DNA of 64,000 nucleotides, from contig NZ_JAQSCU010000013.1 of assembly GCF_029945535.1 (NCBI RefSeq), forward strand, positions 559,522 to 623,521, in the 5' to 3' direction. Positions 1 to 64,000 of the stretch are shown one piece after another. Both the position numbers and the translations under genes were made by a program. The number at the start of each line of letters is the position of its first letter. The stretch's first letter is position 1. The notes below the pieces were generated by a model, which saw only the letters and a list, made by a program, of their open reading frames with translations, had not been told where the DNA came from and did not search any database. The DNA comes from Methylotenera sp. (lineage in GTDB: Bacteria; Pseudomonadota; Gammaproteobacteria; Burkholderiales; Methylophilaceae).

Positions 1-2
1 CA

Positions 3-533
3 ACCCATGGCCATGAAAATGCGTTAAAAATAGCCCGTGATGATTTGCAATTGTTTAGAGATAGCCATCATGCTCTGGTGATTGGTAATAGTGAAATGCC
101 AGGTGTTTTCTTTGAAAACCTTAGGCTTGCTTACTATAGTGAGTTGGATGGGCATAAAAAGAATTTGGAATTTATTAATCTAGCGGAGAAAACTCTCAGT
201 GCTTATGAGGCTAATTACCGCACGGCACAAGGCTTGCTAGATGAGTTGGGCTTGCTGGCGATGCCGATAGTAAAGCTGCTAAATCAAATAACGCTGGTGT
301 ATGAAAATGAATCTAAAGCATTTGTTAAGCTAGAGCAAAAAAAGCGCCGCTATTTAATGAACGACATTCAGAGTATTGCAAAACAAGCCAAAATTGTTGC
401 TGTCAACGCACAGATTTCTGCTGCGCGCGCTGGTGAAATCGGGCGCGAGTTTTCAGTGGTGGCAACTGAACTGACACATATTACTGAGAAAATTGATTCT
501 TTAGTTAAAACTGCGCTATCAGACTTTAGTTAG
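3..533 (+). CDS. MCP-like signalling protein, C-terminal part (5' partial)
   Basis: The frame is open from base 3 to the stop at 533, so the gene begins outside the window; an internal TTG at 45 is not needed as a start. The last third (about 60 residues) matches the hairpin tip of methyl-accepting chemotaxis protein signalling domains: an IAKQAK..AVNAQISAARAGEIGREFSVVA segment aligns with the family's IA.QTNLLALNAAIEAARAGE.GRGFAVVA. This tip contacts CheA/CheW in typical receptors. The protein stops about 20 residues after the tip, so the long descending helix with the second methylation region is absent. It may be a short soluble or atypical receptor, or a remnant. The upstream part is helical and unrecognised. 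Confident on the MCP-like tip, uncertain on function. Confidence 0.7.
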   Translation, partial: THGHENALKIARDDLQLFRDSHHALVIGNSEMPGVFFENLRLAYYSELDGHKKNLEFINLAEKTLSAYEANYRTAQGLLDELGLLAMPIVKLLNQITLVYENESKAFVKLEQKKRRYLMNDIQSIAKQAKIVAVNAQISAARAGEIGREFSVVATELTHITEKIDSLVKTALSDFS

Positions 534-722
534 TAGAATACAATTTAAAAGCTGAGTTACAGATTAGATGGGGTGTTTTTAATGCATTTATGTGATGGTG
601 CATGGTTATTTTTTAAAGTATAAATCCGCCCTTTATTGGGGCAAGTATAGGCTCTTAATTTTTCTATTTTTACTTTCTGATACATTTTCACGAAGTAACT
701 TTTACACTAAAAACGTTCAGTT

Positions 723-797
723 CGTCATTCTGAGCGTAGCGAATAATCCATGCAAACTATTGATATGGCTGGATTCTTCGTTGCGATCAGAATGACG
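723..797. repeat. GTCATTCTGAGC-type palindromic repeat, copy 1
   Basis: This 75-bp element begins CGTCATTCTGAG and ends with the inverted CAGAATGACG. An internal GGATTCTTCG is mirrored by GCGAATAATCC. It sits in the 403-bp gap between the MCP-like gene (ends 533) and mutL (937). A second copy of the same family lies at 4407-4486. The ends and internal arms match a common class of dispersed intergenic palindromes in proteobacteria. The rest of the gap (534-722 and 798-904) shows no convincing gene; a weak GCCC/GGGC hairpin lies near 629-643. Confidence 0.8.
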
Positions 798-904
798 GTT
801 TTTAGCTTTTTTGTTTAAAATTGAACTATTTATTTTTTCGTACAAAGGTCTCTTCCTAGAATAGTTAAATCAACGTTATTAAAGCAAAGTTCCTAAAGCA
901 AGGT

Positions 905-936
905 AAAATATAGTTATCAAAAAATAACTATATTTT
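905..936 (+). promoter_or_regulatory. Perfect 13-bp inverted repeat abutting the mutL start
   Basis: Arms 905-917 (AAAATATAGTTAT) and 924-936 (ATAACTATATTTT) are exact reverse complements around a 6-nt loop. The second arm ends on the base before the mutL ATG at 937. No Shine-Dalgarno sequence lies in the usual window because the hairpin occupies it. The nearest candidate, AAGG at about 900-903, would come close to the ATG only if the hairpin folds. It could tune translation, or act as an operator at DNA level. Confidence 0.6.
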
Positions 937-2820
937 ATGGCGCTCATTCACTTACTCCCAGATCAACTCATCAGCCAAATCGCCGCAGGCGAAGTAGTAG
1001 AGCGCCCTGCATCCGCACTCAAAGAGCTGCTAGAAAACAGCTTGGATGCTGGCAGTACTGAAATATCCGTGTCTTTAGTGCAAGGTGGCGTTAAGCAGCT
1101 ACGGGTGGCAGACAATGGTAATGGCATTGCGCAGGAAGACTTAGCCATGGCGCTGACGCGACATGCAACTAGTAAAATTGCTAGCTTAGATGACTTGGAA
1201 GCTGTCGCAAGTTTAGGTTTTCGTGGTGAAGCCTTAGCGAGTATTGCCTCTGTTTCACGTACGCAAATCAGTAGTCGCGCACTTGATACAAAACATGCTT
1301 GGCGTATTGCTTCGAATGGTAGCGAGATTTCACCAATCGAACCAACCGCTTTAGATGCGGGTACGATTATTGAAGTTGATGATTTATATTTCAACACGCC
1401 TGCGCGCCGTAAATTTTTAAAAACTGAAGGTACAGAGTTTGGTCATTGCGAAGCTGCATTCAATCGCGTGGTGCTTTCTCGCCCAGACGTGGCTTTTATG
1501 TTGCAACACAATGGCAGGGCACTTAGCCGCTATGCAGTCAGCGAGCCAACTAAGCGCTTTGGTGAAGTTTTAGGTGCAGATTTCGCTGCTGAAACAATCG
1601 CCGTAGATGAATCGGCAGCAGGTTTGCGCATATGGGGCGTAGTCGCCAAGCCAACTTTTAATCGCAACAAAAGCGATACGCAATATGTGTACGTGAATGG
1701 TCGTTTTGTCCGTGATAAACTCATTTCACACGCCATACGCCAAGCGTATCAAGATGTTTTGCATCATGATAGGCATCCTGCATTTGTGTTGTTTTTAGAG
1801 TTAGACCCTAATTTGGTCGATGTGAACGTACATCCAGCTAAAACCGAAGTTAGATTTAGGGATGGACAAGCTATCCATCGCTTTATTTTCCACTCGCTAC
1901 ACAAAGCGCTAGCTTCACCCACGGGCGTTTCAAATGCTAGCACGGCCAATCAAGCGGCTTACAATCCGTTTGGGGGTCAAAATGCCAACTCACCGAGTTA
2001 CTCAGCAAGCCCTTATCCGCAATATCAGGCGCAAATCAATCTAAGTGCTAACGAACCTAGTAGCTTCTATCAAACACTATTTAGTAGTAATAATGCGCAA
2101 AACTATTCAAATAGTTCATTAAGTAATGCACCCTTGCAGAGCCATAGGGACGGGCTTGATAGTGGTAATGCTTTTATTAATGACGCCAATGAAAATTATG
2201 CGCAGAATGATTTTCCACTAGGCTTTGCTGTGGCACAAATTCATGGTGTTTACGTCTTGGCGCAGAATGCGCAAGGTTTAGTCGTAGTCGATATGCATGC
2301 CGCACACGAGCGCATTATGTACGAGCAGCTTAAAAATGCGCTCGACGGTAAAGATGGACATAATAAAACCGTTGCTATGCAACCTTTGTTATTGCCCGTG
2401 AGCTTTAATGCTGACAGGTTAGAAGTGGCTACAGTACAAGAGGCCTTGGCAAGTAACGATGGTAGTCTGCAACAGTTAGGATTCGATATCGCCATAATAT
2501 CTCCCACCACTTTAGCTGTACGCGCTGTACCAACCATGCTGCAAGAAGCTGATGCCGTGACTTTAGCGCGAGATGTATTACGCGACCTACGCGAATACGG
2601 CGCCTCAAGAGCACTTACAGAGCGCCGCAACGAGTTATTAGGCACAATGGCATGTCATGCAGCCGTACGCGCCAATCGTAGCCTGACGATTCCTGAAATG
2701 AATGCTTTATTGCGAGACATGGAAGCTACAGAAAGAAGCGGTATGTGCAATCACGGTCGTCCGACTTGGTTTCAAGTGAGTATGAGTGACTTGGATAAGA
2801 TGTTTATGCGGGGTAAATAA
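937..2820 (+). CDS. mutL: DNA mismatch repair protein MutL (endonuclease type)
   Basis: MutL couples MutS mismatch recognition to strand removal. The N-terminal GHKL ATPase has motif I (VVERPASALKELLENSLDAG, residues about 21-40), motif II (DNGNGI) and motif III (GFRGEALASI). A Ser/Asn/Gln-rich linker spans about 330-430. The C-terminal domain carries DMHAAHERIMYE, fitting the DQHA(x)2E(x)4E metal-binding endonuclease motif, plus ACHAAVRA and CNHGRP. This points to a nicking MutL of the kind used in bacteria lacking MutH, unlike the E. coli protein. Length, 627 aa, is normal. The ATG at 937 gives the standard N-terminus. It is followed 2 nt later by the next gene and then miaA, so the three are probably co-transcribed. 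Confidence 0.97.
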   Translation: MALIHLLPDQLISQIAAGEVVERPASALKELLENSLDAGSTEISVSLVQGGVKQLRVADNGNGIAQEDLAMALTRHATSKIASLDDLEAVASLGFRGEALASIASVSRTQISSRALDTKHAWRIASNGSEISPIEPTALDAGTIIEVDDLYFNTPARRKFLKTEGTEFGHCEAAFNRVVLSRPDVAFMLQHNGRALSRYAVSEPTKRFGEVLGADFAAETIAVDESAAGLRIWGVVAKPTFNRNKSDTQYVYVNGRFVRDKLISHAIRQAYQDVLHHDRHPAFVLFLELDPNLVDVNVHPAKTEVRFRDGQAIHRFIFHSLHKALASPTGVSNASTANQAAYNPFGGQNANSPSYSASPYPQYQAQINLSANEPSSFYQTLFSSNNAQNYSNSSLSNAPLQSHRDGLDSGNAFINDANENYAQNDFPLGFAVAQIHGVYVLAQNAQGLVVVDMHAAHERIMYEQLKNALDGKDGHNKTVAMQPLLLPVSFNADRLEVATVQEALASNDGSLQQLGFDIAIISPTTLAVRAVPTMLQEADAVTLARDVLRDLREYGASRALTERRNELLGTMACHAAVRANRSLTIPEMNALLRDMEATERSGMCNHGRPTWFQVSMSDLDKMFMRGK

Positions 2821-2822
2821 CA

Positions 2823-3434
2823 GTGCGTCAACAAGGCAAAATTTTCAAATGGGTAGATTCTAAAGGTTATGGATTTATATCTGCAGACGGTTCTGCGGAG
2901 CAAGTATTTGTTCATATTAGCGCCTTTCCTAAAGGCCTAACACGCCCAGTTATTGGAGAGGTTGTTACATTTGAAGTAGCTAAAGATGCATCAAAAGGTT
3001 TGCAGGCATATAACGTTTTATATCTTAATCGAGTAGTTCATGCGCAGCCTAGAGTTAAGGCTAAGATTGTAAAAAGAGAGAAAAATTACAGTGTAATTAT
3101 CATCGTTTTGCTAATGGTATTTTGTAGCTTACCGTTATATCAGTTTTATAAAAGGGTTTCTAGAGTTGATTCGGGTCTGCAAAAAACTACTGAATATACT
3201 AATTCCATTGAAGCTGCTAAAGAAGTTAAGCCTAAACCATTTTTACTTAACACAGAAAATTCTAGCCACAACATTTCTATTAATAGCAACCACTTCCAAT
3301 GTACTGGGAAGTCACGATGCAATGAAATGACTTCATGTGATGAAGCAATGTTTTATTTGTCGCACTGTCCCGGAACTATAACAGATGGAGACGGTGATGG
3401 AATTCCATGCGAGGATCAATGGTGTGGACATTAA
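2823..3434 (+). CDS. Cold-shock domain protein with membrane helix and C-terminal excalibur domain
   Basis: The start is GTG, 2 nt after the mutL stop, with a G-rich stretch (GCGGGG) upstream. Residues 1-67 form a cold-shock domain with RNP1 (KGYGFI) and RNP2 (VFVHIS), a single-stranded nucleic-acid binding fold. A transmembrane segment follows at about 88-108. The C-terminus is an excalibur-type Ca-binding module: several Cys and DGDGDGIPCEDQWC. The expected topology is nucleic-acid domain in the cytoplasm and Ca/Cys module in the periplasm. It interrupts the common mutL-miaA pairing and overlaps the start of miaA. Function is unknown; domain calls are firm. Confidence 0.85.
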   Translation: MRQQGKIFKWVDSKGYGFISADGSAEQVFVHISAFPKGLTRPVIGEVVTFEVAKDASKGLQAYNVLYLNRVVHAQPRVKAKIVKREKNYSVIIIVLLMVFCSLPLYQFYKRVSRVDSGLQKTTEYTNSIEAAKEVKPKPFLLNTENSSHNISINSNHFQCTGKSRCNEMTSCDEAMFYLSHCPGTITDGDGDGIPCEDQWCGH

Positions 3435-4365
3435 GCCTTTAGCAGTTTTTCTAATGGGTCCAACTGCCAGCGGCAAGACGGGGGCTGCTGTTGACCTTAT
3501 CTCAAAGCTGCCTGTTGAAATCATCAGTGTGGATTCTGCTTTGGTGTTCAAAGATATGAACATCGGTACAGCCAAACCTGATGTTGCAACGCTGGCAAAG
3601 GCGCCACATCATTTAATCGACATTATTGAGCCTACCAGTGCTTATTCTGCAGCGAATTTTAGAAATGATGCTTTGCGTTTAATGGCGGATATAACCTCGC
3701 GCGGCAAGATTCCATTATTGGTCGGCGGTACGATGTTGTACTTTAAGGCCTTGCAAGAGGGTTTGAGTGGCTTGCCAGAAGCGAACCAAGAAGTTCGTGC
3801 GCGGCTTGATAAGCGTGCGGCTTTTATAGGTTGGCCTGCCATGCATGAGAAGTTAGCTTTGGTTGACCCTGTGACTGCTGCGAGATTAGAGCCTAACGAC
3901 ACTCAGCGTATTCAGCGCGCTTTGGAGGTGTTTGAGCTGACAGGCGAAGCGATGTCTGTGCTTTATGCGAAACAAACGAGTGAGGTTTTGCCTTATCAAT
4001 TGCTTAAAATCGCCTTAGTGCCTAGCGAGCGCAAGGTTCTGCACGAACGTATTGCGATTAGATTCGACCAGATGCTCAAAGATGGTTTTGTGGATGAAGT
4101 GAAGACGCTGATAGCAAAGTATCCATCATTAACACCAGAGTCGACCTCTATGCGTTGTGTTGGTTATAGGCAAGCTTTGGAGCATCTTGCTGGTGAATAT
4201 GATTTAGCTGAATTGCGAGATAGGGGCATATTTGCCACACGTCAATTAGCGAAACGTCAGCTTACTTGGCTGCGCGGCATGGATGATAATGTTGAGTTGG
4301 ATTGCTTGAATCCGCAATTGAATGAATTGGTATTTAATGAAATAAATCAATTTATTAAGGGTTAA
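3397..4365 (+). CDS. miaA: tRNA dimethylallyltransferase MiaA
   Basis: MiaA transfers dimethylallyl to N6 of A37 in tRNAs reading UNN codons. The P-loop GPTASGKT comes early, followed by DSALVF (substrate Asp), GGTMLYFKAL, the RIQRALEV stretch and SMRCVGYRQ, all typical of the family; the full protein is about 320 aa. The start is ambiguous. ATG 3397 has GGAG 6 nt upstream (chosen here); GTG 3424 has GAGG 9 nt upstream and overlaps the previous gene by only 11 nt; ATG 3385 lacks a clear ribosome site. All three give a good MiaA. It overlaps the excalibur gene, implying translational coupling. hfq, often next to miaA, is not here. Confidence 0.95.
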   Translation: MEFHARINGVDIKPLAVFLMGPTASGKTGAAVDLISKLPVEIISVDSALVFKDMNIGTAKPDVATLAKAPHHLIDIIEPTSAYSAANFRNDALRLMADITSRGKIPLLVGGTMLYFKALQEGLSGLPEANQEVRARLDKRAAFIGWPAMHEKLALVDPVTAARLEPNDTQRIQRALEVFELTGEAMSVLYAKQTSEVLPYQLLKIALVPSERKVLHERIAIRFDQMLKDGFVDEVKTLIAKYPSLTPESTSMRCVGYRQALEHLAGEYDLAELRDRGIFATRQLAKRQLTWLRGMDDNVELDCLNPQLNELVFNEINQFIKG

Positions 4366-4406
4366 ATTTAATAAATTACATTAGATATTTAAATTTATCT
4401 TTATTC

Positions 4407-4486
4407 GTCATTCTGAGTATAGCGAAGAATCCAGCTTTTTGAAATTAACCAATAGTGCATGGATTCTTCGCTGCGCTCAGAATGAC
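4407..4486. repeat. GTCATTCTGAG-type palindromic repeat, copy 2, between convergent genes
   Basis: GTCATTCTGAG at the left end is inverted at the right end as CTCAGAATGAC, with nested AGCGAAGAATCC / GGATTCTTCGCT arms, so the transcript of either strand folds into a long hairpin. It lies between the converging 3' ends of miaA (4365) and dapC (4492) and could serve as a bidirectional transcription stop, although no long T-run follows. It belongs to the same family as 723-797. Confidence 0.85.
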
Positions 4487-4491
4487 AGCTG

Positions 4492-5676
4492 TTAAATGCT
4501 TTGCATACGTTTTGCCGCTTCAATACATTCATCATGCGATGCAACCAAGGCCATGCGAATAAAATTTTCACCTGGGTTTAATCCGTGCGCTTCACGTGCC
4601 AAATAGCTGCCTGGCAATACCGTAATATTCAAATCACGATACAGTTTTACTGCTAGCTCCGTGTCGCTTTGTTTACTTTTCGCCCATAGATAAAATGCGG
4701 CATCTGGCAATTCAACGTCTAATACGTTATTTAGCAGCGGTGTCACCACATTGAATTTAGCTGCATAAAGTGTACGGTTCTCAATGACATGCGCTTCATC
4801 ACTCCACGCGGCGATAGATGCGGCTTGCACTGCTGGATTCATCGCACAGCCATGATAAGTACGGAATAGCGTGAACTTCTCAATGATTTTTTCATCGCCA
4901 GCAACAAAGCCTGAGCGCATTCCAGGTACGTTTGAGCGTTTAGAAAGTGAGCTGAAAATTACTAAGTTTCTGTAATCTCTACCTAGCTTGTGAGCGGCTT
5001 GTAGCGCGCCTAGAGGCGGGTTCGCTTCATCAAAATAAATCTCTGAATAACATTCATCTGCCGCAATCACAAAGCCATATTTATCAGACAGTTCAAATAT
5101 GTTTTTCCATTGCGCCAATGACATTACTTTGCCAGAAGGATTGCCCGGACTGCATACAAATACCAGTTGTGTGCGTTTTAGCACATCCTCTGGCACGCTA
5201 TCAAAGTCCATAGCATGTTGATTTTCCGGCAAGGTGTTAAGAAAATAAGGTTGAGCACCAGCAAGAAATGCTGCGCCTTCGTATATCTGATAAAACGGAT
5301 TAGGTGAAATGACAACTGGATTTGGTTTGGTGTTATCAATAATCACCTGTGCAAAAGCAAATAGCGCTTCACGGCTGCCTGTCACTGGCAAAATCGCAGT
5401 TTCAGGATTAAGTGCAGGTACGCCATAACGGCGTGTAATCCAATTAGAAATCGCTTCACGTAGCGCTAAAGAGCCCACTGTTGTAGGGTAACTAGCTAAA
5501 CCTGCTAAATTGTTTACCAGTGCGTCTTTAATGAGCTGTGGCGTGGCGTGTTTAGGCTCGCCTATCGATAGATTAATGGCAGAATAGCTTGGATTAGGTG
5601 TAATGCCTTTAAATAAATCGCGCAAGCGTTGAAAAGGGTAGGGCTGGAGTAAATTTAAGTTTGGATTCATAGGCAA
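4492..5676 (-). CDS. dapC: Succinyldiaminopimelate aminotransferase (DapC type)
   Basis: This fold-type I PLP aminotransferase most resembles the DapC branch. DapC makes N-succinyl-LL-2,6-diaminopimelate for lysine and peptidoglycan. Features: the N-terminal NLLQPYPFQRL / LSIGEPKH motif, CSPGNPSG, the ADECYSEIYF Asp-Tyr pair that holds the cofactor, and SSLSKRSNVPGMRSGF with the Schiff-base lysine near residue 246. Length is 394 aa. The start is ATG 5676; a second Met 6 nt on is possible. It is a monocistronic minus-strand gene whose 3' end abuts a palindromic repeat. The specific substrate is inferred from resemblance; other class I aminotransferases are possible. Confidence 0.85.
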   Translation of the reverse strand: MPMNPNLNLLQPYPFQRLRDLFKGITPNPSYSAINLSIGEPKHATPQLIKDALVNNLAGLASYPTTVGSLALREAISNWITRRYGVPALNPETAILPVTGSREALFAFAQVIIDNTKPNPVVISPNPFYQIYEGAAFLAGAQPYFLNTLPENQHAMDFDSVPEDVLKRTQLVFVCSPGNPSGKVMSLAQWKNIFELSDKYGFVIAADECYSEIYFDEANPPLGALQAAHKLGRDYRNLVIFSSLSKRSNVPGMRSGFVAGDEKIIEKFTLFRTYHGCAMNPAVQAASIAAWSDEAHVIENRTLYAAKFNVVTPLLNNVLDVELPDAAFYLWAKSKQSDTELAVKLYRDLNITVLPGSYLAREAHGLNPGENFIRMALVASHDECIEAAKRMQSI

Positions 5677-5782
5677 TATTGTAAACTAGCCGCCCAAGTA
5701 CTGGTAATTTTAAGTCGCAAAAATTTAAGTCGTAAAATTGATGTTGTTCACATAAGTAAAAATTAATAAAGTTGAGAATAAA

Positions 5783-6688
5783 ATGCATGTCAATAACCCA
5801 AAGCCATTAGCCAAGAGCGCACTACTTAATAGCAGCAGTCTGTTATTAGCTGCGGTATGTTGGGGAGTGGTTTGGTATCCATATCGAATTTTGGCGAATG
5901 CTGGCGTCGCGGCAGTGGCATCGAGTTTTTACTGCTATTCAACAGTGCTGATTTTAGCGGGTATTGTATGTATAAAGCATTGGCGCGGCATTTTTAAGTT
6001 GCCGGTGAGCATTCTTTGGCTGAGTCTAACTGCAGGCTGGACTAATCTCGCTTATGTACTTGCTGTGATAGATGGCGAGGTAATGCGTGTGATGCTGTTA
6101 TTTTATCTATCGCCATTATGGACCTTGATACTTGCCCACTTTTGGCTTAAAGAGCGTATTGATAAACGCGGCTTAATGATTATGGCTTTATCGCTAACGG
6201 GGGCATTTATTATGTTGTCTGACTTAACAGGCAAATCCAGCGCCTGGCCATTACCTAGAAACACTGCAGAGTGGTTTGCATTAACCTCGGGTATTGCGTT
6301 TGCTATAAGCAATGTGATTACTAGAAAGTCTACGCACTTAACCATCCGTAGTAAGTCCTTTGCGGTATGGGCGGGGGTGTTCTTAATTGCGATTCTAGCG
6401 ATGCCGTTTGTGAACGAAACGATTCCATCACCAAGCTTTTTTAGCTTAAATGATGGCTTAGTGATATTAGCGATTGCCCTGTCATTAATTGCCGCAACTT
6501 TGCTAACGCAATACGGCATTACTCAAATGCCAGCCACGCGCGCTTCCGTATTGTTTTTGTTTGAGTTGGTCGTTGCTGCAATTACTTCTTATTTTCTAGC
6601 ACATGAAACTATGGAAATAAACGAATGGATAGGCGGCAGCTTAATTGCAGCCGCCTCAATATTTGCGGCGTTGAATCATCATGATTAG
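5783..6688 (+). CDS. EamA/DMT-superfamily inner-membrane transporter
   Basis: A hydrophobic protein of 301 aa with about ten predicted membrane helices in two EamA-like halves. The second half has TQYGITQMPATRASVLFLFELVVAA, typical of drug/metabolite transporters. The substrate cannot be read from the sequence; relatives move amino acids, sugars or metabolites. It stands alone between divergent dapC and convergent pilU, only 12 bp from the pilU stop. Confidence 0.85.
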   Translation: MHVNNPKPLAKSALLNSSSLLLAAVCWGVVWYPYRILANAGVAAVASSFYCYSTVLILAGIVCIKHWRGIFKLPVSILWLSLTAGWTNLAYVLAVIDGEVMRVMLLFYLSPLWTLILAHFWLKERIDKRGLMIMALSLTGAFIMLSDLTGKSSAWPLPRNTAEWFALTSGIAFAISNVITRKSTHLTIRSKSFAVWAGVFLIAILAMPFVNETIPSPSFFSLNDGLVILAIALSLIAATLLTQYGITQMPATRASVLFLFELVVAAITSYFLAHETMEINEWIGGSLIAAASIFAALNHHD

Positions 6689-6700
6689 AAGCTGTGCCGA

Positions 6701-7795
6701 TTAACCAAAGCTAGAGTTACGATTACCTTCAGCAGCAAAGCGAATTTTTAGTGATAAATCGTTACGAGAATCTGCATTTGATAGTGCATTTTCCTCATCA
6801 ATCTTACCGTTGCTGAATAATCTGAATAAAGATTGATCAAAAGTGTTCATGCCGATGTCATTGCTATCAGCCATTGTGTCTTTCATATCGCCCATTTTTT
6901 GCTTTTGAATAAGCTCTGAAATGTACGGTGTGTTAATCATGACCTCAGTCGCGGCAACACGTTTGCTGAGTTTGCCAGGAATAAGGCGCTGCGAAACAAT
7001 AGACACCAAATTCATTGATAAGCCAAGCAAAAGGCCCGCTCTAGCGTCTTCTGGGAAGAATGAAATGATGCGCTCAAGCGCTTGGTTGGCGTTGTTGGCA
7101 TGCAATGTAGCAAGGCACAAATGGCCAGTTTCAGCATAAGCCATGGCATTTTTCATGCCGTCCATATCACGTACTTCACCAATTAAAATCACATCTGGCG
7201 CTTGGCGCATGGCATTTTTAAGGCCGTTTTCAAAAGAAAGTGTATCAATGCCAACTTCGCGTTGATCAACAACCGATTTTTTATGGGGGTGAATAAACTC
7301 AATGGGGTCTTCAAGTGTCAAAATATGACCGTTAGTTGTTGCATTACGATGATCAATCATAGAGGCTAGAGTAGTGGTTTTACCAGAACCCGTTGCTCCA
7401 ACTACTAAAATTAAGCCGCGCTTGCGTAAGATTAAATCTTTTAATACCGCAGGAAGCCCTAATGAATCTACTGATGGAATATCCGTTTTAATATGACGTA
7501 TCACCATGCCGACTTCACCGCGTTGCTTGAATACGTTGACGCGGAAGCGCCCAACGTCTTTCTTACTAATGGCAAAATTACATTCTAAAGTCGATTCAAA
7601 CTCTGTGATTTGATCTGCAGTCATCATCGAATAAGCGATTTCTTTAATCATTCCTGGGGTCATGATTTGGTTGTTGATAGGCAATGTGTCACCTTCAACT
7701 TCAATATGAATGATGGCGCCCGTACTAAAAAAGAGGTCGGAGCCTCCTTTATCCAGCATGAATTTTAAGATTGGACTGATATCGATTGCTGCCAT
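6701..7795 (-). CDS. pilU: Type IV pilus ATPase PilU
   Basis: PilU is an accessory retraction ATPase for twitching motility, acting on the cytoplasmic face with PilT. The protein has the PilU-like N-terminus (KGGSDLFFSTGA), Walker A GATGSGKTT (about residues 131-139), the Asp box around LTLEDPIEF, Walker B VILIGEVRD and the His box HLCLATLHANN. The extended acidic/Ser-rich C-terminus after DSNDIGMNTFDQ also favours PilU over PilT. Length is 364 aa. No pilT or other pilus gene is adjacent. Confidence 0.93.
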   Translation of the reverse strand: MAAIDISPILKFMLDKGGSDLFFSTGAIIHIEVEGDTLPINNQIMTPGMIKEIAYSMMTADQITEFESTLECNFAISKKDVGRFRVNVFKQRGEVGMVIRHIKTDIPSVDSLGLPAVLKDLILRKRGLILVVGATGSGKTTTLASMIDHRNATTNGHILTLEDPIEFIHPHKKSVVDQREVGIDTLSFENGLKNAMRQAPDVILIGEVRDMDGMKNAMAYAETGHLCLATLHANNANQALERIISFFPEDARAGLLLGLSMNLVSIVSQRLIPGKLSKRVAATEVMINTPYISELIQKQKMGDMKDTMADSNDIGMNTFDQSLFRLFSNGKIDEENALSNADSRNDLSLKIRFAAEGNRNSSFG

Positions 7796-7867
7796 AATTT
7801 AACCCTATTTATTTTTTTAATCATGAGTAAAAATGTTATGTGCGTGACTTTAGCATAAATTTTTACA

Positions 7868-9829
7868 CTATTTTGTAGCTTTATTGCTTGTTTCTGATGT
7901 GGTTAAGTATTGTTGCCACATTGATTCATAAACTTTCTCTAGTGACTGTGCGAATTGATTGGTATCAAATAAAGCAGATGTTTGTTTGGTAGCGAGCAGC
8001 TTCTGTTTAATCTTTTCAAGTTCAGTTGAGTTGCTAGCCAGATAAAGTGCTTTATTTTCATAATCTTGCAGTGAATAGGTGATTAACTCAGGCATATCTG
8101 CTGCGGTTAACAAGCTACCCGCCACGCGCGCTGCAAAGGTATCGCCAACGCAGGTTAATACAGGCAAACCCATCCATAAAGCATCGCTGCAAGTGGTGTG
8201 GGCGTTGTAGGGCGAGGTATCTAAAAACAAATCTGCATGAATGTGGCGTGCTAAATGATCTGCAATACTCATACGCGGCGCGAATATCAAGCGTTCAGCG
8301 GCTATATTATTTTTTGCAGCTTGGTTGATTAAGTTTTGCTTAGCCCAAGTATTGCTGTCCAACAACCAAAGTACGCTGTTTGGCACGGCGTTTAATAAGC
8401 GCATCCACACATTAAAAAACTCAGGTGTGATTTTAAATGACTGGTTAAAACAGCAAAATACAAAAGCACCTTCCGGCAAGTTGCAGCTTTCACGACTAGG
8501 TTGTTTGCCAATTGGGCGCTTGCGGTCGTTGGGTTGGTAGCAATGCGGTAAAACGGCAAGCTGCTCCGCATAGAGGCTTGCTGCGTCAGGAGGGGTGATG
8601 AAGCTATCGCTTAATATGTAATCAAATAAAGGCCTGTCGTTACTTATCGTTCCCATCGTACCGGGGAAGCCAAGCCAGTTCACATTGATGGGCGCAGGGC
8701 GCAAAGCGGCAATGCCACTGCGGCTGGTTTGGGTAAAACCTGTTAAATCCACCAAAATGTCGACTTGGAACTCGTTTATTTTTTTTGCGGCATCAATTTC
8801 AGAATAGTTTCGAATGTCGTGAAACTCATCGAAAGCCTTTTCTAGCCTTGCTCTAGCATTAGTTTTATCATTTACGCCGTATGAAAAAGCAACAACTTCA
8901 AATCGGTTTCTGTCATGCAATTCAATTAACTCGCTGATCAAAAATGCCAATGGGTGTAGCCTGAAATCAGCAGACAAATAACCAATTCTAATTTTTCTAA
9001 CGCCGTCATACCGATGAAAATCGGTATCCAGAGACTCTAAGCCACTAGATTCCGTGTCAAGCACGGAATGACAAATTTGTATGGATGGCTTTTGAAAGTT
9101 AAGTACTTCAGCTTGTTCAATCAACGTGGCGTAACGATTGTTCACCCAATTATTCGCACAAAGTTTCTGCTCTTCCGCGGTTGTCGTTGGCATGGCTAAA
9201 AAAGCAAATGGTGAAATTTGCGCTTGCAGCACGTTTTTCACCCAATCACGAATGGTTAAAATGTCAGCGTCTAAACCTTGCCAATCGCATATATGCTGCT
9301 TTTGATGCACCATATGTACTTTTGCATGATAAAGGTTTGGGTTTAACTCTAGCGCCTTTTGGTAGCTTGCAATCGCTAAATCTAGCTGTCCCAATTCGCG
9401 TTGCACATTGCCTAAGTTGTTGTAAATATCCGCATCATTTGGACTAAGCTTGATAGCTTTTTGATATTGCAAGGCCGCTTCTTTAGGCTTACCAAGCTCA
9501 CGCTGGGCATTGCCTAGGTTATATAAATAAGCAGCATTAGTTGGCTGATTTGCCAAGGCCTCCTCGAAACAAGCTTCTGCCGTTACATAGCGACCCTGCG
9601 CATGAGATTCATTGCCAAGCTCCTGCAAGGCATAGCACAAGGCATTGCGTATATCTAAGTTGGTTTTGAATATACGCATCAGCCGCCTAAAGTAACCAGC
9701 CGCTTCTTCATAGCGTTTTAGCTCAACACACAAATTGCCGCAATTGATTTGCGCAACGGTATCTTTGGGATTGCGCAGTAAGGCTTGTTGGTAATCTTTT
9801 AGTGCTTGCTCTAATGATGTTGATTGCAT
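7868..9829 (-). CDS. TPR protein with O-GlcNAc-transferase (SPINDLY-like, GT41) domain
   Basis: The N-terminal 190 residues are tetratricopeptide repeats; the last three are near-identical 34-residue units (NLGN.QRELG..). The C-terminal part, from about residue 275, is the GT41 catalytic region: IRIGYLSADFRLHP, the VDLTGFT segment, INWLGFPGTMG, FCCFNQSFKITPEFF and DTSPYNAHTTCSDALWMGLPVLT. Such enzymes transfer sugar from a nucleotide donor to protein or other acceptors, and bacterial ones are poorly defined. Residues about 253-275, between the TPR and catalytic parts, are encoded by a palindromic repeat (separate entry). It lies 9 bp downstream of mnmC2 on the same strand. Confidence 0.9.
   Translation of the reverse strand: MQSTSLEQALKDYQQALLRNPKDTVAQINCGNLCVELKRYEEAAGYFRRLMRIFKTNLDIRNALCYALQELGNESHAQGRYVTAEACFEEALANQPTNAAYLYNLGNAQRELGKPKEAALQYQKAIKLSPNDADIYNNLGNVQRELGQLDLAIASYQKALELNPNLYHAKVHMVHQKQHICDWQGLDADILTIRDWVKNVLQAQISPFAFLAMPTTTAEEQKLCANNWVNNRYATLIEQAEVLNFQKPSIQICHSVLDTESSGLESLDTDFHRYDGVRKIRIGYLSADFRLHPLAFLISELIELHDRNRFEVVAFSYGVNDKTNARARLEKAFDEFHDIRNYSEIDAAKKINEFQVDILVDLTGFTQTSRSGIAALRPAPINVNWLGFPGTMGTISNDRPLFDYILSDSFITPPDAASLYAEQLAVLPHCYQPNDRKRPIGKQPSRESCNLPEGAFVFCCFNQSFKITPEFFNVWMRLLNAVPNSVLWLLDSNTWAKQNLINQAAKNNIAAERLIFAPRMSIADHLARHIHADLFLDTSPYNAHTTCSDALWMGLPVLTCVGDTFAARVAGSLLTAADMPELITYSLQDYENKALYLASNSTELEKIKQKLLATKQTSALFDTNQFAQSLEKVYESMWQQYLTTSETSNKATK
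9005..9072. repeat. 68-bp palindromic repeat inserted in frame inside the GT41 gene
   Basis: The element runs GTCATACCGATGAAAATCGG ... CCGTGTCAAGCACGGAATGAC. It has GTCAT/ATGAC termini and two internal hairpins (CCGATgaaaATCGG and TTCCGTGtcaagCACGGAA). Read on the minus strand it contributes a CHSVLDTESS...SLDTDFHRYDGV peptide without breaking the reading frame. SVLDTESS is the hallmark translation of a repeat widespread in proteobacterial genomes. It differs from the copies at 723 and 4407. Confidence 0.85.
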
Positions 9830-9838
9830 GGCGTGATT

Positions 9839-11065
9839 CTAGCTGATTTTAGCGGGCGTTGAGCTTGGAAACATTTTAGCTAATCGTTTCAAACCTATTT
9901 TACGCAAAGCAAAACGGTTTGGATTAAGTAAGCATGCTAATTCAACATTCATCGTCAATGGCTCTTGGCAAATTACTTGAGCTAGTAACTCTGCACAAAA
10001 AGGTGCGCTGGTGAAGCCTCTGCTACCGTGAGCAACGTTGATGTATAGACCTTTAACCCACGGCAAACTATTTGGCTGAGCGTTGGGGCGGGGCGGTTTG
10101 GCTTTCAGTAAGCTGTTATCTAGCAACTCACCCACTAATGGAAAGTAGTCGAAGGATGTGCATCTGAATGAAACGCGGCCACCTTTGATGTTGTTTTTTA
10201 GGTTTTCATGCAGCGGCAATGAAAAACTTTTTAGCTTAAATAAATTGGCGAGGTGGTCTTCTTCATCTAACCTATCGTCCATATTGTCTACAGAGAAAGT
10301 TGCACCTAAGCTATGTTCACCGTTATCTTCTGGGCTTAGGTAGCCATCGCTGCAAATAATCGATTTGATTTTTTGACTGATATCAGTGGTTTCAAGAATG
10401 CTTACTTGACCGCGTACTGCTTGCGTTTTTAGATAAAGGTTTAACCCTAAATTTTGTGCGTCATTGGCATTTGCGATGATGGCAACGTCAGCTTTCTCTA
10501 TAAGTATATCTTCTGAATAAATTTCTAATAAATCATTATTTTTCAATATATTGCTGACATTATTTAATGTTTTAACTGAGATATTTTCATGTGCAGTTAA
10601 GTGATGACATAGTTGTTGTGGATTAACCCAAGCAGCTTTTGGAAAATACAGCGCATCGTGCGTAAGGTCTATGCCTGCAAGGCTGCTTGCCTCATCTGAA
10701 TCAACATATTTCAAAACATCCTCAGCATGACTTTGTGCAGCGACTTTTTGAATACGAGCTAACTCTCTTGGGTTAAACCCAAGTTGTAACATGCCACAAA
10801 CATTAAAATCGGCAGGGTTTAGCTTAAGTGTTTTGAAAAATTCTAAGCTATACAAATAGCTATCAAGTGCAAATTGACTTGCTGCATCTTCGCCGCTAAT
10901 ACGAGGATAAAGCATAGCTTGCGGATTGCCAGAGGCTTCACTGGCTACTTCCGCATGCCGTTCAAACAGGGTGACTTTTATACCGCGAGTGGCTAGGGCA
11001 TAGGCTGTGCTGCAGCCTGCAATACCGCCACCGATGATTATTGCAGTTTTAGGAGTGTTACTCAT
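9839..11065 (-). CDS. mnmC2: FAD-dependent cmnm5s2U34 oxidoreductase (MnmC C-terminal activity)
   Basis: This flavoenzyme converts cmnm5(s2)U to nm5(s2)U at the tRNA wobble base. The N-terminal dinucleotide fold is GGGIAGCSTAYALA, followed by the family's ASGNPQAMLYPR stretch. The end shows GLYINVAHGSRGFTSAPFCAELLA, typical of MnmC2/DAO proteins. Length is 408 aa. In E. coli this domain is fused behind the methyltransferase; here the methyltransferase is a separate gene upstream (11144-11851), 78 bp away on the same strand. No clear Shine-Dalgarno precedes the ATG. Confidence 0.9.
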   Translation of the reverse strand: MSNTPKTAIIIGGGIAGCSTAYALATRGIKVTLFERHAEVASEASGNPQAMLYPRISGEDAASQFALDSYLYSLEFFKTLKLNPADFNVCGMLQLGFNPRELARIQKVAAQSHAEDVLKYVDSDEASSLAGIDLTHDALYFPKAAWVNPQQLCHHLTAHENISVKTLNNVSNILKNNDLLEIYSEDILIEKADVAIIANANDAQNLGLNLYLKTQAVRGQVSILETTDISQKIKSIICSDGYLSPEDNGEHSLGATFSVDNMDDRLDEEDHLANLFKLKSFSLPLHENLKNNIKGGRVSFRCTSFDYFPLVGELLDNSLLKAKPPRPNAQPNSLPWVKGLYINVAHGSRGFTSAPFCAELLAQVICQEPLTMNVELACLLNPNRFALRKIGLKRLAKMFPSSTPAKIS

Positions 11066-11143
11066 ATAGAATTTTGTAAGTTAATTTTTGGTAAGGTTAA
11101 AACCTCACCTACAGAAATATAGTTGGCTTGTGCTCGTGTTCTA

Positions 11144-11851
11144 TTATCCAACAAAATTGCCAACCAGCATTTCACGTTTTTTGCCGAAGCCTATACGTTT
11201 GCGAACATTAAAACCTATATTCGTTAAACCGCGGCGCACGTCGCCAGCACTGGTAAAGGTTGCAAATGTTGTTGTTGCGTTTGATAACCTAGCCATTTGC
11301 TGAAACAGTTCAATTTGCCACATATCAGGATTTTTAGCTGGAGCAAAGCCATCTAAAAACCAAGCATCAACCTGACTGGTGACTTTGCTAAAGCATGCTG
11401 TGGCATCGCCAATTAAAAGGCTTAGCTGTACGCGATTATCATAAAGGGAAATAGTATTAGAGCCGCTAATTAGGTTTTTATACTGTGCTAAAAGTGGCTC
11501 GCTAACCGTTTTGAGTTGCGGCCAAAGATTTAAAGCGGTGCTGATATCATGCAAGCTAAGCGGATATTTTTCTGCGCTCATATAATGCAGTTTTGCATTC
11601 TCAGGGCTTGTGCTTAGCCATGTATTGACGGCACATAAGAAGTTTAAGCCACTACCAAAGCCAGTTTCAGCGATGTTGAAAGTTTGCAACTCTGAATCAA
11701 GCCAACGCTCAGCTAAATGATTGCCTTGCAAAAACACATAGTCTGTTTCCAATAAGCCATTATCGCTGGAGAAGTAAACATCTTGGAAATTGCTGGCGAA
11801 CGGCTGCCCATCACGCCATTCGATGTTGGCAATATTGCTTTGGGGTTGCAT
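11144..11851 (-). CDS. mnmD: tRNA nm5s2U34 methyltransferase MnmD (MnmC N-terminal activity)
   Basis: A stand-alone DUF752-type methyltransferase of 235 aa that uses SAM to form mnm5s2U34. Diagnostic stretches are IEWRDGQPFASNFQDVYFS, the SAM-loop FNIAETGFGSGLNFL, DAWFLDGFAPAKNPDMW and FATFTSAGDVRRGL. It precedes mnmC2, so the two halves of the usually fused MnmC are split but still neighbours. A YhcH-family gene ends 14 bp upstream. Confidence 0.9.
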   Translation of the reverse strand: MQPQSNIANIEWRDGQPFASNFQDVYFSSDNGLLETDYVFLQGNHLAERWLDSELQTFNIAETGFGSGLNFLCAVNTWLSTSPENAKLHYMSAEKYPLSLHDISTALNLWPQLKTVSEPLLAQYKNLISGSNTISLYDNRVQLSLLIGDATACFSKVTSQVDAWFLDGFAPAKNPDMWQIELFQQMARLSNATTTFATFTSAGDVRRGLTNIGFNVRKRIGFGKKREMLVGNFVG

Positions 11852-11864
11852 GATAAGTAAGTGC

Positions 11865-12329
11865 TTAAGGCTGATTAATTGGGTTTACTGCGACTTTAAA
11901 AACCGCTTTGTGTAGATGGTGCTCTGAAACCATGCCTGAATGGGCATCTTCGGGGAAGAATATGCAGAATTTATTAGATGGTGTGCTAAGCCAATTCAGC
12001 GGAGCATCTTCGAAGAATTGCACATCATTAGCAGTATTGAAGCTATCAATTGCTTGTTGGCAATCTGCAAGCGGCCTCCAGCCCATTTCGTCTGTGCCAT
12101 CAAGTACCAGTTGAATGTCGATGTATTTGCGGTGACATTCAAGCTTAGCATCAGCTTTGGTTTGTCCAACTCCACGTTGAATGAGCACAAATATATCATC
12201 GTTTAAGATGGCATGTTTGCCGTTAGCTAGCGTTAGTAAGTTTGCGGTTTTGATGTATTCAAACACATGAGGAAATGACGGGTGGATCGCTGCATAGCGT
12301 TGTATATTGTCAATCGTGTCGATAATCAT
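11865..12329 (-). CDS. YhcH/YjgK/YiaL family protein
   Basis: A 154-aa cupin-like protein. Features: the N-terminal MIIDTI....Y, ILNDDIFVLIQRG, HRKYIDIQLVLDGTDEMGW and the FFPEDAHSG...H..KAVFKVAV ending, all characteristic of the YhcH/YjgK/YiaL (DUF386) family. Members are linked to sugar metabolism (for example sialic-acid utilisation), and some bind metal through the conserved His/Glu residues. No sugar-catabolic gene is nearby, so the role is open. It lies in the minus-strand run between cfa and mnmD. Confidence 0.85.
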   Translation of the reverse strand: MIIDTIDNIQRYAAIHPSFPHVFEYIKTANLLTLANGKHAILNDDIFVLIQRGVGQTKADAKLECHRKYIDIQLVLDGTDEMGWRPLADCQQAIDSFNTANDVQFFEDAPLNWLSTPSNKFCIFFPEDAHSGMVSEHHLHKAVFKVAVNPINQP

Positions 12330-12378
12330 TGCATTTACTCATATCTATTTAAGTCTTCACTTTAACATTATTATAAGT

Positions 12379-13650
12379 TTAAATTAATGCCTCTCTTCGA
12401 TTTTCTGGCTTGGCTAACAACAAATGTACGTCACCTAAAGCGCGTTCCATAAAGCCGCCTTCGCAATAGCTTAAATAAAAATCCCACATTTTAATAAACT
12501 CTTCCGTGTATCCGAGTTTGCGAACTTCTTTAATATTAGAAAAAAAGTTTTCTCGCCAAAGCTTCAAAGTAGTTGCGTAGTGCGGACCTATATCTTCTAA
12601 ATCAAATAATCGCAAATCGCTCGTTTTAGTCACGCTATTGAGCATTGCGGTGTTTGACGGAATGCATGAACCCGGAAATATATAGCGTTGGATAAAATCG
12701 ACTGATTTCTTTGCATTTTCATAGCGTTGATCTGCAATGGTGATGGCTTGTATCAATGCAAGCCCGTCCGTTTTAAGCAGTGAGCCAACTTTAGCAAAAT
12801 AGGTGTCATAAAACTGATGCCCAACCGCTTCAATCATCTCAATAGAAACTAATTTATCAAAAGTGCCAGTTAGATGGCGATAGTCTTCAAGTAATAGGGT
12901 GATTTTATCTTCTAAGCCAGCAGCCTTAACTCTGGTTTTTGCTAATTCATATTGCTGCTTAGAGATCGTGGTAGTGGTGACACGGCAACCGTAATTTGTT
13001 GCTGCATAAATAGCAAAGCCGCCCCAGCCAGTGCCGATTTCGACTACATGGTCTGTAGATTTTAAGTCTAATTTATCGCAAATAGTTTTAAGTTTAAGTT
13101 CAGAGGCCGCTTGTAGATTAGGTGTATTTGCGTTAAAAATTGCGCTGGAATACATCATGGTTGGATCTAAAAACAGAGCAAACATGTCATTACCTAAATC
13201 ATAATGTGCAGCAATATTCTTGCGACTACCTTCAGTGGTATTACTGTTCAGCCAATGTAATACTTGCAAGAATGGCTTGGTCAGCCATTGGTAGCCGCCT
13301 TCAAGCATATCCATCACAGATTGATTAACACACATCAAGCGAATCACATCAGTAAGATTATCTGCAGACCAATAACCTAGCATATACGCTTCGCCAGCAC
13401 CTATGCTGCCACCAAAGGCTATTTCGCCGTAAAAACGTGAGTCGTTTACATAAATGGTGGCGTTTACACCGTCACTATTGCCAAACTTGTGCTGTTCGTG
13501 CCCGTCAACAAGTGTCAGGCGACCTTTTTGTAAAAGCTGCAAGCGCTTTAGTATTTGCGACTTTGCAAAATCAGCCACCCATTTTGAACGGCTTTTTTGT
13601 TTTAACCTGGCGGTTAAGGTTTCTTGCTGAAGTGTGGGATTAATCATCAT
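12379..13650 (-). CDS. cfa: Cyclopropane-fatty-acyl-phospholipid synthase family methyltransferase
   Basis: This 423-aa Cfa-type enzyme methylates unsaturated acyl chains of membrane phospholipids with SAM. The N-terminal lipid-binding part has FGGSIGAGEAYMLGYW; the core has AAHYDLGNDMFALFLDPTMMYSSA, the SAM motif VVEIGTGWGGFAIYAA, SIEMIEAVGHQFY and FIQRYIFPGSCIPS. The first ATG overlaps the DUF1365 stop (TAATG), implying coupling. A Cfa next to DUF1365 and an FAD oxidoreductase is a known arrangement; such Cfa relatives may form methyl-branched or furan fatty acid precursors rather than cyclopropane rings, so the exact product is uncertain. Confidence 0.88.
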   Translation of the reverse strand: MMINPTLQQETLTARLKQKSRSKWVADFAKSQILKRLQLLQKGRLTLVDGHEQHKFGNSDGVNATIYVNDSRFYGEIAFGGSIGAGEAYMLGYWSADNLTDVIRLMCVNQSVMDMLEGGYQWLTKPFLQVLHWLNSNTTEGSRKNIAAHYDLGNDMFALFLDPTMMYSSAIFNANTPNLQAASELKLKTICDKLDLKSTDHVVEIGTGWGGFAIYAATNYGCRVTTTTISKQQYELAKTRVKAAGLEDKITLLLEDYRHLTGTFDKLVSIEMIEAVGHQFYDTYFAKVGSLLKTDGLALIQAITIADQRYENAKKSVDFIQRYIFPGSCIPSNTAMLNSVTKTSDLRLFDLEDIGPHYATTLKLWRENFFSNIKEVRKLGYTEEFIKMWDFYLSYCEGGFMERALGDVHLLLAKPENRREALI

Positions 13651-14438
13651 TATTTAGTGACTTGTATAGGGTTTGAGTAAAAAGGCACGCGCTTAATCCA
13701 AAGCATTAATGCGTTCCAGTAAATGGCGGTAACGACTTTGATGGTCATGAATGGGTAATGAATCAAAATCCAATTGAGGCTACTCTGTGTGATTTCTTTG
13801 CGTTCTAAGGCTAATGTGGCATTAAAAACTTGCTGGCCATTATTAAAGTTTTTCATGTGAATGAGTAGTTGATTGGCTTCTTGTTTAAATGCCCAGTCGT
13901 ATTGAATATCCATGGGCATAAAGGGAGATACATGAAACTGTTTGTTAAATTTGAATATTGAAATTTCACCATTTCTAGTTTTTTTAATGGTTTTTCCAGT
14001 TTTAGAGTCATGATTAAAATCATGCACATAAGCGTAATCTTCGCCCCAAGGCGTGTTGGTGATATGGCTGACGATGGCTTGCAAGGTGACGCCATCAGCT
14101 TCATAACAATAGTAAAAACTTACTGGATTAAAGCAATGTCCGAAATAGCGCATATTGGTCAGCAAACGGATTGCACCACGCGGCTCTGAACCTGTTGCTT
14201 CTTGGACTAGCGTACTAATCTCTTGTTTAAGTGATTTTTGAGCATCACCGTAGTAGTCAGAGCGCTTAAACCATGCCCAATTCTTAGTTGCATAAGACCA
14301 GTTTTTAGAATTGTTGAATAAATCTGGCAATTCATCTAAATCTAAATACATCATAAAGACCTTGTAGCGAAAGCCGTGCGGCTGAGGCTGGAATCTTAGG
14401 TGTTTTACAAAGCCTTCATAAATAGCGCTATTGGGCAT
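13650..14438 (-). CDS. DUF1365 family protein
   Basis: A 262-aa protein with the family's opening (YEGFVKHLRFQPQPHGFRYKVFMMYLDLDEL), LLTNMRYFGHCFNPVSFYYCY and the HVSPFMPMDIQYDW stretch. The function is not established; it almost always accompanies Cfa and the FAD oxidoreductase found on either side here, and is presumed to act in fatty-acid modification. It abuts the upstream gene with no gap and overlaps cfa by one base. Confidence 0.9.
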   Translation of the reverse strand: MPNSAIYEGFVKHLRFQPQPHGFRYKVFMMYLDLDELPDLFNNSKNWSYATKNWAWFKRSDYYGDAQKSLKQEISTLVQEATGSEPRGAIRLLTNMRYFGHCFNPVSFYYCYEADGVTLQAIVSHITNTPWGEDYAYVHDFNHDSKTGKTIKKTRNGEISIFKFNKQFHVSPFMPMDIQYDWAFKQEANQLLIHMKNFNNGQQVFNATLALERKEITQSSLNWILIHYPFMTIKVVTAIYWNALMLWIKRVPFYSNPIQVTK

Positions 14439-15692
14439 TTAAGCTTTACCAATATTGGCTTGTTCAAAATGTTTAATGGCTTCTAAAGCACTTACAACGC
14501 CATCTTCATGAAAGCCGTTGCGCCAATAGGCGCCTGCAAAGCCTGTTCTATTTTTGCCACTAATTTCAGCATGCCTAGCTTGTGCAGATGCACCAGCCAA
14601 AGTGTAAACCGGGTGCATGTATTTCAGGCGCTTAATGACTTTGGCAGGGTTAATCAGCTTGGTGTGATTTAACGTTACAAGCAAAGGCTCTTTTGATTGT
14701 AGATTTTGCAGAATATTCATGTTGTAAGTCACAGCCACTTGCTCAGCATGCGGATTGGTGACATGGTAATTCCAAGCTGCCCATGCTAATTTTCGTTTCG
14801 GCATCAGTGAAATGTCATAGTGTAAAAATATCGTATTTTCTTGATATGGTATCGCACTCAGTATTTCAGTTTCATTCGCTTTTTTATCAGTAAGCAGTTT
14901 CAAAGCTTGGTCGCTATGACAGGCAAAAAATACGTAATCAAACTTCTCCTCTTCGCCATTTAACGGTTTAACACGTACAGATGCAGCTAATCTGCGCACG
15001 CTTTCTACAGGAGTATTGAGTCTGATTTTGTCTTTAAAGCTTTCAGTCAGTGCGCTCACATAGCTTGCTGAGCCATTAGTAACCGTGCGCCATTGTGGTC
15101 GGTTATTCACCGTTAACATGCCGTGATGATGGAAGAAGCGCACAAAAAACCGCGCCGGAAAATCTAGCATTTGGCGCGCTTCAGTAGACCAAATGGCCGA
15201 ACCCATAGGAATGATGTAATGGTCAATAAATTGCTGGCTGTAATTGCCTTGTTGCAAATAGTCGCCTAATTTAATTTCGTTGCCGTCGGCGAGTAACTCA
15301 AGTGAGGTTTTATTAAATTGCAAAATATCGCGAATCATTTTGTGAAAAGACGGCTTAAATAGATTGCGTCGCTGTGCAAATAGGCTGTTTAAATTGGTAC
15401 CGTTATACTCCAAGCCAGTTTTTTCACACTGAACACTAAAGCTCATTTCACTGGGCTGCCAAGCTACCTTTAACTCATCAAGTAGGGCAATGAAGTTAGG
15501 GTAGGTGCGGTCGTTAAATACAATGAAACCAGTATCAACATTGTATTCATTGCCTTCATGCTTGATGTGATGCGTATGCGTATGGCCGCCAATATGGTTT
15601 TCTGCTTCAAATACAGTCACATCGTGTTGTTTATTTAAGTGGTATGCAATAGTGTTGCCTGCAATACCGCTACCTATAATGGCGATTTTCAA
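14439..15692 (-). CDS. FAD-dependent amine-oxidase-fold oxidoreductase (fatty-acid-modification type)
   Basis: A 417-aa flavoprotein starting with the Rossmann motif IAIIGSGIAGNTIAYHL, then FEAENHIGGHTHTHHI and the DTGFIVFNDRTYPNF segment, ending GAYWRNGFHEDGVVSALEA. The family sits with DUF1365 and Cfa in sigma-E/ChrR regulons. In alphaproteobacteria a relative (UfaD) desaturates methylated fatty acids on the way to furan fatty acids; that role here is an inference. Substrate not visible. Confidence 0.88.
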   Translation of the reverse strand: MKIAIIGSGIAGNTIAYHLNKQHDVTVFEAENHIGGHTHTHHIKHEGNEYNVDTGFIVFNDRTYPNFIALLDELKVAWQPSEMSFSVQCEKTGLEYNGTNLNSLFAQRRNLFKPSFHKMIRDILQFNKTSLELLADGNEIKLGDYLQQGNYSQQFIDHYIIPMGSAIWSTEARQMLDFPARFFVRFFHHHGMLTVNNRPQWRTVTNGSASYVSALTESFKDKIRLNTPVESVRRLAASVRVKPLNGEEEKFDYVFFACHSDQALKLLTDKKANETEILSAIPYQENTIFLHYDISLMPKRKLAWAAWNYHVTNPHAEQVAVTYNMNILQNLQSKEPLLVTLNHTKLINPAKVIKRLKYMHPVYTLAGASAQARHAEISGKNRTGFAGAYWRNGFHEDGVVSALEAIKHFEQANIGKA

Positions 15693-15710
15693 AAGACTAT
15701 TCCCTGAACT

Positions 15711-16655
15711 TTAATGACTAATTGTTTTATTTATTTTTTTTGATTCACGGATAGCTGTGGGAACAGTTCTGACGTCCCATATCAACCCGCAGGCTGCAAG
15801 TAGCTTTAAGCCATAAAACGTTAAGTCTATTTCCCACCAATAAAAACCTTGTCGAGCCGAACCTGGATAATGATGATGATTGTTATGCCAGCCTTCGCCT
15901 AATGTTAACAATGCAATCCATAGGTTATTGCGGCTTTGATCGCTAGTTGCGTAGCGACGCTTGCCCCAAACGTGTGCGAGCGAGTTCACCGTGAATGTGG
16001 CGTGATATAACACTACGGTGGATATAGCAAACCCCCAAACTAGCAATTGCATACCATTAGTGTTGAGGTTTGGGTAATATCCCTCAAGCCACACGCCGAG
16101 TAGGTAAATGCCTAGGCCAAAAAGAATCGGTACAACGATATCGAAACGATCGAGTAAACGCAATTCTGCAAATTTAGCCAGCTCTTTGACGCGCTCAGTT
16201 TGTGTGGCGAAGTGTTTGTTTGAAAGAAACCAGCCCAAGTGACTCCATAAAAATCCATGTTGCACAGGCGAGTGTGCATCATCTATTTCATCCGATTTAA
16301 TATGGTGATGCCTATGATGCGAAGCCCACCACAAAGGGCCGCGCTGCACTGCAGTGGCGCCGAACACAGCTAGAATAAACTGGAAAACACGTGTGGTGCG
16401 AAAAGCTTTGTGTGAAAAGTAACGATGATAAAAACCAGTAATTGCAAACATTCTAATGGCATATAGTGCGATGGCAAAAATGAGTGCAAACCAGCTAAAT
16501 TCGACCCAAAAAACTGCGAAGCAAGCTAAATGTAATAACACAAATGGAATCACGCGCCACAAATCAATTTGGCGCCAGTTTGCGCGATAGCTCAGACCAT
16601 CCTCGGGGATAATCACGGCTTCATTATCAAACCATTTAATAATCTTCTTAAGCAT
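15711..16655 (-). CDS. Acyl-CoA/acyl-lipid desaturase, membrane-bound di-iron
   Basis: A 314-aa integral-membrane desaturase with the three histidine boxes of the family: HRYFSH (about residue 77), HRHHH (about 113) and HNNHH (about 258). Hydrophobic segments lie between them. Such enzymes place a cis double bond (commonly delta-9) using O2. It precedes the FAD oxidoreductase by 18 bp, so double-bond formation, methyl addition and further oxidation of lipids are encoded in one unit. Confidence 0.92.
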   Translation of the reverse strand: MLKKIIKWFDNEAVIIPEDGLSYRANWRQIDLWRVIPFVLLHLACFAVFWVEFSWFALIFAIALYAIRMFAITGFYHRYFSHKAFRTTRVFQFILAVFGATAVQRGPLWWASHHRHHHIKSDEIDDAHSPVQHGFLWSHLGWFLSNKHFATQTERVKELAKFAELRLLDRFDIVVPILFGLGIYLLGVWLEGYYPNLNTNGMQLLVWGFAISTVVLYHATFTVNSLAHVWGKRRYATSDQSRNNLWIALLTLGEGWHNNHHHYPGSARQGFYWWEIDLTFYGLKLLAACGLIWDVRTVPTAIRESKKINKTISH

Positions 16656-16676
16656 AGTATTTTGAGCGCTCCAATA

Positions 16677-17234
16677 TTACGGATGAGTAACTTTGCTTGT
16701 GTTGTGAGGCACTTTCCGTAACTTACTTAAATCGTAGCCTAGGTTTGATACGAAGCTAATTAGCTTGGCATATTCCGCATCACTGATGTTTGGTGTTCTT
16801 GCCATTATCCAAACGTAATCACGTGCATTTCTGGCAATAACAGTTTGCGAGTAATCTTCATTTAAATAGGCAATACGATATTCCGCTTTAATTGGCCATA
16901 TAAATTGCATGCCCCACAAAGCATTACCCGTATTTTCTATGACGAAACCATGTGGCTGATAGGTTTTGAATTCACCCGTTAGGCTACCTTTGTTAAAGGT
17001 AAATGTAGTGGCAATACTGCCATCTGCATTGAGTTTATAGTTTTCAATGGCATTGTAAGACTGTGTTTCTATCATGGTGGGAATGGCGGCAATGACATAC
17101 CAATCGCCCATGAATTTTGGTAAATCCACTTGTGGCACAGTCGCAATAGGCGGCAATTTATTCGTCGCGCAGGCAGATAAAATACTTGCAAGTATTGACA
17201 TTATTAACACTCTTTTAATATTAGTTGAAATCAT
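16677..17234 (-). CDS. blc: Outer-membrane lipocalin (Blc type)
   Basis: 185 aa. The N-terminus is a lipoprotein signal ending in the lipobox LSAC (Cys about residue 22). The mature protein has the lipocalin signatures FMGDWYVIAAIPT, YQPHGFVIENTGNALWGMQFIWPIKAEYRIAYL and a TARTPN-like IMARTPNI motif. Blc proteins bind lysophospholipids and help maintain or repair the envelope. It lies inside the lipid operon, between the DUF3108-like gene and the desaturase. Confidence 0.92.
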   Translation of the reverse strand: MISTNIKRVLIMSILASILSACATNKLPPIATVPQVDLPKFMGDWYVIAAIPTMIETQSYNAIENYKLNADGSIATTFTFNKGSLTGEFKTYQPHGFVIENTGNALWGMQFIWPIKAEYRIAYLNEDYSQTVIARNARDYVWIMARTPNISDAEYAKLISFVSNLGYDLSKLRKVPHNTSKVTHP

Positions 17235-17269
17235 ATTTAATATAACTTTCAGTTATTTAACTGTATTAA

Positions 17270-17905
17270 TTAACGTAATTTATAATTAATGGTATAGCCT
17301 TCTGGTGTAATCGATTTAAGCGCAAGCCACTCATTGTTAGCTGAATACCAAAGCTCAATTTTTAATTTGCTTTTACCATTCAAGCTACCATCTAATTTGT
17401 AATGGCTAGCTTCAACTTTTTTGTTTTTTACGTCTATCGTTTCAATACCAAGATTAGTGAATTTTGTGTCTAGCCATTCACCATTTTGTGGATTCAATAG
17501 CTTCGCTTGTTGAATGATTTTTTGGTTCCAGTAAGCAAAAGTCATGGTGCAAGCGGGTAACTTTTGTTTAAGTTTGCCATCGTCTACGGTAAATTCTTGC
17601 CCAGATAACTTAGCTTTAATATTTGTTTCCACTTTATTTTCTAAGGTATGCGACTCCAAACTGCTTAAACAGTCACCTTGCCATTGTTCAACGGCTTTAT
17701 GGTCGTATTGATACGCGTTGATAAACAATACTTTGACGTTAAATTTTGCAGTGCTCGTTAACTCGTTAGACTCAGTAAGTTTAAATTCGTGCTGACCGAT
17801 TTTATTTTTGTCTAAGTACACGTCAAAAGACCATTCTTTGGCACTTATGCCTACAGAAAATAAGCTAGTTATTAATAATGCACTGATCAATAGTGGTTTA
17901 TGCAT
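17270..17905 (-). CDS. Exported protein, DUF3108/DUF6134-like
   Basis: 211 aa with a signal peptide (cleavage near residue 22, after ISA). The remainder is predicted mostly beta: FDVYLDKNKIGQHEF, the VKVLFINAYQYDHKAVEQW segment and a closing EGYTINYKLR. It resembles the family of periplasmic proteins that ride with lipocalin and Cfa genes in sigma-E/ChrR operons. No catalytic motif is evident. The stop lies 35 bp before the lipocalin start; it begins 2 bp after the DUF1295 gene. Confidence 0.7.
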   Translation of the reverse strand: MHKPLLISALLITSLFSVGISAKEWSFDVYLDKNKIGQHEFKLTESNELTSTAKFNVKVLFINAYQYDHKAVEQWQGDCLSSLESHTLENKVETNIKAKLSGQEFTVDDGKLKQKLPACTMTFAYWNQKIIQQAKLLNPQNGEWLDTKFTNLGIETIDVKNKKVEASHYKLDGSLNGKSKLKIELWYSANNEWLALKSITPEGYTINYKLR

Positions 17906-17907
17906 AA

Positions 17908-18687
17908 CTATGAATACCTTTTAGGAAACCATGGGATGAAAGCATTGGTGTTTTGAATGTAGTTTAAATAAGTTGGGCGGCGCTCTGCAATATCTTTTTC
18001 CAGTAAGGCAACACCACTCACTTTAAGTAGCAATAGGGTCATTAGAATTGGCCCGACAATAGTCCACCATGCGCCACCAGCCGAGGCGATTAGATAAAAG
18101 CCCCACCAGACACAACATTCGCCAAAGTAATTTGGGTGCCGACTGTAACGCCATAACCCAGTATTGAGCACCTTGCCCTTATTGCTTGGATTGGCCTTGA
18201 ATATACTTAACTGCCAGTCACCAATGGTTTCCCATACAAAGCCAAGGGTAAATACGATTCCGCCTAAAACATCAAGCCTAGTTAACAATACTTTTGATTC
18301 GATAGCGCCAAATAATGGCATAGAGATAATCCAAGCAAGTACAGCTTGCAAACCAAAGATGATATAAACACTTTTAATCCAAAAGTGAGGTTCGTTATTT
18401 TGGCGGATTGCTACATAACGATGATCTTCATGCGGACCCCAGTTACGCCAAGTTAAGTAAACGCAAAGCCTGATTGCCCATAAGCTGACTAAAAATAGCA
18501 CTAAAAACATGCGAGGCGTGAGTTCGTTTAATAGCAGGGCATAGGTATATGCTGATAACATTAAAAATAAGCTCCACATGCTGTCTACATGGGTCACATT
18601 CTTTCTAGCCAAACTGATTAACCAGCCAACGAGTGCTAGTAAACCAATGCTTATGAGGCCGTTTAAATATAGTTGCCAATGTATCAA
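17908..18687 (-). CDS. DUF1295 family membrane protein (steroid 5-alpha-reductase fold)
   Basis: 259 aa with several membrane helices. The DUF1295 hallmarks are present: THVDSMWSLFLML, LCVYLTWRNWGPHEDHRY, ETIGDWQLSIFKANPSNKGKVLNTGLWRYSRHPNYFGECCVWWGFY, and a C-terminal EKDIAERRPTY. The family is related to sterol/fatty reductases and isoprenylcysteine methyltransferases; members recur in ChrR-sigma regulons without a proven reaction. Its start overlaps the DUF2878 gene by 4 nt. Confidence 0.88.
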   Translation of the reverse strand: MIHWQLYLNGLISIGLLALVGWLISLARKNVTHVDSMWSLFLMLSAYTYALLLNELTPRMFLVLFLVSLWAIRLCVYLTWRNWGPHEDHRYVAIRQNNEPHFWIKSVYIIFGLQAVLAWIISMPLFGAIESKVLLTRLDVLGGIVFTLGFVWETIGDWQLSIFKANPSNKGKVLNTGLWRYSRHPNYFGECCVWWGFYLIASAGGAWWTIVGPILMTLLLLKVSGVALLEKDIAERRPTYLNYIQNTNAFIPWFPKRYS

Positions 18688-19226
18688 TTGCTTGAGCCTC
18701 TTGATGGTTTTGTAGTCGTATAGACGAACCCGTCGAAACGGCTAGAGAGTAGAAGTAATAGCGGTGTAATCACTGCCCAGCCTATCGATAAAGCGATATA
18801 ACTCGTTGTGCCATGTAAAACAACTGCGCCTAATTTCTCTGCGCCTAAGTATGCTAATGGGCCACCAATTGCACCAAAAATAACCGCGATTAAATATTTG
18901 CTGCGCATCCAGCGCAAACTTACATTGAGCGTACTGGTGAATGCCAGCCAAAGGGCTAGAATCCAGACTGGTACAATCGCGTTACTCCAGCCATTGTTCA
19001 AATAACTGATGTAGCCTAAAGAAAGCATGGATTGGTCATAAGCAGCGCCAATCAAAAGAGCGCACAACATCAGTAATAGTTCAGCTTTTACATTTTTGGC
19101 TTCATATAAATGCCAGCTTAAAACAAGTGCGGTTACTAATACACCTAACCAAGGCATGCCTTTGCCTGCACCTATTACGCAAGCAAACCAAGCAAGTTGA
19201 AACAAGATGAAATTAAGAATAAGCAT
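18684..19226 (-). CDS. DUF2878 family membrane protein
   Basis: 180 aa, almost wholly hydrophobic, with about six predicted helices (LFQLAWFACVIGAG, WILALWLAFTSTLN, IALSIGWAVITPLLLLL). It fits the DUF2878 family that accompanies Cfa, DUF1295 and lipocalin genes. The role is unknown; it is presumed to be an inner-membrane partner of the lipid-modifying enzymes. It follows the methyltransferase gene by 13 bp and overlaps DUF1295 by 4 nt. Confidence 0.8.
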   Translation of the reverse strand: MLILNFILFQLAWFACVIGAGKGMPWLGVLVTALVLSWHLYEAKNVKAELLLMLCALLIGAAYDQSMLSLGYISYLNNGWSNAIVPVWILALWLAFTSTLNVSLRWMRSKYLIAVIFGAIGGPLAYLGAEKLGAVVLHGTTSYIALSIGWAVITPLLLLLSSRFDGFVYTTTKPSRGSSN

Positions 19227-19239
19227 GTTTGATTAAGAT

Positions 19240-20301
19240 TTATACAGGGCGCTCAAACTGGTAGTGAGAAACCCACCATTCTTGGCCGTTTTTATAACCA
19301 AATAGCTCTGCACAAGCCATATAAAATATACGCCAGCGATTACGCCACTTGACGGCTTCGTCTGTTCCGTAGGTTTCCATTAAAATTGGTGTGATGATAC
19401 TTTCATGCTTATCCATATTCTCTAGCCAAGCATTAGCCGTTTTTTCGTAATGCGTGCCATCCCAGCGCCAGCGCTTATTTAGCTTTAATTTTTCTTGAAA
19501 ATGCAAAGGCAAGTCATCGCTTGGCATCATGCCGCCAGAGAAGAAAAACTGGCTCATCCAATCGTCATCACCTTGCACTTCAAATGCATAGGGCGTTGAG
19601 CGATGTACAAATATATGCATAAAAAACTTGCCGCCTGGCACTAACCAATCATGCACTTTTCCATACAATAGCTGGTGATTACGCATGTGTTCAAACATCT
19701 CAACCGATACCACTCGATCAAATGCTTGATTGATTGGAAAGTTAATAGGTGAAAAATTATTCATGTCACAAGTGATGACCGTAATATTTTTAAGTCCACG
19801 CTGTGCGGCGGTGGCGGTAATGTGTTCGCGTTGCGAATTTGAATTAGAAACCGCCGTAATTTGACTCTTAGGGTAGTGCGCTGCCATCCATAATGTTAGT
19901 GACCCCCAGCCGCAGCCTAGTTCTAGAATTTGTTGACCATCTTGCAAATCTGCATGCTCGCAGCTCATTCGTAAGGCATTGGCTTCAGCTTCGTCTAATG
20001 AAGATGTATCAGGTAGCCAGAAGCAGCTACTGTACTTACGGTGTTGCCCTAAGCATAGCTCAAAGAATTTGGTTGGTAGCTCGTAATGTTGCGCATTTGC
20101 GAGTTCTGGCACTAAAGCAATAGGTGCTGAGTTCATCGCAGCTACAAATTCAGATTCAATTTGAGCTCCAGCTTCGCAGTTGTCTGCACGGATTTCTTTA
20201 AGTCGGGTTTCTGATAGTTGTCTAATTCCAGCCCTGATTGCACTATCAGGAACTAAGCCTTTCTCCGCTAACTTAATGGCTAAACTTGTTAATTGCATCA
20301 T
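19240..20301 (-). CDS. SAM-dependent methyltransferase of the Cfa family (second paralogue)
   Basis: A 353-aa Cfa-like methyltransferase: the KYSSCFW segment aligns with the family's MYSSA region, followed by LELGCGWGSLTLWMA (SAM loop), VSVEMFEHMRNHQLLYGKV and FMHIFVHRSTPYAFE. It lacks the N-terminal lipid-binding domain seen in the 12379-13650 protein and has its own extension. It is first in the minus-strand lipid operon. ATGATG is preceded by a good ribosome site (TAAGGGA), and a sigma-type promoter motif lies about 90 bp upstream. Confidence 0.88.
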   Translation of the reverse strand: MMQLTSLAIKLAEKGLVPDSAIRAGIRQLSETRLKEIRADNCEAGAQIESEFVAAMNSAPIALVPELANAQHYELPTKFFELCLGQHRKYSSCFWLPDTSSLDEAEANALRMSCEHADLQDGQQILELGCGWGSLTLWMAAHYPKSQITAVSNSNSQREHITATAAQRGLKNITVITCDMNNFSPINFPINQAFDRVVSVEMFEHMRNHQLLYGKVHDWLVPGGKFFMHIFVHRSTPYAFEVQGDDDWMSQFFFSGGMMPSDDLPLHFQEKLKLNKRWRWDGTHYEKTANAWLENMDKHESIITPILMETYGTDEAVKWRNRWRIFYMACAELFGYKNGQEWWVSHYQFERPV

Positions 20302-20392
20302 TTCCCTTATTTTTTAAATTGAATATTACCTAGCCTTAAGTAGACGTAACTGACTTCGCTAGGTTCCTTCATTTACAACAAATTCATTCTTT

Positions 20393-20421
20393 AATACGCG
20401 GCATTTGAGTTTATGGATGCA
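20393..20421 (-). promoter_or_regulatory. ECF-sigma-type promoter motif before the lipid operon (TGCATCC-N16-CGTATT)
   Basis: On the minus strand TGCATCC (20421-20415) is followed by exactly 16 nt and CGTATT (20398-20393). The same element with the same spacing occurs before the ECF sigma gene (24381-24409) and, on the plus strand, before yfaZ (20488-20516). The sigma-gene copy suggests autoregulation. The site lies about 92 bp before the methyltransferase ATG at 20301. The assignment to this sigma factor is an inference from co-occurrence. Confidence 0.7.
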
Positions 20422-20487
20422 TTGAATCATGAATCATTTACATTAAATTAAGCAAATTAAAGTATTAGCCATCCACCATCTATTTTC

Positions 20488-20516
20488 TGCATCTAAATAT
20501 AGTGATGCAGCGTATA
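20488..20516 (+). promoter_or_regulatory. ECF-sigma-type promoter motif before yfaZ (TGCATCT-N16-CGTATA)
   Basis: TGCATCT (20488-20494), 16 nt, CGTATA (20511-20516) on the plus strand, 72 nt before the yfaZ ATG. It is the divergent partner of the 20393-20421 site in the same 287-bp gap, with one change in the -35 (T for the last C). Nothing else in the gap looks like a gene. Confidence 0.65.
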
Positions 20517-20588
20517 TCTCCTAAGTGATCAATTCAATTCCTAAAAAATGGGTTATTCGTCACGATTTATTTATTTTTTGGAGAATAT

Positions 20589-21554
20589 ATGAACAACCAA
20601 ACTCGCTTCAAAAAGCGACTACTAGCAACAGTAGTTTCAACAATTACGCTAGGGATGAGCATTAGTTCATCAACTACTCAAGCGGAAACTTACAGCAATA
20701 AACTCCTTTTAACTGGCGGTGTTTCTCAGGTTGAAGGTGCTGCTGGTGGCGGGTTAACGCCATGGGCATTGATAGGAGGTTATGGTACAAACAATGAAAT
20801 TGGCGGTAATGTGCATTACACCTATGCAAAAACTAACGATTTTAGATTAGACACCTACGGCGTCACTTTGGGTATTTATGATCGGTTTGAGTTGTCCGTT
20901 GCACAGCAATCATTCGACGTAAGTGATTTAAGAGGCAAGGTAAAGGCGGGACTTGGTGCTGATGCCATTGGTCGCGATGAGATTGAGCAAACCATTATTG
21001 GTGCAAAAGTACGCATTTTAGGTGAAGCGGTTTTAGAAGCAGATACTTGGATGCCGCAAGTGGCGGTTGGCTTGCAATACAAAAAGAATCATGATGGTGA
21101 TTTTGTGACGGGTGGTGTGATAGGCGCTAAAAAAGATCATGGAACAGACTTTTACATCGCAGCAACCAAGCTATTGCTGGATAAGAACATATTGTTAAAC
21201 GGTACTGTGCGCATGACTAAAGCTAACCAGTTTGGTCTTTTAGGTTTTGGTGGTGATAAGCATGATAGTTATAGCCCTGAACTTGAGCTATCAGCAGCGT
21301 ACTTATTGGCAAAAAATGTTGCCATAGGTGCTGAGTATCGTACAAAACCACACAATTTAGAAAATACTGTAGGTGGTGCCGTGGATCTTAAAGAAGATGA
21401 TGCATTTGATGTTTTTGTTGCTTATGCCCCAACTAAAAACATTTCACTTACCGCAGCCTATGTCAATTTAGGCAATATTGCGACGGTTAAAGCCGTCGGT
21501 GCAGATTACGGTAAACAAGATGCTGTGTACTTGTCGGCGCAGCTTGGTTTCTAA
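20589..21554 (+). CDS. yfaZ: YfaZ-type outer-membrane beta-barrel protein
   Basis: 321 aa with a signal peptide (cleavage after about residue 32, TTQA). The rest is alternating amphipathic strands ending in a typical outer-membrane terminus (YLSAQLGF, final Phe). Stretches such as YGVTLGIYDRFELSVAQQSFD and the long antiparallel-strand pattern fit the YfaZ family, whose function is unknown. The ribosome site is GGAG, 6 nt before the ATG. It is the first gene of a plus-strand pair with the globin gene and has an ECF-type promoter motif upstream. Confidence 0.8.
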   Translation: MNNQTRFKKRLLATVVSTITLGMSISSSTTQAETYSNKLLLTGGVSQVEGAAGGGLTPWALIGGYGTNNEIGGNVHYTYAKTNDFRLDTYGVTLGIYDRFELSVAQQSFDVSDLRGKVKAGLGADAIGRDEIEQTIIGAKVRILGEAVLEADTWMPQVAVGLQYKKNHDGDFVTGGVIGAKKDHGTDFYIAATKLLLDKNILLNGTVRMTKANQFGLLGFGGDKHDSYSPELELSAAYLLAKNVAIGAEYRTKPHNLENTVGGAVDLKEDDAFDVFVAYAPTKNISLTAAYVNLGNIATVKAVGADYGKQDAVYLSAQLGF

Positions 21555-21614
21555 ATGCTTGTTAATAAATGCGCCATCAAAAATGGTCAATAGAAAATCT
21601 TTAAAGGATTATGT

Positions 21615-22139
21615 ATGAATTTTAAAATTAAAAGCTTAGTTTCAGCCTTGTTTGTTGGATCGGCATTAATACTAGCAATGCCAGCTCAAGCTGATACTGC
21701 AATGTCATCACCAAGTGCTAACCTTGGAAATACGCCTATGGTCGGTACAGAAACGTTTCAAGCGTTTGGAGGCAAAGAAGGTTTGGTGAAAATTATGGAT
21801 GACTTCATGATAGGTTTGGTGGCAGATCCCAGAACCAAGCCATTTTTTGATAACAACAAACAAACTTTTATTAAAGCGATGTTAGTTGAGCAAATGTGTG
21901 AGTTGATGAATGGTGGCTGTAAATACCCTGGCCGTGATATGAAAGCTGCGCATGCCAACATGAAAGTAAACCGTGAAGCATTTAACGCGCTTGTGGAGCA
22001 GTTTCAATTTGCAATGGATAAACATCAGGTGCCATTTTCTGCACAAAATAAATTGTTAGCTAAATTAGCGCCTATGTATCGTGATATTGAAACGACTAAT
22101 GGCGCAGCAGTAGCACCGACAAACTTATCTGGTCAATAA
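21615..22139 (+). CDS. Exported group 1 truncated haemoglobin
   Basis: 174 aa. The signal peptide (residues 1-26, ending AQA) directs it to the periplasm, unlike the usual cytosolic truncated globins. The globin core has the FGGKEGLVKIMDDFM helix, DPRTKPFFDNN and CKYPGRDMKAAHANMKV with the proximal His, matching group 1 (TrHbN-like). Roles for this class are O2/NO binding or NO and peroxide detoxification. AAAGGAT precedes the ATG. It lies 60 bp after yfaZ, so it probably shares the ECF-type promoter. Confidence 0.88.
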   Translation: MNFKIKSLVSALFVGSALILAMPAQADTAMSSPSANLGNTPMVGTETFQAFGGKEGLVKIMDDFMIGLVADPRTKPFFDNNKQTFIKAMLVEQMCELMNGGCKYPGRDMKAAHANMKVNREAFNALVEQFQFAMDKHQVPFSAQNKLLAKLAPMYRDIETTNGAAVAPTNLSGQ

Positions 22140-22161
22140 TGGTAAGTTAGCTTGATGGTTT

Positions 22162-22208
22162 AAACCACGATCACTGGTCAATTGTTAGATGACTAGTGAT
22201 CGTGGTTT
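22162..22208. terminator. Bidirectional rho-independent terminator
   Basis: AAACCACGATCACT (22162-22175) pairs with AGTGATCGTGGTTT (22195-22208) and the stem extends inward (GGTCA/TGACT) to 19 bp with one G-U pair around a 9-nt loop. TTTTT follows on the plus strand and a shorter A-run precedes it for the minus strand. It ends the globin transcript and includes the last codons and stop of the convergent yheT gene (stop at 22171). Confidence 0.9.
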
Positions 22209-23259
22209 TTAACTGTAAGGATTCAAAGTAATGAATGATATGTTGTGGAAGCCAATTGTTATTGCCCGGGAATGGTGCGCTTAAAAAGCCAACATGTCCA
22301 CCTTCTTCGGTGGTTTCTAAGGTCACGGTATCAGATACTGAAAATTGATCAGGTAGAGACTCTACAGGAATAAAAGGATCGTTTTTTGCGTTAAGAACTA
22401 AGGTTGGAATATGGATATAGGGTAGCCAAGGCTTGGCCGCATTTTTAGCCCAATAATCGTCAGCATCTTTAAAGCCATGTAGCTTGGCGGTGACGTAGGT
22501 ATCAAACTCGCGAATAGTCTTTGCGGATTTAATCTTTTCCTCATCCAACAAACCTGGAAATTGGTGCGCTTTTTCAAGGGCTTTTGGCCGCATGCTATTT
22601 ACAAACATAGGGGTATAAAGCACGCGATTAAGCCCTTTATCTAATGCTTCTCCACAAGCGGCCAAGTCTGTAGGGGCTGAAATGGCTGCTGCCGATTGAA
22701 TGATCTTTGCTGCATGTTCACCTGATTCACCCAGCCACTTTAACAGCGCATTACCGCCTAATGAAACGCCAACGGCATATACTGGCGCATTGCCCACAGT
22801 TTTTTTAACGCGAGATAGTGCCATTTCTATATCAGCACTATCTCCAGCAAAATAGGCGCGAGGTAAACGATTGTTTTCGCCAGAGCAGCCGCGAAAATGC
22901 ACAACCACGCCGTGCCAACCTTTTGCTTGCAAGTTAGCCATTAAGGCTAAAGCGTAATGGCTTTTAGAACTGCCCTCTAGACCATGAAATAACACGACAG
23001 TTGGCGTGTTTACAGCATCGACACTTTGTTGACTGCTATTCTCGTTATCTAGCCAATCTACATCCATGAAGTCGCCGTCATCTAATTCCCAGCGTTCACG
23101 ACGGTACTTCACTCCTTGTTTCGCAGCGAATACTGCTGGATAAATCGTTTGCAGATGCCCACTAGGGAGCCAAAATGGTGCTGAGTATGACTCTTCAGCA
23201 ACACTTGGCGTTGCTACGAAGCCAAATATCATCATAAAAACTACGCTATATCTGTTCAA
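22171..23259 (-). CDS. YheT-family alpha/beta hydrolase with a signal-peptide-like N-terminus
   Basis: 362 aa. YheT hallmarks: APFWLPSGHLQTIYPAVF, VVLFHGLEGSSKSHY, VVVHFRGCSGENNRLPRAYFAGDSADIE and the nucleophile elbow VYAVGVSLGGNALLKW (Ser). His is in EEGGHVGFL. The family contains predicted esterases. The first 21 residues (MNRYSVVFMMIFGFVATPSVA) look like a cleavable signal, which most YheT proteins lack; no alternative internal start is plausible. It follows the chrR-like gene by 37 bp and may belong to the sigma operon. Confidence 0.85.
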   Translation of the reverse strand: MNRYSVVFMMIFGFVATPSVAEESYSAPFWLPSGHLQTIYPAVFAAKQGVKYRRERWELDDGDFMDVDWLDNENSSQQSVDAVNTPTVVLFHGLEGSSKSHYALALMANLQAKGWHGVVVHFRGCSGENNRLPRAYFAGDSADIEMALSRVKKTVGNAPVYAVGVSLGGNALLKWLGESGEHAAKIIQSAAAISAPTDLAACGEALDKGLNRVLYTPMFVNSMRPKALEKAHQFPGLLDEEKIKSAKTIREFDTYVTAKLHGFKDADDYWAKNAAKPWLPYIHIPTLVLNAKNDPFIPVESLPDQFSVSDTVTLETTEEGGHVGFLSAPFPGNNNWLPQHIIHYFESLQLKTTITSHLTIDQ

Positions 23260-23296
23260 AGTGTTTGTTTAATGTGGTTGTGTGTAGCTTAAACAG

Positions 23297-23746
23297 TTAG
23301 GCGTTTCTAATAAACAATAAGCAGCCATGGTCAGTGCGAATCTCGCGATGTGCGCTGCCTGCATGAGCAAGGTGGTAATCACCAATGCCACATAAAATGT
23401 CTTCAAGCCAAACTTCGCCTTCTAGCACGATGGCTTCTTCATCAAAATCATGTTCGTGCGCTGGTAAAAAACTATTGGCGGCCATTTTAACTAGAGCTGA
23501 GCGACTGTCAGATCCTTGCCTTAATATCTTGACTTGCACGCCTTCGGCAACAGTGCGCCAATCGCCTTGGTCAGCAAACACAAAGCGATTACTACTTTCA
23601 GCAGTTTTAATTCTATTGAGTAAGGTTGCTTTCATTCTGCTTGCCACTTCTGGTGCAGGAATGGTCGGTAGTAGGCTTGATGCTACCGCACCAGCCACTG
23701 TGATATCTAATGCTTCTAAAAAATTTAAGTCTTTATCTTTAGCCAT
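23297..23746 (-). CDS. ChrR-like cupin anti-sigma protein
   Basis: 149 aa. The C-terminal half is a cupin with likely metal ligands: HEH (FLPAHEHDFDEE), the downstream Glu and AHREI, matching the ChrR cupin. In Rhodobacter, ChrR binds zinc and holds its ECF sigma factor until singlet oxygen or peroxides appear. The N-terminal part lacks the H...CxxC zinc-binding site of classical ChrR and is only a short helical region. AGGAGG lies 7 nt before the ATG, inside the end of the sigma gene, so the two are co-translated. Confidence 0.82.
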   Translation of the reverse strand: MAKDKDLNFLEALDITVAGAVASSLLPTIPAPEVASRMKATLLNRIKTAESSNRFVFADQGDWRTVAEGVQVKILRQGSDSRSALVKMAANSFLPAHEHDFDEEAIVLEGEVWLEDILCGIGDYHLAHAGSAHREIRTDHGCLLFIRNA

Positions 23747-23748
23747 GA

Positions 23749-24348
23749 TTAGGCCTCCTGGTGCAATAGCGCATCTTTTAGTGTCGCTTGTGCACGTTTA
23801 ATATGTGATTTAACAGAACCTAAAGGTAAGTTGGTCTGTTCGGAAATTTCTTGATGGGTATACCCTTTAAAAAAAGCAAGCGCAATTAACTGTCTTTGGA
23901 TGGCAGAAAGCTTTGCCATGGCAACATGTAGCGCCGAATCTCTTTCTAAAGTCAGCATTTTCTCAAGCGTGGGGCAAGAAAATCCTGTTTCTACAACTAA
24001 CTCACTAGGTTCGGGGTGGGAATCTGCTTCGTCTAACTTACGCAATGCATCTAAAGCGCGAGTTCGGCAGATGAGCATTAGCCACGCCATCGGCACGCCG
24101 CGGCTAATATCAAACCTAACCGCCTGATGCCAAACCTGCCAATAGGTATCGCCTACAACATCCTCAGCTAAGTCGTGACGGCGCGTGATTTTAAGCGCTA
24201 GCCCATAGACTTTTGACAAGGTCAGGTCGTAAAAAGCCTCAAGCGACGACTCATCTCTTTTCGCCATCCTACCAATAAGCGCGAGCATATCCGACGGCGG
24301 CGAGAGGTCGTGCAGATGCGTAGGTGTTACATACATAAGTTCAACCAT
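23749..24348 (-). CDS. ECF-type RNA polymerase sigma factor (RpoE/ChrR-associated)
   Basis: 199 aa with region 2 (RHDLAEDVVGDTYWQVWHQAVRFD) and region 4 (IALAFFKGYTHQEISEQTNLPLGSVKSHIKRAQ, helix-turn-helix) of ECF sigma factors. Pairing with a ChrR-like cupin places it in the singlet-oxygen/hydroperoxide response group. ATG 24348 was taken; ATG 24336 is possible. A promoter motif shared with two other sites in the window lies 32 nt upstream, consistent with autoregulation. Confidence 0.92.
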   Translation of the reverse strand: MVELMYVTPTHLHDLSPPSDMLALIGRMAKRDESSLEAFYDLTLSKVYGLALKITRRHDLAEDVVGDTYWQVWHQAVRFDISRGVPMAWLMLICRTRALDALRKLDEADSHPEPSELVVETGFSCPTLEKMLTLERDSALHVAMAKLSAIQRQLIALAFFKGYTHQEISEQTNLPLGSVKSHIKRAQATLKDALLHQEA

Positions 24349-24380
24349 GGTATTTAATCAAATTAACTATCATATGAAGC

Positions 24381-24409
24381 ATTACGCAACATATGTGCTT
24401 TTGGATGCA
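24381..24409 (-). promoter_or_regulatory. ECF-sigma-type promoter motif before the sigma gene (TGCATCC-N16-CGTAAT)
   Basis: TGCATCC (24409-24403), 16 nt, CGTAAT (24386-24381) on the minus strand, 32 nt before the sigma ATG. Identical in -35, spacing and CGTA core to 20393-20421. The 8-bp inverted repeat at 24406-24427 overlaps the first four bases of the -35 element. Confidence 0.7.
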
Positions 24410-24427
24410 ATCTATAGCGAGATTGCA
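24406..24427. promoter_or_regulatory. 8-bp perfect inverted repeat overlapping the sigma-gene -35
   Basis: TGCAATCT, 6 nt, AGATTGCA. On the minus strand its last four bases (TGCA) are the first four of the TGCATCC -35 element. No T-run follows in either direction, so it is a weak terminator candidate for ycaO and a better operator candidate. Confidence 0.45.
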
Positions 24428-24442
24428 AAAACATCTTAAAGT

Positions 24443-26206
24443 TTAATTAAGTTGTTTCCATACTTTGCGATAAGCAGCTAATAATTGTTGGTGCATTTTG
24501 CTGGCTTCCATATTTGCGCCTAAATTACCTAGGCCAAAATACTGTTCTTCTTGATTCACTAGACGTTGTGCTTGAGCCAAAGTATCTTTGCCATACATAA
24601 GCGCCAAGTTGGCTTCAAATAAAGCAGTATCGCCATTCTCTAACTCTTCTTCAATTTGCACTAAGTTGGCAATGCAGCGATAAACTTTGGCACGTGCTGG
24701 CGGCAATTCGTTAAATTGCGCAATCCAAGCGCAGCCATCTAGGATATTGTCTATATCACCTGCGGCTAAAGCTGCGAGCGTTTTGAGCTCACCGGCACGT
24801 AAATCTACCCAAGTAGTGCCAGCGTCAGCGCATAGACCTATCAATGTCGTGACTGGTAATTCATCGGCTAAATCTAAATCAAGCAGCGTTTCAAGTAGTT
24901 CTGCAGATTCCTCTTGTTGCAAATCTTGTAGTCGCAATGCAAAAGGGCGCACTAAATTACCTACGGTATTGTTTTCCCATTCCAATTCTTCAACAGGATA
25001 AATTTCTGACATGCCTGGTACAAAAATGCGGCAGGCATAGACACCTAAATGCATAAAGTCGGCGATGTACATATCATGTTCGCTATTGTGGATAGTATTC
25101 ACGCACCAGTTGTAATCTTCTTCCGTTGTGGTGCCGAAATTCCAGTCGACAAATTCGTAATCTGGCGTGCTGCGTAAGAAGTCCCAGCTAATCACGCCAC
25201 TAGAGTCCACAAAGTGGATTTCTAAGTTTTGTGAATCAGCAATTTCTTCCATATCAAAGCCGGGTGCAACGAAGCCTTTTAAACTACCAAGTGCGCGTCC
25301 TTGTAGTAACTCGGTCAATGCACGTTCTAGTGCCACTTCAAAACGCGGATGTGCACCGAAGCTGGCAAAACAGCCTTGATCTTCAGGGTGTAACAAGGTG
25401 ACGTTCATTACTGGGTATTGTCCGCCTAAAGAAGCATCTTTCACTAAAATGCCGTAACCTGCATCACGTAAACCTTTAATGCCTGCAGCAATGCGTGGGA
25501 AGCGGTTAATCACAGCTTCTGGCACGTCAGGTAAGCAAATGCCTTCACGGATGATTTTGTATTTAATGTCGCGTTCAAAAATTTCAGCAAGCGCTTGTGT
25601 GCGGGCTTCCATCAAGGTATTGCCCGCACTCATGCCGTTACTCACATACAAATTGCCGATCAGGTTGACTGGGAAATAAACGACTTTATCATCACGCAAA
25701 CGCGTGTATGGAATAGCGCAAATACCGCGCTCTTTATTGCCTGAGTTTAAATCAATTAGTTGGCTGGCAACTGCTGTGCCTTCTGGATTGTAGAATTTTT
25801 GTAGCTCTGGTGTGAGTAAGCCAGCAGGCCATTTGTCAGCAGATTTACCTTTATTTAAGGGGAACCATTGCTCATTTGGGTAGTGTACAAACTCTTTATT
25901 AGCGATGGTTTCGCCTAGGTAAAAATGCGTCCAAAAGTAGTTAGTACTTAGGCGTTCAAAATATTCGCCCAACGCACTCGCGCGAGCCGCTAATTGAGAT
26001 GCGCCCTTGCCGTTAGTAAATAGGCGAGTGCAATCGCGGTCAATCACGTGCACAGACCAAATACCTTCAATCTCATTTAACCATGATTTTTCTTCTACAT
26101 GGATACCAAGCGCCTCTAGTTTGCCTTGTAGCGTGCGGATGGATGATTCTAGTGAGGCATCTTTGCTAGGGATAAAGGTTTCTGTAGTGGTTGAATTGAC
26201 AGTCAT
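24443..26206 (-). CDS. ycaO: YcaO protein (ATP-dependent cyclodehydratase family, E. coli YcaO type)
   Basis: 587 aa, the length and architecture of E. coli YcaO. FTNGKGASQLAARASALGEYFERLSTNYFW, the MSAGNTLMEARTQALAEIFERD stretch (ATP-binding Glu/Arg), FASFGAHPRFEVALERALTELLQGR and YIADFMHLGVYACRIFVPGMSEIYP are conserved. The C-terminal third is a TPR-like helical region. In E. coli it is linked to beta-methylthiolation of ribosomal protein S12 with RimO; no RimO or precursor peptide is nearby. The 3' end is 94 bp from the sigma gene start; it is probably a separate transcript. Confidence 0.93.
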   Translation of the reverse strand: MTVNSTTTETFIPSKDASLESSIRTLQGKLEALGIHVEEKSWLNEIEGIWSVHVIDRDCTRLFTNGKGASQLAARASALGEYFERLSTNYFWTHFYLGETIANKEFVHYPNEQWFPLNKGKSADKWPAGLLTPELQKFYNPEGTAVASQLIDLNSGNKERGICAIPYTRLRDDKVVYFPVNLIGNLYVSNGMSAGNTLMEARTQALAEIFERDIKYKIIREGICLPDVPEAVINRFPRIAAGIKGLRDAGYGILVKDASLGGQYPVMNVTLLHPEDQGCFASFGAHPRFEVALERALTELLQGRALGSLKGFVAPGFDMEEIADSQNLEIHFVDSSGVISWDFLRSTPDYEFVDWNFGTTTEEDYNWCVNTIHNSEHDMYIADFMHLGVYACRIFVPGMSEIYPVEELEWENNTVGNLVRPFALRLQDLQQEESAELLETLLDLDLADELPVTTLIGLCADAGTTWVDLRAGELKTLAALAAGDIDNILDGCAWIAQFNELPPARAKVYRCIANLVQIEEELENGDTALFEANLALMYGKDTLAQAQRLVNQEEQYFGLGNLGANMEASKMHQQLLAAYRKVWKQLN

Positions 26207-26280
26207 TTTGAAGGCTCTTGGCTAAAAGCCTACAGAATATCATGCGGAGCTAAAACAGCGAAAATAAGGCGGTAAATTGA

Positions 26281-26898
26281 CTACTTTTTATCGATTCTAT
26301 CTGGCGATAACGCGCGTCGATATTCCTCTAATTTAGTTTCGTAATTTTCGGCTTCACCAAAGTCTAAAAATTTGGAATAGCGCGCATGCGTACCTAATAC
26401 TTTTCTGGCATGTTTAATTGGGCAAAAATATTGCTCGGTTCTGGCGATAATCTCGCTGATATAAGCCACCATACCAGTGCCGTAAGCGCAGTAAGTACAA
26501 TGAAACTTTTCAATGAAGTTCAAGTAACTTAAATGTTGGCGATCAAAAATAATATAGTCACCACGTTTCACTTTTTTAATACCGTAAATCGGAAAGCAAG
26601 TCATTTGGTAAAAACTGACAAAAAGATCGGTGACGAGCAGGGGAACAATCATCGAATAAATGATAGGTCCAGTAATCAGGTTTTGTGGGCGGTCTGTGAC
26701 CAGCCAGCGAAAGAAATTTCGTTTGAGTTTACGGTGTGTAGCTTTGATGGATTGTTCAAACTCAACACGCTTACCTTTGATTTGAAAAAACATGGTTGAT
26801 TGCTGTTCGCTTAAGGCTGTGCGCAGCTCGTCTTCTAGTAAATTCATTTGATTTAGTAACTGTTGAACGCGCTCATTCATGTTGTTTTCCGTAGACAT
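26281..26898 (-). CDS. Conserved protein of unknown function with membrane segment and Cys-rich motif
   Basis: 205 aa from the chosen start (ATG 26898; ATG 26925 and 26880 are also possible and none has a strong ribosome site). The N-terminal 40 residues form a coiled coil (NERVQQLLNQMNLLEDELRTAL). A hydrophobic segment at about 90-115 (LITGPIIYSMIVPLLVTDLFVSFYQMTCF) is followed by FHCTYCAYGTG (CxxC), and later YFCPIKHARK. The CxxC plus a third Cys suggests metal or disulfide chemistry. I do not recognise the family. Confidence 0.7.
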   Translation of the reverse strand: MSTENNMNERVQQLLNQMNLLEDELRTALSEQQSTMFFQIKGKRVEFEQSIKATHRKLKRNFFRWLVTDRPQNLITGPIIYSMIVPLLVTDLFVSFYQMTCFPIYGIKKVKRGDYIIFDRQHLSYLNFIEKFHCTYCAYGTGMVAYISEIIARTEQYFCPIKHARKVLGTHARYSKFLDFGEAENYETKLEEYRRALSPDRIDKK

Positions 26899-27028
26899 AA
26901 TTTCAGTTAACTCAGTATACGGCATTAAAGGGGAGAGAGTTTTTGACGTTATTTAATCTATGATTAGTATTGCAGCAGTAAACTTACTTTAAGTGATGTG
27001 ATGACGTGCAGCTAAATATAAATTTTAT

Positions 27029-27056
27029 TTTACATTTTGTTACATATGTATAGAAT
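27029..27056 (+). promoter_or_regulatory. Possible sigma-70 promoter for the TonB receptor operon
   Basis: TTTACA, 16 nt, TAGAAT, each one base from consensus; the palindrome TACATATGTA (27041-27050) fills the spacer. It would give a leader of about 180 nt before the ATG at 27244. The rest of the 345-bp gap (26899-27243) holds no gene I can support; a second TATAAT at 27154-27159 lacks a -35. No clear Fur box was seen. Confidence 0.35.
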
Positions 27057-27243
27057 TGTCTTTGCAAAGTTGTAGCTATTCATCCAAATTAGAATATGAA
27101 AAATCAAACACACTTCAAGGTAGATAAAATATCCAACCAAGATTATTGTTAGATATAATGAAGTCCAAGGACGAGTTTGTTTCAACATCTTTGCTACAAA
27201 TATAAACTTATAGGCATGTAGTCACGGTTTAAGGGAAGTATTA

Positions 27244-29202
27244 ATGCGCTATATAGTTTTGTTAACAACAATACTGCTCTTTGTAGCAGGTCAGGCAGTT
27301 GGCGCAGAAAAAAGTACTAATAATCAAGCAGATTTAACTCACATGGAGTTAGAACAGCTACTTGATGTGGAGTATGTTTCGGCGGCTAAAATTGCTAATC
27401 AAATTAGCGATGCAAGTACTGCTATTTCAATCGTCACTGCTGATGATATTCGTGCTTATGGATATCGTAGTGTGGCTGAAATAGTCAATAGCATGCGTGG
27501 ACTCTATACGCCGTATGACGGGAGTATCTATTACCTTGGCGGACGAGGCCTTGGTCGTTCTGGCGATTATGTTGGTCGTATATTATTGATGATTGATGGG
27601 TATGCCACCAACGATAATATTTACGATGAAGCTTACATTGGTAACGATGGTTTACTGGATACGGAACTCATCGAGCGAGTAGAGTATGTCCCAGGCTCTG
27701 GTTCAGCCATCTACGGAAATAATGCTTTCTTTGGCATCATTAATATCATTACAAAAAAAGGTCGTGATTTTAACGGAACTCAGGTGTCAGGTGAACTCGC
27801 TAGTTTTGGCGGAAAAAAAGGCCGAGTTACCTACGGTAAACGATTTGATAATGGTGCAGATATTCTGCTTTCAGCTTCTGCGTTACATAGTGACGGACAA
27901 GACCACTACTATCCTGAGTTCAATAGCCCATCAACTAATTACGGTGTAGCCAATAACCTTGATTTTGAGCGTAGCCCGCGTCTTTTCGGTAAATTACAGT
28001 TTGAGGGCGTAAGCATTGAAGGAGGATACGTTTCACGAAGACATGCTAATCCAACAGGGGCTTATGGTACGGTTTTTAACGCATTAACATGGGATTGGGA
28101 CACCAATGGATTTCTTAGCTTAAAATCAGATAATAATATCGGCTCTCACGTAAAGGCTTCTAGCCATGTGTATTACGGCTACTATCTGGATCGAACAGCG
28201 TTAACTGACCCAACACTAGGTTTTATACATGAACATAACCGCGGTCAATGGGTTGGTGGAGATGTAAAGTTTGTTGGCGACTGGTTTGATGATCACAAAT
28301 TAGTGTTTGGTGCGGAGTATCGTAATGACTTTGAAATAAGTTTTCAAAACCACTTCGGCTCGTCAGACTACAGCAGAGAAACAGTAAGTTTTTATGCTCA
28401 AGATGAAATGAGCGTGACTAACAACTTAAAGTTTAACCTTGGTGGTAGAGTTGAGAATACCTCAGGACTAGGCACAAACATTAGTCCTCGGGCTGCTTTA
28501 ATCTACACGCCATTTAATCCCACGACCGTTAAATTGTCATATAGCTCTGCATTCCGACGGCCCTCTGCATACGAACAGTTCTATCATGATGACACACAAG
28601 CAATCAATCCAGCTCTAGGGCCTGAGTTCGTCACATCAACTGAATTAACTGTTCAACAGCAGTTTTCTAGAAATATGCGAGCAATCGCATCACTTTACCA
28701 TTATCAAACAAGCGACATTATTACGAGTATACCTGTACCTTCACCTTCTACGTTGAATCAGAATGTCAACTCGGGTGGTGGGCATGCTAATGGCTTAGAA
28801 CTCGAGCTGCATAGACTTTGGGATAATGGCGTGCGATTGCATGGTAGTTATGCAAAGCAGTTTTCGACAGATTCAGACGGATTGCGCATGGTGAACTCTC
28901 CACAGAATCTTGGCAAAATAAATCTAACTTTTCCTATGCTGCAAAATACAGTTCGTACTGGGTTTGAAGTGCAAACTACCAGCTCGCGCTACACTGAAAA
29001 AAGAATGTTGGCAGCGGGCTACACTGTGGCGAATCTAACGTTCAGCTCCGAGCGGCCAGTCAATGGCGTTAGCGCATCTTTTAGTATTAAAAATCTTTTT
29101 GATCGTCAATACGTTTCAGTGGCTCCTGCTGGGTTAGTGCAGGATACGCTGCAGATGGATGGCCGTAATTTTTGGCTACAAGTTGATTACGCCTTCAAAT
29201 GA
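27244..29202 (+). CDS. TonB-dependent outer-membrane receptor
   Basis: 652 aa. Signal peptide of about 20 residues (ends VGA), then a plug domain with ISDASTAISIVTADDIRAYGYRSVAEIV and RVEYVPGSGSAIYGNNAFFGIINIITKKG, and a 22-strand barrel to the end. It imports a scarce ligand (metal chelate, cobalamin or glycan) with TonB energy; the ligand is not evident. AAGGGA precedes the ATG. The end overlaps the YfiR-like gene by 4 nt and the next gene makes or breaks c-di-GMP, so it may also take part in signalling. Confidence 0.92.
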   Translation: MRYIVLLTTILLFVAGQAVGAEKSTNNQADLTHMELEQLLDVEYVSAAKIANQISDASTAISIVTADDIRAYGYRSVAEIVNSMRGLYTPYDGSIYYLGGRGLGRSGDYVGRILLMIDGYATNDNIYDEAYIGNDGLLDTELIERVEYVPGSGSAIYGNNAFFGIINIITKKGRDFNGTQVSGELASFGGKKGRVTYGKRFDNGADILLSASALHSDGQDHYYPEFNSPSTNYGVANNLDFERSPRLFGKLQFEGVSIEGGYVSRRHANPTGAYGTVFNALTWDWDTNGFLSLKSDNNIGSHVKASSHVYYGYYLDRTALTDPTLGFIHEHNRGQWVGGDVKFVGDWFDDHKLVFGAEYRNDFEISFQNHFGSSDYSRETVSFYAQDEMSVTNNLKFNLGGRVENTSGLGTNISPRAALIYTPFNPTTVKLSYSSAFRRPSAYEQFYHDDTQAINPALGPEFVTSTELTVQQQFSRNMRAIASLYHYQTSDIITSIPVPSPSTLNQNVNSGGGHANGLELELHRLWDNGVRLHGSYAKQFSTDSDGLRMVNSPQNLGKINLTFPMLQNTVRTGFEVQTTSSRYTEKRMLAAGYTVANLTFSSERPVNGVSASFSIKNLFDRQYVSVAPAGLVQDTLQMDGRNFWLQVDYAFK

Positions 29203-29717
29203 AAATAAAACCTTTAATCTATAAATGTTTTATTGCAAGTCTGCTTGGCTTGCCTTTGGTGCAAAGCTGCCAAGCTGATCCTGCGCCAGAGTACAAATTA
29301 AAAGCCGCTTTCATTTATAACTTTATTCTATTAACTGAATGGCCTAAAACAGTCAATGACTCCTTGCGTGTTTGTGTTATCGGGAAAAGCGCGATGGATG
29401 ATGCCATTAATGAAATTGATGGTACTGAGGCTAATAAACGATATATTAGAATCATCCGCTTGCAAAACTTTTCCAACATAGAGGCTTGTGAAGTTCTTTA
29501 TCTGGGCGACACTGATCCATTAGATATTAAAAACATTCTTAACAAACTTGGTGAATTGCCTGTGCTGACAGTGAGCGATAACGTTGATTTGGTGAAGTCA
29601 GGCGTGATGATTAATATGTTTCCAGACAATCGGCGATTGGTTTTTAACGTCAATGTTGAGTCTGCGAAACACGCGCATTTAACTTTAAGCTCCAGACTAG
29701 TTCGGCTGGCAAAATAG
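29199..29717 (+). CDS. YfiR-family periplasmic protein (DUF4154)
   Basis: 172 aa with a signal peptide (cleavage near CQA, residue 26). The DUF4154 core is present: EYKLKAAFIYNFILLTEWP, LRVCVIGKS, VLYLGDTDP, the LTVSDNVDLVKSGVMINMF stretch, and a C-terminal LSSRLVRLAK. Two Cys (in RVCVIG and EACEVL) fit the disulfide pair of Pseudomonas YfiR, which represses the diguanylate cyclase YfiN. It overlaps the receptor gene by ATGA and is 6 nt before the GGDEF/EAL gene. Confidence 0.9.
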   Translation: MKIKPLIYKCFIASLLGLPLVQSCQADPAPEYKLKAAFIYNFILLTEWPKTVNDSLRVCVIGKSAMDDAINEIDGTEANKRYIRIIRLQNFSNIEACEVLYLGDTDPLDIKNILNKLGELPVLTVSDNVDLVKSGVMINMFPDNRRLVFNVNVESAKHAHLTLSSRLVRLAK

Positions 29718-29723
29718 ATTGAT

Positions 29724-32621
29724 ATGATTAAAAGACAAAAACATTTTTTATCGATTAAAACCAAATTAACCACGATTAGTGTGGTTTCGATTATATCAGC
29801 GATGCTGGTGATGCTAATTGTGATGATGTCGTATGAGTTTTACTTTCTCAGGCAGAATCAGTCTGTTGATTTATCGGTTCAATCAAACATTATTGCAGAC
29901 AATAGCGCGGCCGCTATAGCTTTTATTGACCCGGTAGCTACCAGTGATGTGCTCTCTGCACTGCATGCTTCACCTAGCCTAGATAGGGCGCAAATTTTCC
30001 TACGCGATGGCACTCCTTTTGCGGCGTATAGTAAGTCAAATCTACAGCAATCAGAGGCGCTAGATAGGCCCACTTGGTACGGTACTAAGTACACGTGGAC
30101 TAAGATGACTTTGTCGGAAGACATTAAATTTAAAGGTAATTCAGTTGGACAGCTTGTACTAGAGGCTAACTTCAATCTGCTTTATCAGCATATATTTTTG
30201 TATGGAGGTATAGCTTTGCTAGCGGTTGTTGTGGCGCTAAGCTTTGCAATGCTTATGCTACGCCCCCTGATACGTTCAATTACACAGCCAATTCTGAATA
30301 TGAATTATATGATGCGTCATATTTCCAACAATATCGACTATTCAGGCCGTATGGATCATATTTCTAGTGATGAAGTAGGGGAGTTAGCCACTGGTTTTAA
30401 CGAAATGCTGCAACAGATACAACTTGCTGAAGTCCGAGAGGAGTCCCAAAGCAATATTATGAGGATGTTGGCTAATCACAAGCCCTTAGGTGAGGTGCTT
30501 GAAGCTATTGTAGCTAGCAGGTTTTCAGAAAGTACCGAGCATTCTAATAAAGACGCAATTTGTTGTTTCTGGTTGCTTAATAATGACAGCACACAGTTTT
30601 GTCGCAACATCTCACTCAATTTACCTGATTTTTATATTGATTTTATAAAAGAGATGAAGCTTAGTCATGGCCTAACGCCTTGCGCAACTGCTGTGGTTAC
30701 TGGTAAGCCGGTCATCATTGAAAATATTCAGGCGCACCCCTATGACTCAGCATATAAAGCACTTGCTAATAAGGCTGGATTAGCGGCATGCTGGTCACAT
30801 CCAGTGATTTCTTCGACGGGTAAAGTCCTAGGTGTATTTTCTATTTACCACCATGAAGCACTCAGCCCCAAAGACTCTGATATTGCTATTATTGAACAAT
30901 ATGCAGATTTGGCTAGCATTGCTATTGAACGGGATAGAGCCGAGTCTGAACTTACAATTGCCGCAACGGCATTTCAATCACAAGAAAGCTTGCTGATCAC
31001 TGATGCTAATTGCATCATATTGCGAGTTAATCAGGCTTTTACTGAATCGACTGGCTATGCGGCTGATGAAGTCATTGGTCAACATGCTTATATATTCAAA
31101 TCAAACCTCCATACTGCAGATTTTTATTTAGAGATATGGGAATCCATTCGTAAAACAGGTGCATGGCAAGGGGAGATTTGGGCGCGTCGTAAGAGTGGTG
31201 AGGTTTATCCCAAATGGCTTACTATTTCTGCGGTCAGTGGCAAGGACGGCGTAGTCAGTCATTATGTAGGTGCAGGCATTGATATTACACAACGTAAAGC
31301 GGCTGAAGAAGAAATCAGGAATCTAGCATTTTATGATTCACTTACAGGTCTACCTAACAGGCGATTGCTGATTGATAGGCTTAAACATACCTTGGCAGCC
31401 AGTGCCCGCAGTAAAATGTACGGCGCAGTCTTATTTCTTGATTTAGATAATTTTAAGACACTTAATGACACACTTGGTCATGATGTGGGCGATTTGTTAT
31501 TGCAACAAGTCGCTAACCGCTTAACCGCTACCTCACGTGAAGAAGACACGATTGCGCGCATAGGCGGTGATGAGTTTGTTGTAATTTTAGAAAACTTGAG
31601 CGACAAGCCTATAGAAGCTGCTGAGCATGCAAAAGTGATATGCGATAAATATTTAAGCATACTCAATGAATCTTATACGCTTTCTAAGTATGAGTGCCTA
31701 AGCTCACCAAGCATAGGCGTTACCTTGTTTAATGATCATCAGTCGGGTATAGAAGAGTTGTTAAAACAGGCTGATATTGCGATGTATCAAGCAAAAAAAG
31801 CAGGGCGTAATGCCATACGATTTTTTGACCCTAAAATGCAAGATGCGATTAACCACCTTGTTAATTTAGACCGTGAATTGCGCGTGGCGATTGAACGACA
31901 ACAGTTTCAATTGTACTTTCAAGTGCAAGTCGATATTGCAGGTCAGCCTTTAGGCGCAGAAGTGCTGATTCGTTGGATTCACCCTATACACGGGACAGTA
32001 TTTCCACCTGCATTTATCCCACTAGCTGAAGATAATGGTCTGATTTTTACTATCGGAAAATGGGTGCTAGACAAGGCCTGTGCACAGCTTAAAGCTTGGG
32101 AGTTAGAGGCTAGCACTCGCAACCTCAAGCTCTCGATTAATGTAAGTGCTAAGCAGTTTTATCAAGCAGACTTTATTAAGCAAGTTAAGATGGCCATAGA
32201 AAATCATGCGATCAACCCAGCGATGCTTAAACTAGAATTAACCGAAAGTATGTTGTTAGATAATATTGAAGACACGATTAAGACGATGAATGTTTTGAAA
32301 GAAATAGGCATCCAGTTTTCACTGGATGACTTTGGAACAGGTTACTCATCTCTACAGTATTTAAAGCAATTACCACTCACTCAATTGAAAATAGATAAAT
32401 CATTCGTACACGACATTGCGGTGGACAACAGTGATCAAGCCATTGTACGTACCACCATTGTGATGGCGCAAACATTAAATCTTGAGGTGATTGCTGAAGG
32501 CGTTGAAACCAGTGAACAACTAAACGTACTGATCAATAGTGGTTGCACTTGTTTTCAAGGATTCTTATTTGGGCAGCCCATGCCAATTGAGCAGTTTGAA
32601 GCTCAGATTAAACTGATGTGA
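29724..32621 (+). CDS. Membrane GGDEF/EAL protein with HAMP, GAF and PAS domains
   Basis: 965 aa. Two membrane helices (about 14-40 and 155-178) flank a periplasmic sensor resembling the CHASE8-type domain of YfiN. HAMP follows (about 178-235), then GAF (245-410), PAS/PAC (410-530), GGDEF (intact IGGDEF near residue 614) and EAL (to the end). The EAL signature reads EVLIRW; NVSAKQF, ELTESMLLD, DDFGTGYSSL, KIDKSFV and IAEGVET are conserved, so phosphodiesterase activity is likely retained. Both synthesis and breakdown of c-di-GMP are possible. The preceding YfiR-like protein is the likely periplasmic regulator. Confidence 0.93.
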   Translation: MIKRQKHFLSIKTKLTTISVVSIISAMLVMLIVMMSYEFYFLRQNQSVDLSVQSNIIADNSAAAIAFIDPVATSDVLSALHASPSLDRAQIFLRDGTPFAAYSKSNLQQSEALDRPTWYGTKYTWTKMTLSEDIKFKGNSVGQLVLEANFNLLYQHIFLYGGIALLAVVVALSFAMLMLRPLIRSITQPILNMNYMMRHISNNIDYSGRMDHISSDEVGELATGFNEMLQQIQLAEVREESQSNIMRMLANHKPLGEVLEAIVASRFSESTEHSNKDAICCFWLLNNDSTQFCRNISLNLPDFYIDFIKEMKLSHGLTPCATAVVTGKPVIIENIQAHPYDSAYKALANKAGLAACWSHPVISSTGKVLGVFSIYHHEALSPKDSDIAIIEQYADLASIAIERDRAESELTIAATAFQSQESLLITDANCIILRVNQAFTESTGYAADEVIGQHAYIFKSNLHTADFYLEIWESIRKTGAWQGEIWARRKSGEVYPKWLTISAVSGKDGVVSHYVGAGIDITQRKAAEEEIRNLAFYDSLTGLPNRRLLIDRLKHTLAASARSKMYGAVLFLDLDNFKTLNDTLGHDVGDLLLQQVANRLTATSREEDTIARIGGDEFVVILENLSDKPIEAAEHAKVICDKYLSILNESYTLSKYECLSSPSIGVTLFNDHQSGIEELLKQADIAMYQAKKAGRNAIRFFDPKMQDAINHLVNLDRELRVAIERQQFQLYFQVQVDIAGQPLGAEVLIRWIHPIHGTVFPPAFIPLAEDNGLIFTIGKWVLDKACAQLKAWELEASTRNLKLSINVSAKQFYQADFIKQVKMAIENHAINPAMLKLELTESMLLDNIEDTIKTMNVLKEIGIQFSLDDFGTGYSSLQYLKQLPLTQLKIDKSFVHDIAVDNSDQAIVRTTIVMAQTLNLEVIAEGVETSEQLNVLINSGCTCFQGFLFGQPMPIEQFEAQIKLM

Positions 32622-32643
32622 AAAGCAATCAATAAAAATGCCT

Positions 32644-32726
32644 AAGATGGAGATTAACTGCTGAAAACTCAAAAAACTTGCGTATTTTTAAAAGTGAATT
32701 TTTTAACAGTTAATCGTTTTCATCTT
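32644..32726. repeat. Interrupted inverted repeat between convergent genes
   Basis: AAGATG (32644-32649) and GATTAACTG (32652-32660) are mirrored by CAGTTAATC (32707-32715) and CATCTT (32721-32726). The AT-rich interior also pairs partly. The whole would fold into one hairpin of about 83 nt between the GGDEF gene (ends 32621) and czcA (ends 32752). It may end both transcripts. Confidence 0.5.
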
Positions 32727-32751
32727 AATTAAAAATCTACTTAAATTTAAA

Positions 32752-35700
32752 TTACCTGCGACTTCCAAATCGCTGATACAGCATCGGCAACAAAATCAAC
32801 GTTAAAATAGTACTGGTGATTAAGCCGCCTATGACCACAATGGCTAAAGGCTTCTGAATTTCAGACCCTGGGCCGGTGGCAAATAATAATGGCACCAAAC
32901 CAAAGGCGGCGATACTCGCGGTCATTAGTACTGGACGTAATCTTCGTTTTGCGCCTTCCATCACCACATCAATCAGTTGTAAGCCTTCATCTTCTAGTTG
33001 ATTAAAGTAGCTCATCATCACTACACCATTTAGCACTGCAATGCCCAGCAATGCAATAAAGCCCACTGAGGCGGGCACAGATAAGTACTCGCCTGAAGCC
33101 CATAGCGCAAATACACCACCTATCATGGCAAATGGAATATTGGCCAAAATTAGCACTGTTTGACGAATCGAGTGAAAAGTTGAGAACAGCAAAATAAAGA
33201 TCATCAAAATGGCGATTGGAATAACAATAGAAAGCCGCTGTGCAGCGCGTTGTTGATTTTCAAATTGACCGCCAAATTGCATTCGATAACCTGCATCTAT
33301 TTTGACTTGTGAGGTGATTTTTTGTTTAGCCTCTTCAACAAAGCTTACTAAATCTCGACCTTTTACGTTGCTCGTAACTACTACCATGCGACTTGCACGT
33401 TCTCGATCAATTTTCACTGGTCCCTCAATGCGTTGTATATTTGCCAAGGTTGCAAGTGGCACACTGACGCCCTCACTAGATGTAATGCGAATATTTGCAA
33501 AATCAGCAGGGGAGAGGCGTAAACTTTCTGCGCCTTTAATCACTAGTGGTGTGCGGCGCTCGGCTTCTTGCACAATTCCTAACTGCAACCCTTCAACTTG
33601 CACACGTAGCGCATCTTGAATGTGCATCACATCAAAGCCTAATCTGCCAGCTTTTTCGCGGTCAATATTGACGGATAAATATTGCACACCGCTATTTTGC
33701 GGGGTATAAACATCTTGCGCACCTTGAATGCCTTCTAATATCGATTTGATTTTTTCGGCTTTTTCTCCCAGTACTTTTAAATCTGCGCCGTATAACTTGA
33801 TGGCTAAGTCGCCGCGTACACCTAATATCATTTCATTCACACGCATATCAATTGGCTGCGTGAAACTGTAATCGATGCCGGCAAAATTAGTCATTACCTG
33901 ACGTAAACTATCAATGATGTCTTCTTTATTTTGTGTGCGCCATTGATCACGCTGCTTTAAAATCACAAAGTTATCTGTTTGATTTAAGCCCATTGGGTCT
34001 AAACCTAACTCATCAGAACCTGCACGGGACACGACTTGGGCGACTTCAGGCACATCTTTTAGAATGGCTTTTTGTATGGCGTTGTCCATGGCAACACTTT
34101 GGTTTAAAGTGATAGAGGGCAGCTTTTCTGTTCCCAGAATAATGTCACCTTCATCCATTGTAGGCATAAAAGTTTTACCAATTTGTGTGTAAACGACCAC
34201 TGTTAAAACCAAAAAAACCACTGCAATCAGCATTACCAGTTTACTTCTCTTCAATGCCATCTTTAGAATTGGTGTGTAAGCGCGTAAAGCTTGACGTACT
34301 AGCCAAGGCTCTGCATGATGCTTTTTGGTAATAAGCATTGCCGCAAAAACTGGAATGACAGTCAGTGACAATAACAACGAAGCAGCCAAAGCAAACACAA
34401 TAGTGAGTGCTACTGGCGCAAACAGCTTACCTTCTAAGCCTTGTAAAGTGAGTAATGGCAGAAAGACGACGATAATAATGACGATGCCTGAGATAACTGG
34501 CGTACTAACCTCTTTTACCGCCTGTAAAATCAAGGCAATCTTATTGCTCTTTCCATCGTAATGGGCAAGTTTAGACTCTATGTTTTCAACCACAACAACG
34601 GCCGCATCTACCAACATACCAATAGCGATAGTCAATCCACCTAGGCTCATTAAATTAGCGCTTACGCCAAAATAACGCATCAGCATAAATGTCATCAATG
34701 CAGAAAGCGGTAAGACTAAAGCTACAGTCACTGCCGCGCGAATATTACCCAAAAATAGCATAAGCAATATCAGTACCAGTACTATGGCTTCCAACATGGC
34801 TTTAGAAACGCCATGTATTGCTTTATCGACTAAATCACCACGATTGTAAAAAATATTAAGCTTTACGCCCTTGGGTAAAGTTGGTTCAATTTCAGCTAAT
34901 TTAGCTTTCACACCCTCAACAAGTTTTTGCGCGTTTGCACCGCGCAAACCCAGAACCAAGCCTTCGACCACTTCACCTTGTCCGTTGTGGCTAACAGCGC
35001 CGTTACGGGTGAGGTTGCTGATATTCACGCTAGCAATATCTTTAACTCGAACCACAACGTTGGTATCAGTTTTCACTACGGTATTTAAAATATCGTTCAA
35101 TGCGTTGATACGACCCTCACTGCGCACGATGATCGCTTCCTCGCCTTGGCTCAGTCGTCCGGCACCATCGTTGCGGTTATTACGTTCTAGCGCAGTTTGT
35201 AATCTATCTAAAGTAATTCCACGCGCTTGCATCGCATTTAAATCAGGCACAATTTCAAAGGTTTTTACTTTGCCACCTAATGAGTTTACGTCGGCTACAC
35301 CTACTAAGCTTCTTAATTGAGGTCGAATCACCCAATCTAGCAGGCTTCGATGCTCGGTTAAACTCAAACCACCACCTTCAACAGTAAACATTAACATTTC
35401 ACCTAGCGGTGTAGTCATAGGCGCAATGCCACCTGTGGCATCACTCGGTAAGTCGCCACGCACAGCATTAATTCTTTCTGCTACTTGGTTGCGCGCCCAA
35501 TAAATATCTGTGCCGTCAGCAAAATCGATCGTGATATCGGTAAGCCCATACTTAGCTACTGAGCGCAGCATGGTTTGATTGGGTAAACCTAACATTTCGA
35601 TTTCAAGTGGTGCTGTAATACGCGCTTCAACTTCTTCTGGCGTTAAACCAGGAGACTTCATAATAATTTTAACCTGCGTACTAGATACATCAGGAAATGC

Positions 35701-35808
35701 ATCAATCGGCAGTTCTTTGGCGGCATAAAGCCCGCCGAATAGAATACAGGCAGTGAATATGAAAATAAGTAACGGGTTTTTAAGCGATATTTCAATCAGT
35801 TTATTCAT
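32752..35808 (-). CDS. czcA: Heavy-metal efflux RND transporter, CzcA/CusA family
   Basis: 1018 aa from ATG 35808, which lies 2 nt after the czcB stop; a longer frame to 35835 overlaps czcB and is rejected. This is the inner-membrane proton-driven pump of a tripartite system exporting metal ions. Twelve helices in two halves; AFPDVSSTQVKI near the start, the helix-4 segment IAIGMLVDAAVVVVENIES, and PSITLNQSVAMDNAIQ in the porter domain. The helix-4 motif lacks the first Asp of the classical DFG..VDGA Zn/Co/Cd motif, so the metal is uncertain. Confidence 0.92.
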   Translation of the reverse strand: MNKLIEISLKNPLLIFIFTACILFGGLYAAKELPIDAFPDVSSTQVKIIMKSPGLTPEEVEARITAPLEIEMLGLPNQTMLRSVAKYGLTDITIDFADGTDIYWARNQVAERINAVRGDLPSDATGGIAPMTTPLGEMLMFTVEGGGLSLTEHRSLLDWVIRPQLRSLVGVADVNSLGGKVKTFEIVPDLNAMQARGITLDRLQTALERNNRNDGAGRLSQGEEAIIVRSEGRINALNDILNTVVKTDTNVVVRVKDIASVNISNLTRNGAVSHNGQGEVVEGLVLGLRGANAQKLVEGVKAKLAEIEPTLPKGVKLNIFYNRGDLVDKAIHGVSKAMLEAIVLVLILLMLFLGNIRAAVTVALVLPLSALMTFMLMRYFGVSANLMSLGGLTIAIGMLVDAAVVVVENIESKLAHYDGKSNKIALILQAVKEVSTPVISGIVIIIVVFLPLLTLQGLEGKLFAPVALTIVFALAASLLLSLTVIPVFAAMLITKKHHAEPWLVRQALRAYTPILKMALKRSKLVMLIAVVFLVLTVVVYTQIGKTFMPTMDEGDIILGTEKLPSITLNQSVAMDNAIQKAILKDVPEVAQVVSRAGSDELGLDPMGLNQTDNFVILKQRDQWRTQNKEDIIDSLRQVMTNFAGIDYSFTQPIDMRVNEMILGVRGDLAIKLYGADLKVLGEKAEKIKSILEGIQGAQDVYTPQNSGVQYLSVNIDREKAGRLGFDVMHIQDALRVQVEGLQLGIVQEAERRTPLVIKGAESLRLSPADFANIRITSSEGVSVPLATLANIQRIEGPVKIDRERASRMVVVTSNVKGRDLVSFVEEAKQKITSQVKIDAGYRMQFGGQFENQQRAAQRLSIVIPIAILMIFILLFSTFHSIRQTVLILANIPFAMIGGVFALWASGEYLSVPASVGFIALLGIAVLNGVVMMSYFNQLEDEGLQLIDVVMEGAKRRLRPVLMTASIAAFGLVPLLFATGPGSEIQKPLAIVVIGGLITSTILTLILLPMLYQRFGSRR

Positions 35809-35810
35809 GC

Positions 35811-36923
35811 TTATTCCCCACCCATACCTTGCCAACTCGCTTTAATGGCAGCTGTACCACTTATTACGATTTTTTCTGTGCCGTTAAATTCACCAGCGAT
35901 GCTAGTAATATCCCCTTGGGCATTCAGTACTTTGACCTCGCGAACTTCAAAGCCAGCGTCTGTTTGTACAAACACCACCACGCGTGATTGATGGTTCACC
36001 AGCGCGCTAGTTGGTACTTTAAAGTTACTCATACTGGCACTGGCAGTGGATGAAATAATGACATCCACCATTTGGCTAGGAAATAGTTGAACGTTAGACT
36101 CAACAATGCCACGTCTTATTTCAGCACGAACAATCGCAGTTTGATCTTGCGCTCGCATGCTAGGCAACACTGTAATTACTTGGCCAGATACATCTACGTC
36201 TTTAATAGCGATTAGCGCGCCTTTTTGAATGTGATTTTTTTTAAGATCAGTAAGTGGCACATGTGCCTCTACCCAAAGCGGACTTAATTGCGCAATTTTT
36301 AGCAATGGCATCACCGCATCAATGCGCTGTCCTTGTGTGACCATTTGCTCTAGCACTACACCAGAAATTGGTGCAACTAAAGCGATACCATTTTGATAGC
36401 GACCACTTTTTTCAAGCTGGTTAATCGAGCCATCACCCATGCCAGATAGTTTAAGTAATTGCCGACGTTCATTCATTTGTGCAGCAGTTTCAAGGTGACT
36501 ATTTTGTGACGTTTGCAGGCGCTTTTCGGCAATGATGCCATCTTTAAATAAAGCTTCATCACGGTCTAGCGACTGCCTAGCCAAACGTTTTTGCGTATTG
36601 CTTTGTAAATACTCGCGCTGCATGCTGATGAGTTCTGGGCTAATAATATGTGCCAGTACTTGGCCTTTTTTCACTGTTTGGCCTGCTGTTACATGTAACT
36701 GATCAACCAAGCCTGCGTAAGCACTGCTTACCACACGAACTTGGTTGACTGGCACGACGACTTCCGCAGGATACACTTGACCAGATGTTTTTGTTTCAGC
36801 TTGCAACTTAACAGTTTTAATATTTAAGTTTTTTTGTTGAATGGCTGTCATTTTCACTAGATCGACAGCCATCGCTTGGCCGCAATAAAATGCAAATAAG
36901 GTGAAATATAGAGTGAATCTCAT
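35811..36923 (-). CDS. czcB: RND periplasmic adaptor subunit, CzcB/CusB family
   Basis: 370 aa with a signal peptide (residues 1-19). Membrane-fusion architecture: beta-barrel and lipoyl halves (GLVDQLHVTAGQTVKKGQVLAHIISPELIS and ALVAPISGVVLEQMVTQGQRID) around a helical hairpin (residues about 95-150). It bridges the CzcA-like pump and the outer-membrane channel. It overlaps the upstream czcC gene by 4 nt. No His-rich metal-binding N-terminal extension is present. Confidence 0.92.
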   Translation of the reverse strand: MRFTLYFTLFAFYCGQAMAVDLVKMTAIQQKNLNIKTVKLQAETKTSGQVYPAEVVVPVNQVRVVSSAYAGLVDQLHVTAGQTVKKGQVLAHIISPELISMQREYLQSNTQKRLARQSLDRDEALFKDGIIAEKRLQTSQNSHLETAAQMNERRQLLKLSGMGDGSINQLEKSGRYQNGIALVAPISGVVLEQMVTQGQRIDAVMPLLKIAQLSPLWVEAHVPLTDLKKNHIQKGALIAIKDVDVSGQVITVLPSMRAQDQTAIVRAEIRRGIVESNVQLFPSQMVDVIISSTASASMSNFKVPTSALVNHQSRVVVFVQTDAGFEVREVKVLNAQGDITSIAGEFNGTEKIVISGTAAIKASWQGMGGE

Positions 36924-38170
36924 GGTAATTCTCCTACTGCTTGATTAAAGCGCGCAGTATTCCAAAGTTGTTGAATTTGTTTATTTTTTAGGCTTCTGTC
37001 GGCATTGAAAGCCTGTGTTTGCACGCGCATTAAGTCGCTTAAATCCAGTTCACCTAATTGAAAGGCTTTGCGAGTGACGTTTAAACTTTGATGTGCGATG
37101 CTGTTTTGTTTTGTAAGCACTTCTAGTTGAGTAAGACCAACTTCGAAGTTATGTTCAGCCTCGTGCATGGCTGCGGCAAGGAGTTGTTTTAATTGACTTA
37201 GATTTGCCTGTTGCTCGGAATTTTGCACTTCAGCTGCGGCCAGCAGTGGCGCATTGCGTGATTTTGTCTGTAACGGAATTCGCAAGGTTATGCCCAAACT
37301 ATTGTTGAACTGTGTATCCGATGCGCCGCGTAAACTACGTGTACCGATAATAACGGTTGGATTGTCGCGCGATTCAATTTTTGTTAAATTGCTCCGCTGT
37401 TCGCTTAAAGCGATTTTATCGTTAGCTTCAACTAAAGCTGGATGCGTTTCATCCAGCTCGCTTTTGTTGGATTTTGCTTCTGTAAATTCAGCAGGTATTA
37501 CTTTCAAACCCGTCAAATTCGTATAGCGGAACTTTGCATGTTGAACTTCGGCTTCTGCGTAAATTTTTTCAGACTCAGCTTGTAAAGTATCAGTTTGTGC
37601 GACTAATAAGTCTTTTTGCGCCATGTCGCCAAGCTTCACACGTTTTTCAATATCTTGCTGCAATTGGCTTGTAGCCTCATATTTATTCTTTGCAATATCA
37701 GCCAAGCCTTGCATTAGCTGAATTTCCCATAGCGCATCTCGCACCATGCCAGCTAATTGCAAACGTATATTTTGTGTATGGCTATTCAGGTTTTGTAACG
37801 AAGCATTTGCAATAGCTTCGCGTGCTTTTCGTTGACCGCTTAACCAAATTGGCAGCTCAACACCCAGCTCCCATTCGCTTTCGCCATTGCGACTCAGTAA
37901 TTGGTCATTTTGATTGCGCAGCATAATACTAGGCGCAGCAGGCAGTAAGCCTTTAGCATGTATTTGGCGCGCTTCAAGCTCTTGCTTTTTAGCGTTAAGT
38001 AATTGGCTGTTGGGGTAGTTTGGTAGAGACTTCTCTACTAAATCATGCAAGGTAAGGGTGCTATCTGAGGTCAATATATCTTCATGCTGTATCTCTTCAG
38101 CGCATGACAAAGCGCTATGAAAGACACAAGATAAAAACAATGCCCACACTAAGTAATGTGGTTTAAACAT
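36920..38170 (-). CDS. czcC: TolC-family outer-membrane channel, CzcC type
   Basis: 416 aa. Signal peptide to about residue 24 (SCAEE). Two TolC repeats with long helical stretches (LNAKKQELEARQIHAKGLLPAAPSI..., HEAEHNFEVGLTQLEVL.., AFQLGELDLSDLMRVQTQAF). It is the exit duct of the efflux system and the first gene of the czcCBA order, typical for divalent-cation systems. A small exported protein gene lies 75 bp upstream on the same strand. Confidence 0.9.
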   Translation of the reverse strand: MFKPHYLVWALFLSCVFHSALSCAEEIQHEDILTSDSTLTLHDLVEKSLPNYPNSQLLNAKKQELEARQIHAKGLLPAAPSIMLRNQNDQLLSRNGESEWELGVELPIWLSGQRKAREAIANASLQNLNSHTQNIRLQLAGMVRDALWEIQLMQGLADIAKNKYEATSQLQQDIEKRVKLGDMAQKDLLVAQTDTLQAESEKIYAEAEVQHAKFRYTNLTGLKVIPAEFTEAKSNKSELDETHPALVEANDKIALSEQRSNLTKIESRDNPTVIIGTRSLRGASDTQFNNSLGITLRIPLQTKSRNAPLLAAAEVQNSEQQANLSQLKQLLAAAMHEAEHNFEVGLTQLEVLTKQNSIAHQSLNVTRKAFQLGELDLSDLMRVQTQAFNADRSLKNKQIQQLWNTARFNQAVGELP

Positions 38171-38245
38171 AAAAACTCCTAATTAAATCGATTGGTTAAA
38201 AACCAAATAAGTAACTAGCTGTTAAAAACAGCTGGGGCGATTTAA

Positions 38246-38644
38246 TTAGTAAGGAGGCGCGCGGGGACTTTGAAGTGAGTAGGGTGTGTGACGGTACTTC
38301 GGTACTTGAAGGGAGCGAGGTCTCAACGGGCTTGATTTACTAAAAACGATTAAAACAATAGTGAATAAAACAGCCAGCATTGCAATATTGTCAGCAATAT
38401 CATCGGCTTTTGAGACTTTAATGCCGCTCGCAACGGTAACAATTGCACCAGCAGTTGGGTGACCGCTTATTTGCGTATTTGCAATATCTTGATTGTTAGT
38501 TGATGTGCTAACTTCAGTGGAGTGTATGTGGAAACCATGCTCTTTAGAGTCGTCCAAGCCGTAGGCATGAGCATGTATAAATGGTGCAAGAAATTGCAAC
38601 ATGACTAGGCACAGCATTAAGAAATTTTTACTAAATTTAAACAT
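38246..38644 (-). CDS. Small His-containing exported protein before the metal-efflux operon (CzcI/CopL-like)
   Basis: 132 aa from ATG 38644; a longer frame begins with TTG at 38680 and is less likely. Signal-like N-terminus (FKFSKNFLMLCLVMLQFLAPFIHAHA), then a His-rich segment (HAHA, EHGFHIHS), a hydrophobic helix at about 82-100 and a Pro/Arg-rich end (SLQSPRAPPY). Small proteins of this build stand in front of czc/cop operons and are thought to bind metal or modulate induction. A TATAAT box at 38654-38659 would give an almost leaderless mRNA. Confidence 0.6.
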   Translation of the reverse strand: MFKFSKNFLMLCLVMLQFLAPFIHAHAYGLDDSKEHGFHIHSTEVSTSTNNQDIANTQISGHPTAGAIVTVASGIKVSKADDIADNIAMLAVLFTIVLIVFSKSSPLRPRSLQVPKYRHTPYSLQSPRAPPY

Positions 38645-38695
38645 CGTGTTGATATTATACTGATTAAATTCAAATCTCAAATTTGCTTAGCCGAT

Positions 38696-38950
38696 TTATT
38701 CGGCTGCCTTGATAGGTTTTTTCTTACTCAGCATGGTTAGATAAAGTGCTTCAACTTTATCGCGTGCCCATGGAGTTCTGCGCAAGAACTTCAGGCTGGA
38801 TTGAACGCTCGGGTCATTGCTGAAGCAATTGACAGGAATGCGCTCTGCTAGACCATCCCAGCCGTAATAGTCTGCTAAATCCGTCACTATTTGCTCTAGC
38901 TTGATGCCATGTAAAGGGTTGTTTTGCTGAGTAGGCTTAGCGTTGGTCAT
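38696..38950 (-). CDS. VF530-type small DNA-binding protein (DUF2132)
   Basis: 84 aa. The whole length matches the VF530 family: [60 protein letters not shown] structure exists for the Vibrio relative and DNA binding has been proposed; the role is not settled. It begins 1 nt after the DUF1854 stop and so extends the ABC-DUF1854 operon. Confidence 0.85.
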
Positions 38951-38951
38951 A

Positions 38952-39428
38952 TTATAAAAAACGATCCAGAAGTTTTCTGCTGGGCTTATCTAGTTTGTCT
39001 ATCTCTGGAATCAAAAAATCAATACCGTGACTATCTGAAATAAGCAGGCTGGTGTGTGTTAATCGTCGAATATGATCTTCAGATTTTAACGTGAGCGTTG
39101 CCTCACCGCGATTCGTCATTAGTTGCCAAGTGCTAGGCGTAGCAAAGCTGGAGACGTGTATGATGCGATGAATTTCCGGCATGAATTCCCTTTGCGTCAG
39201 TTCCTCTGCAACCAGCGCGCGTATCTCTTCTGGCAACTCTGACAGTTGATTAATCCATGCCAGTTCATGACCTTCACGACTCATCAATGAGAGTCCTTCA
39301 TCAGTCGCAGAGATTGGAAAAGCACGAACAGGATACACGCCATTGTGAACCTCGTTACTACGTGTGGTGAGTTGCAATTGCCCTGCGGGATTGCGTATCA
39401 GTTTGAAGTCTTCAAAAGTTTGTTTCAC
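38952..39428 (-). CDS. Cyanophycin-associated DUF1854 family protein
   Basis: 158 aa: [52 protein letters not shown], and [31 protein letters not shown] at the end, as in the DUF1854 family found with cyanophycin synthetases. It is predicted to be soluble and beta-rich with no catalytic motif. It overlaps the ABC transporter gene by 4 nt, so the two products probably work together. Confidence 0.85.
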
Positions 39429-41743
39429 GATGATGTGTTCATTTCTTTACTGGCAATTCCGTCCTCAGAACTTAAATCATCTAAATCAGTATCCACATTT
39501 CTAGCTTGAGCCTGATAAAGTCGATAATAAGCGCCTTCTTTTGCCATCAACTCGTCGTGGCTACCAATTTCAACTACTTCGCCTTGGTCTAACACCACTA
39601 AGCGGTTTGCCTTATGCAAAGTAGAAAGACGGTGGGCAATGGCAATAGTCGTGCGGCCTTGAACCAAGTTATCCAGTGCTTTTTGAATTTCTTTTTCAGT
39701 TTCTGTATCTACTGAGGCTGTCGCTTCGTCCAGAATTAAAATATGCGGATCAATCAGCAATGCGCGCGCAATTGAAATACGCTGACGTTCGCCGCCAGAT
39801 AAGCCGTGTCCACGTTCACCAACTAATGAATCATAGCCATGCGGTAGCCGTAAAATAAACTCGTGAGCATGCGCAGCGCGAGCAGCAGCGACGATTTCAG
39901 CTCGGCTTGCATCAGGTTTTCCGTAGGCAATATTGTCTGCAATGCTGCCAAAGAAAAGGAAAGGATCTTGTAATACTAGCCCAATATTACGTCTATATTC
40001 AGAAATAGGTAAAGAGCGAATATTGACACCATCTAGGCTGATTGAACCACTGGAAACATCATAAAAGCGGCACATCAGATTAACTAAAGTACTTTTACCC
40101 GAGCCGCTATGGCCAACCAGCCCTATCATTTCACCGGGTTGTATGGTCAGGTTGATGCTTTTAATCACAGTGCGATTGCCGTAACGAAAGCCTGCATTAG
40201 TAATTTCAATCTTGCCGGTGACTTTTTCTAAGTGTACTGGGTTAGTCGCTTCAGGAACGCTAGAAACATGATCAAGAATATCAAAAATACGTTTGGCGCC
40301 AGATGCAGCTTTTTGTGTGACTGAAACAATGCGGCTCATGGAATCTAAGCGCGTATAAAAGCGGCTGATATAGGCAAGAAAAGCAGTTAATACACCCACG
40401 CTGATTTCGTTACGAGACACTTGCCAAATACCAAATGCCCAGACTAATAACAAGCCAATTTCAGTCAGTAAAGTCACACTGGGCGAGAAAAGTGACCAGA
40501 TTTTGTTAATGCGGTCATTCACTATCAGGTTCTGTTGATTAGCTTCACGGAAGCGGGTTGCTTCACGATTTTCTTGCGCAAAGGCTTTCACCACGCGAAT
40601 ACCAGGTATCGTATCGGCTAACACATTGCTTACTTGCGACCATACTCGGTCAATCTTTTCAAAGCCTGTACGCAGGCGGTCGCGAACCAGATGAATCATC
40701 CATGCAATGATGGGCAGTGGTAGCAGTGTGATAAGCGCTAGCTTGGCATTGATAGAGATTAAAATCGCAGCCGTCATGATAATCATCAGTACGTCGGTGG
40801 CAAAATCGAGTAAATGTAAGGATAGAAATACACAGATTCGGTCAGATTCTGAGCCGATGCGTGCCATTAAATCGCCGGTACGTTTGCCGCCAAAATACTC
40901 TAGGGAAAGTCGAAGCAGATGCTCATAGGTAATCGTTCTAAGGTCAGCCCCGATACGCTCGCTTACTAAAGCCAGAATGTAAGTGCGCGCCCAGCCTAAA
41001 CTCCACGCCAATAACGCTGAACCTAGCAAGCCGATAAGCAGCAAGGAAACCAGACCTTTATCAATAGGCACGCCATTTTGATAGGGAATCAGCACCTTAT
41101 CCATTAGCGGAATTGTTAAATAGGGTGGCACCAAGGTCGCAGCTGTTGATGCTAACATCAGCAAAAATCCAGCAAGCAGCTGCCATTGGTAAGGTTTTGC
41201 AAAGCGCCACAATCTGAAAAGCGTCCAAGTTGAGGGTGGTGCGTCTAAGGTGCGACTACATTGCGGACATTCGTCTTGATCTGCAGTCATGGGGAACTGG
41301 CATTTTGGACATGGTTCCGTTGGTTCTATGCTGATAGCCTGCCCAGTGACAAGACTGGTAATTTGTTGCGCAAACTGCTTAACGAAACGTAGGGCTGCCG
41401 TGTTGTTTTCTAAGGTCAGAAACCAGTACGCTATTCGTTTTTCTTCCTCAAATAGCTCGATTTTTCCTACGCCAGCATGGTCGTGATAATTGAGCTTTAA
41501 ATTCGCACCATATTGAAACTCAATACTTTGCGCAGCGCTATCCAGCGCTTGCAACTCAATATGCAGTAAACGTTGATTGGTAACGACCAACAAGCTCTTC
41601 TTAAAATGAAGCCTGTTATCCAGATTGATTTCCAACCAGCCATGCATCGTTTCAGCATTCATTAATCGTGCAGACACGATAGTTTGCCAGTCATCAGGCA
41701 GTGGTTTTGGCGCGGAGTTTAAATGTTGTATTTGCTTGTTCAC
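39425..41743 (-). CDS. ABC exporter of the cyanophycin-associated family
   Basis: 772 aa from a GTG at 41743. Residues 1-135 are a soluble N-terminal domain; a zinc ribbon follows (CPKCQFPMTADQDECPQC, about 143-160). Six membrane helices span about 175-450. The nucleotide-binding domain has Walker A GLVGHSGSGKSTLV, signature LSGGERQRISIARALL and Walker B HILILDEATASVD. A single half-transporter works as a homodimer. The N-terminal domain and zinc ribbon are unusual for exporters. It is divergent from cphA' across a 128-bp control region. Confidence 0.9.
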   Translation of the reverse strand: MNKQIQHLNSAPKPLPDDWQTIVSARLMNAETMHGWLEINLDNRLHFKKSLLVVTNQRLLHIELQALDSAAQSIEFQYGANLKLNYHDHAGVGKIELFEEEKRIAYWFLTLENNTAALRFVKQFAQQITSLVTGQAISIEPTEPCPKCQFPMTADQDECPQCSRTLDAPPSTWTLFRLWRFAKPYQWQLLAGFLLMLASTAATLVPPYLTIPLMDKVLIPYQNGVPIDKGLVSLLLIGLLGSALLAWSLGWARTYILALVSERIGADLRTITYEHLLRLSLEYFGGKRTGDLMARIGSESDRICVFLSLHLLDFATDVLMIIMTAAILISINAKLALITLLPLPIIAWMIHLVRDRLRTGFEKIDRVWSQVSNVLADTIPGIRVVKAFAQENREATRFREANQQNLIVNDRINKIWSLFSPSVTLLTEIGLLLVWAFGIWQVSRNEISVGVLTAFLAYISRFYTRLDSMSRIVSVTQKAASGAKRIFDILDHVSSVPEATNPVHLEKVTGKIEITNAGFRYGNRTVIKSINLTIQPGEMIGLVGHSGSGKSTLVNLMCRFYDVSSGSISLDGVNIRSLPISEYRRNIGLVLQDPFLFFGSIADNIAYGKPDASRAEIVAAARAAHAHEFILRLPHGYDSLVGERGHGLSGGERQRISIARALLIDPHILILDEATASVDTETEKEIQKALDNLVQGRTTIAIAHRLSTLHKANRLVVLDQGEVVEIGSHDELMAKEGAYYRLYQAQARNVDTDLDDLSSEDGIASKEMNTSS

Positions 41744-41797
41744 GGCTGCTGAGTTTACTACAATCGTACAAGCTTACAAATAAATATAAATCGTTTA

Positions 41798-41831
41798 CTG
41801 TCAGCTTTCTGTCAGTTAAATGCGATAAAAT
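41798..41831 (+). promoter_or_regulatory. Probable PhoB box and -10 for the cyanophycin operon
   Basis: CTGTCAG (41798-41804), 4 nt, CTGTCAG (41809-41815): two direct repeats with an 11-bp period, the PhoB-box layout (consensus CTGTCAT-N4-CTGTCAT). A -10-like TAAAAT (41826-41831) begins exactly 10 nt after the second repeat, where PhoB-dependent promoters have it, and no good -35 is present. The expected transcript runs to cphA' (ATG 41872). Confidence 0.7.
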
Positions 41832-41871
41832 CGAACGGTTTAATTTTAATATTATTAATCTGGATAGATTG

Positions 41872-44034
41872 ATGCAATTTCTGAAAATATTACCTCTGCA
41901 TGGCCCCAATATATGGACATATCGTCCGGTGCTAGAGGTATGGCTAGATATTGGTGCGTTAGAGGATTCACCATCCAACACCATCCCAGGTTTTTATGAG
42001 CGACTTAGCTCATGGCTTCCTTCTTTGATTGAACATCGTTGCGGCATAGGCGAGCGCGGTGGATTTTTATTGCGGGTAAAAGAAGGTACTTGGGCTGGTC
42101 ATATATTGGAACACGTAACCCTCGAGCTGCAAACTTTGGCTGGTATGCAAGGCGGTTTTGGTAAAGCGCGCAGCACAGCCGTGCGAGGCATTTATAAAGT
42201 TGTTGTACGTTCACGTAATGAAAAAGTCAGTCGAGCAGCATTAAATGCAGGACGCGACTTGATTATGGCTGCGATAGAAGATAAACCATTTGACGTTGCG
42301 GCAACCGTTGCAACGCTACGCGAACTGGTGGATGACTATTGCTTAGGCCCTAGTACTGCTTGCATAGTAGATGCTGCAACAGAATTACGCATTCCATCTA
42401 TCCGTTTGACAGAAGGTAATTTAGTGCAGCTTGGCTATGGCGCTGCACAGCACCGTGTATGGACTGCTGAAACAGATATGACCAGTGCGATTGCCGAAGG
42501 CATTTCACGTGACAAAGATTTAACCAAGCAATTACTACAAAATTGCGGCGTGCCAGTGCCAGAAGGCCGCATTGTAGAAAGCCCTGAAGATGCTTGGGAA
42601 GCGGCTGAAGATATTGGTTTACCCGTTGTTGTAAAACCAAGTGATGGTAACCATGGACGTGGTGTTTCTACTGAATTGATGACGCGCGTTGACGTGGCGG
42701 CTGCATTCAAGCTCGCTGACGAAGAGGGCAGTGAGGTGATTGTTGAGCGATTTATTCGCGGTAACGAGCATCGTCTGTTAATTGTGGGCGGCAAATTAGC
42801 TGCCGCAGCGCGAGGTGAGTCCGTTTCAGTGATTGGCGATGGCGTGTCTACCATTCGCCAGTTAATCGATCTCCAAGTCAATACAGATCCTAGAAGAGGC
42901 GAGGCCGAGGAGTTTCCTTTGGAGCTTCTGCAGATTGATGAAACGCCATCAGTCATTTTTGAAATTCAACGACAAGGGTATACGCCTGACTCAGTATTGC
43001 CAAAAGACACGTCTATTATCGTGCAGCGTAATGGCAATGTGGCGATTGATGTAACAGATTTAGTTCACCCAGAAGTTGCTGCAGTAGCCGCCTTAGCTGC
43101 ACGTATTGTTGGTCTTGATATTGCTGGTATTGATATGGTGGCGGAAGATATTTCTCGTCCGCTAGCTGAGCAAGGCGCTGCGATAGTTGAAGTGAATGCA
43201 GGGCCGGGTTTATTGATGCATCTTAAACCAGCGCAAGGCGAGGCGCGACCTGTAGGCAAGGCGATTGTTGAAAGCTTATTTAGCAGTGAAGACTCTGGTC
43301 GAATCCCACTTGTAGGTATCGCAGGTACCCATGGAAAATCACAAGTTGCTCAAATTGTTGCCAGTTTAATTCAGCTTAGCGGCTTGCATACAGGCCTAGC
43401 CTGTGCAGATGGTTTATATGTAGATGAGCGTCAATTAGATAAAAAAGATTGTGCTAATTGGACTGCGGCTCAGAAGTTATTGATGAATCGCAAAGTGCAA
43501 GCGGCGGTGATTGAGAATAGTGCTTCTACCATTTTAGGTGAAGGATTAGGCTACGACCGTTGCCAAGTGGGCGTTATCACGAATATTGAACCAGAGAAGC
43601 ACTTCGGTGAATATTACATAGACACCATTGAGCAAGTTTACAATGTGATGCGCACACAAGTAGATCTGGTGCTGGATAACGGCGCGGCTGTGTTGAATGC
43701 TGAAGACCCATTAGTGGCAATGATGGCTGAATTATGTGATGGCGAAGTGATATTTTTTGCCCAAGATGCAGGATTAGAGATTGTGAGTGAGCATTTAGCC
43801 AACGCTGGGCGGGCAGTAATATTGCATGATGGATACATTGTGTTAGCCAATGGAAAAGCCAAAACACCTTTGGTGAGCTTGGCGGCTATTCCTGCGTTGA
43901 ATAATCAGTCTCAAACAATAGGAATTACAAGCTTTTTGGCTGCCGTAGGCGCTGCATGGGCACTTGGAATTTCGCTTGATCTGATTATTACTGGTATCAA
44001 AACATTCGTACCTAAACATGCCAATGTCGCTTAA
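41872..44034 (+). CDS. Cyanophycin synthetase paralogue CphA' (C-terminally shortened)
   Basis: 720 aa from ATG 41872; a longer open frame to 41701 is not supported because the homologous N-terminus starts MQFLKILPLHGPNIW. The protein has the N domain and ATP-grasp domain (PVVVKPSDGNHGRGVS, IVERFIRGNEHRLLIV, AAIVEVNAGPGLLMHL) and the Mur-ligase-like middle domain, but ends at GIKTFVPKHANVA, where CphA continues with the APGRFNFFEYRG...DYGHNPDA domain. The P-loop reads GTHGKSQ instead of GTNGKTTT. It may add only one residue type (Asp) or assist CphA. It is first in the operon. Confidence 0.88.
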   Translation: MQFLKILPLHGPNIWTYRPVLEVWLDIGALEDSPSNTIPGFYERLSSWLPSLIEHRCGIGERGGFLLRVKEGTWAGHILEHVTLELQTLAGMQGGFGKARSTAVRGIYKVVVRSRNEKVSRAALNAGRDLIMAAIEDKPFDVAATVATLRELVDDYCLGPSTACIVDAATELRIPSIRLTEGNLVQLGYGAAQHRVWTAETDMTSAIAEGISRDKDLTKQLLQNCGVPVPEGRIVESPEDAWEAAEDIGLPVVVKPSDGNHGRGVSTELMTRVDVAAAFKLADEEGSEVIVERFIRGNEHRLLIVGGKLAAAARGESVSVIGDGVSTIRQLIDLQVNTDPRRGEAEEFPLELLQIDETPSVIFEIQRQGYTPDSVLPKDTSIIVQRNGNVAIDVTDLVHPEVAAVAALAARIVGLDIAGIDMVAEDISRPLAEQGAAIVEVNAGPGLLMHLKPAQGEARPVGKAIVESLFSSEDSGRIPLVGIAGTHGKSQVAQIVASLIQLSGLHTGLACADGLYVDERQLDKKDCANWTAAQKLLMNRKVQAAVIENSASTILGEGLGYDRCQVGVITNIEPEKHFGEYYIDTIEQVYNVMRTQVDLVLDNGAAVLNAEDPLVAMMAELCDGEVIFFAQDAGLEIVSEHLANAGRAVILHDGYIVLANGKAKTPLVSLAAIPALNNQSQTIGITSFLAAVGAAWALGISLDLIITGIKTFVPKHANVA

Positions 44035-44106
44035 GTTTGATCAACAATACAATCAAATTAATATGATAAAAACAATCGTTATAAAAATAATAAGGAAAAC
44101 TGTTTA

Positions 44107-46677
44107 ATGCAAGTCAATCGTGTTCGAGCACTTCGCGGCCCTAATTTATGGAGCCGACATACGTCTATTGAAGCGGTTGTGACCTGTGACGAGCTTGAAT
44201 GCTGTATTGCCAATATTAACGGTTTTGAAGTGCGGCTTCGTGAGCGTTTTCCTGAGATTGGTATGTTGCAACTTGGCGGTCATACTGAAGCTGTTACGAT
44301 GGCGCACGTGCTAGAGCTCACAGCTTTGGCGTTGCAAGCCCAATCAGGAAGCTTGGTGACATTTAGTCGCACAACGGCAACGCCAGAATCTGGCGTTTTT
44401 CAAGTCGTGTTTGAATATAGCGAAGAAGAAGTAGGTCGTAGGGCGCTTGAGTTGGCAGAGAGCCTTTGCCAAGCTGCAGTGGCAGATACGCCATTTGATT
44501 TGAATGCAGCACTGACTGAGCTGAAAGACTTAGATGAAGATGTGCGATTAGGACCTAGTACTGGTTCTATTATACAAGCCGCAATATCTAGAGGAATTCC
44601 TTATCGTCGATTAACCGAAGGTAGCCTAGTTCAGCTTGGGTGGGGTAGTCGTCAGCGCCGAATTCAAGCCGCCGAAACGGATCGTAGCAGCGCGATTGCT
44701 GAAGCGATTGCGCAAGACAAGCATTTAACAAAAAAATTACTCGATGCGGCTGGCGTTGCAGTGCCATTCGGACGAGAGGTTTCTACTATAGAAGAAGCAT
44801 GGGCCGCCATGCTTGAAATTGCTGGGCCTGTTGTTGTTAAGCCAAAAGATGGAAATCAAGGTAAGGGCGTGACGGTGAATATTGTCACGCGTGAACAGCT
44901 TAATGACGCTTTTGTGGCCGCATCTAAAATCAGTTCAGAAGTATTGGTTGAGCGTTTTATTACAGGCAGCGACTTCCGATTGTTAGTTGTTGGTAATCAA
45001 ATGGTTGCAGCAGCAAGACGTGACCCGCCGATTGTGCTGGGTGATGGTGTGCGCACTGTTCGTGCATTGGTTGAGCAGGTTAATAGTGACCCACGACGCG
45101 GTTCGGGTCATGCGACTTCGCTCACTAAAATTCGCATAGATGACATCGCGTTAGGCACCTTAGCCGAGCAAAACTTAAATGCAGATTCAGTCCCCAGCAA
45201 AGGGCAGCGCGTGGTGATGCGCAGTAATGCCAATTTGAGTACTGGTGGCTCAGCAACTGATGTGACTGACGATGTGCATCCGGAATTAGCAGCAACAGCA
45301 GTGGCTGCTGCACAAATGATTGGGTTGGATATTTGCGGTGTAGACGTGATGTGCGACAGCGTATTGCATCCGCTTGAGGCGCAAGGTGGTGGGATTGTGG
45401 AAGTAAATGCCGCGCCAGGCTTGCGCATGCATTTGCAGCCTTCTTACGGCAAAAGCCGCAAAGTTGGCGGAGCCATTCTATCTACGATGTTTGCTGCTGG
45501 CGATGATGGCAGGATTCCGCTTGTTACTGTCGCAGGAACCAATGGCAAAACCACAACAGTACGTTTAATTTCGCACATCTTGACTTGCCAAGGTTTGAGA
45601 GTCGGCATGACCAACTCAGACGGTGTTTATATCGAAGGTCGTCGCATTGATACTGGCGATTGCAGTGGTCCAAAAAGCGCTCGTAATGTGCTAATGCACC
45701 CAGATGTAGACGCGGCTGTGTTAGAAACTGCTAGAGGCGGTGTATTACGTGAAGGCTTAGCGTTTGATCGTTGCAATGTCGCGGTAGTCACCAATATTGG
45801 TATGGGTGATCATTTAGGGCTAAGTTATATCACTACTGTGGAAGATTTAGCTGTAGTTAAAAGAGTCGTTGTGCAAAACGTTGCACCCGATGGCATGGCC
45901 GTGCTGAATGCGGCAGATCCAATGACGGCTAATATGGCTGCAGCTTGTCCTGGCGCTGTGACTTTCTTTGCGCAAAATGGTCAGCTACCTGTCATCGCTA
46001 CTCACCGCGCGCATGGGCATCGGGTGGTATATGTTGAAGGTGGGCAAATTGTTGCCGCACAACAGAACAACGAGCATCGTATTGATTTGGCGAAAATTCC
46101 TGTCACTCGAAACGGTACGATAGGCTTTCAAGTTGAGAATGCCATGGCTGCAATCGCGTCTGCATGGGCGTTAAAAGTTGAGTGGGATGTCATTCTTCAA
46201 GGCGTATCAACTTTTGTTAACGATGCGCAAACCGCACCAGGCCGCTTTAACTTTTTTGAATATCGTGGCGCCAGTGTGATTGCTGATTACGGACATAATC
46301 CCGATGCTATTGTTGCGCTAGTCAGTGCGATTGAAAATATCCCAGCAAAAAAACGCATGGTGGTGATTAGCGGCGCTGGCGACCGCAGAGATGTTGATAT
46401 TAGCCGTCAATCAGAAATCTTAGGTGATGCTTTTGATGAAGTGATTTTGTATGAAGACCAATGCCAACGCGGTCGCGCAGATGGTGAGGTACTTGCGCTA
46501 TTAAGAAGTGGTTTGGCAAACGCCAAGCGTACTAAAAAAGTAGACGAGATACGCGGAGAGTTTGTAGCTATTGACGCGGCATTGTCACGCCTAGAAAAAG
46601 GCGATTTATGTCTAATTTTAATCGATCAAGTTGATGAAGCATTGGCATACATTGCACAACAAATCTCGCAAGCTTAA
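44107..46677 (+). CDS. cphA: Cyanophycin synthetase CphA
   Basis: 856 aa, full length. CphA polymerises multi-L-arginyl-poly-L-aspartate, a nitrogen-storage granule material. The N-terminal ATP-grasp half (VVVKPKDGNQGKGVTV, LVERFITGSDFRLLVVG) adds Asp; the C-terminal Mur-ligase half (P-loop GTNGKTTTVRL near residue 477, MGDHLGL, APGRFNFFEYRGASVIADYGHNPDAI, ISGAGDRRD) adds Arg. AAGGAAAAC precedes the ATG. It is 72 bp after cphA' and 36 bp before the NRPS. No cyanophycinase or isoaspartyl dipeptidase lies in the window. Confidence 0.96.
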   Translation: MQVNRVRALRGPNLWSRHTSIEAVVTCDELECCIANINGFEVRLRERFPEIGMLQLGGHTEAVTMAHVLELTALALQAQSGSLVTFSRTTATPESGVFQVVFEYSEEEVGRRALELAESLCQAAVADTPFDLNAALTELKDLDEDVRLGPSTGSIIQAAISRGIPYRRLTEGSLVQLGWGSRQRRIQAAETDRSSAIAEAIAQDKHLTKKLLDAAGVAVPFGREVSTIEEAWAAMLEIAGPVVVKPKDGNQGKGVTVNIVTREQLNDAFVAASKISSEVLVERFITGSDFRLLVVGNQMVAAARRDPPIVLGDGVRTVRALVEQVNSDPRRGSGHATSLTKIRIDDIALGTLAEQNLNADSVPSKGQRVVMRSNANLSTGGSATDVTDDVHPELAATAVAAAQMIGLDICGVDVMCDSVLHPLEAQGGGIVEVNAAPGLRMHLQPSYGKSRKVGGAILSTMFAAGDDGRIPLVTVAGTNGKTTTVRLISHILTCQGLRVGMTNSDGVYIEGRRIDTGDCSGPKSARNVLMHPDVDAAVLETARGGVLREGLAFDRCNVAVVTNIGMGDHLGLSYITTVEDLAVVKRVVVQNVAPDGMAVLNAADPMTANMAAACPGAVTFFAQNGQLPVIATHRAHGHRVVYVEGGQIVAAQQNNEHRIDLAKIPVTRNGTIGFQVENAMAAIASAWALKVEWDVILQGVSTFVNDAQTAPGRFNFFEYRGASVIADYGHNPDAIVALVSAIENIPAKKRMVVISGAGDRRDVDISRQSEILGDAFDEVILYEDQCQRGRADGEVLALLRSGLANAKRTKKVDEIRGEFVAIDAALSRLEKGDLCLILIDQVDEALAYIAQQISQA

Positions 46678-46713
46678 TTCAATTTAACTTGTTTCTATGA
46701 GCTCCACCATTCT

Positions 46714-49700
46714 ATGAACACCACCAGTGGTCAACACCCTGTGCCCAGTATTTTATTCGGCCAGAATCAAGCAGAACTAATCGTTATTGAGGTTCTTGCT
46801 GATATTTTTGAGACTACCGCGACGCGTTTACCCAATCAAATCGCTTTGATTTTTGGCGAACGCAAGCTTAGTTATTTTGAACTGAATAATAAGGCGGATC
46901 TTGCGGCCTCACATTTGATTGACCATGGCGTTAGTCCTGGGCAGATTATTGGTCTTTGGCTGCCACGCGGCATAGAGTTGCTGGTGATGCAGTTGGCTAT
47001 TGCTAAAACTGGCGCTGCTTGGTTACCCTTTGATGCAGATACGCCAGCAGAACGAGTAGTTGTTTGTTTGAGTGATGCAAATGCTTTTGGCCTAATTAGT
47101 TGTGATACGTTTATCAAGCAGTTAGGCAGTTTATCTACCACAACATGGGATGCTGAGAGTTTACTTAACCCAGCTAAGCAGACGTTAAAAAGACGTGTTG
47201 GCGCCTTGCCTGAGCATCCTGCTTACGTGATTTACACTTCCGGTTCTACTGGTAAGCCTAAGGGTATTCTGGTAAATCAAGGCTCAATCTGTCATTTCTT
47301 GCGTAGCGAAAACAGTCGACTAGGCGTTACCACCTCAGATCTTGTTTATCAAGGTTTCTCAGTGGCATTCGATATGTCTTTTGAAGAAATCTGGATTAGC
47401 TACCTTGTGGGCGCTACGCTATGGATTGCACCAAAAGAACTAGCGACCGATGCAGACGCATTGCCACAAGCTTTATTTGAGCAAAAAGTGACGGTACTGC
47501 ATGCGGTGCCAACTTTACTAGCATTGTTCAATCGTGAGTTGCCCAATCTGCGTATTGTTAACCTCGGTGGCGAAGCTTGCCCTGAATCTTTGGCCAATAA
47601 ATGGGCTACTCCTGAACGTCAAATGTTTAATACTTACGGGCCTACGGAGGCGACAGTATCGGCTTCATTGGCTCAATTGCAAGCTAATGAAGCAGTGACT
47701 ATCGGCCTGCCGCTACCTAACTACATATTGCTCGTAGTTGATCCTGATCCGTCGGTTAGCTTGCGCTTACTTGATCGTGGCGAAACCGGTGAGTTGTGTA
47801 TCAGTGGGCCAGGTGTAGCAATTGGTTATCTTGGACGACCAGACCTTACTGCCGAGAAGTTCCTAAACAACCCATTTGCAACGGGACAGCATGACCAAAG
47901 GCTCTATCGCACGGGTGATCTTGCAAGAATTGATGAGGCCGGTCGAGTTCAATGTTTAGGTAGAACTGATGATCAAGTCAAAATTAGAGGTTTTCGCGTT
48001 GAGCTAGGCGAGATTGAAGCCGTGCTTTGCGCCCAAGATAGCATAGGAACTGCTGCGGTAATTTTACGACAAGATGATGGTATGGAGCGTTTAGTCGCTT
48101 ATGTCGTGAGCGAAAGTGGCGAAGGTATTGCGGCGTCGCAATTACGTGTAGCTTTAGCCGAAACCTTACCGCCTTATATGGTACCAGCCTATTTTGTGAC
48201 CCTCGCAGAAATGCCACGCCTTACTTCCGGGAAGATTGATCGGAAAGCCTTGCGAGCTTTACCTTTAAGCGTGTTGGCAGATGAAAACAGTGATTCAGAT
48301 AGCCCAGAGAACCAAGCTGAAGAAGTTCTGTTTACTGCCCTAAATAGACTTTTCCCTGGTCAATCGATACGTCGCGAAGCCGATTTTTTTACTGATTTAG
48401 GTGGTCATTCGCTATTGGCGGCTCGGTTAGCTTCGGCAATACGAGCTAATGAAACGTTTTCTAGTTTTACCGTGCGTGATGTTTATCAACATCGCCAAAT
48501 TGGGCGTATCGCCGAAATTTTAAATGAAACGCCCGCTAATTTACCCGTTGTAGAGTCTACTTGGGTGCCACCATCCACGACTAAACGATGGCTATGTGGT
48601 GCGGCGCAAGCTGTAGTGGTGCCAGTGTTGGTGTTGTTGCGCATGTCACAGTGGTTGGCCTCATTTTTTACTTACCACTTCTTTACTGGTGACCCGGGCG
48701 ACTCTATCGCGGAAGCTATTGCAGCTTCCATAGGCGTATTTCTTCTAGTCACAGTGCTTAGTTTTGTCGTGGCAATCTTTGGTAAATGGCTGGTTGCAGG
48801 CAAGCTTAAAGCTGGACGCTACCCGTTGTGGGGGGTAACTTACTTCCGCTGGTGGCTGTCTGACCGCTTAATTGAAGGCGCACCTTTGTATATGTTAGGC
48901 GGCTCTTCGCTATATGTGTGGTGGCTGCGTGCGCTTGGCGCGAAAGTTGGCCGTGAGGTTAATATTAGTTCAGTTTCGTTACGTGCTCATGACTTATTAG
49001 AAATCGCTGATGGCGTCAGTATTGGCAATGCGGTCAATTTAGAAAATGCCAGAGTAGAGCATGGCGAGTTAATCTTAGGCAATATTTTCATTGCTAAGGA
49101 AGCCTGTGTCGATTCCTATGCGGTATTGGAAGGCAATACCAGTGTAGGAGAGTACGGTCGTGTTGAAGGCCTTTCTGCATTGAGTGATGGTATGCATGTG
49201 CCAGCGAAGCGTATTTGGAGCGGTTCGCCAGCAAAAGATATGGGTGCTTTTGATGAAAAGTCACACGTGCCACGTCCTGAAGTTTCTAAAGTTCGCTTAT
49301 TTTCAGAAGCTGTATTTTTTATATTTGGCGTGTTAGTTACAGCGGTGCTGTTTTTCATACCGATTTTCCCCAGCATGATGTTGGTCGATCGTATGGATGA
49401 AAGTTATCCATGGCTTGAGCATGGCAGTACCTCATTTCAATTAGTTAAATACTTCTTCTTAGCATTTCCAGCTATTGCTGTGCTAATCGTCTGTACAGCT
49501 TTGATTTCTGCGGCATTACGCTGGGTAGTCTTAATGCGTTTAAAAGCTGGTCGTTGGCCAGTGCACAGCAATGTGTATTGTCGCCGTTGGTTGGTTAATC
49601 AAATTCAGGAATCAAGTTTAAACATTCTGCATGGTGTTTACGCTACCGTATATGCGCCATTTTGGTACCGGTTATTGGGTGCAAAAGTAGGGCGCGATGC

Positions 49701-50721
49701 TGAAATCTCCACAGCGCAAGGCGTTGTGCCAGATTTACTGACGCTGGGAGATGAATCATTTATCGCCGATGGTGTCATGTTAGGTGATGAGTCTATACAA
49801 GGTGGCTGGATGCAGACCCAGCCGACCGTTATTTCCAAACGCAGCTTTGTTGGCAATGGTGCTTACATCCCGGATGGTACTGTCATTCCTGAAAATGTCT
49901 TAATAGGCGTTCATTCACGTGCACCTAGCAATCAAGTGATGAGCAAAGGCGACACTTGGCTAGGTTCGCCAGCTATTAATCTATCTGCGCGGGAAGAAAC
50001 CATTGGAATGTACCCTGAATCGCTGACATTCCGCCCATCAATGTTGCGTAGAATAGGGCGCGCATTAGTGGAGGCTTACCGTATTGTGACACCACACGCC
50101 GTGGTGATTGCTGTGGGTTACACCGTAGTGCTTAATGCCATGCCTTATGCTGCTGCTGCGCAATGGTGGATAGTAGCTTTACACTTGGTTGTAGCTGGAC
50201 TGTTGTACGGCTTGGGCGGCTTTGTTTTTATCGCAATCCTTAAATGGATACTGATTTTTCGCTACGACAAGCGCTCTCAGCCAATGTGGACGCCTTTTGT
50301 TTGGACGTCGGAAGGTATCACTAACCTTTATGAGGGCCTTGTGGTGCCTAATTTTATGCGCTATTTACGCGGCACTCCGTGGTTGCCCATGGCATTTAAC
50401 TTGTTAGGATGTCATATTGGACGAGGCGTGTATTTAGATACCACTGATTTGACCGAATTTGACTGTGTAACGATTGGCGAATACAGCGAACTCAACGCGC
50501 TTGTATGTCCGCAAACCCATCTGTTTGAGGACAGAATCATGAAAATTGATCACGTGAATATCGGCAAGCGAGTGAGTATCGGTGCGCGTAGTACTGTACT
50601 TTACAGTGCCCACGTGGCAGACAACGTCAAGTTAGGGCCACTCACATTGGTGATGAAAGGCGAAAGTATTCCTGCTAATTCGCGTTGGTGGGGCTGTCCA
50701 GCGATTCCAGATCGGTCATAA
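46714..50721 (+). CDS. Pls/PosA-type non-ribosomal peptide synthetase with membrane and hexapeptide-repeat domains
   Basis: 1335 aa. The adenylation domain (about 25-515) has A3 YTSGSTGKPKG, A4 AFDMSFEEIW (with the Asp that binds the amino group), A5 FNTYGPTEATV, A7 YRTGDLAR and A10 GKIDRKAL. The carrier domain carries DLGGHSLL with the Ser near residue 562. After that come about six membrane helices separating three left-handed beta-helix units (for example IADGVSIGN...VEHGELILGNIFIAKEA). This is the plan of epsilon-poly-lysine synthetase (Pls), which links amino-acid monomers without a thioesterase. The substrate and product are unknown. It follows cphA and directly abuts a carrier-activating transferase. 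Confidence 0.92.
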   Translation: MNTTSGQHPVPSILFGQNQAELIVIEVLADIFETTATRLPNQIALIFGERKLSYFELNNKADLAASHLIDHGVSPGQIIGLWLPRGIELLVMQLAIAKTGAAWLPFDADTPAERVVVCLSDANAFGLISCDTFIKQLGSLSTTTWDAESLLNPAKQTLKRRVGALPEHPAYVIYTSGSTGKPKGILVNQGSICHFLRSENSRLGVTTSDLVYQGFSVAFDMSFEEIWISYLVGATLWIAPKELATDADALPQALFEQKVTVLHAVPTLLALFNRELPNLRIVNLGGEACPESLANKWATPERQMFNTYGPTEATVSASLAQLQANEAVTIGLPLPNYILLVVDPDPSVSLRLLDRGETGELCISGPGVAIGYLGRPDLTAEKFLNNPFATGQHDQRLYRTGDLARIDEAGRVQCLGRTDDQVKIRGFRVELGEIEAVLCAQDSIGTAAVILRQDDGMERLVAYVVSESGEGIAASQLRVALAETLPPYMVPAYFVTLAEMPRLTSGKIDRKALRALPLSVLADENSDSDSPENQAEEVLFTALNRLFPGQSIRREADFFTDLGGHSLLAARLASAIRANETFSSFTVRDVYQHRQIGRIAEILNETPANLPVVESTWVPPSTTKRWLCGAAQAVVVPVLVLLRMSQWLASFFTYHFFTGDPGDSIAEAIAASIGVFLLVTVLSFVVAIFGKWLVAGKLKAGRYPLWGVTYFRWWLSDRLIEGAPLYMLGGSSLYVWWLRALGAKVGREVNISSVSLRAHDLLEIADGVSIGNAVNLENARVEHGELILGNIFIAKEACVDSYAVLEGNTSVGEYGRVEGLSALSDGMHVPAKRIWSGSPAKDMGAFDEKSHVPRPEVSKVRLFSEAVFFIFGVLVTAVLFFIPIFPSMMLVDRMDESYPWLEHGSTSFQLVKYFFLAFPAIAVLIVCTALISAALRWVVLMRLKAGRWPVHSNVYCRRWLVNQIQESSLNILHGVYATVYAPFWYRLLGAKVGRDAEISTAQGVVPDLLTLGDESFIADGVMLGDESIQGGWMQTQPTVISKRSFVGNGAYIPDGTVIPENVLIGVHSRAPSNQVMSKGDTWLGSPAINLSAREETIGMYPESLTFRPSMLRRIGRALVEAYRIVTPHAVVIAVGYTVVLNAMPYAAAAQWWIVALHLVVAGLLYGLGGFVFIAILKWILIFRYDKRSQPMWTPFVWTSEGITNLYEGLVVPNFMRYLRGTPWLPMAFNLLGCHIGRGVYLDTTDLTEFDCVTIGEYSELNALVCPQTHLFEDRIMKIDHVNIGKRVSIGARSTVLYSAHVADNVKLGPLTLVMKGESIPANSRWWGCPAIPDRS

Positions 50722-51312
50722 ATGCTTCAGCAGCGGCTTTCTGTATTAGAGTGGCCAAATGACGCAGGCAAACTAATTCCAGAAAATGGCTTGCTTGTCA
50801 TTGCCTTGCGAACATCGCCAAACATGCAACGTGCAGAAGCTAGGCAGTTAGTGCGAGTCGCGGTTCAAGAGGTGTTAGCTTTATTGCTGCATTGTGATGT
50901 GAATGAAATAGACTTGCTTTCTCAAGCAGGTCAAGCAGTTAAGCTACTAAATAAAAATCACAATATTGGGCTTTCTATTAGCCATGAAGTTGGGCTGTCA
51001 CTGGTCGCAATCAATATGAGTGGCTCTGTTGGTATCGACTTAATGGTGATCAATAGTGTTCCTGATGACGCAGAGTTACGAACGCTAGCCATTGAGTATT
51101 TGGGTGTAAACATTGCGGAACGTATTCTTAACGGGCCAATACAGGCGCACAAAGAAGCTTTTGCAATGGCATGGACCGAGTTTGAAGCCAGCCTAAAAGC
51201 GAAAGGTGAAGCATTAATCGAATGGAGCGCAGCTAGAGATGAAAAACTTGAAAGCCTCAATGTTTGTAGCTTAGTTCTAGATAATGGCTATGTCGCTGCT
51301 ATAGCTTACTAA
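50722..51312 (+). CDS. 4'-phosphopantetheinyl transferase superfamily protein
   Basis: 196 aa. The transferase signatures are present: GSVGIDLMVI (metal-binding Asp) and AWTEFEASLKAKGE (the W..KE..xK element in a varied form with Glu and Lys kept); SISHEVGLSLVAI is the usual SH strand. It would convert the apo carrier domain of the preceding NRPS with CoA. The ATG follows the NRPS stop with no gap, which ties the two functionally. Confidence 0.88.
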   Translation: MLQQRLSVLEWPNDAGKLIPENGLLVIALRTSPNMQRAEARQLVRVAVQEVLALLLHCDVNEIDLLSQAGQAVKLLNKNHNIGLSISHEVGLSLVAINMSGSVGIDLMVINSVPDDAELRTLAIEYLGVNIAERILNGPIQAHKEAFAMAWTEFEASLKAKGEALIEWSAARDEKLESLNVCSLVLDNGYVAAIAY

Positions 51313-51334
51313 GTAGCTGTCAGATGCCTTCACT

Positions 51335-51661
51335 TTAAGCCTGCCAAACTCCAAAACCTGCACTGCGTAAATCGATGCCAATCTCAACCTCCATAGTGGC
51401 AGCTTCATCATAGGTCATCGGATTAAAACCTTCGTACAAGTCTGGCAATAGCCGTAAGCCATATTGTTTTGCATATCGGTTAGATTGAATGCCAGCCTTA
51501 TGTTTGTCAAAACGCACATCAGGATCTAAGCCGGTCATGCCTACATATACGCAAGGTTTTCCGCTGATGTAATTGGGGTTACATTTGATGAATTTAGCCT
51601 CAAACAGCACGTCTTTAGATAACTCAATAACATAAACGTTGTGATGTGCACGGCGAGACAT
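51335..51661 (-). CDS. Small GIY-YIG-like protein
   Basis: 108 aa. NVYVIELS..., CVYVGMTGLDPDVRFDKHKAG and a Glu in AATMEVEIGIDLR resemble the GIY-YIG nuclease fold (Tyr, Gly-Met-Thr, Arg, Glu). The first signature is loose (VYVIEL), so catalytic activity is not assured. It ends opposite the PPTase gene (22 bp apart). DUF5710 lies 6 bp upstream on the same strand. Confidence 0.7.
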   Translation of the reverse strand: MSRRAHHNVYVIELSKDVLFEAKFIKCNPNYISGKPCVYVGMTGLDPDVRFDKHKAGIQSNRYAKQYGLRLLPDLYEGFNPMTYDEAATMEVEIGIDLRSAGFGVWQA

Positions 51662-51667
51662 GCGTGA

Positions 51668-51970
51668 TTAGAATGCATCACCATCATGTGACTCATAAGC
51701 ATCACGCAGTCTTGCGTTAATCGCATCTATGTCATCATCAAAGGACTGACTCGGAGCAGGTTTATCCGTTTTTGCAGTGGTGGGTTTAGATACAGATAGA
51801 GCTGGGGCGGAAGTAGGGGCGTTTGTGAACCATTTCTCAAATGGCGCTGCTTCAACGCCTTGTGGTACATACCAGTGTTTTGATTCTGCATTCCAGCGTG
51901 CGCCTAGCGATTTAGCTTGGTCTTTCTCATTGAATGGTACTTTTAGTGCAATATTGGTTGCTGCGGTCAT
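51668..51970 (-). CDS. DUF5710-domain protein
   Basis: 100 aa. Residues 7-50 (ALKVPFNEKDQAKSLGARWNAESKHWYVPQG) match the DUF5710 module, which is a small nucleic-acid-linked domain often attached to primase-like proteins. The remainder is low-complexity (APALSVSKPTTAKTDKPAPS) and acidic. It may form an operon with the GIY-YIG-like gene. Confidence 0.75.
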   Translation of the reverse strand: MTAATNIALKVPFNEKDQAKSLGARWNAESKHWYVPQGVEAAPFEKWFTNAPTSAPALSVSKPTTAKTDKPAPSQSFDDDIDAINARLRDAYESHDGDAF

Positions 51971-52121
51971 TTTCTTCCTAAGGTTTTTGCATTACTGCTT
52001 TTAGATAATGAGTTTCTTGAAAAGAAGCATTATAGCTAATTCTTAAAACAACTTCATACCAGCGCTGCGCTTGCTCTCAAATGATTGAGGGCAAGTTATC
52101 CTCACAAGTTGAGTATTTCGA

Positions 52122-53639
52122 TTAAGTCCCGCAGAATGTTTTGTAAGGCATTGCAGTTGGTAAAGGTGGGTTACGATAACTCATGTGGCTAGCATCGTCT
52201 TTGAACGGCTGCGACAGTACTTCAAGCAGCTTTTCTAGCACGGTAAAATCACCTGATTCTGCTGCGCTTAATGCAGCTTCTACTTGATGATTGCGTGGAA
52301 TCACCGCAGGATTAGTCTTTAACATCAATGCAATCGCATCATCCAAACTTGCAGTCTGACTTGATAGCCGTTTACGCCATTGATGATGCCATGTGATGAA
52401 ATCAGGCGTATCTATATTCTTTTCAGCTGATATAGGCGTATTCACCACCAAGCTTGAAGACAGGTCTCGGAACGTGTTGGTATAGTCGATACGATATTTT
52501 TTCATGCAGTTTAGCAGCTCTTCTATTAAGGTAAGGTCGTCAGGCTCTTCTGTAAGTAAGCCTAACTTCGCCCGCATGCCAGCCAGCCAATACTGCTGAT
52601 ATTTATCTGAAAATGCCTTAAGAGCTTTTTCCGCAAGTCTTATAGCTTCCTCTAAATCTTGATGTATTAGTGGCAGCAATGTTTCAGCAAATCTCGTCAA
52701 ATTCCATTGCGCGATAGGCGGCTGGTTACCAAAAGCGTATCGACCTTGCTGGTCAATCGAGCTAAAAACAGTTGCAGGATCATAGCTATCCATAAATGCA
52801 CAAGGCCCAAAATCGATGCTTTCGCCACAAATTGACATATTGTCGGTATTCATCACACCATGAATAAACCCAATATGCATCCACTGCGCAATCAATTTTG
52901 CCTGTTTATCAATCACGGCATTAAGTAGCGATAAATACTTATTTTCAGTGCTTATACACTCATGAAAATGCCGATTTAAGGTGTAGTCCGCCAGTGTTCT
53001 TATAATCTCTGGATCATCATGTGATGCGGCAAATTGAAACGTTCCCACTCGAATATGACTAGTAGCTACTCGCGTTAAAATAGCGCCAGGCAGAATGCTA
53101 TCTCGATACACAGGTTCGCCCGTAGTTACCACAGCTAAGCTGCGCGTAGTGGGTATCCCCAGCGCATACATTGCTTCGCTAATGATATATTCCCTAAGCA
53201 TAGGGCCAAGTGCCGCACGGCCATCGCCACGCCGCGAATAAGCCGTTACACCCGCGCCTTTAAGTTGAATATCGTAACGATTAGCTTCTGGCGTTAAATG
53301 CTCTCCGAGTAATATAGCTCTACCATCGCCAAGCATGTTCAAGTGACCAAATTGATGTCCCGCATAAGCCTGTGCAATAGGCTCAGCGCCTGTAGGTATT
53401 GTGTTGCCAGAAAATACCAAACTTGCTTCATCTTCTAATAAAACTTTAGCATTTAACCCCAAAGTAGCTGCTAATGATTGATTGAACAGCACGATATGCG
53501 GCGCTTTAACTGGCGTCGGCTTTTGCTTAACAAAGAAAGTTTTAGGTAGTCGCGTGTAGCTATTATCAAAATTCCAGCCCGATGAGGTTACTGAGATTTT
53601 TTTAAAAGCCTCATTTAAGTCTTGTTTTGAATCTTTCAA
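52122..53639 (-). CDS. selO: Protein adenylyltransferase SelO (YdiU)
   Basis: 505 aa. SelO is a pseudokinase that AMPylates proteins in the redox response. Signatures: AYAGHQFGHLNMLGDGRAILLGE, YDIQLKGAGVTAYSRRGDGRAALGPMLREYI, GFIHGVMNTDNMSICGESIDFGPCAFMD. The C-terminus is KTFCGT, with Cys where eukaryotic SelO has selenocysteine. The start is TTG at 53639 (AAGGA 9 nt upstream); an in-frame stop just before excludes a longer form and there is no internal ATG until conserved sequence. Confidence 0.93.
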   Translation of the reverse strand: MKDSKQDLNEAFKKISVTSSGWNFDNSYTRLPKTFFVKQKPTPVKAPHIVLFNQSLAATLGLNAKVLLEDEASLVFSGNTIPTGAEPIAQAYAGHQFGHLNMLGDGRAILLGEHLTPEANRYDIQLKGAGVTAYSRRGDGRAALGPMLREYIISEAMYALGIPTTRSLAVVTTGEPVYRDSILPGAILTRVATSHIRVGTFQFAASHDDPEIIRTLADYTLNRHFHECISTENKYLSLLNAVIDKQAKLIAQWMHIGFIHGVMNTDNMSICGESIDFGPCAFMDSYDPATVFSSIDQQGRYAFGNQPPIAQWNLTRFAETLLPLIHQDLEEAIRLAEKALKAFSDKYQQYWLAGMRAKLGLLTEEPDDLTLIEELLNCMKKYRIDYTNTFRDLSSSLVVNTPISAEKNIDTPDFITWHHQWRKRLSSQTASLDDAIALMLKTNPAVIPRNHQVEAALSAAESGDFTVLEKLLEVLSQPFKDDASHMSYRNPPLPTAMPYKTFCGT

Positions 53640-53758
53640 TTGGTGTAATCCTTACTAAATTACTGGGATATTTATTAACTTTGATAATAACGATTCATTC
53701 TGAAAATGAGAAGCTTTTATGTATTAAGTACGGCTGTTTAATTAAGACTATATTCGGC

Positions 53759-54232
53759 TTAAAATAATTCAGCTTGTACCCCTGGCGGCGGCGCTAAAAG
53801 CTCGTCCACATCAATCTCAAAGATACCAAGCTTGCCTCGACATGGCATCAGCGCTATAGGGCGTGCTTGCTCAAACAGAAAGCCAAAATATTCCTGATGA
53901 ACTCCACCAAAGTGAGCGCGTTGCTGACGGTTAATGCCTTTTGGCAGCTCTCCAGGTCGGCAGCAAAGCACTAAGTTAGCAATGCCCACCACGCCACCGT
54001 ATTCAAGCTTGTCTTTATCAGGTAATGGAATATCAGTATTGGACTTAAGGTAATCGTAATACACCTCATACAGACCTTTACTTGCGTGAATCAGCATCGG
54101 CCCACGGTATTGGGTTCCCCAAGTGCGGTCATCCACCAGCAGATAGCCATTTGCAATCAGCCATGCATAGGGCTGCTTGAGTGAAAGCGCTTTTGTTAGA
54201 CCTTTAGGAAATAGGGTGGGAGTGTTGGACAT
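53759..54232 (-). CDS. ASCH-domain protein
   Basis: 157 aa with TKALSLKQPYAWLIANGYLLVDDRTWGTQYRGPMLIHASKG, GGVVGIANLV, and a closing FGFLFEQARPIALMPCRGKLGIFEI: the beta-barrel ASCH fold related to PUA domains and thought to bind RNA or modified nucleosides. Cellular role unknown. It stands alone; selO ends its transcription unit 119 bp downstream. Confidence 0.85.
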   Translation of the reverse strand: MSNTPTLFPKGLTKALSLKQPYAWLIANGYLLVDDRTWGTQYRGPMLIHASKGLYEVYYDYLKSNTDIPLPDKDKLEYGGVVGIANLVLCCRPGELPKGINRQQRAHFGGVHQEYFGFLFEQARPIALMPCRGKLGIFEIDVDELLAPPPGVQAELF

Positions 54233-54398
54233 GTTTAATTTGCTTCTTTCTGAAGCCTTAAATTTAGCGGCATTTTATCAGAAAATAAAACCCATCGTAT
54301 TTCTGATAGGTTTCTCATGCGGGGTTTTCACAACACTCAGCCAAGTAAAAATAACTTTTTAGATAGATGTCAGGTTCTTGTAAGCAAAGTCATGCAAT

Positions 54399-54881
54399 AT
54401 GAATCCTAGAAAATTAGTTTTCCCAAATTATTTACAAGCTGAGGGTAATAAATATATGGCAATGATGGCTGGCATTCATTTAGACAGTACGATGCAACTT
54501 ACTAACTTGCTGGAGCTAGGCAAAGATTATTGCAGCGATCATTTAGGTCGCTTTTTTCAAAACAAATATTCGCAACTTGCGCCTGTGGCTAATAAATTTG
54601 AAATCCCTGCTAAGCTTGCTACAAAGAATGAGCAAGACTGTTTTGCTATCTGTGTAATGATGAATAATCATATTGTAGACATAAAATATTTCAGCGAAAT
54701 ATTTCAAGATTGGGATAATAATGCGCACCTAGAAAGCTCATCGTCAAAACAAAACTCGGAGAAATTCAGCACATTTATAAACGATCATAGATTGCTATCT
54801 GTCATCAAGCGATTTAAGAAAATTAATGATGAAATTGTGATTGGACGATGCCTAGGTCGCGAATTCACCGCCATTTATTAA
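54399..54881 (+). CDS. Hypothetical protein
   Basis: 160 aa with no family I recognise. It is predicted to be soluble and largely helical, with few special features; motifs such as FINDHRLLSVIKRFKKIND near the end look like a folded helical domain. ATG 54399 has no strong ribosome site. Its stop overlaps a small convergent frame by 4 nt. Confidence 0.5.
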   Translation: MNPRKLVFPNYLQAEGNKYMAMMAGIHLDSTMQLTNLLELGKDYCSDHLGRFFQNKYSQLAPVANKFEIPAKLATKNEQDCFAICVMMNNHIVDIKYFSEIFQDWDNNAHLESSSSKQNSEKFSTFINDHRLLSVIKRFKKINDEIVIGRCLGREFTAIY

Positions 54882-55009
54882 CTTTCTGAATCGTCAGGAA
54901 AATTTAGCAATACACGCTCAACATTAATACGACCTTCAACATCCTCACATTTCGTTCTTACAAGTTTCCACACTAAATGCTCAGTGTGGAAATTTAGTCT
55001 GTATGGCAC
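54878..55009 (-). CDS. Possible small protein (43 aa) or gene remnant
   Basis: From a GTG at 55009 the frame reads VPYRLNFHTEHLVWKLVRTK, then CEDVEGRINVERVLLNFPDDSES and a stop. The composition looks protein-like, and no other gene explains 54882-55080. The frame has a TAA about six codons before the GTG, so it is either a short gene or the 3' end of a decayed one. A 10-bp stem (54965-54974/54983-54992, loop AAATGCTC) lies inside it and could instead be a terminator for the 54399 gene. Confidence 0.3.
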   Translation of the reverse strand: MPYRLNFHTEHLVWKLVRTKCEDVEGRINVERVLLNFPDDSES

Positions 55010-55080
55010 ATGCCAGTCATTTTATAATGACGTACAATGAAGTTTTTCAAGCTAATGTTCAGCAGTAACATATATTTCCC

Positions 55081-55101
55081 ATGAGTAAAGTTAGTTTATG
55101 A
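55081..55101 (+). other. Short leader frame overlapping the PAP2 start
   Basis: ATG at 55081 opens a 6-codon frame (MSKVSL) whose TGA overlaps the PAP2 ATG as ATGA. No ribosome site stands before it. It could allow termination-reinitiation control or be chance. Confidence 0.25.
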
Positions 55102-55757
55102 TCTCGCAATTATCGATGCAAGCAACAGGCGCATACTGGCAGTTAATCACGCAACTTGGCTCATCAAGCTTATTGTTTCCTGTGTTAGCCATCTCAGTGG
55201 CTACGCTTTGGATTTCCAATCAAAAAGCGGCTATTTATCTATGGCTAACAGCGCTTACCTTAGCCGTTACTGTTACGCTCGCCACTAAATTGCTTTTCCT
55301 AGGGTGGGGAATAGGCGTCGCCTCACTAGACTTTACCGGTGTGAGTGGACACACATTGCTAGCTACTTCCATACTACCGATATTGTTTTTTTCAGTGGGT
55401 GGGGGCGCGCAAACTAAATTAAAAAACATTGGTTTATGGTTTGGTCTATTACTTGGCTTTGCAGTAGGCGTATCTCGCGTTGTCCTTGGTATGCACAGTA
55501 TTAGCGAGGTAGTTGCAGGCTGGGTTTTAGGGCTAGCTGTATGTGGTGTGGCAATTTACGCCATAAAAAGTCACCGTCAGGGCTTAGTCTACCTACAATT
55601 ATTGATTCTGAGTCTGCTGCTTGTATTTGGCTCAACTACACCAAACTATATTCCAGCGCACGATATGTCGGTAAAGCTAGCCTTGTATTTATCTGGTCAT
55701 GACCAGCCGTTTACACGAGCCTATTTGAGTACGACACAAACTTCCAGTGAGTTTTGA
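55098..55757 (+). CDS. PAP2-superfamily membrane phosphatase
   Basis: 219 aa with about six membrane helices. The phosphatase motifs are present in part: SGHT (second motif, residues about 84-87) and SRVVLGMHSISEVVAGW (third motif with His). The first KxxxxxxRP motif is not evident. Relatives dephosphorylate lipid phosphates such as undecaprenyl pyrophosphate or phosphatidic acid. A TATAAT at 55023-55028 may belong to its promoter. A 6-codon upstream frame ends over its start. Confidence 0.8.
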   Translation: MISQLSMQATGAYWQLITQLGSSSLLFPVLAISVATLWISNQKAAIYLWLTALTLAVTVTLATKLLFLGWGIGVASLDFTGVSGHTLLATSILPILFFSVGGGAQTKLKNIGLWFGLLLGFAVGVSRVVLGMHSISEVVAGWVLGLAVCGVAIYAIKSHRQGLVYLQLLILSLLLVFGSTTPNYIPAHDMSVKLALYLSGHDQPFTRAYLSTTQTSSEF

Positions 55758-55785
55758 TATTGCTGAGTCGTTGCTATTAGTTACG

Positions 55786-57048
55786 CTATTTCTTGGTTTT
55801 CTGTATATTGCAGCGTTCAGTTAAATACATCATGACTTCATGTAAGTTTTCATCTGAACTATCAAGCAGGTAGGGTGAGGCTTCATCTATAAATTCATCC
55901 CATAACGACGTAAGTTGCTCTATATCATCATGCGGCGCTATTTTAATTAAATTAAGCACTTCATTTTGTAAAAGACCATTTTCGCGGATGTTTAAAACCG
56001 CTTTTTTAGCTTCAAATATTTTTAACGAGGTTTTACGAGCTACTCCAGCTGCTGCGCAGAGAAATAAGGTTAGAAGTAACGAGTCTTCATCATTGCCGCT
56101 TGCATCAATGTCGCCAGTAAGTGCAAACCAGTCCGCTGAAAGCGCTTTGTCGAATCTACTCACTTCATTTAGCTGGTCGTGCAAGTAAAAGTATTTATTG
56201 TGTTTAAGGTCGTTTAGCACTGATTCTAAGCTAATCGCTTGATTCACTATTTTAGGAATATCTTCATTCTGAATGCTTTGTAGAATTGCTTTGGTATAGG
56301 CTTGATACTCAGCGGGCAGATCATCCATAAATCTGCTTGAGCAAGTCACATCACCTAGGAGCGCCCACTCTTGACGAATTGAGGTGAAAATCTCGAATAA
56401 GGTGTTTTCGTCAGGAAATTTAGTTTTATTAGCGATGTTTTTTTTTGCACCGTAAGCCAAAGATAGCAATGATGTACGAATAACATGTTGAGTCGATGCG
56501 TGCATCTCGTCTAATTCACTGGTAGTCGCCCCAAGTTTCTTGACCAGCAATGCAGCTAAATTGATGTGATTTTTATACCGTTCGCAATCTTTAAATGTTT
56601 GTCTATATTTAGCTACAGACAATTCTTTGCTTAAACATTTTTTTAGGAACTCACGTTCAGAATCAAGCCGAGATGAGCCGAAGTGCTCATCTTCAGGCAT
56701 GCTGTAAAGCGCTTTTAGCATTTGTGAGCCGCCGCGCGAGAGCGCTCGAAATGGTTTGTCTTTTAAAAGTTGCGCGGCTTTATCTAGCTCACCATCTGTT
56801 GTATCTTCAAGATATAAGCTGACCAAACTCACCATGCGCTTCATGGATACTTCTAGGTTCTTTCTCAGGTGCCTGGATTCATCAAAATATTCGGCAATCT
56901 GTAACGAGCCTGTGGCGGCATCATTGATTATTTCAGTTAACCGAGCTTGATCGATGATATTGTTGTAAACCGCATATTTAAGCGCCTTTTCAAAGAAAGG
57001 TGCGTTGTCATAGGCTGCAACAGAATGAGTATTTTGGGTGAGTGCCAT
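55786..57048 (-). CDS. Unknown protein of the J-domain operon (420 aa)
   Basis: A soluble, mainly helical protein with no family I recognise. It has an N-terminal segment FFEKALKYAVYNNIIDQARLTEIINDAATG and a long helical middle; many charged residues and no catalytic motif. It is last in a four-gene minus-strand run behind a DnaJ-like gene (47 bp after the 222-aa gene). The regular length and lack of repeats suggest one folded helical body, perhaps a client-binding partner. Confidence 0.6.
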   Translation of the reverse strand: MALTQNTHSVAAYDNAPFFEKALKYAVYNNIIDQARLTEIINDAATGSLQIAEYFDESRHLRKNLEVSMKRMVSLVSLYLEDTTDGELDKAAQLLKDKPFRALSRGGSQMLKALYSMPEDEHFGSSRLDSEREFLKKCLSKELSVAKYRQTFKDCERYKNHINLAALLVKKLGATTSELDEMHASTQHVIRTSLLSLAYGAKKNIANKTKFPDENTLFEIFTSIRQEWALLGDVTCSSRFMDDLPAEYQAYTKAILQSIQNEDIPKIVNQAISLESVLNDLKHNKYFYLHDQLNEVSRFDKALSADWFALTGDIDASGNDEDSLLLTLFLCAAAGVARKTSLKIFEAKKAVLNIRENGLLQNEVLNLIKIAPHDDIEQLTSLWDEFIDEASPYLLDSSDENLHEVMMYLTERCNIQKTKK

Positions 57049-57095
57049 GAGTGATTATTTAATGATGCAAAGGCTGCATATTCAGCAAATAGTGC

Positions 57096-57764
57096 CTAAA
57101 TTGCAGAGTCTTCATCCTCTTCCTCTTTAGGTGTTTTTTCCTCAGGGGTCGTGTTCTCAATAGCCTCGTCATCATCTTCACCACTAAGCACAACTTCAGG
57201 GATGATTCTCTCCTGAAGTTTGGCTTTTAAGAGGACAAGGACTATATTGTAAATGTCTGAGTGCTCATGACGTAGTAACCATGTGAGCTCTTTCCAGTCA
57301 TGATCGCTAATTTCTGAGCGTGATATGTCCTCAGTATCAAGTGCGGCAAATGTCTCTCCAACAACTTCTTCTGCACGATCTGAAAGGTAATCAGCGAATG
57401 TCTCATAACCAAATTCAAGTTCGGCGATTGCCTCTATGAACTCACTAGCATCAGCATCTTCGCGAAAAATGACCGAATTCATCATTCCGCGCAGTTGTTC
57501 GTGTGACATATCTTTATAGAGACGCTCTAAAACAACCACACGCGCAAATTGCTCAGGTGTAATCAATAAATTCAATAGCGACTGTTTAGACGAGTCATAC
57601 TCGCGAATAACAGCTAATAAATCCTTCGAAGGAATATCATCAAGCACCTCAATCAAGGCGTTATCACCCTCAGTTTCTACTAGGGCAGTGAGGATGGCCT
57701 CGGCTCTCACTATGTCGCCAGACTGAATAAGGTTAGTTGCTTCTACAACGACTAAATGTGTCAT
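57096..57764 (-). CDS. Unknown acidic protein of the J-domain operon (222 aa)
   Basis: Helical, with a highly acidic tail (residues about 195-222, rich in Glu/Asp). LLNLLITPEQFARVVVLERLYKDMSHEQLRGMMNS is a conserved-looking core. It has no known domain. GGAT precedes the ATG. It follows the 163-aa gene by 42 bp. Confidence 0.6.
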   Translation of the reverse strand: MTHLVVVEATNLIQSGDIVRAEAILTALVETEGDNALIEVLDDIPSKDLLAVIREYDSSKQSLLNLLITPEQFARVVVLERLYKDMSHEQLRGMMNSVIFREDADASEFIEAIAELEFGYETFADYLSDRAEEVVGETFAALDTEDISRSEISDHDWKELTWLLRHEHSDIYNIVLVLLKAKLQERIIPEVVLSGEDDDEAIENTTPEEKTPKEEEDEDSAI

Positions 57765-57806
57765 TTTTATCCTATTGTATTGACTAAAATTTACTAGTTG
57801 ATGCGC

Positions 57807-58298
57807 CTAATGACTGTCGAAGCCGTGCTCAGATAGCCATTCGCCACCTGATTCAGCAAGATCATCTGACTCTTCAGTTTCCATTTCTTCAATAGCATCT
57901 TCACTCACTTCATAAAGCGCATATAAGTGTTCTAGCATGACGGTGGTTAATAAAAAGTGCTCTCCGCCAGCTTCAACTTTTAACTTTTCAACGATACTTG
58001 TTGCCCAAGGCTGAAACTGCACGCTGGATGATATGGCATCCCATTTTGGAAACATAGCCGGTTCTTTATCAAGATAACTCATAATGGTTTCTGATTTTTT
58101 AATCACAACACTTTTATGAAAAACAATCGCCATCATTTCAGGGTTAGTTGCCATCATAGGCATTAAGTCCTGTATTTGAGAGCGCTTCTCTTTAAGGCGA
58201 TCTGCCAATACGTCCTCGCCACCGGAGTCAGTTTTAAAGTCATTAATATCAGCCACATAAGTAGCCATTAGGTCAGTAAAGTAACGCGATATTCTCAT
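57807..58298 (-). CDS. Unknown acidic protein of the J-domain operon (163 aa)
   Basis: The start is ATG 58298, which overlaps the DnaJ-like stop as ATGA; a longer open frame to 58331 is not needed. The C-terminus is acidic (EEMETEESDDLAESGGEW) and the core helical (DRLKEKRSQIQDLMPMMATNPEMMAIVFH). No family recognised. The overlap implies coupled translation with the J-domain protein. Confidence 0.6.
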   Translation of the reverse strand: MRISRYFTDLMATYVADINDFKTDSGGEDVLADRLKEKRSQIQDLMPMMATNPEMMAIVFHKSVVIKKSETIMSYLDKEPAMFPKWDAISSSVQFQPWATSIVEKLKVEAGGEHFLLTTVMLEHLYALYEVSEDAIEEMETEESDDLAESGGEWLSEHGFDSH

Positions 58299-58576
58299 TG
58301 TTTTAATATTCCATCTATGTAGTACTGCCAAATTTCATGTGCGGTGTCTATCGGACTATCCAATAGACTGCGCCTGCGGTTTTCGTCGTACGTTTTTCTT
58401 TTATCGGGATCAGAAAGTATTTCGTAGGCTTCCTGCACTTGTCTAAACTTTGCAGGAGCGTCACTTGCTGAATTCTTATCAGGATGGTATTGAGATGCCA
58501 TCTTGCGGTAGGTGGTTTTTATTTCAGCTAAGGTCGCGTTAGCGGTAAGGCCTAAAACTTCGTAGTAATTTTTCAA
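58295..58576 (-). CDS. Short J-domain (DnaJ-like) protein
   Basis: 93 aa with a complete J-domain: NYYEVLGLTANATLAEIKTTYRKMASQYHPDKN (HPD near residue 32) and VQEAYEILSDPDKRKTYDENRR. It has no Gly/Phe or zinc-finger region and a short tail, so it is a type III co-chaperone that would stimulate an Hsp70. It is the first gene of a four-gene operon of unknown proteins. Confidence 0.9.
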   Translation of the reverse strand: MKNYYEVLGLTANATLAEIKTTYRKMASQYHPDKNSASDAPAKFRQVQEAYEILSDPDKRKTYDENRRRSLLDSPIDTAHEIWQYYIDGILKQ

Positions 58577-58681
58577 TTTTATCCGCCAAGTTTAGAGATG
58601 CTAAGAATAGTGTTTATATTACTTAAACTAGACAAATTATTTTTAAATTTTGCGTGACGCTTAGTAATTTAGAGCTAAAAC

Positions 58682-58711
58682 GAAAAAGCCCCACATTGCT
58701 ATAGGGCTTTT
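58682..58711. terminator. Rho-independent terminator after tRNA-Asn
   Basis: GAAAAAGCCCC pairs with GGGCTTTTT around an 11-nt loop; on the minus strand a T-run follows, about 10 nt after the tRNA 3' end. The A-run on the other side makes it bidirectional and it may also insulate the J-domain operon. Confidence 0.85.
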
Positions 58712-58719
58712 TATATATT

Positions 58720-58795
58720 TGGCTCCTCGACCTGGGCTCGAACCAGGGACACACGGATTAACAGTCCGTTGCTCTACCGACTGAGCTATCGAGGA
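58720..58795 (-). tRNA. tRNA-Asn (anticodon GTT)
   Basis: 76 nt including an encoded 3' CCA. Acceptor arms TCCTCGA/TCGAGGA pair perfectly. The D-arm is AGCTC..GAGC, the anticodon arm CGGACTGTTAATCCG places GTT at 34-36, and the T-arm has GGTTCGAGCC. It is transcribed away from the phage-like genes. Its 3' end, the usual integration side, faces the J-domain operon. Confidence 0.97.
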
Positions 58796-58896
58796 ATAAT
58801 CAAATCAATGACTTACAACACTTAAATTTCTTCGCTTACTCTATTTAACGCCTTAAAATGCCTTAAAACTCTTACTTATCGCACAAAATACGCACA

Positions 58897-58908
58897 AGAC
58901 ATTGTCAT
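58897..58908. promoter_or_regulatory. Operator-like copy: AGACATTGTCAT
   Basis: Matches the 13-bp palindrome ATGACATTGTCAT (61501-61513) except for one arm position. It lies in the 260-bp gap between tRNA-Asn and the tail-spike terminator. Nearby are a GCCTTAAAAT direct repeat (about 58850-58869) and GCACAA repeats (58881-58896). No gene was found in the gap. Confidence 0.45.
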
Positions 58909-59011
58909 ATTTTATTCAACGAAATGCTTAAAAATCGAGCGATTTGGTGGGGTGTTATAGCCCTTAATTTGCAAGTCGGGACGCAGTATATCAGGTAAAT
59001 CCAAAAATGCT

Positions 59012-59036
59012 AAGAGCCGCTTAAAAAGCGGCTCTT
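59012..59036. terminator. Rho-independent-type hairpin ending the phage operon
   Basis: AAGAGCCGCTT (59012-59022), AAA, AAGCGGCTCTT (59026-59036): an 11-bp perfect stem. It is 20 bp after the tail-spike stop (59056, minus strand); the following T-run is short and interrupted on the minus strand. Confidence 0.75.
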
Positions 59037-59055
59037 AAACGTTCCAACTGTCTTG

Positions 59056-60765
59056 CTAAGCTAAAGGGTCGTCAACCACTCGCATTTGAGCAGAAGTGAA
59101 CTCTAGTGAACTAGTCCCTGTTGTAGTATTACCTGACACCTGAACCATTGCAATACATAATGAACCAAAGTTCACACCTGCTGGTACATAAAATGCCTCA
59201 GTAGATATTGTGATAGTGTCACCTGCATCTAAGGGAACGCCGTTAGATACGTTATTACCTAATGAACGATTTGCGAACATATTAATAATATTGTTTAGGT
59301 AAACTTGGAATGTTATGTTACCTACGTTGGTGATTGTTGCTCCCCCAATGTTTGTAACGTCAATGGAGTATTTATACCACTTGCCTCCTACCATATTTGC
59401 TGAAAAGTTTGGAAGCCATGATACAAACGTATCTGATGCTGTGCCTGACCATGTCGATACGAGTGTTGCCGCCAAGCCTTGATTTGCTGAGTTGCTGTTA
59501 GGTTTACTGTATCTTGCAGCACCTCCTGCGAGTACATGGGTACTTGACCCACTTGCAGCTTGAGGAGTCCAGCCTGTAGGTTTAGTACCTGTAACTCCTG
59601 TTACAGCACCAACAGCAACAGCCCCCGTCATCAAACCATTCACCTGTAAGTTAGCGTTAGACTCAGTTTGAGGGTAGCCTGTAGCATCTTCAAGAACTGT
59701 TACAGGGCTATTGAATTGAGGTTTAAACAGTGCTGTAAACTTGGTAGTTGCCAAGAAATTTTTAACTAGCTTAATCTGCGCGAACACTGCTAGATGCACT
59801 GAGTCAGCTACGTTTGCCCAGGTATATCCTGTGAGGAAGTCTCCATTTGTGCTTGTACCATTAATACACACGCCAAAGGCGTCAGCTGTATCAATCAGGT
59901 GATTACTTCTACCAAGGTTAAGAAGCCTGTTACGTAAAGACGCTAAAGCGATATTTTTAGGTTGAGTGAAGCCTGCTTGAGCTGCTGCACCTATAGGTGG
60001 AGGGATAGTCACAACACAATACTTTCCTAAAGCAGTGAATGTGTCGGTCAGCTTCTTAGTGTTTGCATACACCGTATCAGCTGCCGCTAAAGCTGCTGCC
60101 AAAGTTGAGACACCGTTAATATCATTTGTACCTGTAGTAATAAAGGCAATATCAAAATCAGGGCCTACTAAAATATTTGGGAGGATTGCAACATCTTTAG
60201 CTGATATAGAACCGCCTAAAGCGTAGTTTGCTACTGTAACTAGTTTACGACCTAAGAAGTTGTTTAACCATTGATACCAAGAGTTGTCAAGCAAGTGCGT
60301 CTGGTACAGTATGAAGTACCATGACTGACTAGAGTAGTTACCATCAGGAAGTGTTTTGCCGTTGTATGTAGCAGGGAAAGTGAATGTTAAGTTGTCAGGC
60401 GTAGTTAAAACTTTTAGACAGCAACCATTTAATGTGCTGGTGTATGTTAAATCTGAGTTGTTGAATAGAGTGAATGAGCTATTAGGTGTTAGGTAATGTG
60501 GAAACCCCGACTGATTGACTACAGTTGCAATACCGTTTGCCACTATGAAACTGACCATCTGTGCGGCACCATTTGACAGGAAGCCGTTATTCAAGTGAGA
60601 GTCACCTACTGTAATCGCTCTTAGTCTGCTTGTTTTGGTAGAGCCTCCTAAAGCCACGTAATCTCCACTAGGGGAAATTGAACCGATTAAAACGCCGCCT
60701 GGTCCGTATACCCAATCTACTGGGCCACTTGGGGTGACGACTGAACCTGCTGGAATTGGTGTCAT
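59056..60765 (-). CDS. Phage tail-spike-like protein with SGNH hydrolase domain
   Basis: 569 aa. The N-terminal 45 residues (PAGSVVTPSGPVDWVYGPGGVLIG) are like a tail-attachment module. The SGNH/GDSL domain has block I GDSH (about residue 54), block II in YALGGSIS, block III GTND (about 210) and the His of block V in DSVHL (about 320). Residues about 400-569 are Gly/Ser/Thr-rich and beta-like, fitting a carbohydrate-binding or trimerisation part. Such proteins de-acetylate surface polysaccharide during infection. It is the last gene of the phage transcription unit. Confidence 0.75.
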   Translation of the reverse strand: MTPIPAGSVVTPSGPVDWVYGPGGVLIGSISPSGDYVALGGSTKTSRLRAITVGDSHLNNGFLSNGAAQMVSFIVANGIATVVNQSGFPHYLTPNSSFTLFNNSDLTYTSTLNGCCLKVLTTPDNLTFTFPATYNGKTLPDGNYSSQSWYFILYQTHLLDNSWYQWLNNFLGRKLVTVANYALGGSISAKDVAILPNILVGPDFDIAFITTGTNDINGVSTLAAALAAADTVYANTKKLTDTFTALGKYCVVTIPPPIGAAAQAGFTQPKNIALASLRNRLLNLGRSNHLIDTADAFGVCINGTSTNGDFLTGYTWANVADSVHLAVFAQIKLVKNFLATTKFTALFKPQFNSPVTVLEDATGYPQTESNANLQVNGLMTGAVAVGAVTGVTGTKPTGWTPQAASGSSTHVLAGGAARYSKPNSNSANQGLAATLVSTWSGTASDTFVSWLPNFSANMVGGKWYKYSIDVTNIGGATITNVGNITFQVYLNNIINMFANRSLGNNVSNGVPLDAGDTITISTEAFYVPAGVNFGSLCIAMVQVSGNTTTGTSSLEFTSAQMRVVDDPLA

Positions 60766-60777
60766 TGTATTACCTTT

Positions 60778-61050
60778 CTATTTAGTGATTGATAAACCAG
60801 CTTTTTTGTTGATCTCAGTAACAGCAATATCCACCGCCATACTAAGAACCCATGAAGCCAAGCTGCTAACAGTTACACCAAGTTGTCCCTTAATGACATT
60901 TAACTCAGTCATTACTGCGGCTTTCTTTTGAGGGCCTGACAAAGTGCTGTCTGTTTCGATTTGCACTAAACGTAAGATTTCAGCAAAAAGCTCTGCTGTA
61001 ACAATGCGGCGAATTGCGGTGAAAAGGATGTTTAAAAATAAAGTTTGCAT
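60778..61050 (-). CDS. Small phage protein, possible holin/lysis component
   Basis: 90 aa. A hydrophobic N-terminus (TLFLNILFTAIRRIV) and a second apolar stretch (VTVSSLASWVLSMAVDIAV) flank a charged SGPQKKAAVMTELNVIKG loop, which recalls the LLH-type holin pattern but is not conclusive. GGAG stands 6 nt before the ATG. Confidence 0.45.
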   Translation of the reverse strand: MQTLFLNILFTAIRRIVTAELFAEILRLVQIETDSTLSGPQKKAAVMTELNVIKGQLGVTVSSLASWVLSMAVDIAVTEINKKAGLSITK

Positions 61051-61105
61051 GAATTACTCCTGACAATTAATTGATAAATAAAAACCGTTTATATCGTTTA
61101 AGATA

Positions 61106-61465
61106 TTATTTGCCTGACAACAATTTGGACCCACCATCAAGGCTATCCTTGGCTGGCACTGAGTCAGTTGCGGTGTCAAGGTTGTGCAGTTCGGTAGGCT
61201 CAATAGGAGCATTACCAAGGCCAATCTTTTTAGTGGTTGCCACAGTGAGGTAGCCATTGATAACGCCTCCAATTAGCGCGATGCCTGAAGCCAAGTCTTG
61301 AATTGTTTCTGGTGTTAGGTTCAGCTGCGGAACAAACACGACAACGACCATTAAGATGGCAGTGATTGCGTTGGTTACTAATTGAACGTTCTTCCACGTC
61401 TCAACGTGGAATAAAGACTCACCTTGATTTAAGGCCTTGAAAATAAGTGAAATATTCTTAAACAT
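61106..61465 (-). CDS. Holin-like phage membrane protein
   Basis: 119 aa with two predicted membrane helices (ITAILMVVVVFVPQL and SGIALIGGVINGYLTVA) separated by a short loop with Asp/Glu and a soluble tail. GGAG stands 7 nt before the ATG. It lies in the phage run between a tail-spike gene and a membrane/coiled-coil gene. Holin activity is inferred from size, helices and place. Confidence 0.55.
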   Translation of the reverse strand: MFKNISLIFKALNQGESLFHVETWKNVQLVTNAITAILMVVVVFVPQLNLTPETIQDLASGIALIGGVINGYLTVATTKKIGLGNAPIEPTELHNLDTATDSVPAKDSLDGGSKLLSGK

Positions 61466-61500
61466 GACTACTCTCCGATTTATTTACTCTAACACACATT

Positions 61501-61513
61501 ATGACAATGTCAT
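61501..61513. promoter_or_regulatory. 13-bp palindrome ATGACAATGTCAT (operator-like)
   Basis: Perfect dyad about its central A, between the 61517 gene and the holin-like gene (start 61465). Related copies at 58897-58908 and 61873-61885. Confidence 0.5.
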
Positions 61514-61516
61514 AAT

Positions 61517-61840
61517 TTAAGTTCTGTGAATAATGCGCTCAACTTCGTCACGACTGATTTTATTGCTAAGGCTTGCTTCGATTCTACCTAGCATGTCAAA
61601 GATACGTTCTAACGATTTGTCATGGCCGATGATGGTTACGTACGTCTGAGCTGCTTTTGCATCATTGCGTACGATCTCCAACTCTAAGCGTTTAATCTCA
61701 CTCACTGCTACATCAAGGTTTTTAAGTTTGTCATCTAGTCGCTTCTCAAATTGATTGAGGCTTAACTTAATCAAAGCCCAGCCAGCGCCTATTAAAGTGA
61801 TTACGAAACCCAAAACTTCAGGCATACCTATTGTGAACAT
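61517..61840 (-). CDS. Small phage protein with membrane helix and coiled coil
   Basis: 107 aa. Hydrophobic helix near the N-terminus (VLGFVITLIGAGWALIKL), then a helical coiled-coil region (FEKRLDDKLKNLDVAVSEIKRLELEIV). Good ribosome site (AAGGAG) and a strong promoter (61866-61894) immediately upstream. It could be a spanin-like or tail-linked protein; not decided. Confidence 0.5.
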   Translation of the reverse strand: MFTIGMPEVLGFVITLIGAGWALIKLSLNQFEKRLDDKLKNLDVAVSEIKRLELEIVRNDAKAAQTYVTIIGHDKSLERIFDMLGRIEASLSNKISRDEVERIIHRT

Positions 61841-61865
61841 AATTAACTCCTTGATTGTTTATCAG

Positions 61866-61894
61866 ATTATATATGTCAATGTCATAATTATCAA
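61866..61894 (-). promoter_or_regulatory. Sigma-70 promoter of the phage lysis/tail-end genes
   Basis: TTGATA (61894-61889), exactly 17 nt, TATAAT (61871-61866) on the minus strand, 25 nt before the ATG at 61840. The spacer contains ATGACATTGACAT (61885-61873), the operator-like sequence seen as a perfect palindrome at 61501-61513. A repressor bound there would block polymerase. Confidence 0.75.
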
Positions 61895-62373
61895 TTGTAA
61901 AAAGTTACTTTGTAGTAGATGGAAGTTGAAAAATTCCTGCTGTCAGGTGCGTCATTCACAAACCAAATCGAAAGGTCCAGTGCAGTTGTAGGCACTAGAA
62001 CTTTCAAGCTGTTGCTGGGAAGGAATCTCGTAGATGTGCTTCCGCTAGTATTAGTAAACTCATAGTAATTTTGGACCCTTGCGATATGTCCCTGATTATT
62101 GTCATACCACTGAACTTCAAACGCTAAGAAAGTGTTATTAGCTACTAGATTGTCCCAAAAAATCTCTATCTCTGCATAGGTTGCCCAAGTTGGAATAACA
62201 CAGTACATTAAAGGGTAGCCAAGAATTGTTGAGAATGTGTAGTTGAATGCATCCTCTGTACCTACAATGCTTGTTGAAATTTTGGCAGGCGTAACTATAT
62301 CCTCTAAGACTACGTCCTCTAGGTTAATTCCCCGAACAGACTTCATGGTAAGGTTGTCGAGTAGTAAAGACAT
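61891..62373 (-). CDS. Phage protein, tandem family member 3 (160 aa)
   Basis: Predicted beta-rich: the MSLLLDNLTMKSVRG opening resembles those of its two upstream neighbours. Overlap with the previous gene is one base (TAATG), so they are translated in series. Probably a tail or decoration component; the family is not recognised. Confidence 0.55.
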   Translation of the reverse strand: MSLLLDNLTMKSVRGINLEDVVLEDIVTPAKISTSIVGTEDAFNYTFSTILGYPLMYCVIPTWATYAEIEIFWDNLVANNTFLAFEVQWYDNNQGHIARVQNYYEFTNTSGSTSTRFLPSNSLKVLVPTTALDLSIWFVNDAPDSRNFSTSIYYKVTFYN

Positions 62374-63167
62374 TATGAAATCACTTTCAAGGTTGGGTTT
62401 AGAATTTTAGCCGCCCATAAGGTGCTTCGTGTACCTGCGGCGTTTGTAACGAAACGCCTTGTAGCGTTCATCAAGTTTACATTAAAGTCCCTTGTCTCAG
62501 TTACTGTTGGTGTGTAAGGGAAAGCTATTCTAACTGGGATATTGAAGGCAGGCCCTACAATGGTATCTTGGTTAGATTGCTCCCCTATGTTCACAATGGC
62601 TCCTATCGTATAATTTTCGGAATAAGCTGCTGGGTCTCCTGGAACATAGGCTTTAAATGCAGACGCTAAAGCAACTCCAGTTGTTAGGTTAGTGAAGTCT
62701 GGGTCCAAGGCTAAGTTTGGCATCTGAGCATTTGTCTTAGAGCCTATATGTAAAACTCCAGTAACGGGGGCTACTGTTGTTTTTGCTGAGAGGCCTCCAC
62801 CTAGCAGGAATGGTTGCCCTGTTCTTTTTCCTATAGACACTAAGGCATCAGACGTTCCTGAGAGTTTTGACGAATATCTCAAGCTTATAAGATTTGGCAT
62901 ATTTAGGTTGCAGTTAAATATGATCAGTATTGGTACTCCTGCAATGCATTTAACGTTTGGGATAAGCATGTCAAAATTGTTGGGGACAGTGATTCCAGAA
63001 TCTACAGTTGAAGCTGTTTCTCCCCCTCTAACATAAAAGTCTGAGTAGGTTTTAAGGTAGTTAAACGGTACTCTATCGCTGCCGATGTAAACAGTCTGAG
63101 CCGATAGGTTAGGTATTTTTGATTGGTCAAGTGCTCGCAGTGTTACGTCATCAAAAAGTATCGCCAT
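62373..63167 (-). CDS. Phage protein, tandem family member 2 (264 aa)
   Basis: Opens MAILFDDVTLRALDQ and looks beta-rich (VTVPNNFDMLIPNV, IPVRIAFPYTPTVTETR). Starts one base before the end of member 1 (TAATG) and ends one base into member 3. A structural role is inferred from composition and neighbours. Confidence 0.55.
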   Translation of the reverse strand: MAILFDDVTLRALDQSKIPNLSAQTVYIGSDRVPFNYLKTYSDFYVRGGETASTVDSGITVPNNFDMLIPNVKCIAGVPILIIFNCNLNMPNLISLRYSSKLSGTSDALVSIGKRTGQPFLLGGGLSAKTTVAPVTGVLHIGSKTNAQMPNLALDPDFTNLTTGVALASAFKAYVPGDPAAYSENYTIGAIVNIGEQSNQDTIVGPAFNIPVRIAFPYTPTVTETRDFNVNLMNATRRFVTNAAGTRSTLWAAKILNPTLKVIS

Positions 63168-63853
63168 TATCCTACCTCCAGCAATGCGTGAGTGGCAAAA
63201 ATGTAAGGGTTGCTAAATCCCGTGTAGTAAATACTTGCAGGGAAAATTGTCTCGGTGTACTCCCCTTTAAGAAGTAATGCCTTGTATCTGTAGTAATACA
63301 AGCTGTCTACTGAATCGTAAGGAGACCCAGAGTACGCTGGATATTTGGTCAGAAGTGCTGCCACTGTAATTGTTTTCCCTACCATGTCTTTTGTAGGTCT
63401 CAAAACAGCTATGAATTCAAAGCACCCTTGGAAATTCATTTCTAGGCGTACGGCCTGCTGGGAAAGTTGAGCTGAGAAAGCTGTTCCATTTGCAACAAAG
63501 ACAACACCAAAGTTTCCACCGTACCTTAAAGTTAAACTGAATCTAACACTAATCGCGTCAAGGTTTAGTATTGTGTACGCTAGTTTTGGCATAGGCGAGC
63601 AGTTTTCTTGAAAGCTTGCAGCCACGCCTGTCTGCGCGAGAGACATTCCTGGAGTGTTGATTTGTGGTAGGTACGCCCACTTATAAGGTTTAGCACCTAC
63701 AGGCTGAGGCCCCCAAACTCCATCAGCAGCTACCATTGGGTCGTATCTTTGTATGTCAACTCTCTGACTTAGGCTTTTAGCTCTCAGTACATCAGTAGAG
63801 CTTGGCTGAGCTACTAAAGTTGCTGAGAGTTTTAGGTTATCAATTTTAAGCAT
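63167..63853 (-). CDS. Phage protein, tandem family member 1 (228 aa)
   Basis: Opens MLKIDNLKLSATLV; beta-rich with many aromatic residues (YYYRYKALLLKGEYTETIFP). Overlaps the partial gene at the window edge by 8 nt (ATGCTTAA). No known domain. Confidence 0.55.
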   Translation of the reverse strand: MLKIDNLKLSATLVAQPSSTDVLRAKSLSQRVDIQRYDPMVAADGVWGPQPVGAKPYKWAYLPQINTPGMSLAQTGVAASFQENCSPMPKLAYTILNLDAISVRFSLTLRYGGNFGVVFVANGTAFSAQLSQQAVRLEMNFQGCFEFIAVLRPTKDMVGKTITVAALLTKYPAYSGSPYDSVDSLYYYRYKALLLKGEYTETIFPASIYYTGFSNPYIFATHALLEVG

Positions 63854-64000
63854 TTTTTACCTGTATAAGAAGGCTTGCGTAGGTCGCGCCAGTTGGAACA
63901 ATAGCCGACCCTGTCAATGTAACCCATGACCCTCCAGTGTTTGCACCTACTAAGTAACTTAATATGTCAGTATCTCTATTCGCAGAATTCACTGCGTTTT
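63846..64000 (-). CDS. Phage structural gene, 3' part only (partial at window edge)
   Basis: The minus-strand frame from 63998 reads through 50 codons (NAVNSANRDTDILSYLVG..., ..GATYASLLIQVKNA) to a TAA at 63846. The start is outside the window. It overlaps the next gene by 8 nt. Composition fits a beta-rich phage structural protein. Confidence 0.5.
   Translation of the reverse strand, partial: NAVNSANRDTDILSYLVGANTGGSWVTLTGSAIVPTGATYASLLIQVKNA

Follow-up and report, generated by a model that had tools for sequence, protein, structure and literature searches.

The tandem repeat in front of the cyanophycin genes of this Methylotenera genome is predicted, with a probability of about 0.8, to be the operator of RR-X, a TctD/PmrA-like response regulator of the OmpR family. 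The window, by which we mean the whole stretch of 64,000 nucleotides analysed, carries two CTGTCAG half-sites split by CTTT at an 11-bp period in place of a −35 element. Ten bases (41816–41825) separate the second half-site from TAAAAT, and the cphA' ATG at 41872 lies 40 bases downstream of that hexamer (Table 1). The first-pass annotation had described this geometry and had read it as a PhoB box, through which phosphate starvation would turn on cphA', cphA, the NRPS and the PPTase. The observation is confirmed; control by PhoB and phosphate is unsupported by a comparison with the Pho promoters of the family, and RR-X is the best candidate. RR-X is favoured because the repeat is conserved, mismatches the Pho boxes and recurs in the promoter of RR-X itself, because RR-X and cphA' occur together, and because a residue of the RR-X recognition helix agrees with a base of the half-site.

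Table 1. Coordinates of the features discussed, numbered from the first base of the window.
Feature	Position	Strand	Remarks
DUF1854 protein, cyanophycin-associated	38952..39428	-	NF052234 219.6 bits, cut-off 150
ABC transporter, cyanophycin-associated, divergent	39425..41743	-	NF052233 1409.7 bits, cut-off 880
Upstream half-site CTGTCAG	41798..41804	+	position-7 G, base-5 C; kept in relatives
Downstream half-site CTGTCAG	41809..41815	+	11 bp from first half-site
-10-like hexamer TAAAAT	41826..41831	+	ten bases past second half-site
cphA', cyanophycin synthetase-like, 720 aa	41872..44034	+	NF010623 1063.5 bits, cut-off 877; TIGR02068 764.1, below cut-off 850
cphA, cyanophycin synthetase, 856 aa	44107..46677	+	TIGR02068 982.1 bits, cut-off 850
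NRPS, Pls/PosA type	46714..50721	+	presumed on cphA'-cphA transcript; TIGR02353 782.2 bits, cut-off 423.1
Phosphopantetheinyl transferase-like protein	50722..51312	+	weak matches only: NF042922 33.2 bits, cut-off 370; Pfam none
Second tandem repeat of the same kind, TGTCAGGTTCTTGTAAG	54368..54384	+	ten bases before CAATAT
Small protein, 141 aa, downstream of second repeat	54456..54881	+	start set by likeness to G084; Pfam none at E ≤ 0.1

Profile scores bear out the earlier gene calls, with cphA', cphA, the NRPS and the weakly recognised PPTase-like gene in a row. The closest named match of the window cphA', among the matches listed, is a Methylotenera MAG with 94% protein identity. The NRPS belongs to the Pls/PosA class of homopolymer (polycation) synthetases. 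Among seven relatives examined, it adjoins cphA in G084; it is absent beside cphA in G005, G006, G007, G021 and G022, and the G143 contig is too short to tell. Since the NRPS and PPTase-like genes adjoin cphA in this genome and G084 and in none of the five other relatives with enough sequence, control of the NRPS and PPTase-like genes by the repeat would be specific to this clade. On the other strand, the ABC gene may be transcribed without a leader, as judged by eye from a −10-like TAAACT at 41752–41757 eight bases before its GTG. Many relatives have a similar −10-like word at this gene, TAATAT in others, again by eye.

The pattern CTGTCAN5CTGTCA has a single exact match in the genome (3,006,219 bases), namely the window site. 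About 0.4 exact matches are expected by chance, as estimated from base counts, and the single match is by itself unremarkable and within chance. With one mismatch the pattern is found at nine further places, the phoB promoter among them, and with up to two mismatches it occurs 168 times against 113 for the reversed pattern. A true PhoB box, at which PhoB would activate cphA' under phosphate starvation through CTGTCAG-CTTT-CTGTCAG, thus has points in its favour: all bases of the TGTCA core are there, the 11-bp and ten-base geometry fits, and PhoB and boxes of its own exist in this genome. Phosphate limitation reportedly raises cyanophycin in Acinetobacter, a point made in the first-pass annotation. 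A search of one review (PMC2043089) found no passage on phosphate. In Pseudomonas aeruginosa the Pho box consists of two (T)GTCAT boxes with a 5-nt spacer, according to the available part of PMC4513871.

PhoB as main regulator was tried first, with a Pho matrix made from the family itself, and was rejected on position 7 of the half-site and on the matrix score. For this matrix, tandem repeats in front of phoB and of pstS or pstS-like genes were ranked by a score that ignores position 7, and the top one of each upstream was kept if it scored at least 9/10. This level was reached by 24 of 33 phoB upstreams and by all 11 pstS or pstS-like upstreams (seven of the 11 pstS loci fall below the family cut-off, hence "pstS-like"), giving 35 Pho sites. 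The nine excluded phoB upstreams include three, G150, G158 and G163, that are still clearly TGTCAT-like, and some of the others, at least, were misread in offset, their loci being cut at contig ends. The 35 Pho promoters kept carry TGTCA(T/C) repeats, and in 16 genomes TGTCAYN5TGTCAY occurs 61 times and its reversed form 3 times. Position 7 is T or C in 70/70 Pho half-sites and G in none, whereas it is G in 30/30 cphA' half-sites, those of the 15 among 20 upstreams that score at least 9/10. The PhoB-matrix check proposed in the first-pass annotation gave 1.6 bits for the window site, where no Pho training site is below 10.0; the sixteen remaining cphA' sites score from 2.6 to −27.8 bits, so that all 17 fall under the weakest Pho training site. 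The spacer GCTTT also differs from the mostly A/T-rich Pho spacers.

Geometry cannot separate the two kinds of site, since at many Pho sites, too, the −10 follows after ten bases; the letters do. The window site has ten bases to the −10 and no −35, and a ten-base gap after a tandem repeat is also found at RR-X promoters and at phoB and pstS-like promoters. Two TGTCA cores at an 11-bp period are present in the window and absent in those relatives whose RR-X is of the His type described below. In G006, G007 and G022 the cphA' repeat is TGTAAG twice. The PhoB-like look of the window site stems from C at base 5, which holds for the clade with Ser-type RR-X and not for the His-type relatives. The PhoB helix is identical in the nine genomes compared. 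Since PhoB is encoded in 48/52 genus genomes, it does not track cphA'. On these comparisons the cphA' repeat is probably not a Pho box, and activation of cphA' by PhoB alone is highly improbable.

Conservation upstream of cphA' was assessed in 20 Methylophilaceae upstreams assembled far enough, 14 of them from the genus, where 17 genomes have a match, and six from other genera. The tandem TGT(C/A)AG is kept at 11 or more of 12 fixed positions in 15/20, a level reached by 13 of 10,000 mononucleotide shuffles of these upstreams. The half-sites are thus kept in orthologous promoters, the first-pass annotation having named their conservation as a check. Two further upstreams, G018 and G026, score 10/12, and three, G170, G171 and G174, all of the Ser type, have no such repeat. 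Among the 17 upstreams scoring at least 10, the repeat starts at −72 to −75 from the first matched codon in 12; the others start at −84 (G176), −103 (G026), −134 (G005), −135 (G018) and −139 (G021). A hexamer with at least four of the six TATAAT letters stands ten bases past the repeat in 12/17. Because the tandem repeat is conserved upstream of Methylophilaceae cphA', it is very probably a real activator site of the OmpR/PhoB family, as predicted from sequence. Outside Methylophilaceae the repeat was found in 0/66 named cphA' loci (80 named loci minus five shorter than 5,000 bases minus nine of Methylophilaceae). A different element, GTAAACC-spacer-CGTTA, a pattern picked after looking at the sequences, is found in 23 of these 66 upstreams (L081–L147) at a start of −63 to −144; its hosts include Gallionella, Herbaspirillum, Collimonas and Sulfuricella.

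RR-X is encoded outside the window, at C18:21817–22500 of the same genome. Across 16 genomes TGTMAGN5TGTMAG is enriched, with 62 occurrences against 8 when the pattern is reversed, and several of these sites sit in the promoter that separates RR-X from a divergent gene for a small basic protein. The promoter facing away from RR-X again shows the repeat followed, after ten bases, by a −10-like hexamer (TAAATT, TATTGT, TATAGT and others), and the window site has the same arrangement of tandem TGT(C/A)AG at 11 bp, ten bases and a −10. The Ser-type RR-X matrix was built from 10 RR-X promoter sites, that of this genome included and no cphA' site among them; the window site scores 25.2 bits, above the training minimum of 24.7. 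For the His-type matrix (12 sites, training minimum 22.2 bits), the seven His-type cphA' sites score 20.9–24.5 bits, three of the seven falling slightly under the minimum. Mixed Ser-type cphA' sites in G161, G172 and G177 lie outside both ranges, at 14.5–19.6 bits on the Ser matrix and 15.7–17.4 on the His matrix. No repeat was found in the RR-X promoters of Ser-type G165, G170 and G174, nor for four of the 23 His-type proteins, those of G008, G024, G026 and G031, of which G026 does have cphA'.

The two types differ in the residue before RLR in the recognition helix. Of the 37 RR-X-like proteins compared (three further loci had no usable frame), 14 carry Ser here and 23 carry His, with one change on their tree. 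The residue aligns with His195 of PmrA, whose contacts with bases are hydrophobic in the PmrA-DNA crystal, according to the available part of PMC4660055. Base 5 of the half-site agrees with the residue. In the RR-X promoter of the Ser type it is C in all 10 repeats of one scan and in an 11th, that of G154, and in that of the His type it is A in the 12 matrix sites, four more repeats being in another register and three on the other strand. Similarly, base 5 of the cphA' half-sites is 15 C and 3 A in nine Ser-type genomes, and 0 C and 14 A in seven His-type genomes. The co-change of residue and base rests on two promoters and one evolutionary event, and Fisher tests on the base counts overstate independence because the helix difference is a single event. 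Genome-wide, TGTMAG sites show no clean split between the clades (27 C and 33 A in the Ser type, 8 C and 20 A in the His type), so that related regulators may share the motif.

Co-occurrence was scored in 52 genus genomes, with thresholds of E ≤ 1e-60 for RR-X and E ≤ 1e-100 for cphA'. Each is found in 17: both in 16, cphA' alone in one (G137), RR-X alone in one (G164) and neither in 34, with a Fisher p of 2.7e-11 if kinship is ignored. In this table the cphA' of G173, truncated at a contig end, was confirmed by a check, and the RR-X match of G160 is a fragment. In G137, which has cphA' without RR-X, the second half-site has decayed to ATGCAAG; G096, which lies within the clade of the window genome on the phoB tree, has neither gene. 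Close linkage does not explain the pattern, since the two genes are about 0.94 Mb apart in G084, a single contig. Nor does genome size alone, since 23 genus genomes of at least 2.5 Mb and at least 90% completeness, listed by hand and leaving out G167 for its 6% contamination, divide into 8 with both, 1 with cphA' only, 0 with RR-X only and 14 with neither. A kinship test on the phoB tree, which covers 29 of the 52 genomes (G167 was dropped, phoB not being found there), gave four independent well-supported pairs, of which 2.8 changed the same way, 0 the opposite way and 1.2 showed no difference, with a median sign-test p of 0.25. After this correction the support from co-occurrence is weak. Across 80 chosen genomes of the family, an RR-X-like match (E ≤ 1e-55) is present in 44, and the eight with cphA' are all among these; such a match is also found in 36 of the 72 without cphA'.

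Alternatively, another regulator of the TctD/PmrA/QseB subfamily could read the repeat, such as RR-Y or the RR-X paralogue in G143, G172 and G007. Several members of the subfamily exist, some beside TGTAAG repeats, and the helix position of RR-Y is also Ser. Yet RR-Y (E ≤ 1e-60) is found in only 3/52 genus genomes, its own promoter carries a TGAAAG-like repeat whose best TGTMAG score is 10/12, and the window genome holds no second RR-X-like protein at E ≤ 1e-60. RR-Y, considered for its helix Ser, was rejected as reader on this distribution and on its own repeat, and a reader from elsewhere in the subfamily appears unlikely. RR-Y (L331; C18 of this genome, upstream of 157570) is another PmrA/TctD-like regulator, encoded next to an outer-membrane efflux gene, and the three genus genomes with RR-Y all show a similar TGAAAG-type tandem repeat. 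The RR-X paralogue lies near TGTAAG repeats at G143:C66, G172:C238 and G007:C95; at the G143 locus, by eye, the repeat faces a gene resembling a HAD-type phosphatase.

Further repeats were observed in the window genome. The second tandem repeat of Table 1, together with its preceding base, scores 14.5 bits on the Ser matrix (minimum 24.7), 18.7 on the His matrix (minimum 22.2) and −8.6 on the Pho matrix; sites closely resembling it are found in G084 and G090. At C8:54767 a TGTMAG repeat, with a −10-like word ten bases on, precedes an unannotated 177-aa frame. At C13:67114 another, again with a −10-like word at ten bases, is followed by a short protein with sub-threshold TPR matches only and by a DUF4337 protein.

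A reading that overlaps with control by RR-X has PhoB binding alongside RR-X in the clade with C at base 5, where two signals would be integrated. In P. aeruginosa, PhoB and TctD have target promoters in common; however, they bind neighbouring, separate motifs there, according to the available part of PMC4513871. The window site is also poor on the Pho matrix, and such dual control is improbable.

If RR-X is the regulator, two molecules of its phosphorylated form would bind the tandem TGT(C/A)AG where a −35 is lacking and would bring RNA polymerase to TAAAAT, so that cphA'-cphA is switched on; in the clade of the window genome the adjoining NRPS and PPTase-like genes would be switched on too. 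The RR-X dimer may lie head to tail on the half-sites at −35 and touch sigma, as for PhoB. Phosphorylated PhoB is reported to form such a dimer at −35 with a sigma contact; the available part of PMC4660055 gives no direct evidence of this for PmrA. We infer binding, activation by RR-X and the extent of the operon. The Asr-like small basic neighbour suggests acid or envelope stress as the signal for RR-X, acid stress being a guess.

Tentatively, Methylophilaceae may have a two-component system, so far undescribed, that responds to acid or envelope stress and directly controls cyanophycin and, in this clade, a polycation synthetase of the Pls/PosA type. Its regulator and operators may have changed in concert, with His/Ser exchanged at a helix position that contacts bases and A/C changes of the half-site in at least two promoters, yielding a mimic of the Pho box. 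Among the matches listed, no report of a two-component regulator linked to cphA in Methylophilaceae was found in the open-licence literature. Our study replaces a likely wrong annotation of phosphate control by a specific, testable regulator candidate for cyanophycin synthesis in a methylotroph, and would offer a compact natural case of a regulator and its operator changing together. It also warns that a geometry perfect for PhoB can belong to a sister regulator one half-site base apart.

RR-X resembles TctD in that TctD (NF012023) is its best NCBIfam match and the adjoining histidine kinase has a 2CSK_N domain, but its 227.9 bits are under the equivalog cut-off of 337. PmrA half-sites are of the CTTAA type. 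The recognition helix of PmrA/BasR (NF007928; 4S04) aligns without gaps to that of RR-X; Asn196 of PmrA is Arg in RR-X, however, and the score of RR-X against this second-best family, 214.7 bits, is under the cut-off of 330. The divergent neighbour of RR-X recalls the acid-shock protein Asr, being small, basic, rich in Ala, Lys and His and, by eye, apparently secreted; it scores 18.2 bits against Asr (NF033636, cut-off 50) with no Pfam match, and the resemblance may be one of composition only. With the sites of PhoB (TIGR02154) the cphA' repeat shares 7-mers repeated in tandem at an 11-bp period, a ten-base gap before the −10 and the lack of a −35, the geometry of an OmpR/PhoB-type activator. 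It differs in that the cphA' half-sites end in AG where the Pho half-sites end in AT or AC, in that base 5 is C or A, and in that the presence of the cphA' site does not track the presence of PhoB.
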